Notes under the pieces: model-generated
Database searches by the model: none
What the model was told of the DNA's origin: nothing
Seen by the model: the letters and a program-made list of their open reading frames with translations, nothing else
In this document: positions 1 to 64,000 of the stretch, one piece after another
Layout: the number at the start of each line of letters is the position of its first letter
Position numbering within the stretch: the first letter of the stretch is position 1
Translations under genes and position numbers: made by a program
NCBI RefSeq assembly: GCF_000375425.1
Contig: NZ_AQXG01000004.1
Span: 62,001-126,000 of the forward strand
DNA: 64,000 nt
Reading direction: 5' to 3'
Source: Gracilimonas tropica DSM 19535
GTDB lineage: Bacteria > Bacteroidota > Rhodothermia > Balneolales > Balneolaceae

Positions 1-3000
1 GCGGCACCTTCGCGATGCATATCAATGAAGATCTCACCGAGCTGTCCGTTTTCGTATTCTCCGGTTCTGAGGTACACACTTTGTCCACCGATCTTCACTT
101 TCTGCGTATAGCCTTCACGACGGAATGGAAGACGCTGACGACGAGCCACATACTTATGAATGATTCGCTCGGCCACTTCAAGCACTTTATCTTGAGCTTG
201 AGAAGTAGCTGCATCAACGGTTTCTTCCGCTTCTTCCTCATCCACGATCTCTTCCAGCACATCAGCCATGGAATTCAACGGCTGACTCAATTTCGAACCG
301 TCACGATACAGCGCATTTGCCTTCAACATCATCTCCCAGGAATCCATGTAAGCATCCTTCATATCCTCGATGGTTGCTTCGTTTGGAAGGTTGATGGTTT
401 TGGAGATCGCGCCTGACAAGAATGGCTGTGCGGCCGCCATCATACGAATGTGTCCTTTGGCAGAAATGAATCTTGTTCCGATTCGTCCACAACGGTTTGC
501 ACAATCAAAAACGGCGTAATCCTCTTCTTTCAGATGCGGTGCGCCTTCAACGGTCATGGTTCCGCACACATAATCGTTGGCTTCCTGGATCTGTTCATGA
601 CTAAACCCGAGGAATCGCAGCATATCGAAATTCATGTCGTTGAGCTGCTCTTCGGAAATCTCCAGCACCTCTTTGCAGAAATCTTCGCCCAGCGTCCACT
701 GATTGAAAGCGAATTTGATATCAAAACTTCCGGGCAGTGCCTGGTTTACCGCTTCAATTTTTTCTTTGGTGAAGCCTTTTTCCATCAGTGTTTCCGGGTT
801 GATGTGTGGGCAACCTTCCAGCGTTCCGGCTCCTTTCGCATAATCGATGATCTCCTGCGATTCTTTCTTAGAATAACCGAGATTCTTCAGCGCTTTTGGC
901 ACAGCTTGGTTAATGATCTTGAAATATCCGCCACCGGCAAGTTTCTTGAATTTCACCAAGGCGAAATCAGGCTCAATTCCCGTGGTATCGCAATCCATCA
1001 CCAAACCAATGGTTCCGGTTGGAGCGAGTACCGTGACCTGTGCATTTCGATATCCGTGTTTTTCACCGAGTTTGAGAGCTTTGTCAGAGGCTTTTTTAGC
1101 TGCCTTCACCAAATAATCGGGGCAGATGGATGCATCGATTCCCATCGGCTTCACGGTCAATCCTTCGTATTCTTCCGGATCAGCATTATAGGCTGCTCTT
1201 CGGTGATTTCGGATCACCTTCAGCATATGTTCTTTGTTGGCTTCGTATCGCTCAAACGCTCCCAATTCTTTCGCCATTTCAGCTGAAGTTGCATAGGATG
1301 TCATGTGCATAGTAGCCGTAACAGCACCGGCTACTGCAGCACCTTCTTCACTGTCGTACGGAAGTCCTTGAACCATAAGTGCCGCTCCAATGTTGGCATA
1401 ACCCAATCCAAGCGTACGGAACTTGTAAGAAAGGTCCGCAATTTCTTTAGATGGGAACTGCGCCATCAACACAGAAATTTCCAGCACAACCGTCCAGATT
1501 CGGGACGCATATTCCAGCGATTCGATATCGAATTCTTTGTACTCACCTTCTCCTTTGAAATACTTCATCAGGTTCAGGGAAGCGAGGTTACAAGCCGTGT
1601 TGTCTAGAAACATGTATTCCGAGCAAGGATTACTTGCGTTGATCGGGCCGTCTTCAGGACAGGTGTGCCATTCATTAATGGTATCGTGATACTGCGTTCC
1701 GGGATCGGCGCAAGACCAAGCCGCATAAGCAATATCATCCCAAAGTTCACGGGCCTTAAGCGTTTTCATGGGCTTGGGCTCGCGGCCTTCTTTGGCTGCT
1801 CTTTTCTTCTCAACCCGGCCATAAAGATTCCACTCACCATCTTCCTTCACGGCTTTCATGAAAGAATTTGGCACGCGGACGGAGTTGTTGGAATTTTGTC
1901 CGCTTACGGTTGAATAGGCCTCGGAATTCCAGTCAGTATCATAGGTATCAAACTCAAGATCGGTGAATCCCTGCGCTGCAAGCTGGATCACGCGTTCGAT
2001 GTAGTTCAGCGGAACCTGATTTCGTTTGGCCTGACGGATCTCGTCTGCCAGTTTCTTGTTTTTAAGAGGATCGCGGCTCATTGCTCCGTTAAAAGTACGA
2101 CCTTCGATCTCAACCGGCGTGTGGCACAATTTGATGATATTCTTCAGGTGCTTCTGAACGGTTTTTGAACCGGCCACCAAGGCTGCTACTTTTTGTTCTT
2201 CCCGAACTTTCCAGTTAATGTATTCTTCAATATCCGGGTGATCCAGATCCAAAGTCACCATTTTGGCTGCACGCCGGGTAGTTCCTCCTGATTTGATGGC
2301 TCCGGCAGCACGGTCACCGATCTTTAGGAAACTCATCAATCCTGAACTTCGGCCGCCTCCACTCAATGGCTCATTGGCTCCGCGGATCTTGGAAAAGTTA
2401 CTTCCCGTTCCGGATCCATATTTAAAGAGACGGGCTTCACGTACCCAAAGGTCCATGATCCCCCCCTCATTCACCAGGTCATCATCTATACTTTGGATGA
2501 AGCACGCGTGTGGCTGCGGGTGTGTATATGCATCTTCGGATCGCTTCAATTCTCCGGTTTTGCCATCCACATAATAATGTCCCTGCGCTGGACCATTGAT
2601 TCCATACGCCCAATGCAGCCCTGTGTTAAACCACTGGGGACTGTTCGGAGCCGCCATTTGATTCGCCAGCATGTAAGCCAGCTCGTCATAAAAGACCTTC
2701 GCATCTTCCTCGCTGTCAAAATAATCATGTTTCCATCCCCAATAGGTCCAACATCCCGCCAAACGATGAAATACCTGTTTACTGTCGATCTCATGGGAGT
2801 ATCGCTCTTCCTCAGGAAGGTCTTTGAGTGCCTTTTCATCAGCAACGGATCGCTGCAACCATTTGGGCACACCTTTTTCCCTTACCTTTTTAAGTTTCGC
2901 AGGCACCCCTGCCTTTCGAAAGTATTTTTGAGCAATTACATCCGTAGAAACCTGACTCCAATTTCCAGGAACAACAACCCCTTCCATGTGGAAGACCTGA

Positions 3001-3101
3001 GAGCCATCCGGGTTCTTAATTTCAGAAGTGCGAGTTACAAATTCTATGTCGTCAAAGGGAGTTTCCCAAGCTGATTTGGTGTAGAAGCGAGTAAATTTCA
3101 T
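1..3101 (-). CDS. nrdJ: Vitamin B12-dependent (class II) ribonucleoside-diphosphate reductase, 3' end outside window
   Basis: Reduces ribonucleotides to deoxyribonucleotides in the cytosol with adenosylcobalamin as radical source. The minus-strand frame is open without a stop from an ATG at 3101 to the window edge, giving at least 1033 residues. The protein opens [20 protein letters not shown], like the long B12-dependent RNR family. Visible core motifs are [25 protein letters not shown], the catalytic loop [20 protein letters not shown] (conserved Cys and Glu), and [20 protein letters not shown]. The missing end should carry the C-terminal Cys motifs. A TAnnTTTG-like -7 box (TACATTTG, minus strand, 3158-3151) lies about 50 bases upstream. 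No nrdAB genes are visible. The neighbour is a B12-riboswitch-controlled receptor, which fits the cofactor demand. Family assignment is firm. Confidence 0.96.
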
Positions 3102-3242
3102 TGGCGTACTTCGTTTTATTAGAATTAAAATAACCTTCGTAGATGAGAGACAAATGTATACCCGATTTCAGAGTTATCTCCTAAAGAAGTACGAACTAAT
3201 ATAGACGAGTGAAGATGATTCAGCAAGAAAAAAAACGATTAC

Positions 3243-3271
3243 TTTTCCACAAAATCGGAGACTTATCCACA
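3243..3271 (+). promoter_or_regulatory. DnaA-box-like pair upstream of nrdJ
   Basis: TTTTCCACA (3243-3251, one mismatch) and TTATCCACA (3263-3271, exact DnaA consensus) lie 20 bases apart in the same orientation, about 145-170 bases upstream of the nrdJ start. DnaA is known to control ribonucleotide reductase genes in E. coli; its action here is inferred. Confidence 0.45.
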
Positions 3272-3376
3272 TTAGAAAATCAAATACGAATCAAGATCCC
3301 TACAAAGAAAATAATATTATACTTTTTATTGATTTATTATATACCAGATGCTTAGATGATTCATTTCAAAAACAAT

Positions 3377-3411
3377 AAAAAAGCCCTTTAATAAACTTAA
3401 AGAGCTTTTTT
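3377..3411 (-). terminator. Hairpin terminator downstream of btuB-like gene
   Basis: The arms 3383-3391 and 3397-3405 pair with one C/A mismatch around a TAAAC loop, and A/T tracts extend the stem on both sides. Read on the minus strand it gives a hairpin followed by a U tract about 190 bases after the receptor stop. It is symmetric, so it may work in both directions. Confidence 0.6.
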
Positions 3412-3427
3412 TTGGTTCTTTATCGAA

Positions 3428-3442
3428 TTTCCTGTCAGGAAA
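3428..3442. promoter_or_regulatory. Perfect 7-bp dyad next to DnaA box
   Basis: TTTCCTG-T-CAGGAAA is a perfect inverted repeat with a one-base centre. It ends two bases before the exact TTATCCACA at 3445-3453. It has the size of an operator. The binding protein is unknown. Confidence 0.35.
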
Positions 3443-3444
3443 AG

Positions 3445-3453
3445 TTATCCACA
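3445..3453 (+). promoter_or_regulatory. DnaA-box-like nonamer
   Basis: Exact TTATCCACA in the AT-rich spacer, the second perfect copy in this gap. It lies on the same strand as the 3263-3271 copy. Confidence 0.4.
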
Positions 3454-3596
3454 TTTAAAAATAATACATGCATGACCTCAAAAAATTAAATCATTAAATT
3501 TATCATGTATTTAACTAATTATTAATCAACAAATATGAATAAATATTTTCAAAATTCATGATCTAACTTTTGCACTTCTTATGTAGATAATTTTCC

Positions 3597-5453
3597 TTAA
3601 TAATTGAATTGCAAACCTCCCTTAAAATGTATGCCGGGCGTGTTGAATCCATACACTTCAGTATAATCTGTATTCAGTAAATTGTTAACGTCCGCAAACA
3701 AGGTCAGCATCCCATCAAGTAATTCATACTTGGTTCCAATGTTGACAAGCACATAAGCATCAAGCGTGGTGGATTCGTTCTGAAAAGTGTCCGTGCTGAA
3801 GTAAATATCCTCGCGCTCTCCGACATATTTCCCATGAAGATTCGCACTCCATTCCGGTGTAATTTGCCGACTCACATTTACCCCAAAAGCATGATCAGGA
3901 CGACGAATTAGATTATCCGTTTCTTCCCCGTTTTGAGTGATTGCACCGTCCAGATAATTATAGTAAACCTGAGCACGGGTGTTTGGCCAGATGTATTCGG
4001 TTTCAACTTCAATCCCGGAATCATGTTGCTCATTCACATTGATGTAACCAATATTTGAGTCGTAAGAAATCAGATCTTCAATTTGGCGCTGAAAGTAAAT
4101 GGCACTAATGCGAAAGCCCGATGATGAATGACGATATTTGATACCACCGTCTAAGGTCAGGCTTTTTTGAGGTTCCAGATCTACGTTTGCTCCAAAAGGA
4201 CCGAAAAGTTCGTTTAAAGTCGGAGCCTTAAAGCCCGAACTGACCGATGCTAAAAGCTTCACTTCGTCATTTATGTTAAAGACCGGAGCAATGTTAAATG
4301 TCCAGTTGGAGCCGTATTCGCTGTGATCGTTCAGCCTCAGCCCAAGTTCGGCATTCAAACCAAAAGACGATTCGAGGAAGGCGGTCACATATGGACTTAC
4401 GATTTGTGAAGCCTCATCAATTCCTTCAAGTTCAAAACCGAGATTTTGATAGTTGAATCCTGCAAGCAACCGGATTTTCTTAAAGCGATTGTAAGTAGCA
4501 AACACATCAGAATTGAACAGGTTTGCTTTGGGATTGAAAACCCCAAAATCATCCGTAAACTTGCGCTCGGTTTGGGTAAAAGTGGAAGCCTGGCGAAGCT
4601 CAAAATCACCGGTTTTAAATTGAAACCGGGCACCCGTATTTAACAGGTTTGCCTCATAACGGTTATCCGCATCGGAAAAAGCGCCGGCGTCGTAATCTCC
4701 GTCATAGGTGGAATAATTCACAAATGGAGCAAAATTGAAATTCTTCACCGGTTCTACATTTATTTCTGCGGAGGTATAGATGCGCTCATACCCGTCTGCT
4801 CCGAAATCCGCTCCTTCGGTAGGTTCTGCTTCTGTAATTCCTTCCGTAAAATCGCGCGAGACATTCAACTTATAGCTTGTAATGCCTGCGCTTCCGTTTG
4901 CAGCAAGCATTAATTCATTAGTATTAAATGATCCGTAAGCTGCTTTTGCATTGAGATTAAGCGTGCCTTTCTCCGGTTTTTTAGTGATGATGTTGATCAC
5001 CCCGGCGATAGCATCTGAGCCGTACAGCGTGCTCATGCTGCCTTTTACAATCTCGATGCGCTCTACATTATCCAGCGATATCAACCTAAGATCGAAAGCG
5101 CCTCCTTCACCGGAGGGATCCGTAACGGGAAAACCATCAATAAGAATGAGCGTGTATTGCGTAGCAGCACCGCGCAGGTATACGGATTTATCCTTGCCGG
5201 GACTTGAGATGGCCCCGTTGATCATCAATCCGTTTTGCTCATTCAACAATTCCGAGACAGAAGCTCCCGGATGTTGTTCAATTTCAACACGATCAATGAC
5301 GGTGACCGGTTTTGTAGTTTCGCGTTCTGTGGTTGGAGTTTTGGATGCAGTGATAACAAATTCCCCAAGGTCTAGCGTATCCGCTACCTGGGCATTTGCC
5401 ATCTGAGTTGCCGCCAAGAATACCGTAATTAGTATGGTAAATGAATACTTCAT
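3597..5453 (-). CDS. btuB: TonB-dependent receptor, probable cobalamin transporter (BtuB-like)
   Basis: Outer-membrane receptor of 618 residues that would import corrinoids with TonB energy. A signal peptide ends near ANAQ (about residues 1-22) and is followed by a TonB-box-like stretch (DTLDLGEFVITAS). The plug domain (about 40-160) contains YLRGAATQYTLILIDGFPV, VERIEIVKGSMSTLYGSDA and GVINIITKKP. The rest is a 22-strand barrel ending in GGLQFNY, with a terminal aromatic residue. The length matches BtuB. The substrate is inferred mainly from the cobalamin riboswitch in its leader (5634-5828). No btuCDF genes are in view. A terminator hairpin follows. Confidence 0.9.
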   Translation of the reverse strand: MKYSFTILITVFLAATQMANAQVADTLDLGEFVITASKTPTTERETTKPVTVIDRVEIEQHPGASVSELLNEQNGLMINGAISSPGKDKSVYLRGAATQYTLILIDGFPVTDPSGEGGAFDLRLISLDNVERIEIVKGSMSTLYGSDAIAGVINIITKKPEKGTLNLNAKAAYGSFNTNELMLAANGSAGITSYKLNVSRDFTEGITEAEPTEGADFGADGYERIYTSAEINVEPVKNFNFAPFVNYSTYDGDYDAGAFSDADNRYEANLLNTGARFQFKTGDFELRQASTFTQTERKFTDDFGVFNPKANLFNSDVFATYNRFKKIRLLAGFNYQNLGFELEGIDEASQIVSPYVTAFLESSFGLNAELGLRLNDHSEYGSNWTFNIAPVFNINDEVKLLASVSSGFKAPTLNELFGPFGANVDLEPQKSLTLDGGIKYRHSSSGFRISAIYFQRQIEDLISYDSNIGYINVNEQHDSGIEVETEYIWPNTRAQVYYNYLDGAITQNGEETDNLIRRPDHAFGVNVSRQITPEWSANLHGKYVGEREDIYFSTDTFQNESTTLDAYVLVNIGTKYELLDGMLTLFADVNNLLNTDYTEVYGFNTPGIHFKGGLQFNY

Positions 5454-5487
5454 GTATCTGTTTTGTGAATTTGAATTTAAGTTTTGG

Positions 5488-5615
5488 CGGGTAAAATTGC
5501 TTAAGGCCCAACCAGATACAGCAATTACACAAACTTATGAAAGTTCGGAAATGATACAGTAATTCTGTTCAGAGATGTTAAGCATGATTGTTTTTACGGC
5601 ATGTCTTTTTACCCG
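5488..5615 (-). promoter_or_regulatory. Candidate expression-platform helix of the B12 leader
   Basis: Two 9-base segments of the leader between the aptamer and the receptor start are exact complements: plus-strand TTTTACCCG at 5607-5615 and CGGGTAAAA at 5488-5496. In the minus-strand transcript they could form a long-range helix just before the start codon (5453) and link aptamer folding to initiation. This is inference from complementarity only. Confidence 0.3.
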
Positions 5616-5633
5616 AAAGAAATGCTACGGTTC

Positions 5634-5828
5634 AATGATGGCAGGTCTCCTGGCTTTCCGTTGGCAGCGCCTTCCCGTTCTTTTTTGAACAGTGGCAAAG
5701 GTGAGGCTGCAAGTGATCCGTTCAGCTTAACTGATCGAATTCGGATTACAGTTGCGGGAACAGCTCTCGTTTTTCACGAGATTCCCTTTTAACTCCGGGC
5801 GATTTACAATCTGCCCGAGACCATCATT
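5634..5828 (-). ncRNA. Cobalamin (adenosylcobalamin) riboswitch aptamer
   Basis: On the minus strand the leader contains the B12 box AGCCAGGAGACCTGCCATC (5655-5637), the conserved core GCAACTGTAATCCG just after GAGCTGTTCCC, and a GCCACTG element. The outer P1 stem is an exact 8-bp pair (5828-5821 with 5641-5634). The 195-base length and order of elements fit the cobalamin riboswitch class. It lies about 180 bases upstream of the btuB-like start and would shut expression down when B12 is abundant. Confidence 0.95.
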
Positions 5829-5887
5829 AAGTCGGTTAAAAAACTAAACAGTTTAGAAATGGAAACAAAACAAAATCCCCAAAATTA

Positions 5888-7174
5888 TCAGTTTCTGAAA
5901 ATGGGGATATTGAATGAAAGGTCAATTGTGAACTTTGGCATTACAGGTTGAGATACACGATATAAAGTATAAGGAGGGCCACAATTGCACTGAATCTCAA
6001 ATTCTTCCTCAATGTCTTCCTTTTTTTCAAACCATTGATTTCGGGTTGATTTCACTGCCAAATAGCTCAGACCCAACTCAAAATCAATTTTTTTATTAAA
6101 TATTGAAATCGTATTTCCTCCTCTGATACTTACAGAAGGAGTTGCATATGCGGTTGGTATCCTTTGTTTAACTTTTAAATTTTCATCGAACTGGTTCCTA
6201 AAATCTTCATCTGTGGTAATAGCACTATAATAGTTTTCAGAAGAATTTAAATTTATTGCAAACTTCCCTTCAAGGATCACATAGAATCGGTCTAAATTTT
6301 TTTTAAATCCCAAACTACCATAAAGCATGTTTAAATTTGCTATAGTGCTAGTTCTCAATAAGCTCGATCTACCCTGAGTTGGGAAAAAAGTACTTACAAA
6401 TCCCTGCTGATAATAAGTATATGTCAAAGTTCTTCTTGAGAAACCCAACTCAAAGATTATCGAGTTTATTTGACTTCTTGAATATTCGACATTAATAGCA
6501 GCCAGAAAATCAGGTGAATCAATACTGTATTGACTACTTGGAATTAAGCCAAATCCAGTGCCTATCCTAATTCCATAGTTACGAATTCCATCCGATAAAT
6601 AGCTTTTATCAATTTCATAGTTATCGTCCAAACAGCTATTTAAAATATTAACGGTCTTAGCCAAATCAGAGGTTGCATAATCCAGATCATCAATATTTTG
6701 GTCAGTAATTTTCTCACAGTCACCACTAAGTCCTCTAATAAACATTTTATAACTACCTAATGTTAATAATGTTAGATTATATCCTTGACCTTTGATAAAA
6801 TAAAAGGATTCCCCCAGCTTGTTTCTGAATACATACAAAGAATATAGATCAGGCTGATCTATCAATACTTTTAAGAAAACATATCTTTTTTCTGTAATCG
6901 CTATATCATCACTTAGTTTGAAGGATCTGAATACTTGCTCATAATCATAACCGTATTCTGAGATATTTCCCGGATGATATTGTTTAGCATTTTCTAAAAT
7001 TCCCCTTTTGAAAAAATTTATTCTCAGGTAGTTCTCTTGATCATCAGGCAGGAACACTTTTCCTGTGAGCGTATCTCCCTTAAGGTCTATAACATAAGCT
7101 TTGGCTAAATTTTGTCCGAAAACTAAATTTGAAACACCCGAAAATAATAAGACAAGGAAGAAATATTTATACAT
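5888..7174 (-). CDS. Secreted or outer-membrane protein of unknown function
   Basis: I do not recognise this family with certainty. The 428-residue product starts with a signal peptide (MYKYFFLVLLFSGVSNLVFG, cleavage near GQ). It continues with KAYVIDLKGDTLTGKVFLPD, a pattern often seen at the start of Bacteroidota envelope proteins with an N-terminal globular part. The C-terminal half (from about residue 200) has alternating aromatic strands such as GIRIGTGFGLIPSS and FELGFSRRTLTYTYYQQ and ends in FNIPIFRN, consistent with a beta-barrel. It is transcribed away from the sensor kinase at 7500. The stop is only 60 bases from the riboswitch, but that element serves the next gene downstream. Confidence 0.75.
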   Translation of the reverse strand: MYKYFFLVLLFSGVSNLVFGQNLAKAYVIDLKGDTLTGKVFLPDDQENYLRINFFKRGILENAKQYHPGNISEYGYDYEQVFRSFKLSDDIAITEKRYVFLKVLIDQPDLYSLYVFRNKLGESFYFIKGQGYNLTLLTLGSYKMFIRGLSGDCEKITDQNIDDLDYATSDLAKTVNILNSCLDDNYEIDKSYLSDGIRNYGIRIGTGFGLIPSSQYSIDSPDFLAAINVEYSRSQINSIIFELGFSRRTLTYTYYQQGFVSTFFPTQGRSSLLRTSTIANLNMLYGSLGFKKNLDRFYVILEGKFAINLNSSENYYSAITTDEDFRNQFDENLKVKQRIPTAYATPSVSIRGGNTISIFNKKIDFELGLSYLAVKSTRNQWFEKKEDIEEEFEIQCNCGPPYTLYRVSQPVMPKFTIDLSFNIPIFRN

Positions 7175-7499
7175 ATTAGCCTCTAAATAAGTTTAACATC
7201 TAAGTTAAAGTTATTATGGGGATTTTCTATCGATTTTAATCTGAATGCAAACACTGATTTAAATTCCATTAATGCCCTTATAAAACAACTTGGCTAATTG
7301 GATCTTCATTTAGTGAATACCAGAATAATTTAAGGCTTGCGGAAGCACAAGAGCACCGACTTCTAATGTTTTTTTATTCGTGAATAATGAAACGCTCAGC
7401 TGTGTTATTGAACTCAGAATTAATTAATTTGCTGATAATAACAGCCTATTTGAATGCGGTACAGCCAGTTACGGTTCTTTTTAATTTCGACTTCCTTAA
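7175..7499. other. Divergent intergenic region, no gene seen
   Basis: This 325-base AT-rich spacer separates the divergently transcribed envelope protein and sensor kinase. It must hold both promoters. I see no RNA gene, terminator or strong repeat in it. Confidence 0.5.
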
Positions 7500-10400
7500 A
7501 TGTATTTTACCTCAAATTCATCTCTCTTAAGTGGTTTTTTATTATCATTATTAATCATTTTGCCACTTAAAGCTCAACAAAATAGTACCGTTGAAGTTGA
7601 GCAGCAATACGTGATTAGCAATTGGAATAACACCAATGGTTTGCCACAAAACACGGTATTTGATATCACACAGGATGAGATCGGCTATCTTTGGTTTGGA
7701 ACAGAAGAAGGGCTTGTCCGCTTTGACGGACTTGAATTTAAAATATTTGATTACACAACTTTTCCAGAATTAGTTTCTCCGATGTTTATTGATATAGAAG
7801 CATCGACTAAAAGTGAACTTTGGGCAGCAAGTCGAAGCGATCTGGTAAGTATAAAGAACGGTACTGCAACTCATATCTCTTTTGAACCCTTTTCAAAAGA
7901 CCATATTTCTGATATTACTCTGACCTCAGATGGAATTCTTCTTGGTGGTACCGTAACAGGAAAGATCTTTCGTTTTAAGGACGATTCCCTCTCCTGGGTT
8001 AACCAATGGAATGATCTTAAAAAAGAGCTATCCATTCTAACTATTGAACAAAATGGTACCGAAACCTTGATCGGTACTACTAATGGACTTTATAGTTTCG
8101 ATCACGCTACCGGGAATATCACTAAAGTTTCATTTTTGAATAATATCCCGATTCGCTCCATTCATATAATTTCAAATAATAACTATTGGGTAGGGACAGA
8201 GTCAGATGGAATATTCCACAACAATAATGGATCGATAAAGAAATACGGTTTAAAAGAGGGACTTCAAGAAACTTTCATCAATGACTTATACTCAGATCAA
8301 TCCGGCTCCATTTGGGGAGTGACATCAAGTTCTGGACTTTTTCATATTGATAAAGATCATTTTTTATCATTTCCCGACTTCGAAAGTTTAAGAGAAGATC
8401 TTAGAAGTATCTATATATCTGATACCGGAATTATTTGGATAGGTTCTACAGGTTCTGGATTGACTCGGTTAAAACCAGCCGAAGTTCTTCAATCAAATAA
8501 AAAGTGGGGACTGTCTTCAACCATTATATTACCCATATACCAACATAAAAACGGGGACATTTGGATTGGGACTGCAGGACAGGGCGTGCGCCGCATAAAA
8601 AATAACGATGTAATAGCATATACCCGCAGCTCAGGATTAAGTAACGAGATCATTTTAACTATTTACGGTACGGAAAATTATATCTATGCGGGAACAGCCT
8701 ATGGATTAAACCGATTTAATTTAAGCTCAGAATCATTTGATAAGGTATTCACAACAAAAGATGGTTTAGCAAGCAATATTGTTCAGGCTGTTTATGAAGA
8801 TGCCTCAGAATTAGTTTGGATTGCCACACGAAGCGGAGGAATTCACACTATCAAAGATGGGAATATTTCTCAATTGAATGTTCCAAATGAACTTCGGGAA
8901 GCTGAATTTGTAAGTTTTTTTGAAGATTCAAAGAATAATATTTGGATAGGTTCTAATGGAAATGGAGCTCTCAAAATTTCTCCTGAACGGAGCATTACTG
9001 TATTCTCTAAAGAAGATGGACTGAACAGTAATGTTACTCACTATTTTTATGAAGATGAAGAAGGAGATATCTGGGTTACCACCTCTTATGGCCTGGCTTT
9101 AATCGAAGGGGACCAAATCACATCATACAATCGCTCCAATGGGTTAAAAACAGATGAGATCTATTTTATTAAAAAAGATCGACATGGCTTTCTTTGGCTT
9201 AGTAGTAATTTTGGACTGGAACGAATGCATGCAAGTGAATTAAAGAGAGCAAAAAAATCATCTTCAACATCATTTAAATTCCATACTCAATTATTTACCG
9301 ATGCTAATGGAATGCCCAATTCCGAAGCCAATGGTGGAATATTCCCCGCCGGATGGGAAATGCAAAATGGAGAAATTTGGATCCCAACGGTAGAAGGTCC
9401 CGCAATCATCCCTTCCTATTTAACCAACAGAGCAGACCGCAAAGTAAACATCCATTTTCAAGCGATACGTTATGGGAATGAAACCATTTCGCAAGTCGAA
9501 AATATCTCCATTCCAGCCGGTGTACATTATTTAGAAGCGGATTATACCAGTATTAATTTTACGAACCCCAAGAACGTGGATTTCGAGTATCGGATTAGCC
9601 AGCTTGATACTGACTGGACAGATGTGGGAAATAGACGCACAATATATCTTACTCTTCAAAACCCCGGTTCTTACACCCTTGAAATAAGGGCTTTCTATAA
9701 CGGCACCTATTCCGATCTTGAGAAACAAAATTTTACGATCCAGCCCTTCTTCTACCAAAGCTGGTGGTTTAAACTGCTGATTTTATTTATTTCCGTAAAC
9801 ATAATTTTCTTAGTTATTAAACTCCGGTCTGAATCAAAAATATCTACCAGGCTTCAACAAAGTGTCGAAGAGAAAACGAAGGAACTTCAAAAGGGCTTGA
9901 AAGAAAAAAATGTACTACTGGAAGAAGTTCATCATCGCGTAAAGAATAATTTAGCGGTCATCTCAGGGCTACTTCAAATTCAACAATTTGAAACCGAAGA
10001 TGATATCACAAATAAAATTTTAGGAAACAGTGTTGCCCGAATAAAATCATTGGCCCTTATTCATGAAAAACTATATCAGTCAGAATCATTAAGTAACATT
10101 GAGTTTCAATCCTATCTTAAGGATTTAATAAGGTCGATAACTCAGTCTTCAGATACTTTTAAAGAGATAAACATTCATCTTGAAAGTGATGAAGTTTTGA
10201 TGAACGTAAATCAGGCTGTTCCTTGTGCCCTTATCTTAAATGAAGTAACCACAAATGCTTTAGAGCACGCTTTTCAAAATCAAGAAACCGGTAACATCTG
10301 GATCACGGTATCCAAAACTAATAATAGTGTTACTTTTTCAGTTAAGGATAATGGAATTGGCATTAGTGAGGATGACTACCTGAAGAGTAAAAGCATTGGA

Positions 10401-10532
10401 ATTACCATTATAAAAACATTGATAGATCAATTAGATGCATCCTTCAAAATTGTTAGTGAGGAGGGTACAAAGTTTGTCTTCTCTTTTAAATTACAGGACA
10501 TCAAAGGTGCACATGGCCATAACATAATGTAG
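7500..10532 (+). CDS. Beta-propeller sensor histidine kinase (Reg_prop, Y_Y_Y, HisKA_2, HATPase)
   Basis: Membrane sensor kinase of 1010 residues. A signal peptide (about 1-26) is followed by a periplasmic sensor made of repeated two-component-regulator propeller blades, each with a motif like IWIGT.G.G(V/L)..(I/L) (about 50-640). A Y_Y_Y domain follows (about 690-750: FEYRISQLDTDW), then one membrane segment (about 755-777). The kinase core is HisKA_2 type, with phospho-acceptor His near residue 810 in LLEEVHHRVKNNLAVISGLL. The ATPase domain shows NEVTTNALEHAF and VKDNGIGI. Unlike hybrid propeller regulators of gut Bacteroides it has no receiver or AraC domain, and no response regulator is adjacent. 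The ligand is unknown; homologues often sense polysaccharides. Confidence 0.93.
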   Translation: MYFTSNSSLLSGFLLSLLIILPLKAQQNSTVEVEQQYVISNWNNTNGLPQNTVFDITQDEIGYLWFGTEEGLVRFDGLEFKIFDYTTFPELVSPMFIDIEASTKSELWAASRSDLVSIKNGTATHISFEPFSKDHISDITLTSDGILLGGTVTGKIFRFKDDSLSWVNQWNDLKKELSILTIEQNGTETLIGTTNGLYSFDHATGNITKVSFLNNIPIRSIHIISNNNYWVGTESDGIFHNNNGSIKKYGLKEGLQETFINDLYSDQSGSIWGVTSSSGLFHIDKDHFLSFPDFESLREDLRSIYISDTGIIWIGSTGSGLTRLKPAEVLQSNKKWGLSSTIILPIYQHKNGDIWIGTAGQGVRRIKNNDVIAYTRSSGLSNEIILTIYGTENYIYAGTAYGLNRFNLSSESFDKVFTTKDGLASNIVQAVYEDASELVWIATRSGGIHTIKDGNISQLNVPNELREAEFVSFFEDSKNNIWIGSNGNGALKISPERSITVFSKEDGLNSNVTHYFYEDEEGDIWVTTSYGLALIEGDQITSYNRSNGLKTDEIYFIKKDRHGFLWLSSNFGLERMHASELKRAKKSSSTSFKFHTQLFTDANGMPNSEANGGIFPAGWEMQNGEIWIPTVEGPAIIPSYLTNRADRKVNIHFQAIRYGNETISQVENISIPAGVHYLEADYTSINFTNPKNVDFEYRISQLDTDWTDVGNRRTIYLTLQNPGSYTLEIRAFYNGTYSDLEKQNFTIQPFFYQSWWFKLLILFISVNIIFLVIKLRSESKISTRLQQSVEEKTKELQKGLKEKNVLLEEVHHRVKNNLAVISGLLQIQQFETEDDITNKILGNSVARIKSLALIHEKLYQSESLSNIEFQSYLKDLIRSITQSSDTFKEINIHLESDEVLMNVNQAVPCALILNEVTTNALEHAFQNQETGNIWITVSKTNNSVTFSVKDNGIGISEDDYLKSKSIGITIIKTLIDQLDASFKIVSEEGTKFVFSFKLQDIKGAHGHNIM

Positions 10533-10671
10533 ATTTCGCATTTGATTAAGATTCTTAGATTTAGAATTCTATAAATCTTTACAATCCAAACATTGATTTA
10601 CTCCCCTATTCTACTCATAATCCTATCCGTATTTATTACCGTTCTAAATCTGTTCCCAAGCTATCCAGACC

Positions 10672-12342
10672 ATGAAAAAGTTTAATAAAATCATACTCTT
10701 TTCCGGGGGAATTTTCCTTGGTTTTATTTTCGCATTTACACTCATTCAAAATGAAGACCGCCCTATCACTTCCGAAATGATTCAGGATGCTGCATCTGTC
10801 ATTGGGCTGGAGTTCACCCAGGCTGAACGGGATACCATGATAGAAGCACTGGAGGATACAAGAGCCGATCTCCAGTCCATTCGGGATTTTAAACTCGATA
10901 ACAGTGTGCCTCCTGCCCTAAACTTCAACCCCATTCCAGTAGGTAAACAATTTGATTTTCAGCAGCGGGCTCAGGTTTGGGATCTTCCCGAGAATGTTCA
11001 ACTGCCGGAAAATCGTAATGACCTCGCTTTCTATACTATCGGGGAGCTGGCTTCTTTGATCAAAGACCGAAAGATCACCTCCGTTGAACTCACCGAATTC
11101 TTCTTAGATCGCATTGAGAAACACGATGAGAAACTGGAAGCCATCGTCACAGTAACCAGGGAACGGGCTTTGGAACAAGCCGAGAAGATGGATGTTGAAT
11201 TAGAGCAGGGAATCTACCGGGGTCCTTTGCATGGGATTCCTTACGGAGCCAAAGATCTGTTGGCGGTTGAAGGATATAAGACTACCTGGGGCGCTATGCC
11301 TTTTAAAGATCAGGAAATTGATGAAACAGCAACGGTCATCAAAAAACTGGATGAGGCCGGAGCCGTTTTGATCGCAAAAACAACCCTTGGCGCATTGGCT
11401 TACGGTGATATCTGGTTTGGAGGACGAACCAACAACCCCTGGAATTTGGAGCAAGGCTCGAGCGGCTCTTCGGCCGGATCGGCATCGGGCACCGCTGCCG
11501 GATTATTTCCATTTGCCATTGGCACTGAAACCCTGGGTTCTATCGTGTCTCCTTCTACCCGAAATGGGACAACCGGTCTGCGTCCTTCTTATGGCCGGGT
11601 GAGCCGAACCGGAGCCATGGCTTTGAGCTGGAGCATGGACAAAATCGGCCCCATCACCCGAAGTGTTGAAGATGCCGCATTAGTTTTTAATGCCATTTAC
11701 GGCCCGGATGGTATCGACCAAACCCTGGTACAAATTCCATTTAATTATCAGGCCGACCTTGATATTTCAACATTAAAGATCGGTTATCTGAGATCGGCTT
11801 TTGAGCAAGATTACTGGAACAGGCAGCGCGACAGCCTGGTGCTGGAAACTTTCCGGGATATGGGTATTGAGCTTATTCCCATCGAGCTTCCCAAATTCAA
11901 TACCGGTCCACTCCGCATTATCCTTACCGCCGAGGGAGCGGCAGCATTTGATCAGCTAACCCTGACCGACCGTGACGATATGATGCAGTGGCAGGAGCCC
12001 AATGCCTGGCCAAATACTTTTCGGGCTGCACATTTTATCCCCGCAACAGAATACATCAATGCGAACCGGGCACGGCATCAGCTCATCCAAAAAATGGATT
12101 CGGTTATGCAGCAAGTGGATGTATACATCTCTCCTGCTTTTGGCGGAGGAAACCTGCTGATCACCAACTTAACCGGCCACCCAAGCGTAGTACTGCCCAA
12201 CGGATTTACGGACAGCGGACAACCCACGAGTGTCACTTTTGTGGGAGATCTTTTTGATGAAGCTACGTTATTGTCGGTAGCCAAAGCCTACCAGGAAGCG
12301 ACAGATCATCATAAAAAACACCCTCCTTTATTCACAGACTGA
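10672..12342 (+). CDS. Amidase signature family hydrolase, membrane-anchored or exported
   Basis: Hydrolyses a C-N amide bond; the substrate is unknown. It has 556 residues. An N-terminal hydrophobic stretch (about 8-24, IILFSGGIFLGFIFAFTLI) should export or anchor it, so it is unlikely to be the GatA subunit of the tRNA amidotransferase. The Ser-Ser-Lys catalytic set is visible: Lys near 194 in GIPYGAKDLL, the cis-Ser in the Gly/Ser loop EQGSSGSSAGSASG (about 260-273), and the nucleophile Ser near 290 in GTETLGSIVSPSTRNG. The closest functional groups are peptide amidases and broad amidases. It appears to be a single gene, 139 bases after the sensor kinase. Confidence 0.9.
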   Translation: MKKFNKIILFSGGIFLGFIFAFTLIQNEDRPITSEMIQDAASVIGLEFTQAERDTMIEALEDTRADLQSIRDFKLDNSVPPALNFNPIPVGKQFDFQQRAQVWDLPENVQLPENRNDLAFYTIGELASLIKDRKITSVELTEFFLDRIEKHDEKLEAIVTVTRERALEQAEKMDVELEQGIYRGPLHGIPYGAKDLLAVEGYKTTWGAMPFKDQEIDETATVIKKLDEAGAVLIAKTTLGALAYGDIWFGGRTNNPWNLEQGSSGSSAGSASGTAAGLFPFAIGTETLGSIVSPSTRNGTTGLRPSYGRVSRTGAMALSWSMDKIGPITRSVEDAALVFNAIYGPDGIDQTLVQIPFNYQADLDISTLKIGYLRSAFEQDYWNRQRDSLVLETFRDMGIELIPIELPKFNTGPLRIILTAEGAAAFDQLTLTDRDDMMQWQEPNAWPNTFRAAHFIPATEYINANRARHQLIQKMDSVMQQVDVYISPAFGGGNLLITNLTGHPSVVLPNGFTDSGQPTSVTFVGDLFDEATLLSVAKAYQEATDHHKKHPPLFTD

Positions 12343-12502
12343 GCAACGCAGCTATAATTCATGATCTGCATTTAACCTATTAATCTTACTTTATTGCCAG
12401 TAAAAGCGGGATACGTGTACAGTTCAGCTTGGGGAGTTACTTGTGACAGTAAAGTTGCTTTTTCATAGATTCCCATAATCTCCAATTAAAAATATCACGT
12501 TC

Positions 12503-12961
12503 ATGGAAATAGTAAAACTGGACTCTTTTTGGGTAACAGGATTCGAAATTCAGGCTACTTTTAAAGAGCTTTGGGAGCAAATGCCAAAAGCCTGGGATAC
12601 CCTTTTCGAGAATGCAGATCAGATCACGGACCGTGCATCAGAGCCTTTTATGGATATTAGCTTTGGGAAGAATCAGTATGGGATCTATACTCAGTTCATA
12701 GGTGCAGAAGTTTCCGGTTTAAACGGAAATGTACCAAAAGGCATGCAGCGTCTTGAGATCTCAGGCGATACCTACCTGCATCATAAGCATACCGGAAGCC
12801 TAAAAGAAATAGCAAATTCATTCGGTGAAATGTATACCTGGGCTGAAGATAACAACCTGACACTTGGCGAGTTTAAATTAGACATTGGTTATCTGCCAAA
12901 TGCTAAAGAATCATCCCATGATCTCTATATAAAAATTGAGGACCAGGACATTGAAAAATAA
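12503..12961 (+). CDS. GyrI-like / AraC effector-binding-domain protein
   Basis: Small cytosolic protein of 152 residues resembling the free-standing GyrI-like small-molecule-binding domain. Features include the opening MEIVKLDSFWVTGFEIQATF, the central EVSGLNGNVPKGMQRLEISG and the end YIKIEDQDIEK, in the beta-alpha-beta order typical of the fold. There is no DNA-binding domain, so it probably binds or modifies a small ligand rather than regulating transcription directly. Its last bases overlap the start of the VOC-family gene, so the two are probably co-translated. The exact role is unknown. Confidence 0.75.
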   Translation: MEIVKLDSFWVTGFEIQATFKELWEQMPKAWDTLFENADQITDRASEPFMDISFGKNQYGIYTQFIGAEVSGLNGNVPKGMQRLEISGDTYLHHKHTGSLKEIANSFGEMYTWAEDNNLTLGEFKLDIGYLPNAKESSHDLYIKIEDQDIEK

Positions 12962-13445
12962 ATACACTGCTCCGGCACAAACCCGCATCGGCCATGTACA
13001 CCTCAAAGTATCCGATCTTCAGCGATCTCTGGATTTTTACTGTGGTTTGTTGGGATTTGAACTCATTACCACTTATGGTGAAGACGCTGCTTTCATTTCT
13101 GCAGGCGGGTATCATCATCATATTGGATTGAATACCTGGCAAAGTAAAGGAGCTCCACCGGCCCCTAAACGCAGCGCCGGACTTTTCCATACAGCCATCC
13201 TTTACCCTACCCGGAAAGATTTAGCAGAGATCCTGCAGCGGCTCATTGATGAGCAATATCCCATCTCTGGTGCTTCCGATCACGGTGTCTCTGAGGCTAT
13301 TTACCTGGACGATCCCGATCAAAACGGAGTGGAACTGTACTGGGATCGCCCCAAAGATCAATGGCCTAAAAAAGAAGACGGCAGTATAGATATGTTCACT
13401 AAAACGCTGGATGTAGAAAGCCTGCTTGGTGAACTTCACAAATAA
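12936..13445 (+). CDS. VOC-family (glyoxalase/dioxygenase fold) metalloprotein
   Basis: Probable metal-dependent vicinal-oxygen-chelate enzyme, up to 169 residues. It shows the pattern of a CatE-like extradiol dioxygenase: GHVHLKVSDLQRSLDFYCGL at the N-terminus, then AGGYHHHIGLNTW and, in the second half, ASDHGVSEAIYLDDPDQNGVELYWDRP. The likely metal ligands are His of GHVH, His of SDHG and Glu of GVELY. No ATG lies near the beginning. Initiation must use TTG at 12936 or 12951, overlapping the GyrI-like gene by 26 or 11 bases, which suggests translational coupling. The substrate is unknown. Confidence 0.85.
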   Translation: MRTRTLKNKYTAPAQTRIGHVHLKVSDLQRSLDFYCGLLGFELITTYGEDAAFISAGGYHHHIGLNTWQSKGAPPAPKRSAGLFHTAILYPTRKDLAEILQRLIDEQYPISGASDHGVSEAIYLDDPDQNGVELYWDRPKDQWPKKEDGSIDMFTKTLDVESLLGELHK

Positions 13446-13508
13446 TTTACTGAATCATAATCTTACGCCTTTTATCTTTCACAAAATATCAAACCAAATT
13501 ATTATCTC

Positions 13509-14288
13509 ATGACAAAACTTATCGCCTTTTTATCCATTTTTATTTTTGGGTTCTCTACTATCGGTACTGAAGCTCTTCGCTGGGGACAGATCGGGCACCG
13601 TACTACTGGTTACATAGCCGAACAATACCTCACTGAAAAAGCGGCTTCTGAAGTAAAACGGGTCTTAGACAATGCATCGCTGGCTGAAGTGAGTACCTGG
13701 ATGGATGAAGTTCGCTCGGATGGCGGTTACGATCACATGGCCCCCTGGCATTATGTAACCATCCCGGAAGGCGAAACCTACGAGACTGTTGAAAAAAATC
13801 CTGATGGCGATATTCTTTGGGCTATTGATAAAATGGTAACCGAATTAAAAGAAGGAGAGCTTTCCCCAGAGCAGGAGGCGGAAAACTTGAAGGTATTAGT
13901 GCATTTGGTGGGAGATCTGCATCAACCCCTGCATGTGGGTAATGGCACCGATCGTGGCGGAAATGATGTACGCGTTCAATGGTTTGGAGGAAATTCCAAC
14001 CTGCACCGTGTTTGGGACAGCGAGATGATAGACAGCAAACAACTTAGCTTCACCGAGCTTTCCCGGTTTATCAATCACACCACACCCGAGCAAGTTGAAG
14101 AATGGCAAAGCAGTTCGGTCTATGATTGGGCTTATGAATCTCAGGATCTTCTTCCTCAAGTGTATGATATGCCTGAAAATAAAAGATTGGGTTACGAATA
14201 TGGCTATCAAAACTGGAATACGGTTGAAATCAGACTACTCAAAGCCGGAGTGCGACTTGCCGGATTGCTCAACGAAATCTACGGATAG
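13509..14288 (+). CDS. S1/P1-family zinc-dependent nuclease
   Basis: Exported single-strand-specific nuclease of 259 residues that would degrade RNA and DNA outside the cytoplasm, probably for phosphate or nucleotide salvage. After a signal peptide (about 1-21) come the three-zinc-site residues: RWGQIGHRTTGYIA (Trp, His), STWMDEVR (Asp), PWHYV (His), VHLVGDLHQPLHVG (His, Asp, His) and NLHRVWDS (His, Asp). In characterised P1-type enzymes the mature chain begins at the Trp. Here the nearest signal-peptidase-like site is just before LRW, so the processing is uncertain. The gene is followed within five bases by a palindromic repeat element. Confidence 0.93.
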   Translation: MTKLIAFLSIFIFGFSTIGTEALRWGQIGHRTTGYIAEQYLTEKAASEVKRVLDNASLAEVSTWMDEVRSDGGYDHMAPWHYVTIPEGETYETVEKNPDGDILWAIDKMVTELKEGELSPEQEAENLKVLVHLVGDLHQPLHVGNGTDRGGNDVRVQWFGGNSNLHRVWDSEMIDSKQLSFTELSRFINHTTPEQVEEWQSSSVYDWAYESQDLLPQVYDMPENKRLGYEYGYQNWNTVEIRLLKAGVRLAGLLNEIYG

Positions 14289-14292
14289 CTTC

Positions 14293-14469
14293 AGTGATGA
14301 AGTGATAAAGTAGCTGGATGGTTTGGTACGTGCGCGAGGTGTATGACTGGGCTGTTTTAGATTTTCACAAAAATAACAACCGGGCCAAAAGTCCAACCGG
14401 TGGTTTGAATCGATTACTAACGTGTTCCTAACATACCTAATCACTTCATCACTCTATCATTTCATCACT
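14293..14469. repeat. Palindromic octamer-ended element A (gene-free, 177 bp)
   Basis: The ends are 19-base imperfect inverted repeats, 14293-14311 and 14451-14469, with two mismatches. The left arm reads AGTGATGAAGTGATAAAGT and is built from degenerate AAGTGATx octamers. The right arm extends inward with more octamers (AATCACTTCATCACT). The interior of about 140 bases has no reading frame. It starts four bases after the nuclease stop codon. The same ends occur at 47826-48357 and 57180-57258. It looks like a deletion derivative of the larger element. Confidence 0.75.
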
Positions 14470-14550
14470 ACAAAACTTTTCATTTGGTATTGGTCAGAAT
14501 TAAGGAGACCTTTGAAGTGCAAATTAATTTAAGGCAACATCGGTATTATT

Positions 14551-14593
14551 CAGTACAGTATTTATTTCCCTTCTCTGGTTTGTATAACTAACA
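14551..14593 (+). promoter_or_regulatory. Conserved cold-shock gene leader/promoter element (copy 1)
   Basis: The block CAGTACAGTATTTATTTCCC followed by GTTTGTATAACTAACA matches a block upstream of the paralogous gene at 18618-18659 almost base for base. It ends 95 bases before the ATG at 14689. Such conservation outside the coding region suggests a shared promoter and/or cold-responsive 5' untranslated element. The exact start of transcription is not visible. Confidence 0.6.
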
Positions 14594-14688
14594 TTTAATT
14601 CATCGCAGCCGATTTTTGAAATGAAGTATGCCCATCTTTTAAGCATATAACACACTGTGCCTGCGAACAACATTTATAACACAACATT

Positions 14689-14898
14689 ATGGAATACGGT
14701 AAAGTAAAATGGTTCGATACTCAAAAAGGATTTGGGTTTATCAAACCTGACAATGGTGGAAAAGATATCTTTTTACACCGCAACAACATTGAGAACCTTG
14801 GTTTTAACGAAGGTATCGATGATGGTGAAGAAGTTGAGTACTCTGTGGAAGAAACTCCCAAAGGCCTGAGTGCTACGGAAGTGTATATTCTCGAGTGA
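14689..14898 (+). CDS. Cold-shock protein (CspA family)
   Basis: A 69-residue single-domain cold-shock protein, an RNA chaperone that melts structured mRNA at low temperature. Both nucleic-acid motifs are intact: RNP1 KGFGFI (about 13-18) and RNP2 DIFLH (about 26-30). The leader immediately before the ATG is A/C-rich with no Shine-Dalgarno site. It has a long upstream region with a conserved block and a strong terminator after it, so it is a single-gene unit. It is about 77% identical by eye to the second cold-shock gene at 18735, pointing to duplication. Confidence 0.97.
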   Translation: MEYGKVKWFDTQKGFGFIKPDNGGKDIFLHRNNIENLGFNEGIDDGEEVEYSVEETPKGLSATEVYILE

Positions 14899-14920
14899 TC
14901 TTTTCACTTTGTGAAATTTT

Positions 14921-14957
14921 AAAGCTCCCCGGATTAAATTCCGGGGAGCTTTTTTTA
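14921..14957 (+). terminator. Rho-independent terminator of cold-shock gene 1
   Basis: A 12-bp perfect stem (AAAGCTCCCCGG / CCGGGGAGCTTT, 14921-14932 with 14941-14952) around an 8-base loop is followed by a T tract, 23 bases after the stop. Confidence 0.93.
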
Positions 14958-15027
14958 TTCCTGTTATTCCTTCGTGATGAATTTAGTGATAATTTTAGCG
15001 CTCTCTCCTTCCCTAAATTACTATCAC

Positions 15028-15384
15028 ATGAAACCTACCTTAATTACTATCATTCTTTTATCCCTGAGTAATGTATTCATGACCTTTGCGTGGTACGGAC
15101 ACCTAAAAGAATTAAACTCCAAACCCTGGATCATTGCGGCATTAATAAGTTGGGGGATCGCTTTTTTTGAGTACATGATACAAGTACCGGCCAACCGGAT
15201 AGGATATACCGTGATGGGAATCGGGGAGCTGAAGATACTGCAGGAAGTGATTGCATTATCTATATTTGTTCCATTCGCTATTTATTACATGAAAGAGCCT
15301 TTGAAACTTGACTATCTATGGGCTGCTCTTTGTATTCTTGGAGCTGTCTTTTTCATTTTTCGCTCCAAATTATTTGGCGCATAA
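15028..15384 (+). CDS. DUF486 small membrane protein (DMT-like)
   Basis: Inner-membrane protein of 118 residues with four predicted helices, of the DUF486 family related to small drug/metabolite transporters. The family hallmark MKPTLITIILLSLSNVFMTF followed by AWYGHLKEL is at the N-terminus, and the mid-region has FFEYMIQVPANRIGY. I start it at ATG 15028 because the family begins at exactly this residue. The in-frame GTG/ATG at 14974-14977 would add an unconserved tail next to the terminator. Transport substrate unknown. It converges with the carboxypeptidase gene. Confidence 0.88.
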   Translation: MKPTLITIILLSLSNVFMTFAWYGHLKELNSKPWIIAALISWGIAFFEYMIQVPANRIGYTVMGIGELKILQEVIALSIFVPFAIYYMKEPLKLDYLWAALCILGAVFFIFRSKLFGA

Positions 15385-15411
15385 AAAAGGCTCCCTTTTC
15401 AGGGAGCCATA
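15383..15411 (-). terminator. Terminator between convergent DUF486 and S10 peptidase genes
   Basis: The perfect 7-bp stem GGCTCCC (15389-15395) / GGGAGCC (15402-15408) has an A6 tract on its plus-strand left side. It therefore gives a hairpin plus U tract for the minus-strand peptidase gene. The DUF486 stop overlaps its left flank. Confidence 0.85.
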
Positions 15412-15448
15412 AAGCGTCAAATTATCTGTCTAATTAGAAAACCCATGT

Positions 15449-16972
15449 TTAATATTTAGCCGGGACTCCTTCTTCCGGGATGGAATTTCGGATAAACTCC
15501 CGAATATCTTCATTCGAAGTCGCCAGGTCTTCCGCGCGTAAATACATCATATGTCCGCTGCGGTATCCCTTAAACGACATTCGGTCCTTCAGTTTTCCGC
15601 TTGGATCCATATTCCACATCGTATATTTGGCATCAAAATAAGTAGTGCCTCCATCGTAATAACCGGATTGAGTCATCACATGCAGGAATGGGTTTTCAGC
15701 CATGGCCGACCGCAGCTGTTCACCGGTATTATTTCTGCTACGGTCCCAGGGATGTACCGGCCCGAACGTCCAGTACTGAAGATCGGTTTCATAACCAAGG
15801 TCGTTCCTTAGATAATGATTGATAGCCGGTGTAAACGCATGATTCCAGGCGGTGAGTGCCGGGTCAAAATCGTAACGCTCACCTCCATTTTCTCGGTCAA
15901 TCCCCCGATATCGGGAATCAAGCCGGCCAACTGTTAACCCTTCATCCCGAAGCAATTCTTTCCAGAAAAAGGATGTCGATATTCTGAGATTCCGGTCCAG
16001 TACAGCTTGTTTTGAGATCCCGGAATACAAAGAAACTTTTTCAGCAATCTCATCCCGCTCTTCATCACTGATGAAACCACCTTTAGCAAGTGCAGGAATG
16101 TATTCGTTAATGGTGAAGTCCTCTACTTCCGGTAGGATCTCAGCAAGGTCTTTCTGTTTAAGGGAACCCTCAAGTGCATTATGATACCAGGCCGTTGCTG
16201 CAAAATATGGCAGTGGCGTAGCATCCCCAACGGCTCCATCTCTTTCAATTCCCAAGCCGGTTGGAGATACAAGGATCACTCCGTTCAGATACATCCAATG
16301 GGCAGATTGCAACCGGTTTGCGAGCCCTGAAACCCGCGTGGTTCCGTAACTTTCCCCAATCAAATACTTGGGTGAGGGCCAGCGATGATGGCGGTTCACA
16401 AAGGTATTGATCCAATCAGCCAGGTATTCTACATCAGCATTTACCCCAAAAAACTCACTGCGGTCAGCCTCTTCATCCAGTATTCGGGAAAAAGCAACAT
16501 TTACCGGGTTCACAAAAACAATATCGGCTTCATCAAGAATAGAATGAGGGTTGTCTTCCACCCCATAGGGTTGAATGGGAAATCCTTCCTCATCGATCTT
16601 CAACTTCTTGGGACCGGTGTAGCCTATGTGCATCCACACTGAAGCAGAGCCGGGACCACCGTTAAAAGAAAAAACCAGGGGCCGCCGGCTTTTATCATCC
16701 ACATCAGAGCGCTGATAATAGGTGTAAAAAAGAGTTGCTACAGGCTTACCATCTTCATCCCAAACCGGCATATTTCCTACCGTTGTTGTGTAAGGCACGC
16801 GCTTTCCCTTTATAGTAACCTGATGCTCCGTAGTGTTACTCCAGTCTACTTTAGTAGTCCGTTCAGCCATCTTTATGGCCTCCTGTTGCACACTTTCCTG
16901 AGCATAAACAAGTGCAGTATTTGACGTGATCATCAAAGCTGCAAATAATAATAGATAGTTAGGCAGTTTCAT
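15449..16972 (-). CDS. Serine carboxypeptidase, peptidase family S10
   Basis: Exported peptidase of 507 residues that removes C-terminal amino acids. A signal peptide ends near VYAQ (about 1-25). Family S10 features are FSFNGGPGSASVWMHIGYTG (oxyanion/substrate region, about 101-120), the nucleophile elbow LIGESYGTTR (Ser near 208), and the C-terminal region MTQSGYYDGGT (candidate catalytic Asp) and GYRSGHMMYL (catalytic His). The length is normal for bacterial S10 members. It is a single gene with its own terminator. Its role is probably nutrient peptide breakdown, like the M28 and aspartyl proteases nearby. Confidence 0.93.
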   Translation of the reverse strand: MKLPNYLLLFAALMITSNTALVYAQESVQQEAIKMAERTTKVDWSNTTEHQVTIKGKRVPYTTTVGNMPVWDEDGKPVATLFYTYYQRSDVDDKSRRPLVFSFNGGPGSASVWMHIGYTGPKKLKIDEEGFPIQPYGVEDNPHSILDEADIVFVNPVNVAFSRILDEEADRSEFFGVNADVEYLADWINTFVNRHHRWPSPKYLIGESYGTTRVSGLANRLQSAHWMYLNGVILVSPTGLGIERDGAVGDATPLPYFAATAWYHNALEGSLKQKDLAEILPEVEDFTINEYIPALAKGGFISDEERDEIAEKVSLYSGISKQAVLDRNLRISTSFFWKELLRDEGLTVGRLDSRYRGIDRENGGERYDFDPALTAWNHAFTPAINHYLRNDLGYETDLQYWTFGPVHPWDRSRNNTGEQLRSAMAENPFLHVMTQSGYYDGGTTYFDAKYTMWNMDPSGKLKDRMSFKGYRSGHMMYLRAEDLATSNEDIREFIRNSIPEEGVPAKY

Positions 16973-17055
16973 ATTGCTAATATTTTTTAGAATTGATGGA
17001 TTGTATTTAGCAATTATGACGCTGAATTTCTTGTGAAAAACAGTAAATTTTTAAA

Positions 17056-18375
17056 TCAGTTTATATTTGAGTCTACCCTAAGCTGATTCTCCAGCCTGAA
17101 TTTAAATCGCTTATACACTGAATCTCGCTGAACACCGAGTATCAAGTTCCTGCTCTGTCTCTTTTGTAGATAGGTGATCAGTTCGTTCAGGCTCATTTTG
17201 GTTACCGGTTCTCCATTAATGAATTTTATGACATCTCCCTTTCTAACCCCCTCACGGTCTGCCGGAGAATCTTCACGAACATCAGACACAACGTAAAGAG
17301 GAAGGTCTGCCACCGGAGTATTCACTTCAATACCGCTAAGGTTATAGTAAAAACGGTCTCCAAAATCTTTATTTGCTCTTACATATAAGGCTTGATTGGG
17401 ATAATGAAAAATTACCTTGAACCGCCTGAGAACTTCCCCTCCAAGGCTCCCATTCCTGTCCCCAAGACTGAATACTCTTCGGATAGATGCACTGTCGGGA
17501 TAAGCTACCACCGGTTCATCAAATTTCATGTCCCCCATCTTAATGGATTCGATTCGCCCCATATGTCCGCTCACTTTACCGCTTAGCCCTACCCCGATAA
17601 GCGTACTAATTTGCGATCTGGGAACCGTAATTCCTTCATGAGTTAGATCATATAAAGAAAATGCATTACTGGAGCCGGTATCGATCAGTAAACGCAGAGG
17701 AATCTCATCTGCTCCGGGCTGATGCCTGAAAGTTACATCCACATACGGTTTTTTGTCTTCAATAAAGAGCGGAATCTTATGCCATTTTCGATGGCGGGGC
17801 AGTTTCTTGAATTTCTTCTCAAAGGAATCCGGATCATACAAAATGATCTCTTTGTCCAGGTAGTTGATCTCAACGGCGAAATCAGCAAATAACTCATAGC
17901 CGATTATACCGTGTACGTTAGTTCCCATAAATGAAGATAGTTGAAATATATCGTTCGTCAGGAAAAGCATATCCAGATCTTTACCAACCACATTTGCGAT
18001 CTGAAGCTGATTTTTCTCGGAATAAAAAGCTTCAATAGGTTCCCCGGCTCCCAAACCCGACAACTGCACTATGCGCGAACTTTCCAGAAAAATTTCTTCC
18101 CCGATGGGAATCGTAGTGACCAGTGTTTTGGATACCCCGGTATCAAGAATAAACTTTAGTGGCACAGAACCATTGATCGAACCTTCGATTACGATCAGGT
18201 TATTAATAAGTTCAAATGGAATGGTGATCCGCTTATCCTTATCCCCGATTATTTCATAATAAGCCGTATCTGCTGTAACGGCTTCCGACTGCTGCGCCTC
18301 ACCCATGGCGCTCATAGCCGGTAAAACTACCAGACAGGCAAAGAAAATTCCCGCAAAGTTTATTACACTTCTCAT
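17056..18375 (-). CDS. Retropepsin-like aspartyl protease with two Asp-Thr-Gly domains and C-terminal PDZ
   Basis: Periplasmic or surface protein of 439 residues. A signal peptide (about 1-28) is followed by two tandem retropepsin-like domains, each with its own catalytic motif: PLKFILDTGVSKTLVT (about 71-86) and LRLLIDTGSSNAFSLY (about 228-243). A PDZ domain follows at about 345-425 (VSDVREDSPADREGVRKGDV, then INGEPVTKMSLNEL). Domain order fits the clan-AA aspartic protease family common in Bacteroidota. The PDZ probably recruits or senses substrate C-termini. Single gene; natural substrate unknown. Confidence 0.88.
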   Translation of the reverse strand: MRSVINFAGIFFACLVVLPAMSAMGEAQQSEAVTADTAYYEIIGDKDKRITIPFELINNLIVIEGSINGSVPLKFILDTGVSKTLVTTIPIGEEIFLESSRIVQLSGLGAGEPIEAFYSEKNQLQIANVVGKDLDMLFLTNDIFQLSSFMGTNVHGIIGYELFADFAVEINYLDKEIILYDPDSFEKKFKKLPRHRKWHKIPLFIEDKKPYVDVTFRHQPGADEIPLRLLIDTGSSNAFSLYDLTHEGITVPRSQISTLIGVGLSGKVSGHMGRIESIKMGDMKFDEPVVAYPDSASIRRVFSLGDRNGSLGGEVLRRFKVIFHYPNQALYVRANKDFGDRFYYNLSGIEVNTPVADLPLYVVSDVREDSPADREGVRKGDVIKFINGEPVTKMSLNELITYLQKRQSRNLILGVQRDSVYKRFKFRLENQLRVDSNIN

Positions 18376-18734
18376 AAAATTATACCTAACAGATCCGTAC
18401 GCTAAAATGAAACATTTGTTGAGATTGTAAACAATTACTCAACCCGGAAGGTTTGATTTTACTGTCATCTTACATTAAAAAAACGTGACCAGTTGTCACT
18501 TATAATTTGTGAAGATGTACATATAATAAATAAAACGGCCTTTATTTGGAGTTCATTGTAATAAAGAAGATATTATTCGTAATGCAAATGTATGGTATGG
18601 ATCAGTATTAGCCTCTTCAGTTTAGTATTTGTTTCCCCTTATAGTTTGTACAACTAACAATAAATACGCGGCAATTTTCAATTATCCTTCCAGGAGTCAA
18701 CAAATTGTCGCAAACATTACAACATTACACAATT
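18376..18734. other. Divergent regulatory region upstream of cold-shock gene 2
   Basis: This 359-base AT-rich spacer holds the promoters of the aspartyl protease (minus) and of cold-shock gene 2 (plus), including the conserved leader block at 18618-18659. I see no additional gene. Confidence 0.6.
18618..18659 (+). promoter_or_regulatory. Conserved cold-shock gene leader/promoter element (copy 2)
   Basis: CAGTTTAGTATTTGTTTCCC, a variable stretch, then GTTTGTACAACTAACA. It matches 14551-14593 with few substitutions and one gap, and ends 75 bases before the ATG at 18735. The sequence between block and gene is much less conserved, which argues for function in the block itself. Confidence 0.6.
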
Positions 18735-18944
18735 ATGGAATACGGTAAAATTAAATGGTTCGATGCACAAAAAGGATTTGGATTCATCGTTCCAGACAAC
18801 GGCGGAAAAGACATCTTTGTTCATCGCAACAATATTGAAAACTTAGGATTTGAAGAAGGCCTTGCAGACGGTGAAGAAGTTGAATTTGAAGTTGAAGAAA
18901 CTCCAAAAGGACTTAGCGCAGTAAGCGTATCCCGAGTCGGATAA
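18735..18944 (+). CDS. Cold-shock protein (CspA family), paralogue 2
   Basis: A 69-residue CspA-type RNA chaperone with RNP1 KGFGFI and RNP2 DIFVH. I start at ATG 18735 because this gives [10 protein letters not shown], colinear with the paralogue at 14689 and of identical length. A TTG 30 bases upstream is in frame but lies in the untranslated leader. Differences from copy 1 are mostly conservative. It has its own conserved leader and terminator. It is followed by lipid-related genes that may share a cold-adaptation role (inference). Confidence 0.97.
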
Positions 18945-18966
18945 TTACTTATCTGTTTTTATTTTG

Positions 18967-19000
18967 AAACCCGGTCCTGTTTTCAGGCCGGGTTTTTCTT
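18967..19000 (+). terminator. Rho-independent terminator of cold-shock gene 2
   Basis: The stem AAACCCGG-T-CCTG / CAGG-CCGGGTTT (18967-18979 with 18984-18995, one bulged T) around a TTTT loop is followed by a T-rich tract, 22 bases after the stop. It shows that the reductase gene should start after it, at 19024. Confidence 0.9.
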
Positions 19001-19023
19001 TTTCTACCCTATACAGTTTTGTT

Positions 19024-20226
19024 ATGCCTGAACGAAATTTTGACCTAATACTGATCGGAGCTACCGGTTTCACCGGATCAAGAGCCGTTCAATACTTATC
19101 CGATCATGCCCCCAAAAACCTTAAATGGGGGATAGCAGCCAGAAATCCCGAAAAAATAAAGAATGTAGCAGATCGGCATAATATTGATGAAGACCGTTGT
19201 TTTATTGTTGATACAACGATCCGGGAACAAGTTGAAGCTGTAGCTCAAAAAACACGGATCATACTAACAACTGTTGGGCCTTTTTCACTTTATGGAGAGG
19301 AAGTAATTGCAGCATGTGCCCGGTTGGGCACGCACTATCTTGACATTACGGGCGAAGTTGGGTTCATCAAACAGATGAAAGAAAAGTACAACCAACTTGC
19401 GCAGAACAGTGGTGCTGCCATCATTCCCTTCTCAGGCTTTGACAGTATTCCAGCCGAACTCGCAGCCTTTTCGTTAAGCCGACGGTTTCCGCAAACTCCA
19501 CAGAAATTAGATATAAGAGCACATTATAGTATTAGCGGTGGCTTTAATGGAGGTACTATTGCCACTATGTTGAATAAGTTTGAGTCCGGTGAGTACAAAA
19601 AGATGGGAAACCCGCGCCTGCTCATGGATGGTAAAAAGCAGAAAGTACACCCATCTGACCGAAATAATTTCTTGGGATACGATCGTACCCTACAGCAATG
19701 GTCTGTACCTTTCATCATGAGTGGGATCAACTCAAAAGTAGTTTACAAAACCGCTGAGTGGATGGCTGCACAAGGAAAGCCCTATGCAAAAAGTATCTCC
19801 TACAGCGAGCACATGAATTTAGGGCCATGGTACAATCCAATACCATTCATCGTCATCTCATTATTTCTAATTACGCTTCAGTTGCTCGGATCAAAAAAGT
19901 GGTTCCGTTCACTGATTAAGAAATTTGCTCCGGGTCCCGGCGAAGGACCTTCAGAAGATCAAATCGAAAACGGATTCTTCAAATTGCAGGCATTCGCTAC
20001 AGATCAGGATGGTAAAGCAAGATCTATCCGTATTTCTTATCCAGGCGATCCGGGGAATAAATCGACCATTTTCTTTTTATGTGAAAGCGCATTGCTTTTG
20101 GCAAAACAGCATAGTTTTGCCAAAAAAGGTTTTCTAACCCCGGTTTCTGCATTTGAGGATCTGCTCCTAAATCATTTAAAGGCCAATGGTTTAAGAATTG
20201 AAAGCAGGGATAAAGTTGAAGTTTAA
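19024..20226 (+). CDS. Saccharopine-dehydrogenase-like NAD(P)-dependent reductase
   Basis: Oxidoreductase of 400 residues with an N-terminal Rossmann domain (LILIGATGFTGSRAVQYL, about 8-25; nucleotide loop GATGFTG). The family segments AARNPEKI, TTVGPFSLYGEEVI, CARLGTHYLDITGEVGFI and PFSGFDSIPAEL follow. A hydrophobic segment (about 280-296) suggests membrane association. Relatives include the mycobacterial trans-acting enoyl reductase, which acts on lipid chains, but the reaction here is not proven. I chose ATG 19024. The longer in-frame TTG at 18964 would translate through the preceding terminator. It lies 50 bases from the desaturase gene, probably one operon. Confidence 0.85.
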   Translation: MPERNFDLILIGATGFTGSRAVQYLSDHAPKNLKWGIAARNPEKIKNVADRHNIDEDRCFIVDTTIREQVEAVAQKTRIILTTVGPFSLYGEEVIAACARLGTHYLDITGEVGFIKQMKEKYNQLAQNSGAAIIPFSGFDSIPAELAAFSLSRRFPQTPQKLDIRAHYSISGGFNGGTIATMLNKFESGEYKKMGNPRLLMDGKKQKVHPSDRNNFLGYDRTLQQWSVPFIMSGINSKVVYKTAEWMAAQGKPYAKSISYSEHMNLGPWYNPIPFIVISLFLITLQLLGSKKWFRSLIKKFAPGPGEGPSEDQIENGFFKLQAFATDQDGKARSIRISYPGDPGNKSTIFFLCESALLLAKQHSFAKKGFLTPVSAFEDLLLNHLKANGLRIESRDKVEV

Positions 20227-20276
20227 ATTAAACTACGTACATTTAGGCGATTAAATTTTCAATTAGGAAGGGCTTA

Positions 20277-21377
20277 ATGGCGGTTAATACAGTTACATTC
20301 AACAATAAAACAGACCAGGAATTCAGCAGAACAGTAAAAAAAAGAGTAAAGAAGTATTTTGAGGAGAACAACCTTTCTCAACATGCCAATGCAAAGATGG
20401 TCGTCAAAACCATCTTATTACTTGGCCTTTACTTCGGTGCTTATGCCTTGATCATTTCAGGGCAACTCTCGTTAGGCACTATGTGGGTATTGGCCGCAGT
20501 AATGGGTATTGGCATGGCCGGTATTGGATTTTCGATTTCCCACGATGCACTTCATGGCGCTTACTCATCAAATAAGAACGTAAATTATATCCTCGGACTT
20601 ACCTTCGACCTTGCAGGCGCCAATGGTTACATCTGGAAGATCACCCATAACATTATTCATCATACCTATACCAACATCCATGGGCATGATGAGGATCTGG
20701 AAGTTGCGGCCTTCATAAGATTGTCTCCTCATTCTGAGCATAAACCTATTCATCGTTTTCAGCACATTCTTGCTTTCTTTGCCTATAGTTTTGCTACTTT
20801 TTTCTGGGTCTTCGTAAAAGACTACTGGTACTTCTTCAAGAATCCATTGGGACCTTATGAAAATAAGAATCACCCTCTGAAAGAATGGGTTACCTTAATT
20901 GTTACCAAGGCCATTTACTATGGATATACCATCGCATTACCCCTAATTTTACTTGATATCACCTGGTATCAGTGGCTGATCGGTTTTATGACCCTACACC
21001 TGACAGCCGGTTTTATTCTCGGGATCATTTTTCAGCTTGCACATGTGGTTGAAGAGACCATGCACCCCGAACCAAATGAAGATAACGTCATTGAGAATCA
21101 CTGGGCAATCCATGAAATGATCACCACTAACAATTTTGCCAGAGATAATAAATTGCTTTCATGGTTTATAGGAGGATTGAACTTCCAGATTGAACACCAC
21201 CTTTTTCCTAAAGTTTGCAGTATTCATTATCCGGAAATCAGCCGTATTGTAGAACAAACAGCTGTAGAATTTAATATTCCTTACAACCATCATCCCACAT
21301 TCCGTGAAGCAGTAGCATCTCATTACCGTACGCTGAAAAACTTCGGTGATCCCAATTTTAACTGGCAACAAGCCTAA
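20277..21377 (+). CDS. Fatty-acid desaturase (front-end / acyl-CoA type)
   Basis: Di-iron membrane desaturase of 366 residues that introduces a double bond into membrane acyl chains. The three histidine boxes are visible: HDALH (about 90-94), HNIIHH (about 124-129) and QIEHH (about 303-307). The Gln in the third box is typical of front-end and acyl-lipid desaturases of the delta-5/delta-6 group. Hydrophobic helices flank boxes 1 and 2 (about 40-85) and lie between boxes 2 and 3 (about 160-180, 215-260). It is co-directional with the reductase upstream. Its position after a cold-shock gene suggests a role in low-temperature membrane fluidity. Confidence 0.93.
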   Translation: MAVNTVTFNNKTDQEFSRTVKKRVKKYFEENNLSQHANAKMVVKTILLLGLYFGAYALIISGQLSLGTMWVLAAVMGIGMAGIGFSISHDALHGAYSSNKNVNYILGLTFDLAGANGYIWKITHNIIHHTYTNIHGHDEDLEVAAFIRLSPHSEHKPIHRFQHILAFFAYSFATFFWVFVKDYWYFFKNPLGPYENKNHPLKEWVTLIVTKAIYYGYTIALPLILLDITWYQWLIGFMTLHLTAGFILGIIFQLAHVVEETMHPEPNEDNVIENHWAIHEMITTNNFARDNKLLSWFIGGLNFQIEHHLFPKVCSIHYPEISRIVEQTAVEFNIPYNHHPTFREAVASHYRTLKNFGDPNFNWQQA

Positions 21378-21446
21378 CGAAATTGTTCAATTGAATTGAA
21401 TTTTAAACTGAATGCTTTTACAGAGCTTTACGCTCTTATATCAATT

Positions 21447-21463
21447 TTTTTCAAATTGAAAAA
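21447..21463. promoter_or_regulatory. Perfect 8-bp dyad upstream of M28 peptidase gene
   Basis: TTTTTCAA-A-TTGAAAAA, perfectly symmetric, 47 bases before the M28 peptidase start. A weak 5-bp hairpin (AGAGC / GCTCT) just before it may help terminate the desaturase transcript. Function unknown. Confidence 0.3.
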
Positions 21464-21510
21464 TTATGGTTCCTTACCATTCATAAAATTTTAAATCGCA
21501 CCTAAGTTTT

Positions 21511-22803
21511 ATGAAGTATCGGTTTTTGTTGGTTGCATTTATCATAGCCGGCCTATTTTATTCTGCCTGTTCAACAGAGCCGGAGATCAAAGAAGAGAAT
21601 GTCAGTCGCATTATACAAACCTTGAGTTCGGACAAAATGAAGGGGCGTCATGCCTTTACACCCGAGATCAATGATGCGGCTAATTTTATAGCCGGTGAAT
21701 TTCAAAAGATCGGATTGGCACCGTTGAATGATGAAAATGACTTTTTCCAGGATTTCACCATCTACTCATTGACGCCTTCTGAAACCAAAGTGACAGTCAA
21801 TGGACAAGAACTGAATGATCAGGAATTCTTTGGGATCATTCATGAGGAGGAATTTGAACTCAAAGAGAGTAATTCTTCAATCCGCTACATCTCTGCTAAT
21901 GATTCCTTTCGCGATGCTTTCCGGCAATTTATATCCAATGATGACCACAATATTATTGCCGTAGATAAGGCACATGAAAAATGGTTCCACCGGTACAGAG
22001 GATATTTCAACCGGGCAAACCGAAGTTTTGAACTTGGTGATGAACCGAATGATGTGTTTGTGCTGATTTCAGCCCCTATTCGCTCCTATGATGTTAGCTT
22101 CAAAAACAAATTGGAATCTACCGAGCTTTTCAATGTAGCCGGAATGATTGAAGGCCAAAGAAAAGATGAAATTGTACTTTTTTCAGCCCATTATGATCAC
22201 ATTGGTGTGATCACCCCAATGGATGAAGATTCCATAGCAAATGGCGCGAATGATAATGCCTCAGGAGTAAGTGGAGTGATAGAATTGGCTCGTCACTTTA
22301 GTCAGCAGCCGACTCCCGAGCGAACCATCTATTTTGTTAATTTTACGGCAGAAGAATCCGGAGGTTTTGGGTCTAAGTATTTCTCAAGGTATATAGATCC
22401 GGAAAATATTGTGGCCATGATCAACATCGAAATGATCGGAAAACCTGCTATTGAAGGCCCCGATTCAGGATGGATCACCGGGTTTGAACTTTCAGATCTT
22501 GGCGAAATTCTACAAAATAGTACCCATGATTCCAGTTATGTCTTTTATCCGGATCCCTATCCAAGCCAAAATTTATTCTATCGATCCGATAATGCTCCTT
22601 TTGCGCGGCTTGGGATCCCGGCACACACGATCAGTACCACTCCTATTGACATGGATCAAGATTACCATGGGGTGACCGATGAATTTAAAACGCTTGATAT
22701 TTCTCATGCAACGCATACAATTCAAGCCATTGCAAAAGGGACTCAGGTGATCATTTCAGGAGAAAAGACTCCGACCCGAATCAATCCGGACAGCCTCAGG
22801 TAA
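21511..22803 (+). CDS. M28-family zinc aminopeptidase, lipoprotein
   Basis: Probable outer-membrane-anchored aminopeptidase of 430 residues. The signal ends in a lipobox-like FYSAC (Cys near 20). The di-zinc site is visible as SAHYDHIG (His, Asp), GANDNASGV (bridging Asp), FTAEESGGFGS (catalytic Glu pair), INIEMIGKP (Glu where many relatives have Asp) and, near the end, DYHGVTDEF (final His). The region around 60-170 is a variable insert. It ends six bases from the convergent deiminase-like gene, and I see no terminator hairpin between them. Confidence 0.88.
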   Translation: MKYRFLLVAFIIAGLFYSACSTEPEIKEENVSRIIQTLSSDKMKGRHAFTPEINDAANFIAGEFQKIGLAPLNDENDFFQDFTIYSLTPSETKVTVNGQELNDQEFFGIIHEEEFELKESNSSIRYISANDSFRDAFRQFISNDDHNIIAVDKAHEKWFHRYRGYFNRANRSFELGDEPNDVFVLISAPIRSYDVSFKNKLESTELFNVAGMIEGQRKDEIVLFSAHYDHIGVITPMDEDSIANGANDNASGVSGVIELARHFSQQPTPERTIYFVNFTAEESGGFGSKYFSRYIDPENIVAMINIEMIGKPAIEGPDSGWITGFELSDLGEILQNSTHDSSYVFYPDPYPSQNLFYRSDNAPFARLGIPAHTISTTPIDMDQDYHGVTDEFKTLDISHATHTIQAIAKGTQVIISGEKTPTRINPDSLR

Positions 22804-22808
22804 TTGCG

Positions 22809-23873
22809 CTATTTTATGGGGGCGTACCATGGCAAGGTAATCGAATGAATAGTTCCGCCACCCCAAATAAGATTAGAACAATCGATGGGAATGATTTTTC
22901 TTCCTGGAAAATAAGACTTAAAAAGTCCCATCGCTTTCTGATCATGATGGTGATTGAAGACAGACACTAATACTGCACCGTTGGCAATGTAGAACCCAGT
23001 ATAATTTGCCGGGCCAAATTTTTGATTTTTAACGGCTTTCTCTTCCGTAATTTCAATTTTTGGAAGCGGTAGGGTCACCACATCAAGTTTACCTCCATCC
23101 GATAAAGAGACTGAATTTAAGACACTCAGATTCTCCTGTGATACTTCGTAATACCTATCTTCAGGGTCTTCGGATACCATCGTTAAAACCGTATGATTAT
23201 TCAACCAACGCGTCAACGTCATGCTATCTGCATGACAATTTGAACCATCTGCTTCAATAGCTCTTAACCAAACAACCTGATCAGCTCCTAAAAAACGCTG
23301 TAATGCTGTTTCAATCTTCGTTTTAGAATGCTTATCGTTTCTTTTTTGCCCCATCAGTTTAGATTCCAAAGCAAGAACTATCCCCTCACCGTTTACTTCT
23401 ACATTTCCTGCGCCAATTGAAACCCCGGGATCAACGCTCGAAATTCCAAACTTTTGCGCAATGTATTCGGGCAGTGCATGATCATATCGCATAGAATTAG
23501 ATTCGCCTCTACCGGTGAAGGAATTCTGATGCAGTATCACAAAATTTCCCTGCTCGTCTTTAACAAAAACAGACCCGCTGTTACGCGCCCAAATATTATT
23601 GATCTTTTTTTGATGGATTATGACACGATCAAGATCGATCGCCCTCCCTGATAGCTTTTGCATGACCCGGTTCCGGACATCAAGATTCTCTACAAAAAGA
23701 TGGATCGATTCATAAAAATGAAGTTCTTCTATAATATTACAGTAGACCTCTTCAAGTTTCGTAAGCCGATGTCCGGGCCATGTTTCGGAATTTGATGGCC
23801 AGTGAAGCTGTGTAGCTGTATGTCTCCACCATTCCGCCGGCATAATCCAGCTATTACTGTTACTCACCTTCAC
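22809..23873 (-). CDS. Agmatine-deiminase-like protein lacking the catalytic Cys (probable pseudo-enzyme)
   Basis: A 354-residue member of the peptidyl-arginine-deiminase/agmatine deiminase family, whose active members hydrolyse agmatine to N-carbamoylputrescine. The whole fold is present: MPAEWWRHTATQLHWPSNSE at the N-terminus, GAGNVEVNGEGIVLALES, LRAIEADGSNCHADSMTLTR, and GGGTIHSITLPWY at the C-terminus. In active enzymes the last motif is GGGNIHCITQQ with the nucleophilic Cys. Here that residue is Ser (codon TCG). The WxRDxGP motif is WARNSGS, with Asp changed to Asn. The frame is intact, so it is not a decayed gene. Binding without catalysis, or altered chemistry, is plausible. Confidence 0.85.
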   Translation of the reverse strand: MKVSNSNSWIMPAEWWRHTATQLHWPSNSETWPGHRLTKLEEVYCNIIEELHFYESIHLFVENLDVRNRVMQKLSGRAIDLDRVIIHQKKINNIWARNSGSVFVKDEQGNFVILHQNSFTGRGESNSMRYDHALPEYIAQKFGISSVDPGVSIGAGNVEVNGEGIVLALESKLMGQKRNDKHSKTKIETALQRFLGADQVVWLRAIEADGSNCHADSMTLTRWLNNHTVLTMVSEDPEDRYYEVSQENLSVLNSVSLSDGGKLDVVTLPLPKIEITEEKAVKNQKFGPANYTGFYIANGAVLVSVFNHHHDQKAMGLFKSYFPGRKIIPIDCSNLIWGGGTIHSITLPWYAPIK

Positions 23874-24245
23874 CTTTTTATTTAGGGATTATTTTTCAAA
23901 CAACTTGATATGTGTATGTTTGAAAAGGAATTTCTTTCTAAAGGGAAAATGTAGGGAAAGTATTTGTCAGGATTTTTATAAAAAAACCGGGAAGGTGTTA
24001 GCCCTCCCGGCTTCTTCGTTCCCCGAAGAACTCAATGGCAACATTTAATTGTAATGCCTTTTTATTACTACGAATGTTTGGGGAGAAACAGCTCATTTTA
24101 TTTCTCTTTTTTGTGAGCTCTGTTACCTCATCGTCTTATTGTATGTTAAATCAAATTGATATCTTTAAAAACTTTAACTATATACTCTTTCGAGTTTTCG
24201 GCTATTTAAATAGTTCATATCAAGAGTTAAAGCTGTTTTTAGAAA
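23874..24245. other. Divergent intergenic region with tandem hairpins
   Basis: This 372-base spacer lies between the deiminase-like gene (minus) and the ECF sigma gene (plus). It holds the hairpins described at 23981-24030 and otherwise AT-rich sequence. I see no credible gene: the plus-strand frame entering the sigma gene from 24035 has no family features. Confidence 0.5.
23981..24030 (-). terminator. Tandem hairpins, terminator-like on the minus strand
   Basis: The stem CCGGGA (23987-23992) / TCCCGG (24005-24010), extended by a GG/CC pair, has an A-rich left flank. Read on the minus strand this is a hairpin plus U tract about 105 bases upstream of the deiminase-like start. A second stem, TTCTTCG (24012-24018) / CGAAGAA (24024-24030), is adjacent. 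It could be an attenuator for the deiminase-like gene or the end of an unseen small RNA. Confidence 0.45.
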
Positions 24246-24818
24246 ATGAAGAAAAAAGATGTTACCCAGCTCCTATCAGAATTGAAATCAGGAGAAAACG
24301 GAGCTTATGATAAATTATACCCTTTGATCTACGAAGAGCTTCGCCAACTTGCTTACGGGCACATGAAGTATCAGCCGAACCACACCCTTTCCAAAACCGA
24401 ATTGGTTCATGAAGCCTATCTCAAAATGATCGATCAGTCTCGGATCGAATTCTCTGATAAAAGTCATTTTTTGGCCATCGCTTCAAAATGTATGCGGCAG
24501 ATCCTGATCGATCACGCCCGAAAAAAGAATGCGGAAAAGCGGGGTGGTAAACAAAAAGACCTCACTTACATCGATGAGATCTTCAGCCGTAAAAAACAAA
24601 AAGCCCAGGAACTCATAGATATTGATGCTGCCCTTAATGAATTGGAAAAGCTAAATGAACGCCTTGCAAAAGTGGTAGAAATGCGGTTTTTCGGGGAAAT
24701 GACTATCGATGATACTGCTGAAGCCCTGGGAGTTTCGGAAAGTACGGTCAAAAGAGACTGGATGAAAGCCAGGGGGTGGCTATATAAAGAATTGAAAGGC
24801 CGGTTTGAGGTAGAATAA
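24246..24818 (+). CDS. ECF-like RNA polymerase sigma factor (TIGR02999 type)
   Basis: Alternative sigma factor of 190 residues. The N-terminal half carries region 2 ([20 protein letters not shown], then [17 protein letters not shown] and [20 protein letters not shown]). The C-terminal half carries region 4 ([20 protein letters not shown] and the helix-turn-helix [20 protein letters not shown]). This pattern is the ECF-X6/TIGR02999 group, usually encoded next to a Ser/Thr kinase with TPRs, as here: the kinase starts 76 bases downstream. No anti-sigma factor is present. The partner kinase probably takes that control role. Confidence 0.93.
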
Positions 24819-24894
24819 TTGGACTGTTTTATGCTTTGAAATACGTAATACTATTGGCACGGGATACATTCACAAATAAAAGGACATTTTAATC

Positions 24895-27408
24895 ATGGGC
24901 AATCTCGATTGGGATCAAGTTGAACGTATTTTAGATGAAGCACTCGATCTTCCGGAGGAACAACGAACGTCATTTGTACATGAGGCTTGCAAGCACAATC
25001 CTGAATTGAAAGAAGAGGTGGAACTCATACTTTCATCCATCAAAGAATCGGAAGGATGGCTGGATGATCCAACTCAATTTAAACAAGATTTTTTTGATGA
25101 AATTTCCGAGGATCTTGAACATTATTCCGGTAACAAACCTCTGATCGGAAAGAGAATTGGTTCCTATGAAGTAAAGGAAAAGATAGGTCAGGGAGGGATG
25201 GGAGCCGTTTACCTGGCTGAACGGACCGAAGGAGACTTTAAGCATCAGGTAGCCATCAAACTCATTGACAGCGAAAAAGCTACCCGGGAAAATCTCGACC
25301 GCTTTAAACAAGAGAAAAGGATCTTGGCCTCACTCAACCATCCGGGAATTGCACAGCTTTTTGATGGCGGAGTCACCGAAGACAATATTCCATACATCAT
25401 TATGGAATATGTGAATGGAATCCCCATTACTGACTATTGTCAACAAAAAGCCTGCCCGGCTTCAGAGAAAATTGAACTATTCATACAGGTTTTAGAAGCG
25501 GTTCGAAATGCGCATGAAAATCTTATTATCCACAGCGACCTTAAACCGGATAATATCCTGATCAATGAGGACGGGAATGTTAAGATTCTCGATTTCGGAA
25601 TATCCAAGCTTCTGCAAAATAAGGGGGATTCTGCATCGGCTTCTGAGTACAGTGGATCAGCTCTAACCCCAAGATATGCCGCACCTGAACAGGTTCAGGA
25701 CCTCAATATCACTACTGCAACCGATATTTATGCATTGGGATTGGTTTTATATAAGCTGCTTACGGAAGTAAATGCTATCGATTTTGAAGATCGCTCCAAA
25801 GAAACCATCAGGTCAGCTATACTTAATGATGTGATCCCCGCCCCTTCCAAAAAAGTGATAAATCCAAAACAGAAGCGAATGCTGTCAGGCGATTTGGATG
25901 CCATCATTCTTAAAGCCATTCAAAAAGAACCGGAAGAACGGTATCGCAGTGCCAATGATTTTATCAGTGACCTAAAGAAATACCTGCAAGATTTCCCGGT
26001 TTCTGCCCGACCTGACACCCTAAGCTATCGGGGCACTAAATTCCTTAAACGCCATAAGGGCGGCTCGTCCCTGGCTTTTGCGGCCTTGGTCATAATTGTA
26101 GGACTCACATTCTTTTATACCCGTCAGATCAAAGAAGAACGCAATCAAGCACAGATCGAAGCTGAAAAATCGCAGGAGATTACTTCTTTTGTGATCGGTT
26201 TACTGGAAGAGAACTATCCCGAAAACTCACAGGGAGATACCGTTACCGTTCGCCAAATCTTAGATAAAAGTGTACTCGAAATCGAGTCCATAAATAAGTC
26301 CCCGGATATCAAAGCAAAAATGCAGCAAGTTATTGGCCATGCATATAATTCGGTTGGTGAACCACATAAAGCAAAACCGCTATTGACCAAAGCCATTGGG
26401 ATCCTTGAATCTGAACACATTCAGAATACGGATCTTGCCCATACCTATAATGTAGCGGGTATTATCTACAGGGATCTGGGAAAGCTTGATTCTTCACAAA
26501 CCTATCTCGAAAAATCTGTATCCACATTCCGGTCTTTGAGCCGCCGACAGGTGCCGGAATATCCAAAAGCGCTTAAAAACCTTGCATATGTTTTGCGATT
26601 GAGATCCGATTATGAGGGGGCGTTGAAATGCCTGGAAGAAGCCTTAAAGATCGAGCAACAAATTTATGGTTCGGATAATATCAATATTGCTGAAACGATC
26701 TACATCCTGGCCTCGGTAAATCGCTATATGGGAAACTATGAGCAAGCACTGAAATACCAGAACCAATCTTTAGATATGGTACAAGCCAATACTGACGGGC
26801 CGCATCCGGGTATTATTGCTAATCTTTCAAACATCGCTGTTTTGAATAATATCCTGGAAAATAAAGAAGTAGCGAAGTCATCATACAAAAAGGCCTTAAA
26901 TATGGCCCACGACCTATATGGGCCCACTCATCCTGAGATTGCAACAATTTCTGCAAATCTCTCCAGTATTTATACTTACGAGGGAAAGTTTGATTCCGCT
27001 AAAATGTTAAGTGAACGGGCACTTGAAGTCTCTAAAAAATCCGTTGGCACCGATCACCCCCGATATGGCAATTATCTTACAAACTATGCAAGAATGTTTT
27101 TTTACAAGGGGGATTACCGTAAAGCGGATTCCATCTATACAAAAGCCTTCCAAATCTTTCAGCACCATTACTCGCCGGGACACCCTGAGATTGCATCAGC
27201 ACTTCAAAATATGGCTGAAGTAGCCATCGCTGAAAATGAGCTTGAGAGAGCCTCAGATTTACTTGAAAGGGCACTAACTATTCGTCGCACAAATTTTGAA
27301 AATAAGCACCCTCAGCTTCAGGATAACATCAGCGTTTTGGTTGATGTATATCGTGACCTGGGCATGACTCATCAAGCCGATTCACTTTCTGAGTTTTTAC
27401 TTAATTAG
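24895..27408 (+). CDS. Membrane Ser/Thr protein kinase with C-terminal TPR domain
   Basis: An 837-residue Hanks-type kinase. A helical N-terminal extension (about 1-88) precedes the kinase domain: Gly loop KIGQGGMGAVYL, Lys in HQVAIKLID, catalytic loop HSDLKPDNILI (about 213-223), DFG in ILDFGISKLL and AAPEQ. A single membrane helix (about 392-410, LAFAALVIIVGLTFFYT) leads to at least eight tetratricopeptide units of the TPR-12 type (for example EYPKALKNLAYVLRLRSDYE), ending near residue 830. The usual HRD is HSD, so it is a non-RD kinase that need not be switched on by activation-loop phosphorylation. It is paired with the ECF sigma factor upstream. Confidence 0.94.
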   Translation: MGNLDWDQVERILDEALDLPEEQRTSFVHEACKHNPELKEEVELILSSIKESEGWLDDPTQFKQDFFDEISEDLEHYSGNKPLIGKRIGSYEVKEKIGQGGMGAVYLAERTEGDFKHQVAIKLIDSEKATRENLDRFKQEKRILASLNHPGIAQLFDGGVTEDNIPYIIMEYVNGIPITDYCQQKACPASEKIELFIQVLEAVRNAHENLIIHSDLKPDNILINEDGNVKILDFGISKLLQNKGDSASASEYSGSALTPRYAAPEQVQDLNITTATDIYALGLVLYKLLTEVNAIDFEDRSKETIRSAILNDVIPAPSKKVINPKQKRMLSGDLDAIILKAIQKEPEERYRSANDFISDLKKYLQDFPVSARPDTLSYRGTKFLKRHKGGSSLAFAALVIIVGLTFFYTRQIKEERNQAQIEAEKSQEITSFVIGLLEENYPENSQGDTVTVRQILDKSVLEIESINKSPDIKAKMQQVIGHAYNSVGEPHKAKPLLTKAIGILESEHIQNTDLAHTYNVAGIIYRDLGKLDSSQTYLEKSVSTFRSLSRRQVPEYPKALKNLAYVLRLRSDYEGALKCLEEALKIEQQIYGSDNINIAETIYILASVNRYMGNYEQALKYQNQSLDMVQANTDGPHPGIIANLSNIAVLNNILENKEVAKSSYKKALNMAHDLYGPTHPEIATISANLSSIYTYEGKFDSAKMLSERALEVSKKSVGTDHPRYGNYLTNYARMFFYKGDYRKADSIYTKAFQIFQHHYSPGHPEIASALQNMAEVAIAENELERASDLLERALTIRRTNFENKHPQLQDNISVLVDVYRDLGMTHQADSLSEFLLN

Positions 27409-27719
27409 GAAGTGATTTATTTGGGGCTGTATTAAAAAAATAAGGTGGCTTCAATTTGAAACTCAGGTTTTCCGTGGTCTCTCATTTTTAGCGGTAATAT
27501 TTTAAGCTGAAGAGGCATCTTTTACTTTAATAATTCAAATCAAGAGTAAAAATAATATGAATATTAAGGCGAAAGTTTCTGCACACATTAGTTAAAAAAG
27601 CGCTTCCATGAAAAATCATAAATGGTTTAGATTTAGCTTATTTCGTCTTTCGGCGGTTAAAATTCAATTTTCAAATCCTTACCTTCTATACTCTTAAAAA
27701 TTTCAATCACAAAAATGAT
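27409..27719. other. Intergenic region upstream of pckA
   Basis: A 311-base AT-rich spacer. Apart from the AAGCGCTTCCA site at 27598-27608 I see no gene and no clear terminator for the kinase gene. Confidence 0.5.
27598..27608. promoter_or_regulatory. LacI/cre-like operator half-match upstream of pckA
   Basis: AAGCGCTTCCA contains the central palindrome AAGCGCTT typical of LacI-family and cre-type operators, 112 bases before the pckA start. The identical 11-mer occurs at 55039-55049. Catabolite control of pckA would make sense, but no regulator is in view. Confidence 0.25.
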
Positions 27720-29336
27720 ATGAGTGTAGATTACAAGTCCAAACCAAAGAGTAAAATCGGGCTCGATTATCTCGGTTTAGAATCAAATGAAAATGTATTC
27801 TGGAACCTATCTCCGGCTGAATTATATGAGCAAGCTATTCTCAGGAACGAAGCTATCCTAACCAAAGATCATGCACTTCGTGTGTTAACAGGACAATACA
27901 CCGGGCGCTCCCCAAAAGATAAATTCATCGTTGAGCAGTCATCTATACGTGAGGAAATTGACTGGGGAGATATTAACCAGCCCATTTCAGAGGATGTTTT
28001 TGAAAACCTTTTTGAAAAAACCGTCAACTATTTGAAAGACAAAGATCTGTTTGTGAAGGATCTTTTCTGCGGAGCCGATGAAGCCAACAGGCTTAACGTT
28101 CGGGTGGTAAGTGAGGCGGCTTACCACGGACTGTTCTCACACAACATGTTTATCAATCCTTCGAGAGAGGAACTGGAAGATCATGAGCCCGAGTTCACAG
28201 TGTTAGCGGCTCCTCACCTGAAAGCGGATCCTGAAAAAGATGGCACCCGCACCAGTACTTTCATATTGTGTAATTTTGAGAAAAAGATCATCCTTATTGG
28301 TGGAACTTTGTATTCCGGAGAAGTTAAAAAAGGCATCTTCTCAGTCATGAACTACCTGTTACCCAAGAAAGGGGTAATGGCCATGCACTGCTCAGCCAAT
28401 CATGATGAAAATGGAAAAACGGCTGTCTTCTTTGGATTGTCGGGAACCGGAAAAACCACATTATCTGCTGATCCGGAAAAAACTCTGATTGGTGATGATG
28501 AGCATGGCTGGAGCGATGAAGGAGTCTTTAATTTTGAAGGAGGCTGCTACGCCAAGACCATAAATCTTTCCCGAGAGAATGAACCGTTGATCTATGCTAC
28601 CACCCAGATGCCGGGTACTATTCTTGAGAATGTAGTATTGGATGAGAATCGAGAACCGGATTTTGACGATGTAAGCCTTACGCAAAATACACGCTGTTCC
28701 TATCCGCTTGAATTTATCCCCAATGCAAGTGCTTCCGGTAAAGGCGGACATCCAGAGAACATTATCTTTTTGACCTGTGATGCTTTTGGCGTGCTGCCTC
28801 CTATTTCCAAGCTATCTCCCGATCAGGCTATGTACCATTTCATTAGTGGGTACACGGCAAAAGTGGCGGGCACTGAGCGAGGAGTAACGGAACCTCAAGC
28901 CACCTTCTCAGCTTGTTTTGGAGCTCCTTTTATGCCACTACATCCTACAGTTTATGCAGAGTTACTGGCAAAAAAAATCCGTAAACATAATGCAAATGTT
29001 TGGCTGGTTAATACCGGATGGACGGGTGGAGCTTATGGTGAAGGCCACCGCATGAAACTGGCTCATACCCGAAAAATGCTCAGTGAAGCATTGGCGGGAA
29101 ACCTTGAGAATGTTGAATACAGTACGGATCCCATCTTTGGCGTCCAGATTCCAACTTCTATCGAGGATGTTCCAAGTGAGGTCTTGATCCCAAGAAACAC
29201 CTGGAAGGATAAAGATGCTTATGATGCGAAAGCTAAGAAGCTCGCCGAAATGTTCATTGAAAACTTCAAGCAATTTGAAGATGAAGCAAGCGAAGAATTA
29301 CTGTCAGCGGCACCTAAGGTAACAGTGAACGGTTAA
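27720..29336 (+). CDS. pckA: Phosphoenolpyruvate carboxykinase (ATP)
   Basis: Gluconeogenic enzyme that converts oxaloacetate and ATP to phosphoenolpyruvate and CO2 in the cytosol. It has 538 residues, the usual length. Signature motifs are the substrate-binding [16 protein letters not shown] (about 59-74), MAMHCSANH, the P-loop [14 protein letters not shown] (about 239-252), the metal site LIGDDEHGW (about 257-265), NARCSYP-like [14 protein letters not shown], and the C-terminal [18 protein letters not shown]. It is a single-gene unit with a strong terminator. A LacI-like operator sequence lies upstream. Confidence 0.98.
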
Positions 29337-29360
29337 CAAAAATCTAAGACACATTTTTAA

Positions 29361-29390
29361 GCCGGGATGTTAATGCATCCCGGTTTTTTT
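29361..29390 (+). terminator. Rho-independent terminator of pckA
   Basis: The stem CCGGGATG (29362-29369) / CATCCCGG (29376-29383) around TTAATG is followed by T7, 25 bases after the stop. Confidence 0.93.
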
Positions 29391-29407
29391 ATGCCTCAGA
29401 TATCGCG

Positions 29408-30487
29408 TTAATCTTCTGCGATAGCGTTCAGTTTTTCCAGGTTCTCCTGTACCCGAAGAGCTTCTATGGCTTCATCAATTCCGCCCTTCATAATATTATC
29501 CAGGTCATAGAGGGTTAGATTTATTCTATGATCGGTAAACCGGCCTTGAGGAAAGTTATAGGTGCGTATTTTCGCAGAGCGATCTCCCGTTGAAACCTGA
29601 CTTTTACGCTCGGCAGCTCTCTCTTTCTGTTTCTTCTCCAACTCCATATCATACATCTTTGCACGAAGCATGGTCATAGCTTTTTCTTTGTTCTGATGCT
29701 GAGACCGCTCTTCCTGACATTCCACTACAATCCCGGTCGGTTCATGGGTCAGGCGAATCGCTGAATCCGTTTTGTTAACGTGTTGCCCTCCTGCTCCACT
29801 CGCCCTGAATGTATCCACACGAATGTCAGATGGATTGATGTCAATATCCACCTCTTCCACTTCCGGAAGTACGGCTACCGTTGCAGCTGAGGTATGAACA
29901 CGCCCCTGGCTTTCCGTCTCGGGAACCCGTTGCACACGATGGACTCCGCTTTCAAATTTCATCTTCCCAAACACCGCCTCGCCTTCCAGTTGAAAAACAA
30001 TTTCTTTATAGCCGCCTTTGTCTGATTCTGCGATGTTCATCAAACTCATTTTCCAGCCTTGCTTATCGGCATAACGTCGATACATATCAAACAGGTCGCC
30101 GGCAAATATGGCGGCTTCATCCCCACCGGTTCCGGCACGAATCTCAACAATCGCATTCTTGGAATCCTCAGGATCTTTAGGAATGAGCTTCATTTTGATC
30201 TCTTCCTCGAGTTTAGCCAATTGCTGCTTGATCTCCTTATTTTCCTCACGTGCCATTTCGGTGATCTCAGCATCCTCATTCATTTCGATCAGCTCATTAT
30301 TCCCCTCTTGACGATTTTTGAGATCCATCCAGGTATCGTAATCTTGCACAAGCTCCTCCAGATCACTTCGCTCTTTAGTTAGCTCAGTATATTTTTGAGG
30401 ATCATCGAACACAGCCGGATCGCTCATTGCTGCATTCACTTCTTCGAACCTTGATTTAACTTGCTTTAGCTTTTCTTCTATATCCAT
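29408..30487 (-). CDS. prfA: Peptide chain release factor 1
   Basis: RF1 recognises UAA and UAG stop codons and triggers release of the finished protein on the ribosome. The protein has 359 residues, essentially the E. coli length. It shows the PxT stop-codon-reading motif as RVPETESQGRVHTSA, the peptidyl-transfer motif GGQ within RASGAGGQHVNKTDSAIR (about 233-235), and the RF1 C-terminal block RTYNFPQGRFTDHRINLTLY. The gene sits alone here, whereas in many genomes a methyltransferase (prmC/hemK) follows. The pckA gene converges on it. Confidence 0.98.
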   Translation of the reverse strand: MDIEEKLKQVKSRFEEVNAAMSDPAVFDDPQKYTELTKERSDLEELVQDYDTWMDLKNRQEGNNELIEMNEDAEITEMAREENKEIKQQLAKLEEEIKMKLIPKDPEDSKNAIVEIRAGTGGDEAAIFAGDLFDMYRRYADKQGWKMSLMNIAESDKGGYKEIVFQLEGEAVFGKMKFESGVHRVQRVPETESQGRVHTSAATVAVLPEVEEVDIDINPSDIRVDTFRASGAGGQHVNKTDSAIRLTHEPTGIVVECQEERSQHQNKEKAMTMLRAKMYDMELEKKQKERAAERKSQVSTGDRSAKIRTYNFPQGRFTDHRINLTLYDLDNIMKGGIDEAIEALRVQENLEKLNAIAED

Positions 30488-30543
30488 TTTTTGGGCTGAA
30501 TTTATTTCGGCTCGAAATTAAGGATTTCAGGGAAGGATTGATA

Positions 30544-30576
30544 TAAAAAAAGCCGACTCTGTAATTGAGTCGGCTT
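30544..30576 (-). terminator. Terminator of the cohesin-like/FN3 gene
   Basis: The 10-bp perfect stem AAGCCGACTC (30550-30559) / GAGTCGGCTT (30567-30576) has an A-rich plus-strand left flank, giving a U tract on the minus strand. It resembles the terminators at 40557-40586 and 42663-42692. Confidence 0.9.
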
Positions 30577-30601
30577 GAAAATTTATCCTTGAGGCAGGGA
30601 T

Positions 30602-33600
30602 CTATTTAATGAGCATCAATTTCTTCGTTTGAACGAAACTACCGGCCTCTATACGATAGATATAGGTTCCTGATGAGAGATTACCTGCATCAAACCGAAC
30701 CGTGTAACGTCCGGGTGCCTTGCGTTCATTGACAAGTGAAGCTACGTTCCTGCCTAACATATCGAATATCAGCAATTTCACCTCAGCCGCTTTCGGTATT
30801 GCATAGCTTATATTTGTAGAAGGATTGAATGGATTTGGATAATTCTGGCTCAAACTGAATTCCACCGGTAATTCATCAGCTTCATTGGCTACAGATGTCT
30901 GAACATCAATCGTAATGGAAGCCTGTACAGACCCTCCTTCTGAATCCGAAACCGTGATGGTTAGAGTACCTTCTCCCTCAAAGCCGGGAGCTGAGATCGA
31001 CACTGAAAATTCATCCGGATTGAGTGCCACAACGATATCATCCGGTGTTACCGAGAGCTGGACATCCAAATCCGGTAAAGTATCCTCAATATCGGTTATG
31101 GAAGTATCCAGACTTAGTGAAAAGGTCTCATCATTTTTGAATGATATACTTTTCGGAAGGCCCGTTATTTTGGGAAGGTCGTTAACGGGGGTCACCTCAA
31201 CCGTAAGAGTATTAGAAACCTGAAGGCCTTCAGTATCCAACGCTTCAACCACAACTGATCCTGTACCAAATTGATCTTTTACAGAAGACAAATACAAAGT
31301 ATCTGTTCCGATAGATGCTTGGATCAAGGACCCCTCAGAAACGGTAATTTGGTAGCTTAATGTACCTCCCTCAGGATCTGAAAAGACATTACTTAACTTG
31401 GCAACGGTTACTTTTCCAAAATCCTCAGAAAGCGTCAAGCTTCCCAGGCTCGAGATCACTTCCGGTCTTTGGTTCATTTCACTGATGGTTGTAAAACCTG
31501 AAACTGCACTCCAATCACCTATCCCGGTTTCATTTTTTGCCCGTACCCGCCAATAATACTGGCTATCATAATTCAATTCATTTACCTGGTACATAGTATC
31601 TGCCAAAGTTGAACTCATAACAATAGAAGTAAAATCAGAGGCTGTTGATAATTCAACCTGAAAAGAATCTGCATAGGCAATATTATTCCAAATTAGATTG
31701 ACCAGGGTGTCAACATTCGTTGCATTATTGGCAGGACTAACTAAGATCGGTTTTTCAGGTATGGGCTGCTTGGTCGTAAAAATATAGCTTACCGACCAAC
31801 TTGATGTATCTGAACTCGTCGATCCAATGGTTCTAACTTGCCAAAAATAAGTGCTTGAGTAGTCTAATCCTGATAAATCTGCAGAGGTGTCTAAACTTGT
31901 ATCTTGTACAACTACCGTTCCAAAGCTTGATTCTGAAGAAACTCTGTATTCATAACCTTCTACATTTTCAACATTCTCCCATGTTAATGTGAGGGCAGTA
32001 TCTAAACCAGTGGCATTGTTAAGAGGAGTCAGCAAATCAGGAGCACCTACCGGGCGTTTCCTTGTTGTGAATTTAGCAACAGCACTGTATGAACTTTCAC
32101 CACCTTCGTTTTTTGCCAGAACTCTCCAAAAATAAGCCGTTTCATACGAAAGACCATTTATTGAAAGTAAAGTATCTGTTAAAGACTCATTTATATCAAT
32201 AGTATTGAAAAGCGAATCTGTAGAAACCTCAACTCTGAAAGAATCTGCGTTTGTACTGCTGGTCCATTTTAATTGAAGTACAGTATCTGCATTGGCAGTT
32301 CCATCTGCCGGACTTAACACTATTGGTGCTGTGGGCGGTCTAACAATGGTAGTAAAGCTTCTTTCCGTTGACCAATTCAAGGAAGAGCCCTGACCGTTAA
32401 TAGCTTTAACCCGCCAGAAGTATTGTGTGCCATAGTCAAAGCTCAATGCTAAACTGGTATCTGAAAGTACACTATCAATCTGAGTAGTTGAGAAATCTGA
32501 GGTTGAGGAAACCTGTAACTGATATTCTCCCGCAAGATCTGCGCTGTTCCATGAAAATGTAACCAGTGTATCCAGACCTGTTGCATTATTAGCCGGATTC
32601 ACGAGACTCACATCTCCAGGCAAGCCAGAAAAAGTGGTGAAATTTTGAATTGACGACCATGTGCCCTGTCCACCATCATTGATACCTGCTACTCTCCAAT
32701 AATATTGGGTTGAGAAATCCAGGGAATCTGCTTCAAAACTGTTAGCAGATACCATGGTATCGATAGTTGTAGTACCAAAATTCTGATCGGTAGAAATTTG
32801 CACCCGATAAGAATTAGCCTCTGAAACTGCATCCCATGTCAAAGTAAGAGCTGTATCCACATCAGTGGTATTATTGCCGGGCGACACTAATGAAGGAGCA
32901 ACGGGAGGATTTACCCTGCTTATGGTAATTAGACCTGGGATTGGAGTTGTGGTAGGGACCGACGGTGAAGGTTCATTGAAAGAGAGTTCTTTCAGATTAA
33001 CAGGAATCTGCTCGCCATCCAAAACCGAATTCTTGGGTGCAAACATCAATTTGATTACAGGCTGAGTACCTGAAAGCGCAGTTGTACCTGCTCCGGCAAT
33101 TCTAATAAAATCGGCCGAATCTCTGCTCTGTACACTTAATCCTGCCGCTTCAGATTGGGTTCCACTAAGGTCTAAGCCAACAAAGCTAAACTTTGAAGTA
33201 TCAAATGAAACTTCACTTTCGAAAGCGAAGATAGAGTAGGAAGAAAGTTCATTGGTATAAAGGCCAATCGTTGCTGTATCGGGATAGGTCAATTCAAGAG
33301 AATCCAGGTATGCATCGAAATCGTTTACACGCACATTAATTTGATCCGATGGGAAGTTCTGATCATCCCGCGCATTGATAACCACATCGCCTCTTGAAAC
33401 GCCTGTTAACAAGCCCGTACCATCAATACTGGCTATAGATGCATCGGAAGTTTCCCATGAGTATGGGGCCGTGCCATTTCCACCGGTAACACTAAATTGA
33501 AGAGTGTTTCCTATACTTACGGCAGTATCTTGTGGAGCTATAGGTATATCCGGAGCGCTGTTTACCGTGACGGTGGAATTTTCAAGATCTGCCTGTAAAT

Positions 33601-34663
33601 TTTCATTTAACAAGCCTGAATTAAAACTTACACTTGAATTTCCGGTTCGCTCATTCGTGACTTCAAACCTTAAAATATATAAATCACCTGTACCTGAAAG
33701 ACTATCTGTTCCTGCTGCCGCTATTTGAACCCTGTTATTATCAATGTTTACGGTAGGATTACCCCAAATGCTTGTTCGAGGTGTTGTTAAGACTTCCTTT
33801 AATGACAAGTAACTATCACTGAAACTGATATCCAATTCTAAAGATGTTACAGCCAAGCCAGTCAGGTCTGATGATCTGACCGGTAGATCCAGGGTTAATG
33901 TTTGGGTGATAGAAGTATCGGGGATACTCAAAGAGAGATCCGTAAATGCATTAGGTAAAATTGTAAAAAAAGCTGTTGAGTCCCTAAGACCGATTGCATC
34001 TACTGCTTTAACCTGAACCGTTCCGGTTGTATTTGCTACAAATTGCCCGTTCGCATCAATTTGTGCAATATTCGAATCCGTGATCGTCCAGGTTATGGGG
34101 TCAGTTGCATCTTCTTGCAACTCGAACTGTAAGGTATCTCCTTCAGTAATTTGGATATTACTTTTCGGATAGATTCGTACACCTAATGTTCGCAAAGATC
34201 CATTTTCTGTAGTCACGGCCGGAGAACCTTCATTGAGCTGTGCTGAAATAAATTCCAGATTGCTGCTTCTAAAGTAATCTACCTCTGAAAATGCCTTAAC
34301 CTGTAAGTAGACCAACACACTGTCACCAGAAGCAGTTACGGTATCTGAAGATGCAAAAGCCAAACGATCAGTTCCTTCAAAATAAACCACGTTACCAACC
34401 GATGACAACATCGTTCCTGACTTATTAATGCCTACGATGTCGAAATAACTTTCATTAAAACTGAACTCAAATTCTCCTGCAATAACCCCGTCAGAGCTCT
34501 GCAAATTTGAGACATAAATTGGCACATCTATTGTTTCGCCGGATCTAAGTGTGGTGTCAGGCAATGACAGACTGACCTGCCCATAAGTAAATGTAGGCAG
34601 AATCATGAGCAGGAGTATTCCCGCCCATTTCAACTTATCCATTTTATGCTTTAAAGATCTCAT
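30602..34663 (-). CDS. Giant secreted adhesin-like protein: cohesin-like modules, Ig-like and five FN3 domains, T9SS tail
   Basis: A 1353-residue extracellular protein. The signal peptide ends near TYGQ. Three cohesin-like modules follow (about 30-158, 240-362, 446-580). The first opens VSLSLPDTTLRSGETIDVPI and contains FEFSFNESYFDIVGI. They are separated by Ig-like (Big2-type) domains with patterns such as SNIAQIDANGQFVANTTGTV. Five fibronectin-III repeats (about 585-1060) share PxxVSPANNAT.VDT and YYWRV.A.N. Cadherin/Ig-like domains fill about 1065-1260. The Por-secretion tail ([20 protein letters not shown] to KKLMLIK) targets it to the surface by T9SS. It lies 35 bases after the dockerin-bearing gene with no terminator between, so the two probably form one operon. 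Start codon choice is between two nearby Mets. Confidence 0.85.
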   Translation of the reverse strand: MRSLKHKMDKLKWAGILLLMILPTFTYGQVSLSLPDTTLRSGETIDVPIYVSNLQSSDGVIAGEFEFSFNESYFDIVGINKSGTMLSSVGNVVYFEGTDRLAFASSDTVTASGDSVLVYLQVKAFSEVDYFRSSNLEFISAQLNEGSPAVTTENGSLRTLGVRIYPKSNIQITEGDTLQFELQEDATDPITWTITDSNIAQIDANGQFVANTTGTVQVKAVDAIGLRDSTAFFTILPNAFTDLSLSIPDTSITQTLTLDLPVRSSDLTGLAVTSLELDISFSDSYLSLKEVLTTPRTSIWGNPTVNIDNNRVQIAAAGTDSLSGTGDLYILRFEVTNERTGNSSVSFNSGLLNENLQADLENSTVTVNSAPDIPIAPQDTAVSIGNTLQFSVTGGNGTAPYSWETSDASIASIDGTGLLTGVSRGDVVINARDDQNFPSDQINVRVNDFDAYLDSLELTYPDTATIGLYTNELSSYSIFAFESEVSFDTSKFSFVGLDLSGTQSEAAGLSVQSRDSADFIRIAGAGTTALSGTQPVIKLMFAPKNSVLDGEQIPVNLKELSFNEPSPSVPTTTPIPGLITISRVNPPVAPSLVSPGNNTTDVDTALTLTWDAVSEANSYRVQISTDQNFGTTTIDTMVSANSFEADSLDFSTQYYWRVAGINDGGQGTWSSIQNFTTFSGLPGDVSLVNPANNATGLDTLVTFSWNSADLAGEYQLQVSSTSDFSTTQIDSVLSDTSLALSFDYGTQYFWRVKAINGQGSSLNWSTERSFTTIVRPPTAPIVLSPADGTANADTVLQLKWTSSTNADSFRVEVSTDSLFNTIDINESLTDTLLSINGLSYETAYFWRVLAKNEGGESSYSAVAKFTTRKRPVGAPDLLTPLNNATGLDTALTLTWENVENVEGYEYRVSSESSFGTVVVQDTSLDTSADLSGLDYSSTYFWQVRTIGSTSSDTSSWSVSYIFTTKQPIPEKPILVSPANNATNVDTLVNLIWNNIAYADSFQVELSTASDFTSIVMSSTLADTMYQVNELNYDSQYYWRVRAKNETGIGDWSAVSGFTTISEMNQRPEVISSLGSLTLSEDFGKVTVAKLSNVFSDPEGGTLSYQITVSEGSLIQASIGTDTLYLSSVKDQFGTGSVVVEALDTEGLQVSNTLTVEVTPVNDLPKITGLPKSISFKNDETFSLSLDTSITDIEDTLPDLDVQLSVTPDDIVVALNPDEFSVSISAPGFEGEGTLTITVSDSEGGSVQASITIDVQTSVANEADELPVEFSLSQNYPNPFNPSTNISYAIPKAAEVKLLIFDMLGRNVASLVNERKAPGRYTVRFDAGNLSSGTYIYRIEAGSFVQTKKLMLIK

Positions 34664-34698
34664 AATTACTCCTTTTTATAGATACAATTCATGCCTGT

Positions 34699-37600
34699 TT
34701 ACTTGATCAGCAGCATTTTTCGTATCTGTGAGTAATTCTTATTTTGATCTCCATTAAAGTCTATTCGTAACAAATAGGTGCCACTGCTAAACTGACTGGC
34801 ATCCCAGGATACCTTATATCGACCTGCTTTTTGCTTGGTATCTACCACGGTTTGCACCAATTGTCCGAGAATATTGAAGACCTGAATCTTCACTTGTCCG
34901 GCTACAGGTAGATCGTAAGCAATATTAGTGCTTGGGTTAAATGGATTTGGATAATTTTGTTTCAGATCAAATTCAACAGGGATATCACCAAGAAGCTCTT
35001 CGTTAGAAGTGTAGGTCTGATTTACAAACTCAGTAATATCCGTTTCGTTGATCATAAATTTGTTGAAACTCATGTTACGAGTCCCTTCATTGCTTCCCTC
35101 CTCCTCGAAGTTAAAGCTGAGTGAAGCTAATACGCCAGATTTAGTGATCACTTTGTTTGCAGCAAGTGCGACCCTGATCGTATCTCCATCGATTCTATAA
35201 TCCATGCTGAATACATCCGCAAAGTCTGACCCTGCTAATTCTACTGATTTCACATTATGGCCGGGCAGAACTACATCAAATTCATTGGAAAGAATGTTGA
35301 TGTCTTCTTTATTCTCAATATTCATCAGAACATGATCATCCTCAACTTCATAAGAAAGAGCAATGGCTTCGGTCATGTCATAAGAAGCTCGTTTGCCTTG
35401 TCCCGGGAAGCCGGAAATATTGCCAACTACGAACTGCAGGATATAAGACGCATCCATGGCTGACACATCCCCATTTCCTGTCACATCCGCAGCAGCCAGT
35501 GCGTTTCCACTTAATGATATAGATCCCACAATTTGCTGAAGTACCGATGAAGCATCAAAAGCTGAGATGGTTCCGTTTTCGGTGACGTCTCCAAGAAGAA
35601 TCCCGTTTCGACCCGTTAAGAATGGCCGGTAGTCAACGGCTCCTTCGTTTACATTTATGTAATCACCCTGTCCATTTAAGTTTTGGTCTGAACCTTTATC
35701 TACCAAGGGTCCTGTAGGATCTCCCCAATAGTTATTCTCGGCCATAATGGTATTTGAATTGAACTTATTCATAGCTCCATTTTCGTTATCGTAGAAGTTG
35801 TTCAAGTGAAATACCGGGCTTCCTGAAGAATACCTTCCTATGTTTACACCATAATTATTGTTATGGATATCTGAACTTCTAACCGTCCCACTTGAGCTTC
35901 CATCAAATGAAAGACCATACGAATAGGCATAAGAAATTGCAGAAGAATCTACCAATGCATCAGAGTTATTAAAATTCAAACCATACTGACTGTATCTAAC
36001 AATGGTATTTTTTACAATACTGCTATCTGTAGACTGTCCATTAAAGTAAATCCGGTACCAATCGGATGGCTCTGGCACCACTCCTGTAGTATCCCGGTTG
36101 GTATTTCCTCCGTAGGTATCATCCTTAAAACTGGTAAAGACGATTTTATTATCAACTTCACCCATAGATAAGAAGGTACCTTCATTATCAATGCTGTGAC
36201 GACCATTGAACTTGACGATAGTTCCCGGGCTAACAACCAAGGAATCTCCTGAATTTACCCTGATTCCTTCATTAACTACGATAATATTATTGGTGTATCC
36301 AGCCGGCTTAGTTCCTCCTAAAACCCCTTGAATAGTACCTCTAAGATTGATAACACTATCAATTTTATTGTCTTGAATGACATTATCCTGATAGAAATTA
36401 CCCTGATCGTTTATGGTATTTGGTTTGCTTATGATTCCCGTTACACCAATCGGATACTCATTTCCTTCCAGGGTATCACTTACAATGTTGGCTCTTGAAC
36501 TGAGAATTCCCGTGCCTGCATTATTCGTGATGCGGTTTCCGGCAATGGTCAAAACGGTATCTGAGGTTGCTTCCTCTGTAACGGTGGCAAATAAACCGTG
36601 CAAACCATTGTTTGATATGTCATTGAACTGAAAAGTCATTGGTGCCGGTGCGTTGACCGCATAAATTCCTTCTCTTCCGTTATTGCTAATCTCAGTATTA
36701 CTGACCTCACGCAAGAAACCAAATTTATAGGAACTGGATGGCCCCCGATTCGTCCGAATGCCATAATCTTGATTATTTGATACCACCGAATTTCTTAAAG
36801 TCAGTGACGTACTGGCCGAACCGCTATAGTTTCTTACTTCAATACCATTTCGTGAGTTCGTGAAAGAAGAACTGTCAATGGTTACTTCGGTATTGTAGAA
36901 TGATAGGGCATAACTATAAGCATTTGAAGAATGTAGATTGTTCCAGGTAGGCACAATACTTTCTTCTCCACCATTATAGTAAATATTATCTCCACCATAT
37001 TTGATGATCATGTTGGAAAGATCACTGTATTTGGTGTTTTCGCCCGAGCTATGATCAAAATAAATCTGATTCCAGTCATAAGGCTTTGGAGAAACGGTAT
37101 CTCCCACTGCGGATGTTTTACCGCCAAAATTATCATCTCTGTAACTGGTGAATACTACGGGGTTACTATTAGTACCTAAAGATTTCAAAATACCATTGTA
37201 TACGTGGAATGTAGAACGGCCATCATGCCCTCCTTTTATGATAACTCCGGGGTCAATATTCAACGTATCTCCGTTATCTATTGCCCTGCTTCCTGTACTA
37301 AGCATATACACCCCTGAGGTGATCTGATCCGGAAAGTTGGCAGAAAGCGTGTCTTTCAAATATTCCTGATATAGCTCAATGGCATTATTATAGGTGTTAT
37401 TGGTAAAAATATTTCCATCATTACCAATATCATCCACATAACGATATCCTAATTTACCGTGCTGTGAAATTCCAAATTCGTTGCCATCAAAGGTATTATC
37501 AATAAACTTGGCGGCTGATGAGCGCACCCCTGCCTGACCATTGTCTGCAAAGGTATTTCCGGCTATTGAGATATCTTCCCGGTCCATATCCCGGTGGAAT

Positions 37601-40386
37601 ATCCATAATCCAAATTCATTATTATTGGAAATAGTATTACCTAAGATAGAAACTGCGCTTGCAGGATAGTTTAATTTCACTCCGGTATTATTACCGGTAA
37701 TGGTAGAATTTGATAATTCCTTCAAAGCATAATGAATGTAACTGCTTGAAGGGCCCCGGAATGTTTCTATACCCTGGTCTCCATTGTTACGAATAATTGA
37801 ATTGCGAACCGTCAATTCTCCCGTTGGTAAACTGGTTTGATAACTACGAGCATATATTCCCCAATCATCATTATTCTCGATGAGCGCATTATCGATGGTT
37901 AGCGTAGCATCATGAATTACTATGCCATGATTTGAACTATTCTGGATTGTAAGATTGGTAAAGTCGTTGGTATATGTTATAAAACCATAAATTTCAATTC
38001 CGGTTCTGGCGTACTTAACAATTACATGATCCAGTAATGACTGTTCTGTATCAGAATTAGTGTTGTCATCCAAAACTATGGCACTAGAATAATCTCCTTT
38101 ATCTGCAGAAGTTGTATCTGTTACCGGGTTATTGTTACCGTTGATCGTATCGTCTCTGTAACTGGTGAATGTGATTGGGTCTGCCTCTGTAGCATCAGCT
38201 ATCAATAAGCCTCTTACCCATAATCTTTGATTGTTCAGCATTTTGATAACCGTACCGGGCTCAATCGTTAAAGTATCCCCTTCCTCTACATTGTAAGATG
38301 TTTGATTTTGATACATGTACGAGCCGCTGGCAATACCGGCAGGTAATTCAGCACTCAACGTTCCTTTGAGCCCACGACCTAATAATTCCAAAGCATTCTG
38401 GTAATCATTGTTTGCAAAGGTATTATCGTCTGTTCCGGTAAGGTTGGTAAAGTTAAAATTGACGGGGCCCCAAATGCCTAAACCAAATTCATTCCCCTCA
38501 AAATTATTGCCATACATCCGTGCTTGAGTAGTTCTCAATCCTGTTTCTTTGTTATTCAGGAATGAGTTATTGACAATCTCTACCTCTTCAGTAGAAGCAT
38601 TAGGAGTGTAAATATGAGCACCCGACAAGTTGTTGCTCTCGATAGTATTATTGGCAAAGTAGAGGCTGCTATTATTTCCACTCGTCATATCAAAACCGTA
38701 ATCTCCGTTGTGTGACATCGTCGAATTTGTAACGCTGTCTACAACAGCTGTGGCATTACTGTAATTATCAATATACACCCCGGATCTGCTGTTGTAACTA
38801 AACTCTGAGCTATCAATACTAACGGTAAAACTTGATCCACTTCCAACATTTACAAAAAGACCATGATCCTGATTTCTCTGGGCAACTACATTTTTGATAT
38901 CTACAGAAGTTGATACTTCAAATCCATGGTTACCGTTCGCATTAGATACTATATTCTGAAAAACCTCAGGTACAGCAGTAATTCGAACCCCTGTTCTTGA
39001 GTTATTGTCAACAAACATATTTTTTAGTTGAACACTCGGACTTTCAATATTTACAGCCGTTCCACCTGAACCTGCGTACCGAACATTCACGTAATTCAAT
39101 ACTGATGAAGTTCCAGAATTGGTAAGACTCAAATAGTTCCATTCGCCCGGAGAAGGCATACTGTTTCGTCCATCTCCATTGGTATCTCCCCCATACACAT
39201 CATCCGTGATAGAGGTAAAGGCGATTACGCTATCTTGCTTACCATCAGCATACATAGTTCCGTTAATCGTCAAATATCGACCGGATTGAAACTTGATATT
39301 TGTACCGGGTTCAATGTAAAGAGTATCATTAGTAGCCAATGAAATATTATTTGCTACCACATATACCGTGTCCGCATATAACGTGTCGTTACCGGCAAAG
39401 TTCAAAGTAAGCTCCTTGGTGGGTAAGTTTGCTGTACCCGATAACCAGGGGTCAAAATCTACATTGTTGCTAACATCATCCCCGATACCAGCTGGGTTGG
39501 TTAGATTACTCGGACCGGAGCGAGCTCCCCAATAATTATATTCTGCTTTTACACCTGAAGCTCCTTCATTGATCAGTCCCCAAGTAGTATTCCCTTCAAT
39601 TGAGTTATCCTCAATAAGCGGTGAGTTTGAACCGGCTTCAATTACCCGAACCCCGATATTATTACCACGAATGCTATTGAATTTCACTTCTGCTGTAGAT
39701 CCATTATCCATGAAAATACCAACCCCGTTTGTATCAATGGTTGATGCTGTAATGGTAGGAGAAGCATTAATAGGTACCCGAATACCTCCTTGTGTATTCC
39801 GATATACCATAGAAGAATCAACGGTATAACTCAAAGACAGATCTGAAAAGATTCCGTATCCGCCGTTATCCCGAAATGTAGATTTAAAAATATCAGGACT
39901 TGAAGCTCTCAGATCAATACCATGCAAATTACTGTACTGAAAAACACTATTCGTAATATCCACAGCATAAGCCCCGGTAGTGTATGAGATAAGTGCTCCG
40001 CCTGTACCTGCTCCTCCATATTCCAGAATTACATGGTCAATGACAGATCCTACATTTGAGTTATTATTGAACCGTATGGTATTCCAATCACCCGGACTTT
40101 TGATTGAGGCACTCGATGTGAATAGAATCTCATCAGTCTCTGTACCATCTGCCACTAAAGCTCCATTCACCAATAATGAAGTTCCTGAGTTAAATTGTAC
40201 TTCCACCCCAGGCTCTATGGTTAGTGTGACCCCGGAAGCAACTGTAACTGTACCCGTTACCTGATATGGACTATTTGCAAGTGTCCATGTTGTAGAAGTT
40301 GTGAGTGTATCTGAAACGTTCGTTTGAGCTTGGCTTGCAATGATAGTAAACATGACAAGCAGGAAAGATAGTAGAAACCTTTTCAT
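34699..40386 (-). CDS. Giant secreted parallel beta-helix protein with dockerin, cohesin-like module and T9SS tail
   Basis: An 1895-residue surface protein. A signal peptide (about 1-20, ends SQAQ) is followed by five long right-handed beta-helix units of roughly 250-350 residues. Each opens with a cap like DTLTIEPGTVIKF..G..L.V.G.L.ADG and then FTS..DD..GG.TN.D, ahead of many N/S-rich short rungs. A type I dockerin-like pair of calcium loops lies at about 1594-1659 (GDVTENGTISAFDASSVLQQ and ADVTGNGDVSAMDASYILQF). A cohesin-like module (about 1670-1790) and the Por-secretion tail ([20 protein letters not shown] to IRKMLLIK) follow. The helices resemble pectate-lyase/NosD folds. No catalytic set is evident. 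It could bind or cleave polysaccharide or serve as a structural adhesin. Confidence 0.85.
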   Translation of the reverse strand: MKRFLLSFLLVMFTIIASQAQTNVSDTLTTSTTWTLANSPYQVTGTVTVASGVTLTIEPGVEVQFNSGTSLLVNGALVADGTETDEILFTSSASIKSPGDWNTIRFNNNSNVGSVIDHVILEYGGAGTGGALISYTTGAYAVDITNSVFQYSNLHGIDLRASSPDIFKSTFRDNGGYGIFSDLSLSYTVDSSMVYRNTQGGIRVPINASPTITASTIDTNGVGIFMDNGSTAEVKFNSIRGNNIGVRVIEAGSNSPLIEDNSIEGNTTWGLINEGASGVKAEYNYWGARSGPSNLTNPAGIGDDVSNNVDFDPWLSGTANLPTKELTLNFAGNDTLYADTVYVVANNISLATNDTLYIEPGTNIKFQSGRYLTINGTMYADGKQDSVIAFTSITDDVYGGDTNGDGRNSMPSPGEWNYLSLTNSGTSSVLNYVNVRYAGSGGTAVNIESPSVQLKNMFVDNNSRTGVRITAVPEVFQNIVSNANGNHGFEVSTSVDIKNVVAQRNQDHGLFVNVGSGSSFTVSIDSSEFSYNSRSGVYIDNYSNATAVVDSVTNSTMSHNGDYGFDMTSGNNSSLYFANNTIESNNLSGAHIYTPNASTEEVEIVNNSFLNNKETGLRTTQARMYGNNFEGNEFGLGIWGPVNFNFTNLTGTDDNTFANNDYQNALELLGRGLKGTLSAELPAGIASGSYMYQNQTSYNVEEGDTLTIEPGTVIKMLNNQRLWVRGLLIADATEADPITFTSYRDDTINGNNNPVTDTTSADKGDYSSAIVLDDNTNSDTEQSLLDHVIVKYARTGIEIYGFITYTNDFTNLTIQNSSNHGIVIHDATLTIDNALIENNDDWGIYARSYQTSLPTGELTVRNSIIRNNGDQGIETFRGPSSSYIHYALKELSNSTITGNNTGVKLNYPASAVSILGNTISNNNEFGLWIFHRDMDREDISIAGNTFADNGQAGVRSSAAKFIDNTFDGNEFGISQHGKLGYRYVDDIGNDGNIFTNNTYNNAIELYQEYLKDTLSANFPDQITSGVYMLSTGSRAIDNGDTLNIDPGVIIKGGHDGRSTFHVYNGILKSLGTNSNPVVFTSYRDDNFGGKTSAVGDTVSPKPYDWNQIYFDHSSGENTKYSDLSNMIIKYGGDNIYYNGGEESIVPTWNNLHSSNAYSYALSFYNTEVTIDSSSFTNSRNGIEVRNYSGSASTSLTLRNSVVSNNQDYGIRTNRGPSSSYKFGFLREVSNTEISNNGREGIYAVNAPAPMTFQFNDISNNGLHGLFATVTEEATSDTVLTIAGNRITNNAGTGILSSRANIVSDTLEGNEYPIGVTGIISKPNTINDQGNFYQDNVIQDNKIDSVINLRGTIQGVLGGTKPAGYTNNIIVVNEGIRVNSGDSLVVSPGTIVKFNGRHSIDNEGTFLSMGEVDNKIVFTSFKDDTYGGNTNRDTTGVVPEPSDWYRIYFNGQSTDSSIVKNTIVRYSQYGLNFNNSDALVDSSAISYAYSYGLSFDGSSSGTVRSSDIHNNNYGVNIGRYSSGSPVFHLNNFYDNENGAMNKFNSNTIMAENNYWGDPTGPLVDKGSDQNLNGQGDYINVNEGAVDYRPFLTGRNGILLGDVTENGTISAFDASSVLQQIVGSISLSGNALAAADVTGNGDVSAMDASYILQFVVGNISGFPGQGKRASYDMTEAIALSYEVEDDHVLMNIENKEDINILSNEFDVVLPGHNVKSVELAGSDFADVFSMDYRIDGDTIRVALAANKVITKSGVLASLSFNFEEEGSNEGTRNMSFNKFMINETDITEFVNQTYTSNEELLGDIPVEFDLKQNYPNPFNPSTNIAYDLPVAGQVKIQVFNILGQLVQTVVDTKQKAGRYKVSWDASQFSSGTYLLRIDFNGDQNKNYSQIRKMLLIK

Positions 40387-40556
40387 TTGTACCTGGTTTG
40401 ATTTAAAATAGTTGTTGTAAAGAAATTGAATAATCAGTGCTTAATCACTACCCGAATATGTAGTATTTATACTTTACAGAATACAATACGAAAAAGATTT
40501 GGGTTTTAGGTCATCGAATCTTCTATTTGTCTACTTTTATGAATCATATCAGAAAA

Positions 40557-40586
40557 AAAGCCGATTCAAGTACTTGAATCGGCTTT
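40557..40586 (-). terminator. Terminator of the FG-GAP protein gene
   Basis: A perfect 30-base palindrome (arms AAAGCCGATTCAAGT and its exact complement) with an A-rich plus-strand left flank, 28 bases after the minus-strand stop. It separates this gene from the beta-helix operon. Confidence 0.9.
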
Positions 40587-40613
40587 AATACAGTTCGTTT
40601 TATTTTCTTTTCT

Positions 40614-42437
40614 TTATTTGATCAGCATCATCCGTCGTGTTTGGGAGAAACTTCCAGCAGAGATCCTGTAGATATAGATTCCGGAGGAGAGATTGCCGGC
40701 ATCAAACCTCGCCGTATGATTTCCGGCTTGTTTCCTGCTGTTTACAATCGTGGCAACTTCCCTTCCCAATAGGTCATACACACTTAACCTTACTTCAGCT
40801 GCTTCCGGCAGTGCATAGGAAATATTCGTACTTGGGTTAAACGGATTTGGATAATTTTGTTTTAATCTAAAGTCTGTTACCCTCTTAGTCACTCGTTCAT
40901 TCGAAACCGGAACCCCATCAAGGTTATCGATCACGTATAAATATTCCCGCTCACCAAAAATGTTACCGCCAACAATCATATCCGCAGAATCATCACCATT
41001 TAAATCTGCCATATAAACCAATCTCCCACCAATACCACTTGCATTCTCGAATTGATCTCTTTCGCCATAAATGGTGAAGCCTTGTTCTTCCGTAAGCTCG
41101 AGCAAAGTGATTTCTGCTTCAAGATTATCCTGAGCCCCAAATATCAGATAGGTGTTTCCCGTTCTTCTGCCATCATCACTGCCTGAACCAATGAGCAGGT
41201 CTGCAACACCATCGTTATTCACATCACCGGTAGCAAGCGTTCTTCCAATTTCATGGGTTTGAAAATCTTCATCACTAATGGTAATCGTTGTAATTCCGCT
41301 AATAGAAGACAATGTATCGGTATCAACCTGTAGTACGGAATCCACTTCCATTCCCGGGAAAACGTAAATCAAACCGTTAGCATCTCCTGAAGCACCGTCA
41401 TCATTTATATCACTAAATGGAGCTCCAACAATGAGGTCATCCATACCGTCGTTGTTCATATCGGCAGTTTCTATGGCAAAACCCATGGCTTCTTCATTGC
41501 CTCGGGCATTAATGAACTTTACTTGCCCTTCCTCTAAAGAAAATACATCTACATCCTCAGCAGGAAATTCATCCATCCCGTAAATGAGAACCACCATTCC
41601 TCGGTCAGAACTATTAGCAGGATCCGTCATTGCAAAATCTACCAAGCCATCTCCGTTAAAATCACCGGTTGCGATCTTGCGGTTTGTACTTATGCTGGGA
41701 TAATCTGCCTCAATTCGGAATACCGTCTCATAGTCTGCAGAGAACTCTAAATTTTCTGAGATATCAGTACTCTGAATACCTTCAGTACTTCCATAAACTC
41801 CAATTAACAGTTCTCCGCCATTATTCAAAAACAGCAAATCATCAATCTCATCCCCGTTTACATCCGCAACATCTACATCCATTCCAAGCCGGTTAGAGTT
41901 ATTGGCTCCTTCTACGGTAAATCCCTGCTCATTGCTCATTTCGGTTACATTTAACTCTGCCTCAAAAGGTTCATCTGTTCCATGAATGATGGTAATGCTG
42001 CCTGTATCTAAGGAGCCGCCTCCTGCGAGTCCGATTACGATATCGTCGAACCCGTCATCATTAAAATCTCCCGTGGCCAGGGCTACACCATCTTCTGCCT
42101 GCTGGCTTGTGAATCCCCGGATACGAAATCCTATGGTACCATCGAAGTCTGAACCAAAAGATGATGTTCTCAGCTCGGTATCTTCCCGGTCTGCATCTCC
42201 AAAAACGACAAACATAGAGGGCCCGGAAGCAAATATAAGATCTTCCAATCCGTCCCCGTTGATATCACCTGAAGCTGCTGCATTGTAGGAAGCATATTCT
42301 AAATAATTGGTAAAACCCATTTGCTCGGTCTCGAAATCGTCGATTTCGTAACTGACCTGTGCTAAAACTTCTGTTAATGTGCTTGACAATATCACTATGA
42401 GAACAAGTGATTTGATGAATAGTATTGTTTGCTTCAT
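40614..42437 (-). CDS. Secreted FG-GAP/integrin-alpha-like beta-propeller protein with T9SS tail
   Basis: A 607-residue surface protein. A signal peptide (about 1-27, ends VLAQ) precedes about seven FG-GAP repeats with calcium loops, for example [57 protein letters not shown] and [20 protein letters not shown]. They should form an integrin-alpha-type propeller. The Por-secretion tail ([20 protein letters not shown] to RRMMLIK) closes the protein. Such propellers usually mediate adhesion or ligand binding, and no enzyme domain is seen. The tail-coding DNA is nearly duplicated in the gene at 42715. Confidence 0.88.
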
Positions 42438-42714
42438 ATCTAATTTCTTTTGTTGATAATAGTTTTTTGCCCTAATAATTACAGCATGAACAACATATAT
42501 CTTTTTATATTTACTAAAACTGCATAAAAAGGTAGTTTTTTTAGGATATATCTATTCAACTTAAGCTTAAGCTGCTACAAGTGGATATTCTCAAAAAAGC
42601 AGTGTGTGCTATGACAGATAGGTATTCATCATGGGATAGAGTGATTAGTTTCCCTCATAAAAAAAGCCGATTCAATTTCTTGAACCGGCTTTCCAAAGCT
42701 AAATTTGGCTTTTC
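42438..42714. other. Intergenic region between two T9SS cargo genes
   Basis: A 277-base AT-rich spacer that contains the upstream region of the FG-GAP gene and the terminator of the Tyr-rich protein gene (42663-42692). No further gene seen. Confidence 0.5.
42663..42692 (-). terminator. Terminator of the Tyr-rich T9SS cargo gene
   Basis: The stem AAAGCCGATTCAA / TTGAACCGGCTTT around TTTC has one mismatch and an A-rich plus-strand flank. It is related in sequence to the two other terminators that follow T9SS-tail genes here. Confidence 0.88.
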
Positions 42715-45066
42715 TTATTTAATTAGCATCATTTGTCGTGTTTGGGAGAAACTTCCGGCTGAGATCCGGTAGATGTAGATCCCGGAGGAGAGGCTTCCGG
42801 CATCAAACCTTGCCGTATGATTACCGGCTTGCTTCCTGCTATTGACAATCGTAGCAACTTCCCTTCCCAACATATCATACACACTGAGTTTGACCTCTGC
42901 GGCTTCCGGCAGTGAATAGGAAATATTCGTGCTTGGGTTAAACGGATTTGGATAATTTTGGGCCAGCTTAAATTCAACGGGTAGTTCTTCGAGTTCATTT
43001 GAGGTAGTAAATGAAGCCACTACCGGATCCGAAGCTAAACCAAAGTTTCGGTTCTCATCTACGGCTATTACCACGTATTCATAGCTCCCCTGTTCTGCCG
43101 GTCTGTTGATCTCAATATTTGTCGAATTGGTAAAGCCTAACGAGTTTTCCAGGTTATATTCACCATCTTCCAATAAGTACACATGATAACCATCTACATC
43201 CGGGGCATTAACTGCATCCCAGGTAAAGGTCATGGTATTTTCAACATTGTTGCTATTCAGATTTACAGAATTAACTTTTGCTGGCGCAATGTTATCTTCA
43301 GCGTAGCCCATCATAGAAGGAGTAGCTCCCAAAATAGCCCCACCGGCACCATGAATGGTTACCATAAATTGAAAGGAATTATCAGCACCAGGTTCCTCAT
43401 CCGAGGGTTTGGTATCATACACCGGTACTGTTGCGGTTGAGCCGGCTCCTTCAAAATATTCGGAGCGATGAATGTTTTCCCAATTCTCTCCATTTTTCAC
43501 CCAGACTAACCAATATTTGGTATTGATATCGGTACTTCCAACAAGAAGTCCATCCAAGGCTATTTCAATATAACCACCTTGGTCATTTGGTCGGTCCCCA
43601 AGAGAACTGATATTGATAAATGGGGTACTTTCAGGCTTTTCGGTGGTGTAATTATATTGCTCATATCCATCGAAATAGGTCGTCTCTCCATAAGAATAAG
43701 AGTAAGTCACCTTGGTTCTGTATCCATCTGCATCATACTCATACTCTGTGGTATTGCTGTAATCCAATACTCCTTCATAGTAATATTTACTGACATCCTT
43801 GGTACGATAATTATTTTCATCATACTCGTACTCATAACCGCTTGTAGGAATCCATTCTTGAGTATTACTATCCCAATAATAGTTGTAACTGGATAGCATA
43901 TACCCTTCAGTATTAGCCGCCCAGGTTGTTCTTCCAGAATTGACCCACTCACCTAAATCAAAATCATAATATTGAAAGATGCTTTCAGTTTGATACCCAT
44001 TCTCATCATAGGTATAGAGCCATCTAAATGATGCCTCAAACCAAACTTCATTCTCAAAATCCCAATTATGGTAGTTCTCTACTAAAATATTTCCGTTTAC
44101 ATCTGTAGAATCTATATCATATTTAAATTTGTAGGCCAGATCACCGGTTTCTGTATCATAATCTTCGACTAATTGCTCATCCCAAAAGCCTTCCTCGGTA
44201 TAGGCGTTGGTTATTTCACGATATACTTCCCAGGCTCCATTCTGCCAATTGAAGTAGGATGAACCTAACCAAGCTCCTTCCGCATCATAATTGTATTCTC
44301 CTTTCCATTCATTATACCATATGTCACCTTCTCTGTATTGATCAACTATCGAGGACCGGTATCCACTTTCATCGTAGCTATAATTTGACCGATAGTTTTC
44401 CGATTCCACCTCACCATATTCGGTAGTGTACATTTCGTAGTAGGCAGCACTGGTAAGATTCCCCATTTCATCGATCCAATACTCACTCTCATAAATATCT
44501 TGCCAGCCGGTAGATGCATAATCATAGTAATCTTTATATGAATAATATGAGGTATCAGATGCTAAATTGAACGAACTCACATAGCCGGGCATCCAGTCTC
44601 CATCTACATATTGCGCTACCTCATTCTGAGTAATATTTCCATCTTCATCCTCAGAGTACATATAGTATGCCCTTTCAGATAATACGGCATCCTCCAATGT
44701 TCCGCTTTCCTCCCACACATCATACCACATGGACGATTCCAGCCATTTTTCATTCACTACCTTGCGCATTTTTTTTCGTTGAGCGATTTTTGACTCATTT
44801 TCAGCTATCGACAACATGAACCTGGTTTCCAAGTCCATTCCACGCATTCCTTCTGTCCTAAGCTTTAAATTTTTCAAGAAGGATGCATCATCCCTTGCTA
44901 CTTTCAGGAACTTTTCTGCCCCCATTTTATCAATCATTGTTTCAATGTTGCTTTCGTTTTGTAGTACCATTTCTGAATTTTGGGCAAATACATGGCTAGT
45001 TCCCATTATTACCACAAAAAAAGACATAGCAAGTACGTAAAGCGAATATGTAACTTTAGCTTTCAT
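42715..45066 (-). CDS. Secreted Tyr/Trp-rich repeat protein with FN3-like domain and T9SS tail
   Basis: I do not recognise the main domain. The 783-residue product has a signal peptide (about 1-29, ends VFAQ) and a helical charged stretch (about 35-105). A long Tyr-, Trp- and Asp-rich region follows (about 110-490), built from short beta-type repeats that resemble YD/Rhs-like units, for example YDENGYQTESIFQYYDFDLG and YEYDADGYRTKVTYSYSYG. An Ig/FN3-like part follows (about 600-690: APAKVNSVNLNSNNVEN and FTWDAVNAPDVDGYHVYL). The Por-secretion tail ends it. The repeats are not canonical toxin-shell YD repeats, and no toxin domain is attached. A surface binding or structural role is inferred. 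Confidence 0.8.
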   Translation of the reverse strand: MKAKVTYSLYVLAMSFFVVIMGTSHVFAQNSEMVLQNESNIETMIDKMGAEKFLKVARDDASFLKNLKLRTEGMRGMDLETRFMLSIAENESKIAQRKKMRKVVNEKWLESSMWYDVWEESGTLEDAVLSERAYYMYSEDEDGNITQNEVAQYVDGDWMPGYVSSFNLASDTSYYSYKDYYDYASTGWQDIYESEYWIDEMGNLTSAAYYEMYTTEYGEVESENYRSNYSYDESGYRSSIVDQYREGDIWYNEWKGEYNYDAEGAWLGSSYFNWQNGAWEVYREITNAYTEEGFWDEQLVEDYDTETGDLAYKFKYDIDSTDVNGNILVENYHNWDFENEVWFEASFRWLYTYDENGYQTESIFQYYDFDLGEWVNSGRTTWAANTEGYMLSSYNYYWDSNTQEWIPTSGYEYEYDENNYRTKDVSKYYYEGVLDYSNTTEYEYDADGYRTKVTYSYSYGETTYFDGYEQYNYTTEKPESTPFINISSLGDRPNDQGGYIEIALDGLLVGSTDINTKYWLVWVKNGENWENIHRSEYFEGAGSTATVPVYDTKPSDEEPGADNSFQFMVTIHGAGGAILGATPSMMGYAEDNIAPAKVNSVNLNSNNVENTMTFTWDAVNAPDVDGYHVYLLEDGEYNLENSLGFTNSTNIEINRPAEQGSYEYVVIAVDENRNFGLASDPVVASFTTSNELEELPVEFKLAQNYPNPFNPSTNISYSLPEAAEVKLSVYDMLGREVATIVNSRKQAGNHTARFDAGSLSSGIYIYRISAGSFSQTRQMMLIK

Positions 45067-45239
45067 TTTATTATGTATTAAGTTAGCGGGTCCGAAAACC
45101 CAATTAGATATTACCCCAGCTTATACCCCAAGCCGAGCATATATTTTTGATATTTCTTTAATAACAATTTTCCTAAAGCATTTCAATGCATAGATATGCA
45201 GTAATTGCTAAAGCAGAAACATTTGTTTTAAATCAGTTG

Positions 45240-45247
45240 TACCTTTG
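45240..45247 (+). promoter_or_regulatory. Candidate -7 box upstream of purK
   Basis: TACCTTTG matches the TAnnTTTG -7 consensus of Bacteroidota promoters, 35 bases before the purK ATG. A good -33 TTG at the standard distance is not obvious. Confidence 0.35.
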
Positions 45248-45282
45248 ATAAGCAGTAACGGAAAAACAAAAAATTAAAATTT

Positions 45283-46443
45283 ATGTCCCGTACCTCCCTC
45301 CCGGCAAACCTCAAACTTGGATTTTTAGGCGCCGGTCAGCTGGCACGCATGAGTTCCCTTCAAGCTTTTCGTTTTGGAATTCAAGTAGCCGTTTTCTCGG
45401 ATCGAACCGAGAATGAGCCCATGCAATTTATGACCCCTTTTTCTACTTCCGGATCATTTGAATCGGTGGATGATATGGTGGCTTTTGCCAAAGATTGCGA
45501 TGTTATCACCCTGGAAAATGAATTCATCAGCTCCGACATCCTCAAAGAAGTGCAGGAAAAAAGTGGCACGCCCATTTTTCCATCTCCAGACAGCTTTTCT
45601 CTGATCGAGAATAAACTGATTGAAAAACAAACTTTTGAGAATGCCGGAATTCCCGTTACTCCCTATAGATTAGTGAAAAGTGAAAGTGATATCGAAGCAT
45701 TTGGAGAAGAACATGGCTGGCCTTTTCTACTCAAATCTTCCAAGGGCGGGTATGATGGTTATGGCAATGAAACGGTTAAAGATCTGAAGTCTGCTAAGGA
45801 GGCTTTTGATAATTTGGGTGGCAATAAAGGCCGGGATATTGTAGCGGAAGCTTTCGTAGATTTCACCAATGAAATTGCCGTTCAGGTCGCCCGGAACGAA
45901 ACCGGTCATGTGGTGTATCCTTGTTGCGAGACGGTGCAGGAAAATCATATCTGTGTAGCTGTTTTATCTCCGGCTCCAGTAGAAGAACGGTTTCAAAAAA
46001 GAGCTCAGGAATTAGCGCTAAAAGCCACGGAGGCCATTGATGGGAAAGGGATTTTTGCCTTTGAATTCTTCCTTACCAAAAATGGCGAAGTTTTGTTGAA
46101 TGAATCGGCTCCACGACCGCACAACTCCGGTCATTACACTATTGAAGGGACCGTGGCTTCTCAATTCGAAAACCATGTTCGGGCTGTGCTGGGACTTCCT
46201 CTCGGTTCAACCCAATTAAACAAACCGGCCGTTGCCATGATCAATTTGCTAGGCACACATCAACGTCCGGCTGAAACGGATCATATCACAGAGGCGCTTA
46301 AAACCGAAGACGGGCATCTGCACGTGTATGGCAAGATCGACAGTAAAGTAGGCCGAAAAATGGCGCATTATACCTTACTTGGAGACAATCTTGAAGAAAC
46401 CTATAAAAAAGCACTACATGTGACTCGTAAGATTGAGATTTGA
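45283..46443 (+). CDS. purK: 5-(carboxyamino)imidazole ribonucleotide synthase
   Basis: Purine biosynthesis enzyme that joins bicarbonate to AIR using ATP, giving N5-CAIR. It has 386 residues, the usual length. An N-terminal pre-ATP-grasp domain (LKLGFLGAGQLARMSSLQAF) is followed by the ATP-grasp fold (ENKLIEKQTFENAGIPVTPY, PFLLKSSKGGYDGYGNETV, and the metal site EFFLTKNGEVLLNESAPRPH with HNSGHYTIEG). PurE, which uses its product, is encoded 62 bases downstream, so the pair forms a pur operon. The spacer carries a short heptad repeat right after the stop codon. Confidence 0.97.
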   Translation: MSRTSLPANLKLGFLGAGQLARMSSLQAFRFGIQVAVFSDRTENEPMQFMTPFSTSGSFESVDDMVAFAKDCDVITLENEFISSDILKEVQEKSGTPIFPSPDSFSLIENKLIEKQTFENAGIPVTPYRLVKSESDIEAFGEEHGWPFLLKSSKGGYDGYGNETVKDLKSAKEAFDNLGGNKGRDIVAEAFVDFTNEIAVQVARNETGHVVYPCCETVQENHICVAVLSPAPVEERFQKRAQELALKATEAIDGKGIFAFEFFLTKNGEVLLNESAPRPHNSGHYTIEGTVASQFENHVRAVLGLPLGSTQLNKPAVAMINLLGTHQRPAETDHITEALKTEDGHLHVYGKIDSKVGRKMAHYTLLGDNLEETYKKALHVTRKIEI

Positions 46444-46444
46444 A

Positions 46445-46472
46445 ATTCTGAATTCTGAGTTCTGAATTCTAT
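46445..46472. repeat. Heptad tandem repeat in the purK-purE spacer
   Basis: ATTCTGA, ATTCTGA, GTTCTGA and a partial ATTCTAT stand in a row, beginning two bases after the purK stop codon. The motif is rich in self-complementary GAATTC. It recalls the octamer repeats elsewhere in this window but is a different sequence. Confidence 0.6.
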
Positions 46473-46505
46473 CTTACCGAAAATTAAATTAAAGCAAAAA
46501 GCACA

Positions 46506-46991
46506 ATGAGTACACCGATTGTAGGAGTGGTAATGGGCAGCGATAGTGACTGGCCCACCATGAAAGAAGCTGCTGATATTTTAGATCATTTTGGAGTGCC
46601 TTATGAAAAAAGGGTCGTTTCTGCTCACCGCACGCCGGATGTAATGGCCAATTACGGGAAAGAAGCCCGGGAACGTGGGATCAAAGCCATTATAGCCGGA
46701 GCCGGCGGCGCTGCACATCTTCCGGGAATGTTGGCAAGTCACACTACCCTGCCGGTTATTGGTGTTCCGGTAAAAACTACTGCCCTGGGTGGCGTGGACA
46801 GCCTTTACTCTATCGTACAGATGCCCAATGGTATTCCGGTGGCTACCGTTGCTATCGGAAAGGCAAAAAATGCCGGATTGCTGGCCATTCGAATGTTGGG
46901 AATGAATGATGAATCGTTGGCTGAAAAGCTGGAGGCCTATCATCGGGAGATGGCTGAAGAATCAATGAAGAAGACAGACAATTTAAAATAG
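46506..46991 (+). CDS. purE: N5-carboxyaminoimidazole ribonucleotide mutase
   Basis: Class I PurE of 161 residues that rearranges N5-CAIR to CAIR, the step after PurK. Motifs: [20 protein letters not shown] (about 6-25), [10 protein letters not shown] with the catalytic His (about 39-48), [17 protein letters not shown] (about 69-85), and [20 protein letters not shown]. The presence of purK next door confirms the bacterial two-step route rather than the class II direct route. It starts with ATG after an A-rich leader. Confidence 0.98.
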
Positions 46992-47040
46992 AATACGACT
47001 TTTGCTTCCTGCATTAGTTGTACTTAATGTTCACATAAGC

Positions 47041-47057
47041 TTTGTGAAATTCACAAA
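47041..47057. promoter_or_regulatory. Perfect 8-bp dyad upstream of RRM protein gene
   Basis: TTTGTGAA-A-TTCACAAA is an exact inverted repeat around one base, 83 bases before the RRM gene ATG. It has operator size and symmetry. The regulator is unknown. Confidence 0.45.
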
Positions 47058-47140
47058 ATAGCGTACTTTTGAAGTTGGAATCACGATCTAACTTGTGATG
47101 ATCATTTTTCCAATTTCAATTTTAAACACACTTAGACATT

Positions 47141-47386
47141 ATGAACATTTATATCGGAAACCTGAGTTATGGCGTTTCCAGTGATCAACTTAGAGAAGTT
47201 TTTGAGGCTTACGGTTCTGTAAGTTCAGCAAAAGTAATTACTGACCGTAATTCGGGGCGTTCTAAAGGATTCGGTTTTGTAGAAATGGATAACAAAGCGG
47301 AAGCAGAAGCTGCCATTGAACAATTGGATGGGGCAGAAATTGATGGACGTCCTGTTAAAGTAAACGAAGCAAAGCCTCGTAATTAA
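47141..47386 (+). CDS. RRM-type RNA-binding protein
   Basis: An 81-residue single RNA-recognition-motif protein, of the group known in cyanobacteria and Bacteroidota as cold- or stress-induced RNA-binding proteins. RNP2 is IYIGNL (3-8) and RNP1 is KGFGFVEM (about 43-50), and the fold ends in [13 protein letters not shown] without a Gly-rich tail. It has a single-gene layout with a dyad upstream and a terminator downstream. Its role is probably RNA chaperoning or mRNA control, parallel to the two cold-shock genes in this window. Confidence 0.95.
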
Positions 47387-47411
47387 ACGTACGCTTATTT
47401 CTTTTTTACTC

Positions 47412-47443
47412 AAGCCTTTCTCATTTCGGGAAAGGCTTTTTTA
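47412..47443 (+). terminator. Rho-independent terminator of RRM gene
   Basis: AAGCCTTTC pairs with GAAAGGCTT (47412-47420 with 47430-47438) around a 9-base loop, followed by a T-rich tract. It lies 25 bases after the stop. Confidence 0.9.
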
Positions 47444-47507
47444 TTGGGTAACTTTTTGGTGTGAATTCAGTACGAACACGCAACTTTCAATCAACGGAGT
47501 TTTTATT

Positions 47508-47828
47508 ATGATCATGACCACTACAAATACCATCGATCACAAAACCATCAAAACTTATAAAGGTATTGTGACCGGAGAAGCGATTCTTGGGGCAAATATC
47601 TTTCGGGATTTTTTTGCAGGCATTCGTGACATCGTTGGAGGGCGTTCCGGGGCTTATGAAAAGGAATTACAATCAGCCCGTAAATTGGCTTTTGAAGAAA
47701 TGGAGATGAAAGCCAACAGTGTAGGCGCAAATGCCATTGTAGCCATCGACATTGATTACGAAACCATCGGTGCCAACGGAAGTATGCTGATGGTTTCTGT
47801 TAGCGGTACGGCGGTTTTGGCAGAATGA
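47508..47828 (+). CDS. YbjQ/UPF0145 heavy-metal-binding-domain family protein
   Basis: Cytosolic protein of 106 residues from the conserved YbjQ family of unknown biochemical role. Family features are [40 protein letters not shown], and [20 protein letters not shown] followed by the beta-rich end. Its TGA stop is the first three bases of the repeat element that fills the gap to dnaJ. Confidence 0.9.
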
Positions 47829-48357
47829 TTAAGTGATAAAGTGATGAGTGATGAAGTGAGTTTTTAAACTTTATGGGCTGTTCTTCTATCAGAAATCATA
47901 TTCAATAAGAGTTTTATGATTTTTGTGATCAAGTAAATTCTTTTTGAGGCTAACTCAGGAGTTAGAATATGTCGGCTCTTGAAATACCATCCTCTTGCTT
48001 CTGGAGCAGAACCAAAAGCAATTTCATAAAATCGGGCTTTCTCTTTATTAGAGATTCTGGAATAACCCTCCGAAATATTAGCACTTATAGATCCACTTGA
48101 TCTAATTAACTGGTCGGCCATAGAAAAATATTTGCTTTGAATTATTTGCTGGGTATCAAACCAGCACAAATCAGCCAAATACAAAGAAAGGCGTTATGCT
48201 TCGATTCTCTATAAAATATCATTCTTAAGATCAGGGTGAACTTGTTCTTCCCATTCTGTATAAATCATAGCTCTTCTTTTTGTTATAGTAAGAGCTACGA
48301 AAAACTAATTCCTTAAAATATTTTAATAAAAATACTTCATCACTTTTCACTTAATCA
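47826..48357. mobile_element. Palindromic octamer-ended element B carrying a decayed four-helix-bundle (IVP) gene
   Basis: The ends are inverted repeats, left TGATTAAGTGATAAAGTGAT.. (47826-47847) and right the complement of TGATTAAGTGAAAAGTGATG.. (48337-48357), identical apart from one extra base on the left. Both are made of degenerate AAGTGATx octamers. The left arm begins at the ybjQ stop codon and the right arm ends nine bases from the dnaJ stop, so the element is the whole intergenic gap. It contains one gene, an IVP-family pseudogene. Size and cargo recall the intervening sequences inserted in 23S rRNA genes of other bacteria. Confidence 0.7.
47864..48268 (-). pseudogene. Four-helix-bundle protein (23S rRNA intervening-sequence family, TIGR02436), two in-frame stops
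   Basis: Reading from ATG 48268 the frame encodes an N-terminus typical of the family (MIYTEWEEQVHPDLKNDIL), then TAG, RIEA, TAA, and runs on in the same frame as RLSLYLADLCW to the stop at 47864. Relatives usually have W and Y where the two stops are, so each is explained by one base change. The body has the family signature MADQLIRSSGSISANISEGY, KARFYEIAFGSAPEARGWY and IIKLLLNMISDRR. A 106-residue remnant could start at TTG 48184, but I consider the gene dead. It is the cargo of the palindromic element 47826-48357. Confidence 0.82.
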
Positions 48358-48366
48358 CTCACACTC

Positions 48367-49551
48367 CTATCCAAACATATCTTTCATGCGGGAGAAGAAA
48401 TTCTTCGCGTTGTCATCAGCATTGGAGGCATCAAAATTTTCTGAGCCTTTAAGTGATTCAATTGCCTTTTTCTCAGAGTCCGACAGGTTCTCAGGTATAT
48501 ACACATTTAACCGAACGTATTGATCGCCTTCACCTGTATTATTTAATCCTTTGATTCCCCTGCCACGCATTCTTAGCATTTTGCCGGGTTGGGTTCCCGG
48601 GTCAATTTTAAGCTTGGCTTTGCCTTTCAGAGTAGGAACCTGAACTTCGGTTCCAAGAATAGCATCAGGGAGACTTAGCGTCAGGTTGTAGTAGATATTA
48701 TTCCCATCACGCTGAAAATGTTCGTGCTCTTTTTCTTCGATCAGAACAATTAAATCGCCTGCAGAACCTCCGCGACGACCGGCATTACCTTGCCCTCTGA
48801 GGGTGATGTAATTTCCATTGGAAACACCCGATGGAATATTAACCTTAATGGTTTCTTCGCCTTTTACCCGGCCTTCTCCGTTACACTTGGTGCATTTATT
48901 CTTGATGATGCGGCCATCGCCATTACAAGTAGGACAGGCCTGCACATTTACCATCTGTCCAAGCATAGTACGAGTAACCTGGCGGACTTCCCCCATTCCA
49001 TTACAAGTAGAGCAAGTTTCAAAATCGGAATTTGTTTCAGCTCCGGTACCACCGCACTTATCGCACTTTATCTGTTTTTTGATCTTGAGTTTTTTCTCTG
49101 CTCCAAATGCGATCTCTTCCAGGGTTAACGGCATGCGGATCTTCATATCCGAGCCGGGCTGCCCCGGTTCTCTGCTCCTTCGGGAACGTCCTCGCCGCCC
49201 TCCGCCAAAAGCTTCTTCACCAAAAAATCCAGACCCAAAGATATCACCAAAACGGCTAAAAATATCTTCAAAGCCCATGTTGTCGAAGTCGACACCGGCT
49301 CCACCGCCAAAGCCACCCTGACCATTTACTCCCTGATGGCCAAACTGATCGTACCGGGCCCGTTTATCTTTATCTTTGAGGACTTCATACGCCTCAGAAG
49401 CTTCCTTGAATTTCTTTTCCGCATCGGCATCTCCCTTGTTACGGTCGGGATGAAACTTCATCGCCTTCTTGCGATAGGCTTTTTTTATTTCCGCTTCCGA
49501 AGCGCCTTTATCAACGCCCAGTATTTCGTAATAATCTCTTTTAGTAGACAT
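48367..49551 (-). CDS. dnaJ: Chaperone protein DnaJ
   Basis: Hsp40 co-chaperone of 394 residues that delivers unfolded proteins to DnaK and stimulates its ATPase. The J domain has the HPD motif (FHPDRN, about 34-38). A Gly/Phe-rich linker (about 75-125) is followed by four zinc-binding CxxCxGxG repeats ([32 protein letters not shown]) and the C-terminal substrate domains ([12 protein letters not shown] and [17 protein letters not shown]). grpE starts upstream on the same strand and ends ten bases before dnaJ, so grpE-dnaJ is an operon. dnaK is not in this window. Confidence 0.98.
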
Positions 49552-49560
49552 AAATTTGGT

Positions 49561-50145
49561 TTACTCGCTTACAATTACTTTTGCATGTCGGATTGTCCTG
49601 TTTCCGATCTTGTAGCCACTTTCCAGCACTTGCAACACCACATCGCTGCCGGTTTCCTCATCCGGAGCCGGTTGTTTCATCATGGCATCATGGAGGTTAA
49701 CATCAAAAGGAACACCGGTCTCATCGATGCGCTGAACTCCGTGCTTTTCAAGAACACTTTTGAATTTTTCGGCCACCAGTTGCACCCCTTCAAGAAAGCT
49801 ATTTTCGATCTTGGATTCCTCAGCGGCTTTCAGGGTTCTAATGAGATCGTCTGCAATGGGCATGAAATCTTCCAAAGCACCTGCTTTGGCTTCCTCAAAC
49901 AACTGCACTCGCTCTCTTTTAACTCTTTTGCGAACATTTTCCAGTTCCGCAGCTTTTCTCAACAAGCTGTCTTTAGTAGAAGTCAGTTCTTGTTCGAGTT
50001 CTTGTATCTTGAGGTCTCTTTCGTCCTTTTCAGCTTCTTTTTCTATTTCTTCCTGTGTAACATCCTGCTCAGCAGATGATTTCTCTTTAACATCAGCCTG
50101 TTGCTGAGTTTTTGCTTCTTCTTCCTGAATACGTTCTTTACTCAT
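49561..50145 (-). CDS. grpE: Nucleotide exchange factor GrpE
   Basis: GrpE of 194 residues that releases ADP from DnaK. A long acidic, Gln/Glu-rich, coiled-coil N-terminal part (about 1-60) precedes the long helix and the conserved core AAELENVRKRVKRERVQLFE, ALEDFMPIADDLIRTLKAAE, FKSVLEKHGVQRIDETGVPF and the ending VLESGYKIGNRTIRHAKVIV. It is followed by dnaJ. The spacer upstream carries an inverted repeat that is a candidate stress operator. Confidence 0.97.
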   Translation of the reverse strand: MSKERIQEEEAKTQQQADVKEKSSAEQDVTQEEIEKEAEKDERDLKIQELEQELTSTKDSLLRKAAELENVRKRVKRERVQLFEEAKAGALEDFMPIADDLIRTLKAAEESKIENSFLEGVQLVAEKFKSVLEKHGVQRIDETGVPFDVNLHDAMMKQPAPDEETGSDVVLQVLESGYKIGNRTIRHAKVIVSE

Positions 50146-50186
50146 GTAAGCTTTGTGTGGGTATTAAGATTTTCGTCTGTTTCGCA

Positions 50187-50227
50187 TTGGTTGAAGCAAA
50201 TAGCATGCCATCAGTTTGCTGAACCAA
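50187..50227. promoter_or_regulatory. Imperfect 13-bp inverted repeat upstream of grpE-dnaJ
   Basis: TTGGTTGAAGCAAA (50187-50200) and TTTGCTGAACCAA (50215-50227) are complementary except for a one-base gap and one mismatch, around a 14-base spacer containing GCATGC. It lies about 42 bases before the grpE start. It is not the CIRCE sequence (TTAGCACTC), which I looked for and did not see. A chaperone-gene operator or leader hairpin is possible. Confidence 0.4.
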
Positions 50228-50278
50228 CCGAAATGACAAAGTTACTTTTTTCTGACAAAACCTTTGGTACCTGACATA

Positions 50279-50312
50279 AAAAAACCCTGCATACTGTTAG
50301 TTATGCAGGGTT
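50279..50312 (-). terminator. Terminator of the SGNH lipoprotein gene
   Basis: AACCCTGCATA (50283-50293) / TATGCAGGGTT (50302-50312) is a perfect 11-bp stem. The A tract to its left on the plus strand gives the U tract on the minus strand, 35 bases after the stop. Confidence 0.92.
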
Positions 50313-50346
50313 AAGATTTAGTTTTTAATTATCAGTGCTTTGACTT

Positions 50347-51999
50347 TCAGCTTCCTCCCTGCTGACTCACGCAATCCCCTGCACAAACCTGAACACTTGG
50401 TAGATTCAAGACATTAAGTTCAGGAAGCGAAGCTCCAAAAGTACTTTCAATAGTTTCTAAGACATCATTTACTAACAATGCATTACCCCTTTGATTAGGG
50501 TGAATCCCATCTGTGGAAAAAACACCATTAGGACTAAAATCGGGAGCTAATGAAGTTCCAGATACCCTAACACCAAGTACTCCATCACTTAACCCAAATA
50601 GGTCAGCAAAAGTACCGGTTGCAGCATTTGTACTATGAAAAGCTATTCGGGTTGAATTAGCATTGGCTCCCTGTACTATTTGTTGCATGATTCCATTGAG
50701 TGTTTGACGACGGGTTTCAATTTCAACAATCTCATCAACTGTAAGTGTGTACTCGTCACCCAGGGGAACAACAACACCGATCTGAGACTGAGGATTGTTA
50801 GGATCAGCTAAAGTTCCTAAAACAGAACCTGCAGAAAGTAGTACCAACTCATCTCCAACCTGCGTATCTCCCATCATAGGTCGTGCTTGCTCATAGGGTA
50901 CCAATGCGGCACGTTGCTGAGCAGTAATAGCACCTGCTTGTTCCAATTGGTCAAATTTTGGACCTAGGTCTTCAAGATTATCATCAATGATAAGAATTGG
51001 ATTTGCACCGGCTTCATAGTTTACTTTTCGCATGGCTGCATCATCAGCATCATGCCCCAAATTAGCTACAATTGCATCCAAAGCAGCATTGAAACCTGCA
51101 AATCCCTGGTTCAAGGCCCCAGCTGTTTGTTCATCCAAAAAAATTTGATCGTAAGAAACGGCTCTGAAGTATGGTATCGCCAATATTGGCGGAATATCAA
51201 GTACGACACCTTTCAGATCAGGAACTTGCATTAAGCTGTTGATCACAGCGCTGAACCGAGTTTGATAATCAGCTGTGGAAGTAAAGATGGCATCGTTGGT
51301 TGCTCCGCTGATGGTATAACCTAATACATCGTTATTACCGATCCACAAAGAAAAGAAGGTAGGTTCTGCACTGATTGCATCTTGTAAGATTGTGGATCCG
51401 GTTTGTCCATCTTGACTTGGGTTACTTGCAAAACGTGCATAAAATGGACTATAAGCCGGGTTTTGAGGAGAATTCGGTCCACCTGTAGCTGGAGTCAATA
51501 ATTGGCCTACTTGTATACCCGGTACTCCAAAGTTATTCAAATCAGCGGTAGTCCCGGAATAGGGTGAAATCGGATCCCCATTTATTACCGGTGATGGTCC
51601 GGGAATGTTTGTATCCAGTTTAAACCTACCCAATACTCCTAATTGGGAGTTTGGATTTTCAACAGCGGTATTGAAGCCATTTTCAGAGTTAATGTCTGGT
51701 TGATTGAAACTGTCGGTTCCGCCAACCACTTCAAATTGAGAATTCATTAAAGCTGCAATAGAATTTTGCTGCCCCGCGTCATAAAGTGCCGCATCCATAT
51801 AGCCAGCCGTAAGAGAGTTACCAATGGCCACATAATTACTCAGATCAGCTTCACCTGCAGTATAATTAGCCGAAGGTGGTTCTGGTAATGGATTATTCGC
51901 AAGACGATCATCAATCAATGATTGTTCCTGTCCTTCACAACCCGTGAAAACCACGGCTGTTAATAAAAGTAGTTTTGATAGTTTTTTTAAGCGTTTCAT
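50347..51999 (-). CDS. SGNH/GDSL-family esterase lipoprotein
   Basis: Outer-membrane-anchored lipid or ester hydrolase of 550 residues. The signal peptide ends in the lipobox FTGC (Cys about 21). SGNH blocks: the catalytic Ser in AIGNSLTAGYMD (about 57-68), a Gly block NNFGVPGIQVGQL, block III FSLWIGNNDVLGY with Asn, and block V STDGIHPNQRGNALL with the Asp-His pair. The chain is longer than simple GDSL enzymes, with inserts between blocks. It ends 19 bases downstream of a TonB-dependent receptor gene on the same strand, so receptor and esterase are a probable uptake pair. Natural ester unknown. Confidence 0.87.
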   Translation of the reverse strand: MKRLKKLSKLLLLTAVVFTGCEGQEQSLIDDRLANNPLPEPPSANYTAGEADLSNYVAIGNSLTAGYMDAALYDAGQQNSIAALMNSQFEVVGGTDSFNQPDINSENGFNTAVENPNSQLGVLGRFKLDTNIPGPSPVINGDPISPYSGTTADLNNFGVPGIQVGQLLTPATGGPNSPQNPAYSPFYARFASNPSQDGQTGSTILQDAISAEPTFFSLWIGNNDVLGYTISGATNDAIFTSTADYQTRFSAVINSLMQVPDLKGVVLDIPPILAIPYFRAVSYDQIFLDEQTAGALNQGFAGFNAALDAIVANLGHDADDAAMRKVNYEAGANPILIIDDNLEDLGPKFDQLEQAGAITAQQRAALVPYEQARPMMGDTQVGDELVLLSAGSVLGTLADPNNPQSQIGVVVPLGDEYTLTVDEIVEIETRRQTLNGIMQQIVQGANANSTRIAFHSTNAATGTFADLFGLSDGVLGVRVSGTSLAPDFSPNGVFSTDGIHPNQRGNALLVNDVLETIESTFGASLPELNVLNLPSVQVCAGDCVSQQGGS

Positions 52000-52018
52000 A
52001 ATAAAATCTCTTTTTAAA

Positions 52019-54910
52019 TTAGTTCAGGAATTGATCGAATGTGATAGAGAAGTAATAGATCGCCCCCATCTTAGGATTACCGAAAGAAGTTGTGTATCGC
52101 TCATTCAATACGTTACTTCCACCAACTTTCAAGATTGTATTGTAATTAGACAGTTTGTAGCTAAACTGGGCATCCAAAGTCCCAAAAGCAGGTACTACAG
52201 CTGATCCAAATGAAGATTCCCATAACATGGCATCTTGCCATCTATAGGTAGCATTGAAACCGAGATTTTCTATGATACTTCTATTTTCCAGTTTCACATT
52301 ATATCTCCATTCCGGAGTGTTGTAACTGGCACGAAATCCTTGTGCTATTAAGTCATCTTGATCGAGCAGTTTATTGTAAGTCACATTACCTCCAATCAAA
52401 AAGCCCTTTGGAAGTGAATATTCAAGATTAAGGCCCCATCCGTGTGAATTTACATTCCCATCTGCATTCACGTCAAAACCATATTCTTGAGTAAGAACAC
52501 CTCCATTAATGATCGCATCTTTTCCGGCATCACTGTCAGCATCGAATGAGCCCGGGTCGTTGGTCAGTCCATTTGGCACACCTTGTACAAATTGGATTTC
52601 TGCGATAAAATCTCTGTAGGAACTGTAATAGTAGTAAGCATCCACCATTAATTTATCCCAAAGAAAGGCTTTATACCCTACTTCATAGGTTTGGATCTTC
52701 TCCGTATCGAACTCTTCAAAAGCTACGGCTTCCAAAGCGGCGCGTGCTTGAGCTGCAGACCCTCCGGATGCTGCTATTTGTTGCGCTTCCTGCACGCTCT
52801 GAGCAGTGTATACTGTATTAGTCTCAAATCTGTAACGATCTACCAAAGTTTGATTACTTCCGATCAGCAACCGGCTTACTACATCAAGATTTATAAATTG
52901 ATCTTGCGTAGTTGGTACCCGGAAACCGGTTTGATAAGAAGCTCGGATATTATGCTGATCCGCGATCGTAAAAGTAGCGGAAGCCCGAGGGGAAAACTGT
53001 CCGTCAAAATATTCATTTTTATCGTAACGAATAGATCCTTGAAGATTAATCTGATCCTCTAAAAGACTCTTACTAGCCTGTACATAGGCTCCCCATTCAT
53101 TGATGTTAAATTCCTCTTGATTCGTTACATCTTCATAAGCAAAAAGTGTTCCTTCAGAATTCAAATCATATAATCTATAATTGGCCCCTGCTATTAACTC
53201 AACCGTTGAGGGGTCGATTATATTTGAGAAGTTATACATACCTTCAGCATGGTAAAGGTCAGATTTATCAAGAAATAATGCCCCACCATCAGCCAGAGAA
53301 AGAGCTCTCAAACGATCCACTTCATTTTCGAATCCATCGGTACCCGGCAAATACTGTTGTTGGTTGGCTGTAGCAACCTGATCAGCCTGCTGATGAGCTT
53401 CTTCAATTGTAGCTCCTTGTGTTCGTGCATTTGCAAAAGCCTGAAAATAAGGAGTGATATAGGCCTTTTGATTAACCCTTGTAGCAACTGTATTAGCTGC
53501 ATAGGTATTACCGGCATCTTCCTGCGTAGTGTAAGCCCTCAGGAAGAAGTTAGGATTTCGGAGCTCGAGTTTAGCAGTCCAGATATTGAAATCATCTAGC
53601 ACAAAGCGATCGTTTGCTGTATAAACTGTGCTCCCAAATCCGATATTATATTGCCCAAGAACTTCGTAATTATCATTGATACGGTAATGAAGAGCAGTTC
53701 CCAGTTTTAAACTCTCTGTAGTATTATCAACAAATTCTGACTCTCTGAAACCCGGGGCAGAAAAAGCACCTGCGGCACCATCCGGTAACAAGCTTCGAAT
53801 TGCCGATATCTGAGCAGCCTGAGCCTGTTCTTCCGGAGTAGCTCCCGGCCGCTGACCAGCAGATATTACACCATCAGCGATGCCACCTATGGTAAGGATA
53901 TCATCACCATAAATATTTACTCCATTAAAAACACGGCGATCTCCTCTTGGATAATCACCCCGCTCAACAATTCCGCTTTGGTCCCTGTAATCCTGTGCTA
54001 CAAAATCCTGAGCTCTCAGATATGATGCTGTTACTTTGTAAGCAAATTTATTGTTGACCGAATTTCCGTAACGGAAGTCATAACTTTGGTAGAGTGAGGG
54101 GTCTTCAACTTCGCTGTCAATATGGTTTACGCCTTGCTTGATGCTAAATGAAAGTCCTTGATAATCAAAAGGACTTTTACTGTTCATCAACAAAATACCA
54201 TTTAGAGCATTTGGACCATACAGTGCTGAAGCTGAACCAGGAATTAATTCTACACTTTCAAGATCCAGTTCCGAGATTCCCACAATGTTACCAACAGAAA
54301 AATTCAAACCCGGAGCCTGATTATCAATACCATCTATTAATTGTACAAATCGGGTGTTCCCATTAGCTCCAAATCCACGAGTATTTATCGACTTAAAAGT
54401 TAAGCTTTGTGTACTGAAATCTACACCCTGAAGGTTAGAAATAGCATCATAAAAAGAAGGGGAAGCAGCAGTTTGAATATCTAACACATCCATCTTTTCA
54501 ATGGATACAGGTGACTTCAAAATACTTTCTTCAACCCTCGATGCCGAAACAACAAAATCTCCTCCTGAAATCAACTCCTCCTCTAATACGATCTCAAGGT
54601 CCTCCACAACTGATTCCGTAATTTCTACCCGTTTGGCTTTAAATCCAACAATAGAAACCAATAGTGTAAAAGGCGGATCTTGTTGAACAGTAAGACTAAA
54701 AGTTCCATCCGGCTGGGTGGCAGTACCAATTACTCTACCCTCCACACGGATGTTAACACCCGCCAAAGGTTCACCGTTAACATCGGTAACGATTCCGGAA
54801 ATTTCTGTTTCATCCTCAAGGGGAGTTGATGTATGAGCATATCCTAAAGTGCTCATACATAAGCTGAGTACTAACCCAACTTTTAGTACCTTCTGTATCA
54901 TTTTATGCAT
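52019..54910 (-). CDS. TonB-dependent receptor with N-terminal carboxypeptidase-regulatory-like domain
   Basis: Outer-membrane active transporter of 963 residues. A signal peptide (about 1-26) leads into a CarboxypepD_reg-like domain (ISGIVTDVNGEPLAGVNIRV, about 37-115). The plug follows: RVEESILKSPVSIEKMDVLD, TRGFGANGNTRFVQLIDGID, LESVELIPGSASALYGPNAL. A large barrel ends GAIYYFSITFDQFLN with aromatic C-terminus. It lacks the typical SusC box, and the partner is not SusD but an SGNH esterase lipoprotein. The start may be either of two Mets three codons apart (54910 or 54901). Substrate unknown, perhaps a lipid or ester released by the partner. Confidence 0.92.
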   Translation of the reverse strand: MHKMIQKVLKVGLVLSLCMSTLGYAHTSTPLEDETEISGIVTDVNGEPLAGVNIRVEGRVIGTATQPDGTFSLTVQQDPPFTLLVSIVGFKAKRVEITESVVEDLEIVLEEELISGGDFVVSASRVEESILKSPVSIEKMDVLDIQTAASPSFYDAISNLQGVDFSTQSLTFKSINTRGFGANGNTRFVQLIDGIDNQAPGLNFSVGNIVGISELDLESVELIPGSASALYGPNALNGILLMNSKSPFDYQGLSFSIKQGVNHIDSEVEDPSLYQSYDFRYGNSVNNKFAYKVTASYLRAQDFVAQDYRDQSGIVERGDYPRGDRRVFNGVNIYGDDILTIGGIADGVISAGQRPGATPEEQAQAAQISAIRSLLPDGAAGAFSAPGFRESEFVDNTTESLKLGTALHYRINDNYEVLGQYNIGFGSTVYTANDRFVLDDFNIWTAKLELRNPNFFLRAYTTQEDAGNTYAANTVATRVNQKAYITPYFQAFANARTQGATIEEAHQQADQVATANQQQYLPGTDGFENEVDRLRALSLADGGALFLDKSDLYHAEGMYNFSNIIDPSTVELIAGANYRLYDLNSEGTLFAYEDVTNQEEFNINEWGAYVQASKSLLEDQINLQGSIRYDKNEYFDGQFSPRASATFTIADQHNIRASYQTGFRVPTTQDQFINLDVVSRLLIGSNQTLVDRYRFETNTVYTAQSVQEAQQIAASGGSAAQARAALEAVAFEEFDTEKIQTYEVGYKAFLWDKLMVDAYYYYSSYRDFIAEIQFVQGVPNGLTNDPGSFDADSDAGKDAIINGGVLTQEYGFDVNADGNVNSHGWGLNLEYSLPKGFLIGGNVTYNKLLDQDDLIAQGFRASYNTPEWRYNVKLENRSIIENLGFNATYRWQDAMLWESSFGSAVVPAFGTLDAQFSYKLSNYNTILKVGGSNVLNERYTTSFGNPKMGAIYYFSITFDQFLN

Positions 54911-55035
54911 AACAAGATTGTTTAGGTTAAACTTTAAATAGCAAACCCACCGGTTTTAGTCCGACGGAAGCAGTTGTTTTATATGCGTAGCCTGTATTAT
55001 TTATTAACCAAATAAACGTGTGTTTTGGGGATAAA

Positions 55036-55049
55036 TGCAAGCGCTTCCA
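55036..55049. promoter_or_regulatory. LacI/cre-like operator between TonB receptor and SGNH genes
   Basis: TGCAAGCGCTTCCA is a near-perfect palindrome (TGsAAGCGCTTsCA), the form of LacI-family operators. It lies in the divergent spacer, 75 bases before the SGNH gene start and 126 bases from the receptor start. An 11-base identical part recurs upstream of pckA. Confidence 0.4.
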
Positions 55050-55123
55050 TTATTTTAATTATGCATATTTTGGATTGAAACTGTATCCTTTCATTTTTAC
55101 TTAATCTGAACAATCGTAAATCA

Positions 55124-55840
55124 ATGAAGCTTTACAATTATTTTTCACCCTCTGTTTTAGCAAGTCTTATTATATGTATTATTTCGGCCTGTTCGCCTGC
55201 TTCCCAAAAAGATCAGTCCAATTCACCAGATCCGGTCCGATATCTCGCATTGGGAGATTCTTATACCATTGGAACCGGTATTGATACGGTGAGAAATTAT
55301 CCCAATCAGCTTGCTGACTCCCTGGAAATGAGAGGATATGTTATAGACTCAACGGCCGTTATTGCAACAAACGGCTGGACGACCGGCGACCTCAAAAAAG
55401 GCATCAAAGCTTCAAACCCGGACTCATCCTACGACATTGTTTCTTTGTTAATTGGAGTAAACAATCAATATCAGGGGCTGGAGTTGGATCTATACAAGGT
55501 TGAATTTCGTCAACTTTTAGAACAAGCCATTGCTTTTGCAGGCGCAGACACTTCAAATGTTTGGGTCATTTCCATTCCTAATTATGGGGTAACGCCATTT
55601 GGGCAATCCAGAAATCCGGTTGTGATACGGCAGGAGTTGCAGGTGTACAACGATATTGCCCGTGATATTTCCGCTGAATACAACATCCCATTTGTGAATG
55701 TAACTCCCATCTCAGAACTTGCTGCTGATGACAGTACCCTCATAGCCCCGGATGACCTTCACCCTTCTGCCAGAATGTATGCCCTGTGGGTGAAAGAAAT
55801 ATTGCCAACGGTGACTCAAATCCTTGATCAAAATGACTGA
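55124..55840 (+). CDS. SGNH/GDSL-family hydrolase lipoprotein
   Basis: Esterase-type hydrolase of 238 residues, probably a lipoprotein (ISAC, Cys near 23). Catalytic blocks: YLALGDSYTIGTGI with nucleophile Ser (about 44), Gly block NGWTTGDLKK, block III LLIGVNNQYQG with Asn, and block V IAPDDLHPSARMYALWVKEI with the Asp-His pair. It overlaps the next gene by 8 bases (ATGACTGA), so the two are translationally coupled. A divergent TonB receptor and a LacI-like site lie upstream. Substrate unknown. Confidence 0.9.
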   Translation: MKLYNYFSPSVLASLIICIISACSPASQKDQSNSPDPVRYLALGDSYTIGTGIDTVRNYPNQLADSLEMRGYVIDSTAVIATNGWTTGDLKKGIKASNPDSSYDIVSLLIGVNNQYQGLELDLYKVEFRQLLEQAIAFAGADTSNVWVISIPNYGVTPFGQSRNPVVIRQELQVYNDIARDISAEYNIPFVNVTPISELAADDSTLIAPDDLHPSARMYALWVKEILPTVTQILDQND

Positions 55841-56450
55841 ATTTGACCTTCTGAAGATCGGCTCGAAAAAAGATCCGCTTACCGGCAGAGTGTCCTTTAC
55901 GGAATCTATTCAATTCAAAATATCCATGGGAATTGTTGTGGCTGCAATCCTCAGTATATCCACTCTTACCCTTCTGGATTTTGATGTCCCCGAATGGGCG
56001 AATTTCTTTATTTCTATGGGTACTGTTCTTGGATACAGTTTTGCCTTTATCGCCCTCTTTTTTAGTAGAAATGCCGGATCTGTGAAGATTGACCATGACA
56101 AAATTAGCATCACCCCAAAGAAAAATAAAGACGCCTTCCCTAGTTCCCCTATCAATCTGAACGAAAATTCTAAAATCCGACTGAGTGTGATTCAAGCAAC
56201 TCGGTTTCCCGTTCACAGAACACTGCTTCATGTTGAGATTTTGGGTATTGAAGATCCTTTAGATTTTGGAATAGTTTTGAGAAATAAAAAGAAACATCAG
56301 CAATATTATGAAGTATTAGAGAGTTGGTACAGAGCAGGTTACGAGATCAGAGAATTTGATCAACTGGGTAGCCGCGTTTTCAAGTTAAATCAAGGAAAAA
56401 ATTATGCAGACGTTCAAAAAATCAAACAAGAGTATGGAATTGAGTGGTAA
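55833..56450 (+). CDS. Two-helix membrane protein of unknown function
   Basis: I do not recognise this family. The product is 205 residues from ATG 55833 (TTG 55824 is a less likely start). Two hydrophobic helices (about 30-50, MGIVVAAILSISTLTLL, and about 56-76, FFISMGTVLGYSFAFIALFF) are followed by a beta-rich cytosolic part (VKIDHDKISITPKKN and LLHVEILGIEDPLDFGIVLR) that could be a PH-like fold. It is coupled by overlap to the SGNH gene upstream, and its end overlaps the SIMPL-domain gene, so all three form a tight operon. Confidence 0.7.
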   Translation: MTEFDLLKIGSKKDPLTGRVSFTESIQFKISMGIVVAAILSISTLTLLDFDVPEWANFFISMGTVLGYSFAFIALFFSRNAGSVKIDHDKISITPKKNKDAFPSSPINLNENSKIRLSVIQATRFPVHRTLLHVEILGIEDPLDFGIVLRNKKKHQQYYEVLESWYRAGYEIREFDQLGSRVFKLNQGKNYADVQKIKQEYGIEW

Positions 56451-57165
56451 TAAGCTGAGCAAAATAACGCTAACTGTCAGTCTTCTTTTTTTCGGGATGA
56501 GTTGCACTACACTCGCTCAACAGCCTGTTTCGGAACGGATCATCACCATTAATATGAGCGCTTCCGAAATGTTGCCTGCAGATTTGATCATTTTTAATGT
56601 AAACATCAATGCAGAAGGGAAAACTCCACAGGAAGCATATAAATTGCATCAAGAGCGTGAATCGCTGCTGGCAAGTGTACTCAAAGATCTTGATATCAAA
56701 GAAGAAAATATTGATTACGAACCGGTGCGTATGAATCGTCGCCAGATAAATGGAAACCGATACAATACCGAGAACCCCGAGTACATTACCGCAACCAATC
56801 AGTCGGTGAGCATTACCTTCGAGGATTTTTCGATGTATGAAAAAATTCAGCTTACCCTCATCGAAAATGGCTTTGATTCTTTTAACGGGCAGTTTTCCTC
56901 TTCCAAGATCGCCGAAGGCAAAGAAAAAGCATTGATCTCGGCCATCGAAGCTGCCAAAGAACGGGCAGAATTGATCGCCAAAACCTCCGGGGTTGATATC
57001 GGCCCGGTATCCAATATTAACTACTCCGATCATTACATCGGCCTGCCTCAAAAAACATCCAGTTCTATGGAAATGATGTCAGCCGCCCGTGATGCCTCCA
57101 TGATGGATTTCTCCCAAACGGTAGAAGTACGGGCAAGCGTAAGTATTTCCTATTTCATTGAGTGA
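56404..57165 (+). CDS. SIMPL-domain (DUF541) periplasmic or surface protein
   Basis: A 253-residue protein of the SIMPL/DUF541 family, exported and of poorly known function. A signal peptide region holds LTVSLLFFGMSC, with a possible lipid-attachment Cys. Family patterns are RIITINMSASEMLPADLIIF, INAEGKTPQEAYKLHQERES, AIEAAKERAELIAKTSGVDI and the beta-strand end SQTVEVRASVSISYFIE. ATG 56404 has an AAGGA site and overlaps the previous gene by 47 bases. ATG 56434 is an alternative. Its stop is followed directly by a palindromic element. Confidence 0.85.
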   Translation: MQTFKKSNKSMELSGNKLSKITLTVSLLFFGMSCTTLAQQPVSERIITINMSASEMLPADLIIFNVNINAEGKTPQEAYKLHQERESLLASVLKDLDIKEENIDYEPVRMNRRQINGNRYNTENPEYITATNQSVSITFEDFSMYEKIQLTLIENGFDSFNGQFSSSKIAEGKEKALISAIEAAKERAELIAKTSGVDIGPVSNINYSDHYIGLPQKTSSSMEMMSAARDASMMDFSQTVEVRASVSISYFIE

Positions 57166-57179
57166 ATAGTGACATAGTT

Positions 57180-57258
57180 ATGAAGTGATTAAGTGATGAA
57201 GTAGCTGTCAGAGATGTTTTATCAGAGGCTTCATCACTCTATTACATAATCACTTCAT
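57180..57258. repeat. Palindromic octamer-ended element C (miniature)
   Basis: Outer arms ATGAAGTGATTA (57180-57191) and TAATCACTTCAT (57247-57258) are exact complements. Inner arms AGTGATGAAG (57192-57201) and CTTCATCACT (57229-57238) are also exact complements. The element with its ragged flanks occupies the entire 97-base gap between the convergent SIMPL and PIG-L genes. It shares GAAGTAGCTG with element A (14300-14315 region). It has no gene. As RNA it would be a strong hairpin and could also end transcription from both sides. Confidence 0.75.
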
Positions 57259-57262
57259 CAAA

Positions 57263-58153
57263 CTAAGGTTGTACTGCATTGACTGCCTCAAAAAACTCAG
57301 CTGCTTTTTCTAAACCATTTGTTCCGTTGATCTCGTTGTACCAGTACTGCTCCACCACTTTTTCCCCGGTTTGCATAAGCAGTTGCATGGTACCCTGCGA
57401 TTTATGCTCGGCAATCACCCAATTTGAGATAATATTATAGTTGAGCCGGTCATTAGCTCCAAATGTTTGGCTTCGATCGAATTCAAAGATTTCTCCTTTC
57501 ATCACCTTGGTATCCGGATATCCCTCCATTTCTGTAAATGAGACACCCGGATCATCACCACGGCGAATAAACCCTTGTAACACAATTGGCCGTTCTTCTT
57601 TTGGCAACTCCTTCATGGCTCGTAAAGCCAAAACTGCCGAGGCCTTATGATGTCCGTGAAAATTCTCGAAAGGCAACATCAGAAACATGAAATCATAATT
57701 TCCTTCTTCAAGGATCTGAACCATTCGTTCATGAACCCAATCCTTGTTCCATTTATCGAGGGTTTCTTCCACATCTTCGGTGTAATAAAAATCAGGCTGA
57801 TCCAGGAAAAAATAATTTCTAATGCCAACGATCTCCCCTCCGGCCATTAATTCCTGCTTGCGAATACCCGGAAGATATTGCCGGCCAATTTCTTCTTTAT
57901 CCAATTCTTTGTTGTAGATGTAATTTCCAAGCGTAGAATAGGTATAACCGCCTTCACCGTTGGTCATGAGCGCAAGATCCACCTTTCCATTCAACAATTT
58001 TGTGGTTTTGAAAACCGTAGCAGAAAATAAAGCATCGTCATCCGGATGAGCGGTAACTAAAAGCACTTTGGGCTGGTAGCTGAGCAGAGAATCCTGTGCA
58101 AGTGTTAATGTTGAAATTAAGATCAGAATGGGAAGTAAAAATAATTTTTTCAT
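57263..58153 (-). CDS. PIG-L family N-acetylglucosaminyl deacetylase-like protein
   Basis: Exported zinc deacetylase-like protein of 296 residues with a signal peptide ending near TLAQ. The metal motif is present as VTAHPDDDALFSATVF (about 33-48), where the usual AHPDDE ends in Asp, and the second site is NFHGHHKASAVLALRA (about 163-178). Family members remove acetyl groups from amino sugars in glycoconjugates. The exported location suggests action on an extracellular or periplasmic sugar. Convergent with the SIMPL gene across element C. Confidence 0.88.
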   Translation of the reverse strand: MKKLFLLPILILISTLTLAQDSLLSYQPKVLLVTAHPDDDALFSATVFKTTKLLNGKVDLALMTNGEGGYTYSTLGNYIYNKELDKEEIGRQYLPGIRKQELMAGGEIVGIRNYFFLDQPDFYYTEDVEETLDKWNKDWVHERMVQILEEGNYDFMFLMLPFENFHGHHKASAVLALRAMKELPKEERPIVLQGFIRRGDDPGVSFTEMEGYPDTKVMKGEIFEFDRSQTFGANDRLNYNIISNWVIAEHKSQGTMQLLMQTGEKVVEQYWYNEINGTNGLEKAAEFFEAVNAVQP

Positions 58154-58252
58154 CTTATATAGTTTAAATTCAAATCATTACAATTTAAGGTTGAAGCCGG
58201 AGATTGAAAAAGTATGCATGTATGTAGCGACAGCGCCAACTGTTGGCCTCGT

Positions 58253-58870
58253 TTACATTAGCATAGGTTCCAGCGTTTGCCAAATGTTATTTGCGATCAC
58301 TTTGTGTCCTTCTACCGTTGGGTGGATACCGTCAGACTGCATTAGTGCCTCATTCCCTCCCAGTTTGTCTAAAATTCCGGGAATTAGCGGGAGGCCGTTT
58401 TCTTCAGCTAAATCAGGATAGATCTGTTGAAACTCACGGGTATATTCTTGTCCCAAATTTGGAGGAACCTGCATGCCTGCAAGAATAATGCGGACGTCGG
58501 GATATTTTGTCTGTACTTTATTTATGATCTGCTGGAGGTTTTGCCGGGTATCAGCCAGGTCAATTCCTCTTAAACCATCATTTCCTCCCAATTCCAAAAT
58601 CATAATATCGATCTCCCGTTGCAGAACCCAATCAATTCGTCGCAATCCGCCGGCCGAAGTCTCGCCACTTAAACCTCCGTTTATCACCTCATAATTTATG
58701 CCGGCAGAATCGATTTTGTTTTGTATTAGAGCGGGGAATGCCTTGCTTTTATCAACCCCGAGCCCAGCCGTGATGCTATCCCCAAAAAATAAAATAGTTT
58801 TGGAGGAAGCTGATTGCGCATAAGAAGAGATTGATACTATTGAGGCAAAAAAGATCAGCAGTAATTTCAT
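58253..58870 (-). CDS. tesA: Arylesterase / TesA-like SGNH thioesterase-lysophospholipase
   Basis: Periplasmic multifunctional esterase of 205 residues, the length of TesA. Signal peptide to about residue 18 (YAQS). Blocks: ILFFGDSITAGLGV with catalytic Ser (about 31), VINGGLSGETSAGGL, ILELGGNDGLRGID with Asn, and SDGIHPTVEGHKVI with Asp and His. It is divergent from an ABC ATPase/permease pair, the same arrangement as tesA-ybbA-ybbP in E. coli, which supports the assignment. Substrates could be lysophospholipids or acyl esters. Confidence 0.92.
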   Translation of the reverse strand: MKLLLIFFASIVSISSYAQSASSKTILFFGDSITAGLGVDKSKAFPALIQNKIDSAGINYEVINGGLSGETSAGGLRRIDWVLQREIDIMILELGGNDGLRGIDLADTRQNLQQIINKVQTKYPDVRIILAGMQVPPNLGQEYTREFQQIYPDLAEENGLPLIPGILDKLGGNEALMQSDGIHPTVEGHKVIANNIWQTLEPMLM

Positions 58871-58985
58871 AGAATTATTTGGACAACTTTTAAATTAAGG
58901 TGACGTACTCTTTCTCAAATTTTAAAGGAATGTTTCAGTAATAAACCGTTGTTTGTGTCGGTATCATTCAAATCAAATAAGAAAC

Positions 58986-59705
58986 GTGTCAAATATACTC
59001 GAAGTACATCAGCTTTTTCGTGAATTTCAGAGCGGCGATAAAACGCTCACTGTGGTCAATGATATCAATTTTTCAATTCCGAAGGGAATATCCTGTGCTA
59101 TCGTAGGGCCATCCGGTTCCGGTAAGACAACTTTATTGGGGCTTTGCGCGGGCCTGGATCGTCCAACTTCAGGCAGCGTAAATTTAAATGGAATCCCACT
59201 CAATCCGCTCAATGAAGACGAGAGAGCACAGGTCAGGAATCAGCATGTGGGGTTTGTTTTCCAGACCTTCCAACTCGTTCCAACCCTTACGGCGCTCGAA
59301 AATGTGATGGTTCCGCTGGAATTGCGAGGCGAAGCTACTAAGGAAGTCCGCGAACGTGCTCAAAAACTGCTCGAAAGTGTTGGCCTTGGTGACCGAACTC
59401 ATCATTATCCTACCCAACTTTCCGGAGGGGAGCAGCAAAGGGTGGCCATCGCAAGGGCATTTATCAATCAACCTAAGATCTTATTCGCGGATGAACCGAC
59501 CGGTAATCTTGATACTGAAACCGGAGAATACATCGAAAAACTCATCTTTGATTTGAATGAACAACAGGGAACGACCTTAGTTCTGGTTACTCACGATCTG
59601 GAACTGGCAAAAAAATGTGACCGGATCATCAAGTTGAAAAATGGTCAGATCTTTGAGGATTCTCAAGCAGAACCAAAACCTGAAACTGCGGCTGAATCCC
59701 TATGA
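58986..59705 (+). CDS. ybbA: ABC transporter ATP-binding protein (YbbA/LolD-like)
   Basis: ATPase of 239 residues that powers a membrane permease of the MacB/LolCDE class. Walker A GPSGSGKTTLLGL (about 41-53), Q-loop VFQTFQLVPTLTALENVM, signature LSGGEQQRVAIARAF, Walker B ILFADEPTGNLD and H-loop LVTHD are all present. I use GTG 58986 because it gives SNILEVHQL, colinear with YbbA. An upstream TTG would add an unconserved tail. It overlaps the permease gene by four bases (ATGA). Role in E. coli is unclear; a lipid or lysophospholipid link with TesA is inferred. Confidence 0.93.
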   Translation: MSNILEVHQLFREFQSGDKTLTVVNDINFSIPKGISCAIVGPSGSGKTTLLGLCAGLDRPTSGSVNLNGIPLNPLNEDERAQVRNQHVGFVFQTFQLVPTLTALENVMVPLELRGEATKEVRERAQKLLESVGLGDRTHHYPTQLSGGEQQRVAIARAFINQPKILFADEPTGNLDTETGEYIEKLIFDLNEQQGTTLVLVTHDLELAKKCDRIIKLKNGQIFEDSQAEPKPETAAESL

Positions 59706-62257
59706 GTAAACGATCTAACTCCTGGGTATGGACCCTGAAAATGGCCTGGCGTGATTCACGCTCAAACCGGTCTAAACTTTTTTTATTCATGGCTGCCATT
59801 ATTGTCGGGGTTGCGGCACAGGTGGCAATCACATCATTCCGTGCCAATTTGAACCAAAGTATCGAAAACCAAGCCAAAGAATTACTTGGTGCCGATCTTG
59901 AAGTAGAACGAAATGCACCCTTTCAAGATGAGTTACAAGCTGTATTAGATTCGCTGGGCGGCGAGGTATCAACCGCCTTAAAGTTCAACTCCATGGCGTA
60001 TTTTCCTTTAAATGGGAATACGCGCCTCTCTCAGATCTCAGCCGTTGAAGGGAGTTTTCCATTTTACGGTGAGTTAATCACAGAACCTGCCTCGGCGGCT
60101 CAAACCTTTCAGCAAAACGGAACCGCGCTGGTTGATGAACCGGTTATGCGGCTTTTTGAACTTGAACCCGGAGATTCAGTCAAGATCGGGCAGGTTACCT
60201 ATGAAATCGGAGGAACGCTGATTGAGATTCCCGGTCAACCTGTGGCTGCGTCTTTCTTTGGGCCCCGAATTTTCATCCCGAAGAAAAGTGTAGAACAAAC
60301 CGGTTTATTGCAGCGAGGCAGCAGGCTTGAATATGTTTCCTGGCATAAATTTCCCGCCGGTACCGATATGGCCTATGTGGATGATCGTCTCGATCAACTT
60401 CGGGATGAACAAGGACTTCGCTTTGGTTATGACACGGTGGATGAGCGGGAAGAAGAAGTGGGTGAAGCGATTTTATATCTCTCCAATTTTTTAAACTTAA
60501 TTGGTTTTATTGCTCTGCTATTAGGTGGAATCGGAGTTGCCAGTTCTATATTTGTTTACATCAGGCAAAAGATAAATACCGTTGCAGTACTTCGTTGTGT
60601 GGGGGTATCTTCAGATCAAGCCTTGATGATCTACTTAATACAAGCCGCAGGAATGGGTTTGATCGGCTCTGTACTTGGAGCACTTTTTGGTTCTCTCATT
60701 CAATTTTACCTGCCGGTTTTGGTGCAAGACTTCTTACCGGTGGATATCGAATTGTTCATTTCATGGTCTTCTGTTGGGATTGGGGTCGGCACCGGACTGC
60801 TCATTTCTATTTTATTTGCCCTCTTTCCATTATTGGCCGTCAAAAAAATATCTCCTCTTTACTCATTAAGAAGCATTAGCATAAACCTGGTTGAACTTCT
60901 GACAACGCAGACTAAAGTATTGCTTTCTGTAACCCTTTTGGTATTTGTAACAGGCTATGCCTGGTTGATGATCGGTGAGATAGTACCCGCATTGTTTTTC
61001 ACATTGGGGCTGATTGCCTGCCTTACGCTGCTGACCGGTTTTGCAAAGCTGATCATGAAAGGTTCCCGGCGATTTTTACGAGCGGGTTTTTCCTATGAAT
61101 TAAGACAAGGGTTAGCCAATTTATACCGTCCGAATAATCAAACTACGACCTTGCTGCTAACCTTCGGGCTTGGAGTCACTATGATCAGTTCATTGTATCT
61201 CACCCAGGATATGCTGCTCTCACAAATTGATTTCGGGGATGAGAGCGACCTCCCGAACCTGGCGTTGTATGATATTCAATCCGATCAAAATGATGGTGTA
61301 AATGAGATCATCTCTGCAAGTGGACATGAAATTCTTCAGAATGTACCGATCGTCACCATGCGCATTCAGTCTATCAACGGGATGAGCCCCGAAGAACTTC
61401 GGGAAGACACCACCACTAACCCTCGCGGTTGGGCCTTGAACCGGGAATATCGCTCTACTTACCGGGATTCTTTACTTGAGACTGAAACTTTGGCCAGTGG
61501 AGAATGGATTGGCCGGGCAGATGGATTTAATAATATTGTCCCAATTTCCGTGGAAGCAGATCAAATGGAAGACCTTGATGCTTCCCTTGGCGATACACTG
61601 ACATGGGATGTGCAGGGAATACCAATTCAGACCTACATTGCCAGTACCCGCACGGTAAAATGGGATCAACCCTCCCCTAACTTTTTTGTCGTATTTCCGG
61701 CCGGTGTCTTGGAAAGTGCACCTCAGTTTTTTGCTACTACCATCAATACCGGAAGCCGTGAATCTTCGCTGAGACTACAACAAGAGCTCGTGCAAGCTTA
61801 TCCTAATGTTTCAGCCATTGATGTGGGCCTTGTTTTTGAAACCGTTCGTGAGTTTTTGGATAAAGTTACTTTTGTAATTCAGTTCATCGGGCTTTTTAGC
61901 ATTATAACCGGCCTCATTGTGTTGGCTGGTTCGGCCGCCACTTCAAGGTTTCAGCGAATACGGGAAGCTGTTTTACTGCGAACATTAGGAGCAGCAAAAA
62001 AACAGGTTGTGAAAATACAGGTCATAGAATACGCACTTTTGGGGATCATGGCTTCCATTACCGGATTGATCCTGTCTGTAGGGGCCAGTATCCTGATCGG
62101 AAATTTCTATTTCGAAATTGATTTCGTGCCCAACTTCTACATCATTGGCGTTGAAATCCTGATCTTAACGGCATTAGTATTGCTCATTGGCCTTCTGAAC
62201 ACAAGAGGGGTTCACAACAAACCTCCACTGGAAGTTTTACGAGCTGAAGTGGCTTAG
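59702..62257 (+). CDS. ybbP: FtsX-like ABC transporter permease (YbbP family)
   Basis: Inner-membrane permease of 851 residues that forms a complex with the ATPase encoded just upstream. The first helix is near the N-terminus (LFLFMAAIIVGVAAQVAITS). A MacB-like periplasmic domain (about 50-250) is followed by FtsX helices near 260-285, 310-340 and 355-380. Two further helices lie at about 400-450, a second large periplasmic domain spans about 490-715, and a last FtsX-type set lies at 720-840 (LEVLRAEVA at the end). The two-times-FtsX architecture is that of YbbP. It starts inside the ybbA stop codon region (ATGA). Confidence 0.93.
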   Translation: MSKRSNSWVWTLKMAWRDSRSNRSKLFLFMAAIIVGVAAQVAITSFRANLNQSIENQAKELLGADLEVERNAPFQDELQAVLDSLGGEVSTALKFNSMAYFPLNGNTRLSQISAVEGSFPFYGELITEPASAAQTFQQNGTALVDEPVMRLFELEPGDSVKIGQVTYEIGGTLIEIPGQPVAASFFGPRIFIPKKSVEQTGLLQRGSRLEYVSWHKFPAGTDMAYVDDRLDQLRDEQGLRFGYDTVDEREEEVGEAILYLSNFLNLIGFIALLLGGIGVASSIFVYIRQKINTVAVLRCVGVSSDQALMIYLIQAAGMGLIGSVLGALFGSLIQFYLPVLVQDFLPVDIELFISWSSVGIGVGTGLLISILFALFPLLAVKKISPLYSLRSISINLVELLTTQTKVLLSVTLLVFVTGYAWLMIGEIVPALFFTLGLIACLTLLTGFAKLIMKGSRRFLRAGFSYELRQGLANLYRPNNQTTTLLLTFGLGVTMISSLYLTQDMLLSQIDFGDESDLPNLALYDIQSDQNDGVNEIISASGHEILQNVPIVTMRIQSINGMSPEELREDTTTNPRGWALNREYRSTYRDSLLETETLASGEWIGRADGFNNIVPISVEADQMEDLDASLGDTLTWDVQGIPIQTYIASTRTVKWDQPSPNFFVVFPAGVLESAPQFFATTINTGSRESSLRLQQELVQAYPNVSAIDVGLVFETVREFLDKVTFVIQFIGLFSIITGLIVLAGSAATSRFQRIREAVLLRTLGAAKKQVVKIQVIEYALLGIMASITGLILSVGASILIGNFYFEIDFVPNFYIIGVEILILTALVLLIGLLNTRGVHNKPPLEVLRAEVA

Positions 62258-62486
62258 AATAAAATTTGGTTACAAAATCTTATATCTGATTGACTCATTT
62301 TCTACTACCAAAACATAAGGATACTAAGGTTCACTAATTTTTTGACTCATCCCCCTTATTGGTTTTCGGGGCATATTTAATATTCAAACTTACATTCTAT
62401 TATAAATCCCAAATGGTATTGGAGTTAGTTTTTTAATTTGCTACAAACCCTTTTGTCCATTACCCTTAGAAAAAAACCAGATTAGC

Positions 62487-63587
62487 ATGGTAAAAAAGAT
62501 TACAAAGCGACTTCCCATTCCCCATTTCCTAAAGCAAAGAAAGAGCTTTAAAAAACCTGGTCAAGCCCCCGGTACCCTGCATTTTACCGGAGAAAAAAGG
62601 CTCGAACACATCACTATGAACCTCTATGATTATGATGTAGATCAGTTGGGAGAATATGACATCACAGAGATCGAAGAAAGTAAACCCTATCTTGAATCCC
62701 CTTCAAAAACATGGGTTAATGTATGTGGTCTTCACGATGTAGAAAAGCTAAAGCACATCTGGAGCTATTTTGAATTGCATCCCCTTATTCAGGAAGACAT
62801 CATACATACCAACCAGCGTGCCAAGATCGAAGAATATCCGGAACATATGTTTTTTGTACTGCGAATGATGAGCTTTGTTGAAGAAACGGGCGACTTGAAT
62901 GTGGAACAGGTAAGCATTGTGCTCTCAAAAAACAGTGTATTATCCTTTCAAGAGGATGATTTTCCCATCTTTGAGCCCGTTTTGCACAGGTTGCGCAATA
63001 GTGCCCCAAGACTTCGCAAAGAAGGACCAGATTACCTCGCCTATGCCCTGATAGACACGGTTGTAGACCATTACTTTAAGGTGATGGAAAAACTTGGAGA
63101 TGAGATCGAGATCCTGGAAGAGAAGATATTGGAGGACTTTGATGATACTATCCCCGAACAGATCCATGCATTACGCCGAAAACTTATTTATTTCAGAAAA
63201 GCACTTTGGCCCTTAAGAGACAGCTTAAATACACTTCTTCGGGAAGAATCGCACCTAATAAATGAAGAAAATAAGATCTACTACCGAGACGTACACGACC
63301 ACTTGGTTCAAATCATAGACGGACTTGAAAATTACCGCGATATGGTATTGGGCATGCTGGATATGTATATGAGCCAGGTAAGCAATAAGATGAACGAGGT
63401 TATGAAAGTACTCACTATCATTGCCACGATTTTTATTCCTCTTACTTTTATTGCAGGAATATATGGAATGAACTTTCAGTATATGCCCGAGCTATCTGTT
63501 CGCTGGGCGTATCCGGCCGTTTGGGTTGTTATGATTTCTGCTACCGTAGTGATGATCTACTACTTTAGAAAGAAAAACTGGATATAA
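62487..63587 (+). CDS. corA: CorA family magnesium/cobalt transporter
   Basis: Homopentameric Mg2+ channel of 366 residues. A large N-terminal cytosolic funnel (about 1-300; HPLIQEDIIHTNQRAKIEEY is characteristic) is followed by a long helix and two C-terminal membrane helices (about 306-327 and 338-358). The selectivity motif GMN is present in AGIYGMNFQYMPEL (about 327), and the positively charged tail is FRKKNWI. It may also carry Co2+ or Ni2+, which would matter for B12-using cells, but that is inference. Terminator-like hairpin follows. Confidence 0.96.
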   Translation: MVKKITKRLPIPHFLKQRKSFKKPGQAPGTLHFTGEKRLEHITMNLYDYDVDQLGEYDITEIEESKPYLESPSKTWVNVCGLHDVEKLKHIWSYFELHPLIQEDIIHTNQRAKIEEYPEHMFFVLRMMSFVEETGDLNVEQVSIVLSKNSVLSFQEDDFPIFEPVLHRLRNSAPRLRKEGPDYLAYALIDTVVDHYFKVMEKLGDEIEILEEKILEDFDDTIPEQIHALRRKLIYFRKALWPLRDSLNTLLREESHLINEENKIYYRDVHDHLVQIIDGLENYRDMVLGMLDMYMSQVSNKMNEVMKVLTIIATIFIPLTFIAGIYGMNFQYMPELSVRWAYPAVWVVMISATVVMIYYFRKKNWI

Positions 63588-63588
63588 A

Positions 63589-63615
63589 AAAAGACCTCAA
63601 TCAAGAGGCCTTTTC
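63589..63615. terminator. Bidirectional terminator after corA
   Basis: AAAAG-A-CCTC (63589-63598) pairs with GAGG-C-CTTTT (63605-63614) with one internal mismatch, T tracts on both strands. It serves corA and the convergent barrel-protein gene. Confidence 0.85.
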
Positions 63616-63672
63616 TAACTAACTACGGAGTTTACATTTTGGATCTATGGATCTACTACTATGTACTCTTGA

Positions 63673-64000
63673 TCAAAATAAAAATCTTATCCCTGCCATT
63701 ACTTTTATAGCTTTAATTTCATGATCTATGGTTTCGGATCGAGCTATTCCTCCATCTTCGTAATCAAAGTACGAATATGCTACTGAACGGTCCGACCAAA
63801 ATGAATATTGCCCCATCACGTCAAACACAATGCTATTGGTAATATTTGTGCTTAACCCGGCTGATAATATATTTTTGGTTGCCTCATAAACAGAACTTTT
63901 ACCGGGTAAATAGCCATATCCCACCTTCAGCTTTAAGTCATCATTCACTGAATAACCTATCCCCATTTTTAGGTTAGCCGTTAGCTTATATTGAGCTTCC
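63673..64000 (-). CDS. Outer-membrane beta-barrel protein, C-terminal part (start outside window)
   Basis: The minus-strand frame remains open past the Met at 63966 to the window edge (EAQYKLTANLK directly before it), so this is the end of a longer gene. The visible 109 residues alternate polar and aromatic residues (KLKVGYGYLPGKSS, GLSTNITNSIVFDVMGQYSF) and end AGIRFLF, the aromatic C-terminus recognised by the barrel assembly machinery. The pattern suits a FadL/OmpP1-like or other OM porin, but the family cannot be set from this part. Confidence 0.75.
   Translation of the reverse strand, partial: EAQYKLTANLKMGIGYSVNDDLKLKVGYGYLPGKSSVYEATKNILSAGLSTNITNSIVFDVMGQYSFWSDRSVAYSYFDYEDGGIARSETIDHEIKAIKVMAGIRFLF

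Follow-up and report, generated by a model that had tools for sequence, protein, structure and literature searches.

What is the palindromic element of about 0.53 kb that fills the gap between ybjQ and dnaJ in Gracilimonas tropica? We noticed it in a 64-kb stretch of this genome (hereafter the window) by its inverted ends and its cargo, a gene of the IVP family; such genes are annotated as 23S rRNA or S23 proteins, and we know of no function for them. Intervening sequences of 23S rRNA are located in helix loops. The original prediction took the element for an intergenic relative of these sequences that spreads in DNA and is tolerated in transcripts because its RNA hairpin can be cut or can terminate transcription. 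Its parts, its neighbours and two related hairpins of the window are as follows.

47508..47828, plus strand: ybjQ, the left neighbour (ORF; PF01906, 9.9e-38)
47823..47860, plus strand: left arm of degenerate tandem octamers, the 3' arm relative to the IVP gene (core 47826-47847)
47864..48268, minus strand: IVP gene (four-helix-bundle family), broken (profile matches; start inferred from the homologues L117 and L118)
48287..48316, minus strand: 30-nt motif GTAAGGA-N15-CTCTTACT between arm and gene, with 1 mismatch (motif match)
48329..48360, minus strand: right arm of degenerate tandem octamers, inverted relative to the left and 5' relative to the IVP gene (core ends at 48357)
48367..49551, minus strand: dnaJ, the right neighbour, convergent with ybjQ (ORF and profile match)
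14292..14470, no strand: IVP-less inverted pair of AAGTGAT units with a 133-nt loop, L015 (pattern and inverted-pair search)
57175..57255, no strand: IVP-less inverted AAGTGAT hairpin in a convergent gap, L008 (pattern search)

Direct reading of the sequence gave a left arm core of TGATTAAGTGATAAAGTGATGA (47826-47847, 22 nt) and, on the other strand, a right arm core of TGATTAAGTGAAAAGTGATGA (21 nt, outer edge at 48357); one indel is the sole difference between them. The predicted ends of AAGTGATx octamers were thus correct to the base, and the ORFs confirmed their placement: the left arm opens with the ybjQ stop codon (47826-47828), and the dnaJ frame ends at 48367, which leaves 9 bases between it and the right arm. 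Ungapped extension of the pair yielded 37-nt arms that are 78% complementary and lie 454 nt apart. Under one scoring, with a score of 17, the pair ranked first among five inverted pairs in the window. Five Markov simulations of the window produced comparable pairs (0-2 each, with scores of 14 apart from a single 20), so chance could account for the length of the arms taken alone. It does not account for the octamer content of the element. Allowing up to 2 mismatches, we counted 13 occurrences of AAGTGATNAAGTGAT in the window (1.07 expected); with up to 1 mismatch there are 33 genome-wide, compared to 3 for the reversed pattern. Some of these 33 matches are within genes and appear fortuitous. 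The AAGTGAT unit also recurs in IVP-less inverted pairs at further gene junctions in the same genome. A strict search of the window for arrays of period 6 to 9 returned only 18876-18897 (period 6) and 46443-46470 (period 7), so few because the units are degenerate. The second, a heptamer array (AAATTCTGAATTCTGAGTTCTGAATTCT), lies between the ORFs 45283-46443 and 46506-46991 and belongs to none of the five inverted pairs mentioned above. Rfam searches of 8 loci gave no match at gathering scores.

The sole frame inside the ybjQ-dnaJ copy is the IVP gene, and there is no transposase inside. That the cargo belongs to this four-helix-bundle family, as originally proposed, was supported by matches to PF05635 (4.2e-16, 59.5 bits against a curated cut-off of 33.8) and TIGR02436 (5e-18, 65.3 bits against 24); what had gone unnoticed is that the gene is broken. 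From its start at 48268 on the minus strand, placed by comparison with the homologues L117 and L118, two in-frame stops interrupt it (48211-48209 and 48196-48194), and only 47864-48184 is open. Intact copies exist at other sites. Among L118, L117 and L004 (the element at ybjQ-dnaJ), dN is 0.05-0.08 and dS 0.63-3.1, and pairs with L116 have a dN of 0.18-0.20 and a saturated dS. The low dN relative to dS among these four copies therefore indicates purifying selection on the IVP protein. Relatives of this protein in the PDB (2GSC and 2RLD) have five chains per entry, and the element's own protein fragment matches them at E values of only 0.003 and 0.03. A Xanthomonas protein of the family is stated to be a homopentamer (PMC4990558). 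One IVP query protein found no IVP relatives in a phage collection.

We found that all five IVP matches in the element's own genome lie between inverted short-tandem arrays, each with a different unit. Two units are octamers, AAGTGATG (the element at ybjQ-dnaJ) and GTGTTATG; the others are heptamers of the CAGTTAT, GAACATC and AGGTGTT/CAAGGTT types, the last at a locus whose arms are weak (L001, arm score 11). The suggestion that AAGTGAT-type ends flank other IVP genes thus held for inverted tandem arrays as such and failed for the unit itself. Since 4 of the 5 genes use other units, the AAGTGAT octamer was rejected as a diagnostic end. Across the 11 genomes of the genus, PF05635 gave 124 matches, 8 of which were left out (near contig ends, weak or unfetched); each of two split IVP genes entered the count a single time, the first gene of L105 was excluded because it duplicates L060, and 114 loci were tested. 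Inverted arms at a score of at least 14 were present at 84 of these loci, compared to 2.0% of 502 random positions, which replaced a mispaired-flank control (9.75% at that score) since subfamilies share arms. The best period among 5 to 10 was 7 in 66 of the 84 armed elements and 8 in the other 18. The self-match of the arms peaks at lag 7 (0.585, compared to 0.313 in shuffles) and at lag 14 (0.579), 93 of 160 arrays have 4 or 5 units, and loops span 306-518 nt. Two observations count against a mobile unit, namely that 30 of the 114 loci fall below the arm threshold and that one genome (G003) has 27 AAGTGAT sites and no fetched IVP gene with this unit.

The same threshold was passed in the same genomes by 14 of 27 GIY-YIG loci and 14 of 18 Y1_Tnp loci, these being the loci long enough for the test (of 30 and 20, respectively). 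By eye, however, their ends are mostly self-palindromes, not tandem arrays, and Y1 transposase and GIY-YIG genes were rejected as owners of tandem ends because their ends differ in kind. Small GIY-YIG genes are often flanked by self-palindromes such as AAAAGCCTTCTGATTAAGTTCAGAAGGCTTTT and GATCCTGAAACAAGTTCAGGATGAC (L159, L160, L162, L164, L166, L169 and others) and may represent a further small mobile unit whose ends are of a separate type. Three GIY-YIG matches stand in a row at G001:C37:205203-206214, at a spacing of 398 bases.

Comparison of 3326 element pairs lacking flank homology shows that an IVP subfamily keeps its arms at sites that are otherwise unrelated, with a fixed orientation of the gene relative to the arms. 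In the same orientation, an arm similarity of at least 0.6 was reached by 6 of 7 pairs at an IVP identity of at least 80%, 16 of 40 at 60-80%, 3 of 49 at 50-60% and about 5 of 3230 below 50%; similarity climbs with IVP identity only above about 50%. In the opposite orientation, none of the 40 pairs at 60-80% passed and 2 of the 7 at 80% or more did; GAATTC, inside the AGAATTC-type unit, is its own complement. The overall correlation is small (0.14) and was reached in 0 of 500 Mantel permutations, with few subfamilies contributing, so that the pairs are not independent. The element at ybjQ-dnaJ aligned with L118, L117 and L116 over 561, 519 and 539 nt at 69-77% (76% over the 561 nt shared with L118), through both arms, and no homology was detected between their flanks. 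For more diverged IVP copies, the alignment was restricted to the gene. In the 11 closest pairs at unrelated sites, homology stops within 13 nt of the 3' arm edge, and on the 5' side it reaches 22-39 nt past the detected arm in 10 pairs; 9 of the 11 represent one AGAATTC-type subfamily, which has the upstream motif outside the arm. These limits place the 3' end of the unit at the arm, and on the 5' side they make the arm the end or near it.

The upstream motif, GTAAGGA-N15-CTCTTACT, was found at 56 of the 114 loci with up to 3 mismatches and at 53 with up to 2, compared to 7 of 395 control windows at 3 mismatches and none at fewer. The spacing between its two parts is 15 in 54 of the 56 loci, and we infer that the motif is a promoter or attenuator. 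Among 41 armed loci with the motif, it lies between arm and gene in 26, outside the 5' arm in 14 (e.g., L042, L051, L060 and L097) and overlaps the arm in 1. The order of arm and motif has thus changed between subfamilies, and the arm is not always the outermost part, which counts against reading it as the end. A motif scan of viral contigs gave 32 stretches.

By simple ORF calls, 64 of the 84 armed elements lie between tandem genes, 10 between convergent and 10 between divergent genes, and 44 of the 64 share the direction of both neighbours; as a baseline, 27 of 39 gene pairs in the window are tandem. The median distance to the arm is 2.5 nt for neighbours that end towards an element and 22.5 nt for those that start beside it. 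Where gaps are short, placement right after stop codons would be favoured by survival alone. A catabolic operon, presumably of the phenylacetate type, holds IVP genes at its junctions, four in one genome (L328, G064:C14:219500-228500) and two in another (L329, G006:C4). The genes of this operon encode a 3-hydroxyacyl-CoA dehydrogenase, a thioesterase, a thiolase, a hexapeptide protein, an aldehyde dehydrogenase-MaoC protein and an enoyl-CoA hydratase.

The ybjQ-dnaJ gap, read by eye, has no IVP gene in any of the 10 other genomes of the genus. What it holds is TGTGCT hairpins in G001 and G008, AGGTTTT hairpins in G002 and G005, a half array in G009, an ordinary hairpin in G004 and a palindrome of the GTAGAGACGC...GCGTCTCTAC type in G006, G010, G007 and G003 (L148-L151). 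The element's subfamily is present as a full unit upstream of a fabI-like gene (enoyl-ACP reductase family) in three relatives (G004, G005 and G006). At this site, G007 has by eye a deletion derivative consisting of arms, motif and a start-codon stub; other-unit hairpins were seen in G000, G001, G003, G008 and G010, another palindrome in G002 and little in G009. Beside a response-regulator gene, at the L113 site, an IVP-less hairpin of the GTGTTAAG type was seen by eye in 9 of 10 relatives (weak in G004), and in G005 an outer relic of this hairpin is kept beyond the element's own right arm. At a cysD-like gene (PAPS_reduct; we take its partner to be cysN), G001 has an IVP unit, and a direct heptamer array scoring at least 10 was present in 3 of 9 others. 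Arrays at this score were present in 10 of 29 orthologous IVP-less gaps of the ybjQ-dnaJ, L113 and cysD-like sites, compared to 16% of 118 gaps away from IVP genes and 1.4% of shuffles, almost all at lag 7. This is suggestive of re-occupation of array-bearing junctions by IVP units. In the same 118 gaps, taken from the window and the fetched loci, arrays scoring at least 11 have period 7 in 12.7% and periods 5 and 8 in 0.8% each, and none have periods 6 or 9-13. At another locus (L137), a GAACATC-type array lies outside the GAATATT arm, downstream of the right arm; GAACATC is used by orthologous elements of other species, and the array is an apparent relic of an earlier occupant.

A comparison of the gap in relatives had been proposed as a search for empty sites. 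The IVP gene is indeed absent from all 10, and the gaps mostly hold other hairpins: none of the four sites offered a clean empty one, and IVP-less relatives mostly carry hairpins or arrays of other units, so that simple insertion into an empty gap fails to explain them. No transposase or recombinase was found, nor, in gaps that mostly hold other hairpins, a target duplication. The proposal of a discrete element that spreads in DNA was supported by the IVP-free gap in the 10 relatives, by the presence of the subfamily elsewhere in three of them, by copies that are homologous through both arms and by the arms, weak at L001, around all five IVP genes of the genome.

The two arms of an element also change together. 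In 96 pairs of elements at orthologous sites, the arms match within an element (20.5) about as well as homologous arms match between species (21.1). The within-element match is 17-23 at every level of IVP identity, whereas the between-species match falls from 34.1 at an identity of at least 0.9 to 12.7 at 0.5-0.6, and further below that. At 50-60% identity, the two values are 23.0 and 12.7, with the within-element match favoured in 21 of 22 pairs. Some low-identity pairs at orthologous sites may reflect replacement by another element rather than descent, and the co-divergence of arms could be mutational in origin. Arms of 11 elements with a broken IVP gene match as well as the others (18.6 and 17.7).

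We think that the element in the ybjQ-dnaJ gap is probably a broken copy of a small mobile DNA unit whose ends are perhaps bound by its own IVP protein. Its anatomy, its mobility over evolutionary time and its generality are well supported. It is unlikely that the arms are instead kept for pairing in the transcript, with RNase III cutting the stem as in 23S rRNA and so making the insertion harmless. The sense RNA of the ybjQ-dnaJ copy does fold with its arms paired (z of -5.0 against 100 shuffles), the Coxiella intervening sequence is reported to be cut by RNase III in vitro (PMC4990558), and many elements lie between tandem genes, most of them in the direction of both neighbours. A stem selected as RNA should tolerate G.U pairs, however, and arm mismatches showed no excess of them: 65 are G.U-compatible in sense RNA, 59 in antisense RNA and 189 are transversions (p = 0.65), and a count by site groups gave 14 and 17. 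The mismatches thus give no RNA-pairing signature, and the originally proposed retention of the arms as an RNA hairpin found no support here, even though the RNA can pair them; their pattern is as would be expected from DNA-level matching or copying rather than from an RNA-selected stem. That the elements serve as bidirectional transcription terminators of convergent genes is hardly credible. The ybjQ-dnaJ copy and, by eye, some IVP-less hairpins do lie between convergent genes, but only 10 of the 84 elements are so placed, loops are hundreds of nucleotides long, and a terminator scan of the ybjQ-dnaJ element found no terminator-like site in either arm. With most elements between tandem genes, termination is also unlikely as the general role that had been suggested. 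The absence of an RNA-pairing signature, the constant arm match at all levels of IVP divergence and the equally good arms of elements with broken genes would all suit repeats made by the host, in which slippage expands the units, template switching matches the arms and the IVP gene is incidental. We regard this as improbable, since it leaves unexplained both the link between unit and IVP subfamily and why most IVP genes have tandem arms but GIY-YIG and Y1 genes other ends.

Hairpin arrays could conversely be primary, with IVP genes inserting into their loops and the arms being targets, not ends. The IVP-less hairpins at the L113 site with the outer relic in G005, the other-unit hairpins in the ybjQ-dnaJ gap of G001, G002, G005 and G008, the arrays in IVP-less orthologous gaps relative to background and the conserved part outside the 5' arm in one subfamily type all speak for this reading. 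We nevertheless hold it to be unlikely, because arms track the IVP subfamily and not the site, homology between copies at unrelated sites includes both arms, and the G005 case points toward an insertion whose arms match the donor rather than the resident hairpin; as a target preference it may still be true. Finally, homology between PF05635 and Avd, a protein of diversity-generating retroelements (DGRs), has been proposed from sequence and structure (PMC10053308), and the IVP protein might act with a reverse transcriptase on element RNA. This is very unlikely here: RVT_1 was detected in only 2 of 11 genus genomes and neither in the element's own genome, with its 5 IVP genes, nor in 8 others with 8-15 each. 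As far as RVT_1 detects it, reverse transcription was rejected as a general requirement in the genus.

The small mobile DNA unit that we favour would consist of an inverted array, mostly of four or five tandem 7/8-mers, followed by the 30-nt motif, the IVP gene and a matching inverted array. A multimer of the IVP protein may bind to the DNA of the two arms at their repeats and pair the ends for an enzyme provided in trans, and gene-less arms would be non-autonomous derivatives or relics. Intervening sequences of 23S rRNA might then have arisen where such a unit inserted into an rRNA gene, and there is a fair chance that the present unit is the general form and the 23S insertions a special case.

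IVP genes with such arms also occur outside the genus. In a sample of the phylum, 45 of 61 genomes have IVP genes; 2 of 29 best loci were left out as incomplete, and 17 of the other 27 have arms at threshold, with a best lag of 7 in 13, 8 in 3 and 6 in 1. We compared 11 named relatives of the subfamily. Arms of the GTGAT type predominate in their Balneola and Balneolaceae records, and a Caldilineaceae MAG (53% protein identity; a binning error is possible) has arms of the related units GAGTGAG/GAGTGAT that begin at the base directly following a stop codon. Two Bdellovibrionales matches among these 11 have no arms. On plasmids, 35 records match IVP, and arms were present at 15 of the 16 loci examined (best lag 7 in 12 and 8 in 3), including loci in Gemmatirosa and Azospirillum and one between two ribonucleotide reductase genes in Nostoc edaphicum. 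Three cyanobacterial plasmid loci (L269, L275 and L278) have the IVP gene inside a cas context with heptamer or octamer arms, the gene order being cas6-IVP-cas4 in Pseudanabaena and Anabaena and cas10-IVP-cmr3 (cmr3-family) in Picosynechococcus. IVP ORFs are also reported in rRNA insertions of CPR bacteria (PMC11270868), and a figure legend about genes linked to CRISPR names an IVP domain (PMC10910872). IVP genes within CRISPR or metabolic operons may thus be passengers, not components.

A wider reading is possible, if doubtful on balance. In it, IVP genes would form a separate class of mobile DNA in several phyla, with a multimeric IVP protein that reads tandem 7/8-mer ends. The unit rather than a fixed end sequence would be recognised, so that ends drift and are rewritten in concert with the protein. 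Lacking a transposase of its own, the class would use host replication or repair and re-occupy hairpin-bearing junctions; it would include the 23S intervening sequences and be the source of the orphan heptamer arrays of bacteria. The tie between IVP genes and inverted tandem 7/8-mer ends would give IVP proteins a natural substrate and place the 23S intervening sequences in a wider family. In the excerpts of the open-licence PMC literature, we found no report tying IVP genes generally to tandem heptamer ends.

These units resemble several known systems in part. Like MITEs, they are short and multicopy, have inverted ends, lack a transposase and have given rise to one deletion derivative; unlike MITEs, they carry a conserved gene, their ends are degenerate tandem 7/8-mers that diverge together, and no partner transposase or target duplication is known for them. 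They share a palindromic, intergenic and short form with the REP/REPIN sequences of RAYT (Y1) genes, but the 18 resident Y1 loci have, by eye, mostly self-palindromic ends and not tandem arrays. Closest is the intervening sequence of Coxiella burnetii 23S rRNA, described as 428 nt in helix 45 with an S23p ORF, a 28-bp terminal stem and, at its 5' end, usually three tandem GACAGAT heptamers (two in some strains) (PMC4990558). It has in common with the present element an ORF of the IVP family, complementary ends and tandem repeats at these ends, here octamers. The Coxiella sequence lies in rRNA and is cut out by RNase III, whereas the present units occupy protein-gene junctions, as the element here does between ybjQ and dnaJ outside the rRNA genes, and have many unit families. 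Orphan heptamer repeats are similar in being tandem and mostly intergenic. They include TAACTGA arrays in Beggiatoaceae, for which MacGregor found no evident transfer mechanism (PMC4679880), GGGAATC arrays in Xanthomonas, with 70 and 75 inverted pairs in two genomes (PMC4692102), heptanucleotide classes in Geobacter metallireducens (PMC2700814) and GGGGA(T/C)T in Nostoc. The excerpts of these reports make no link to IVP, and units of the kind described here are a possible source for these mechanism-less arrays in all four groups.
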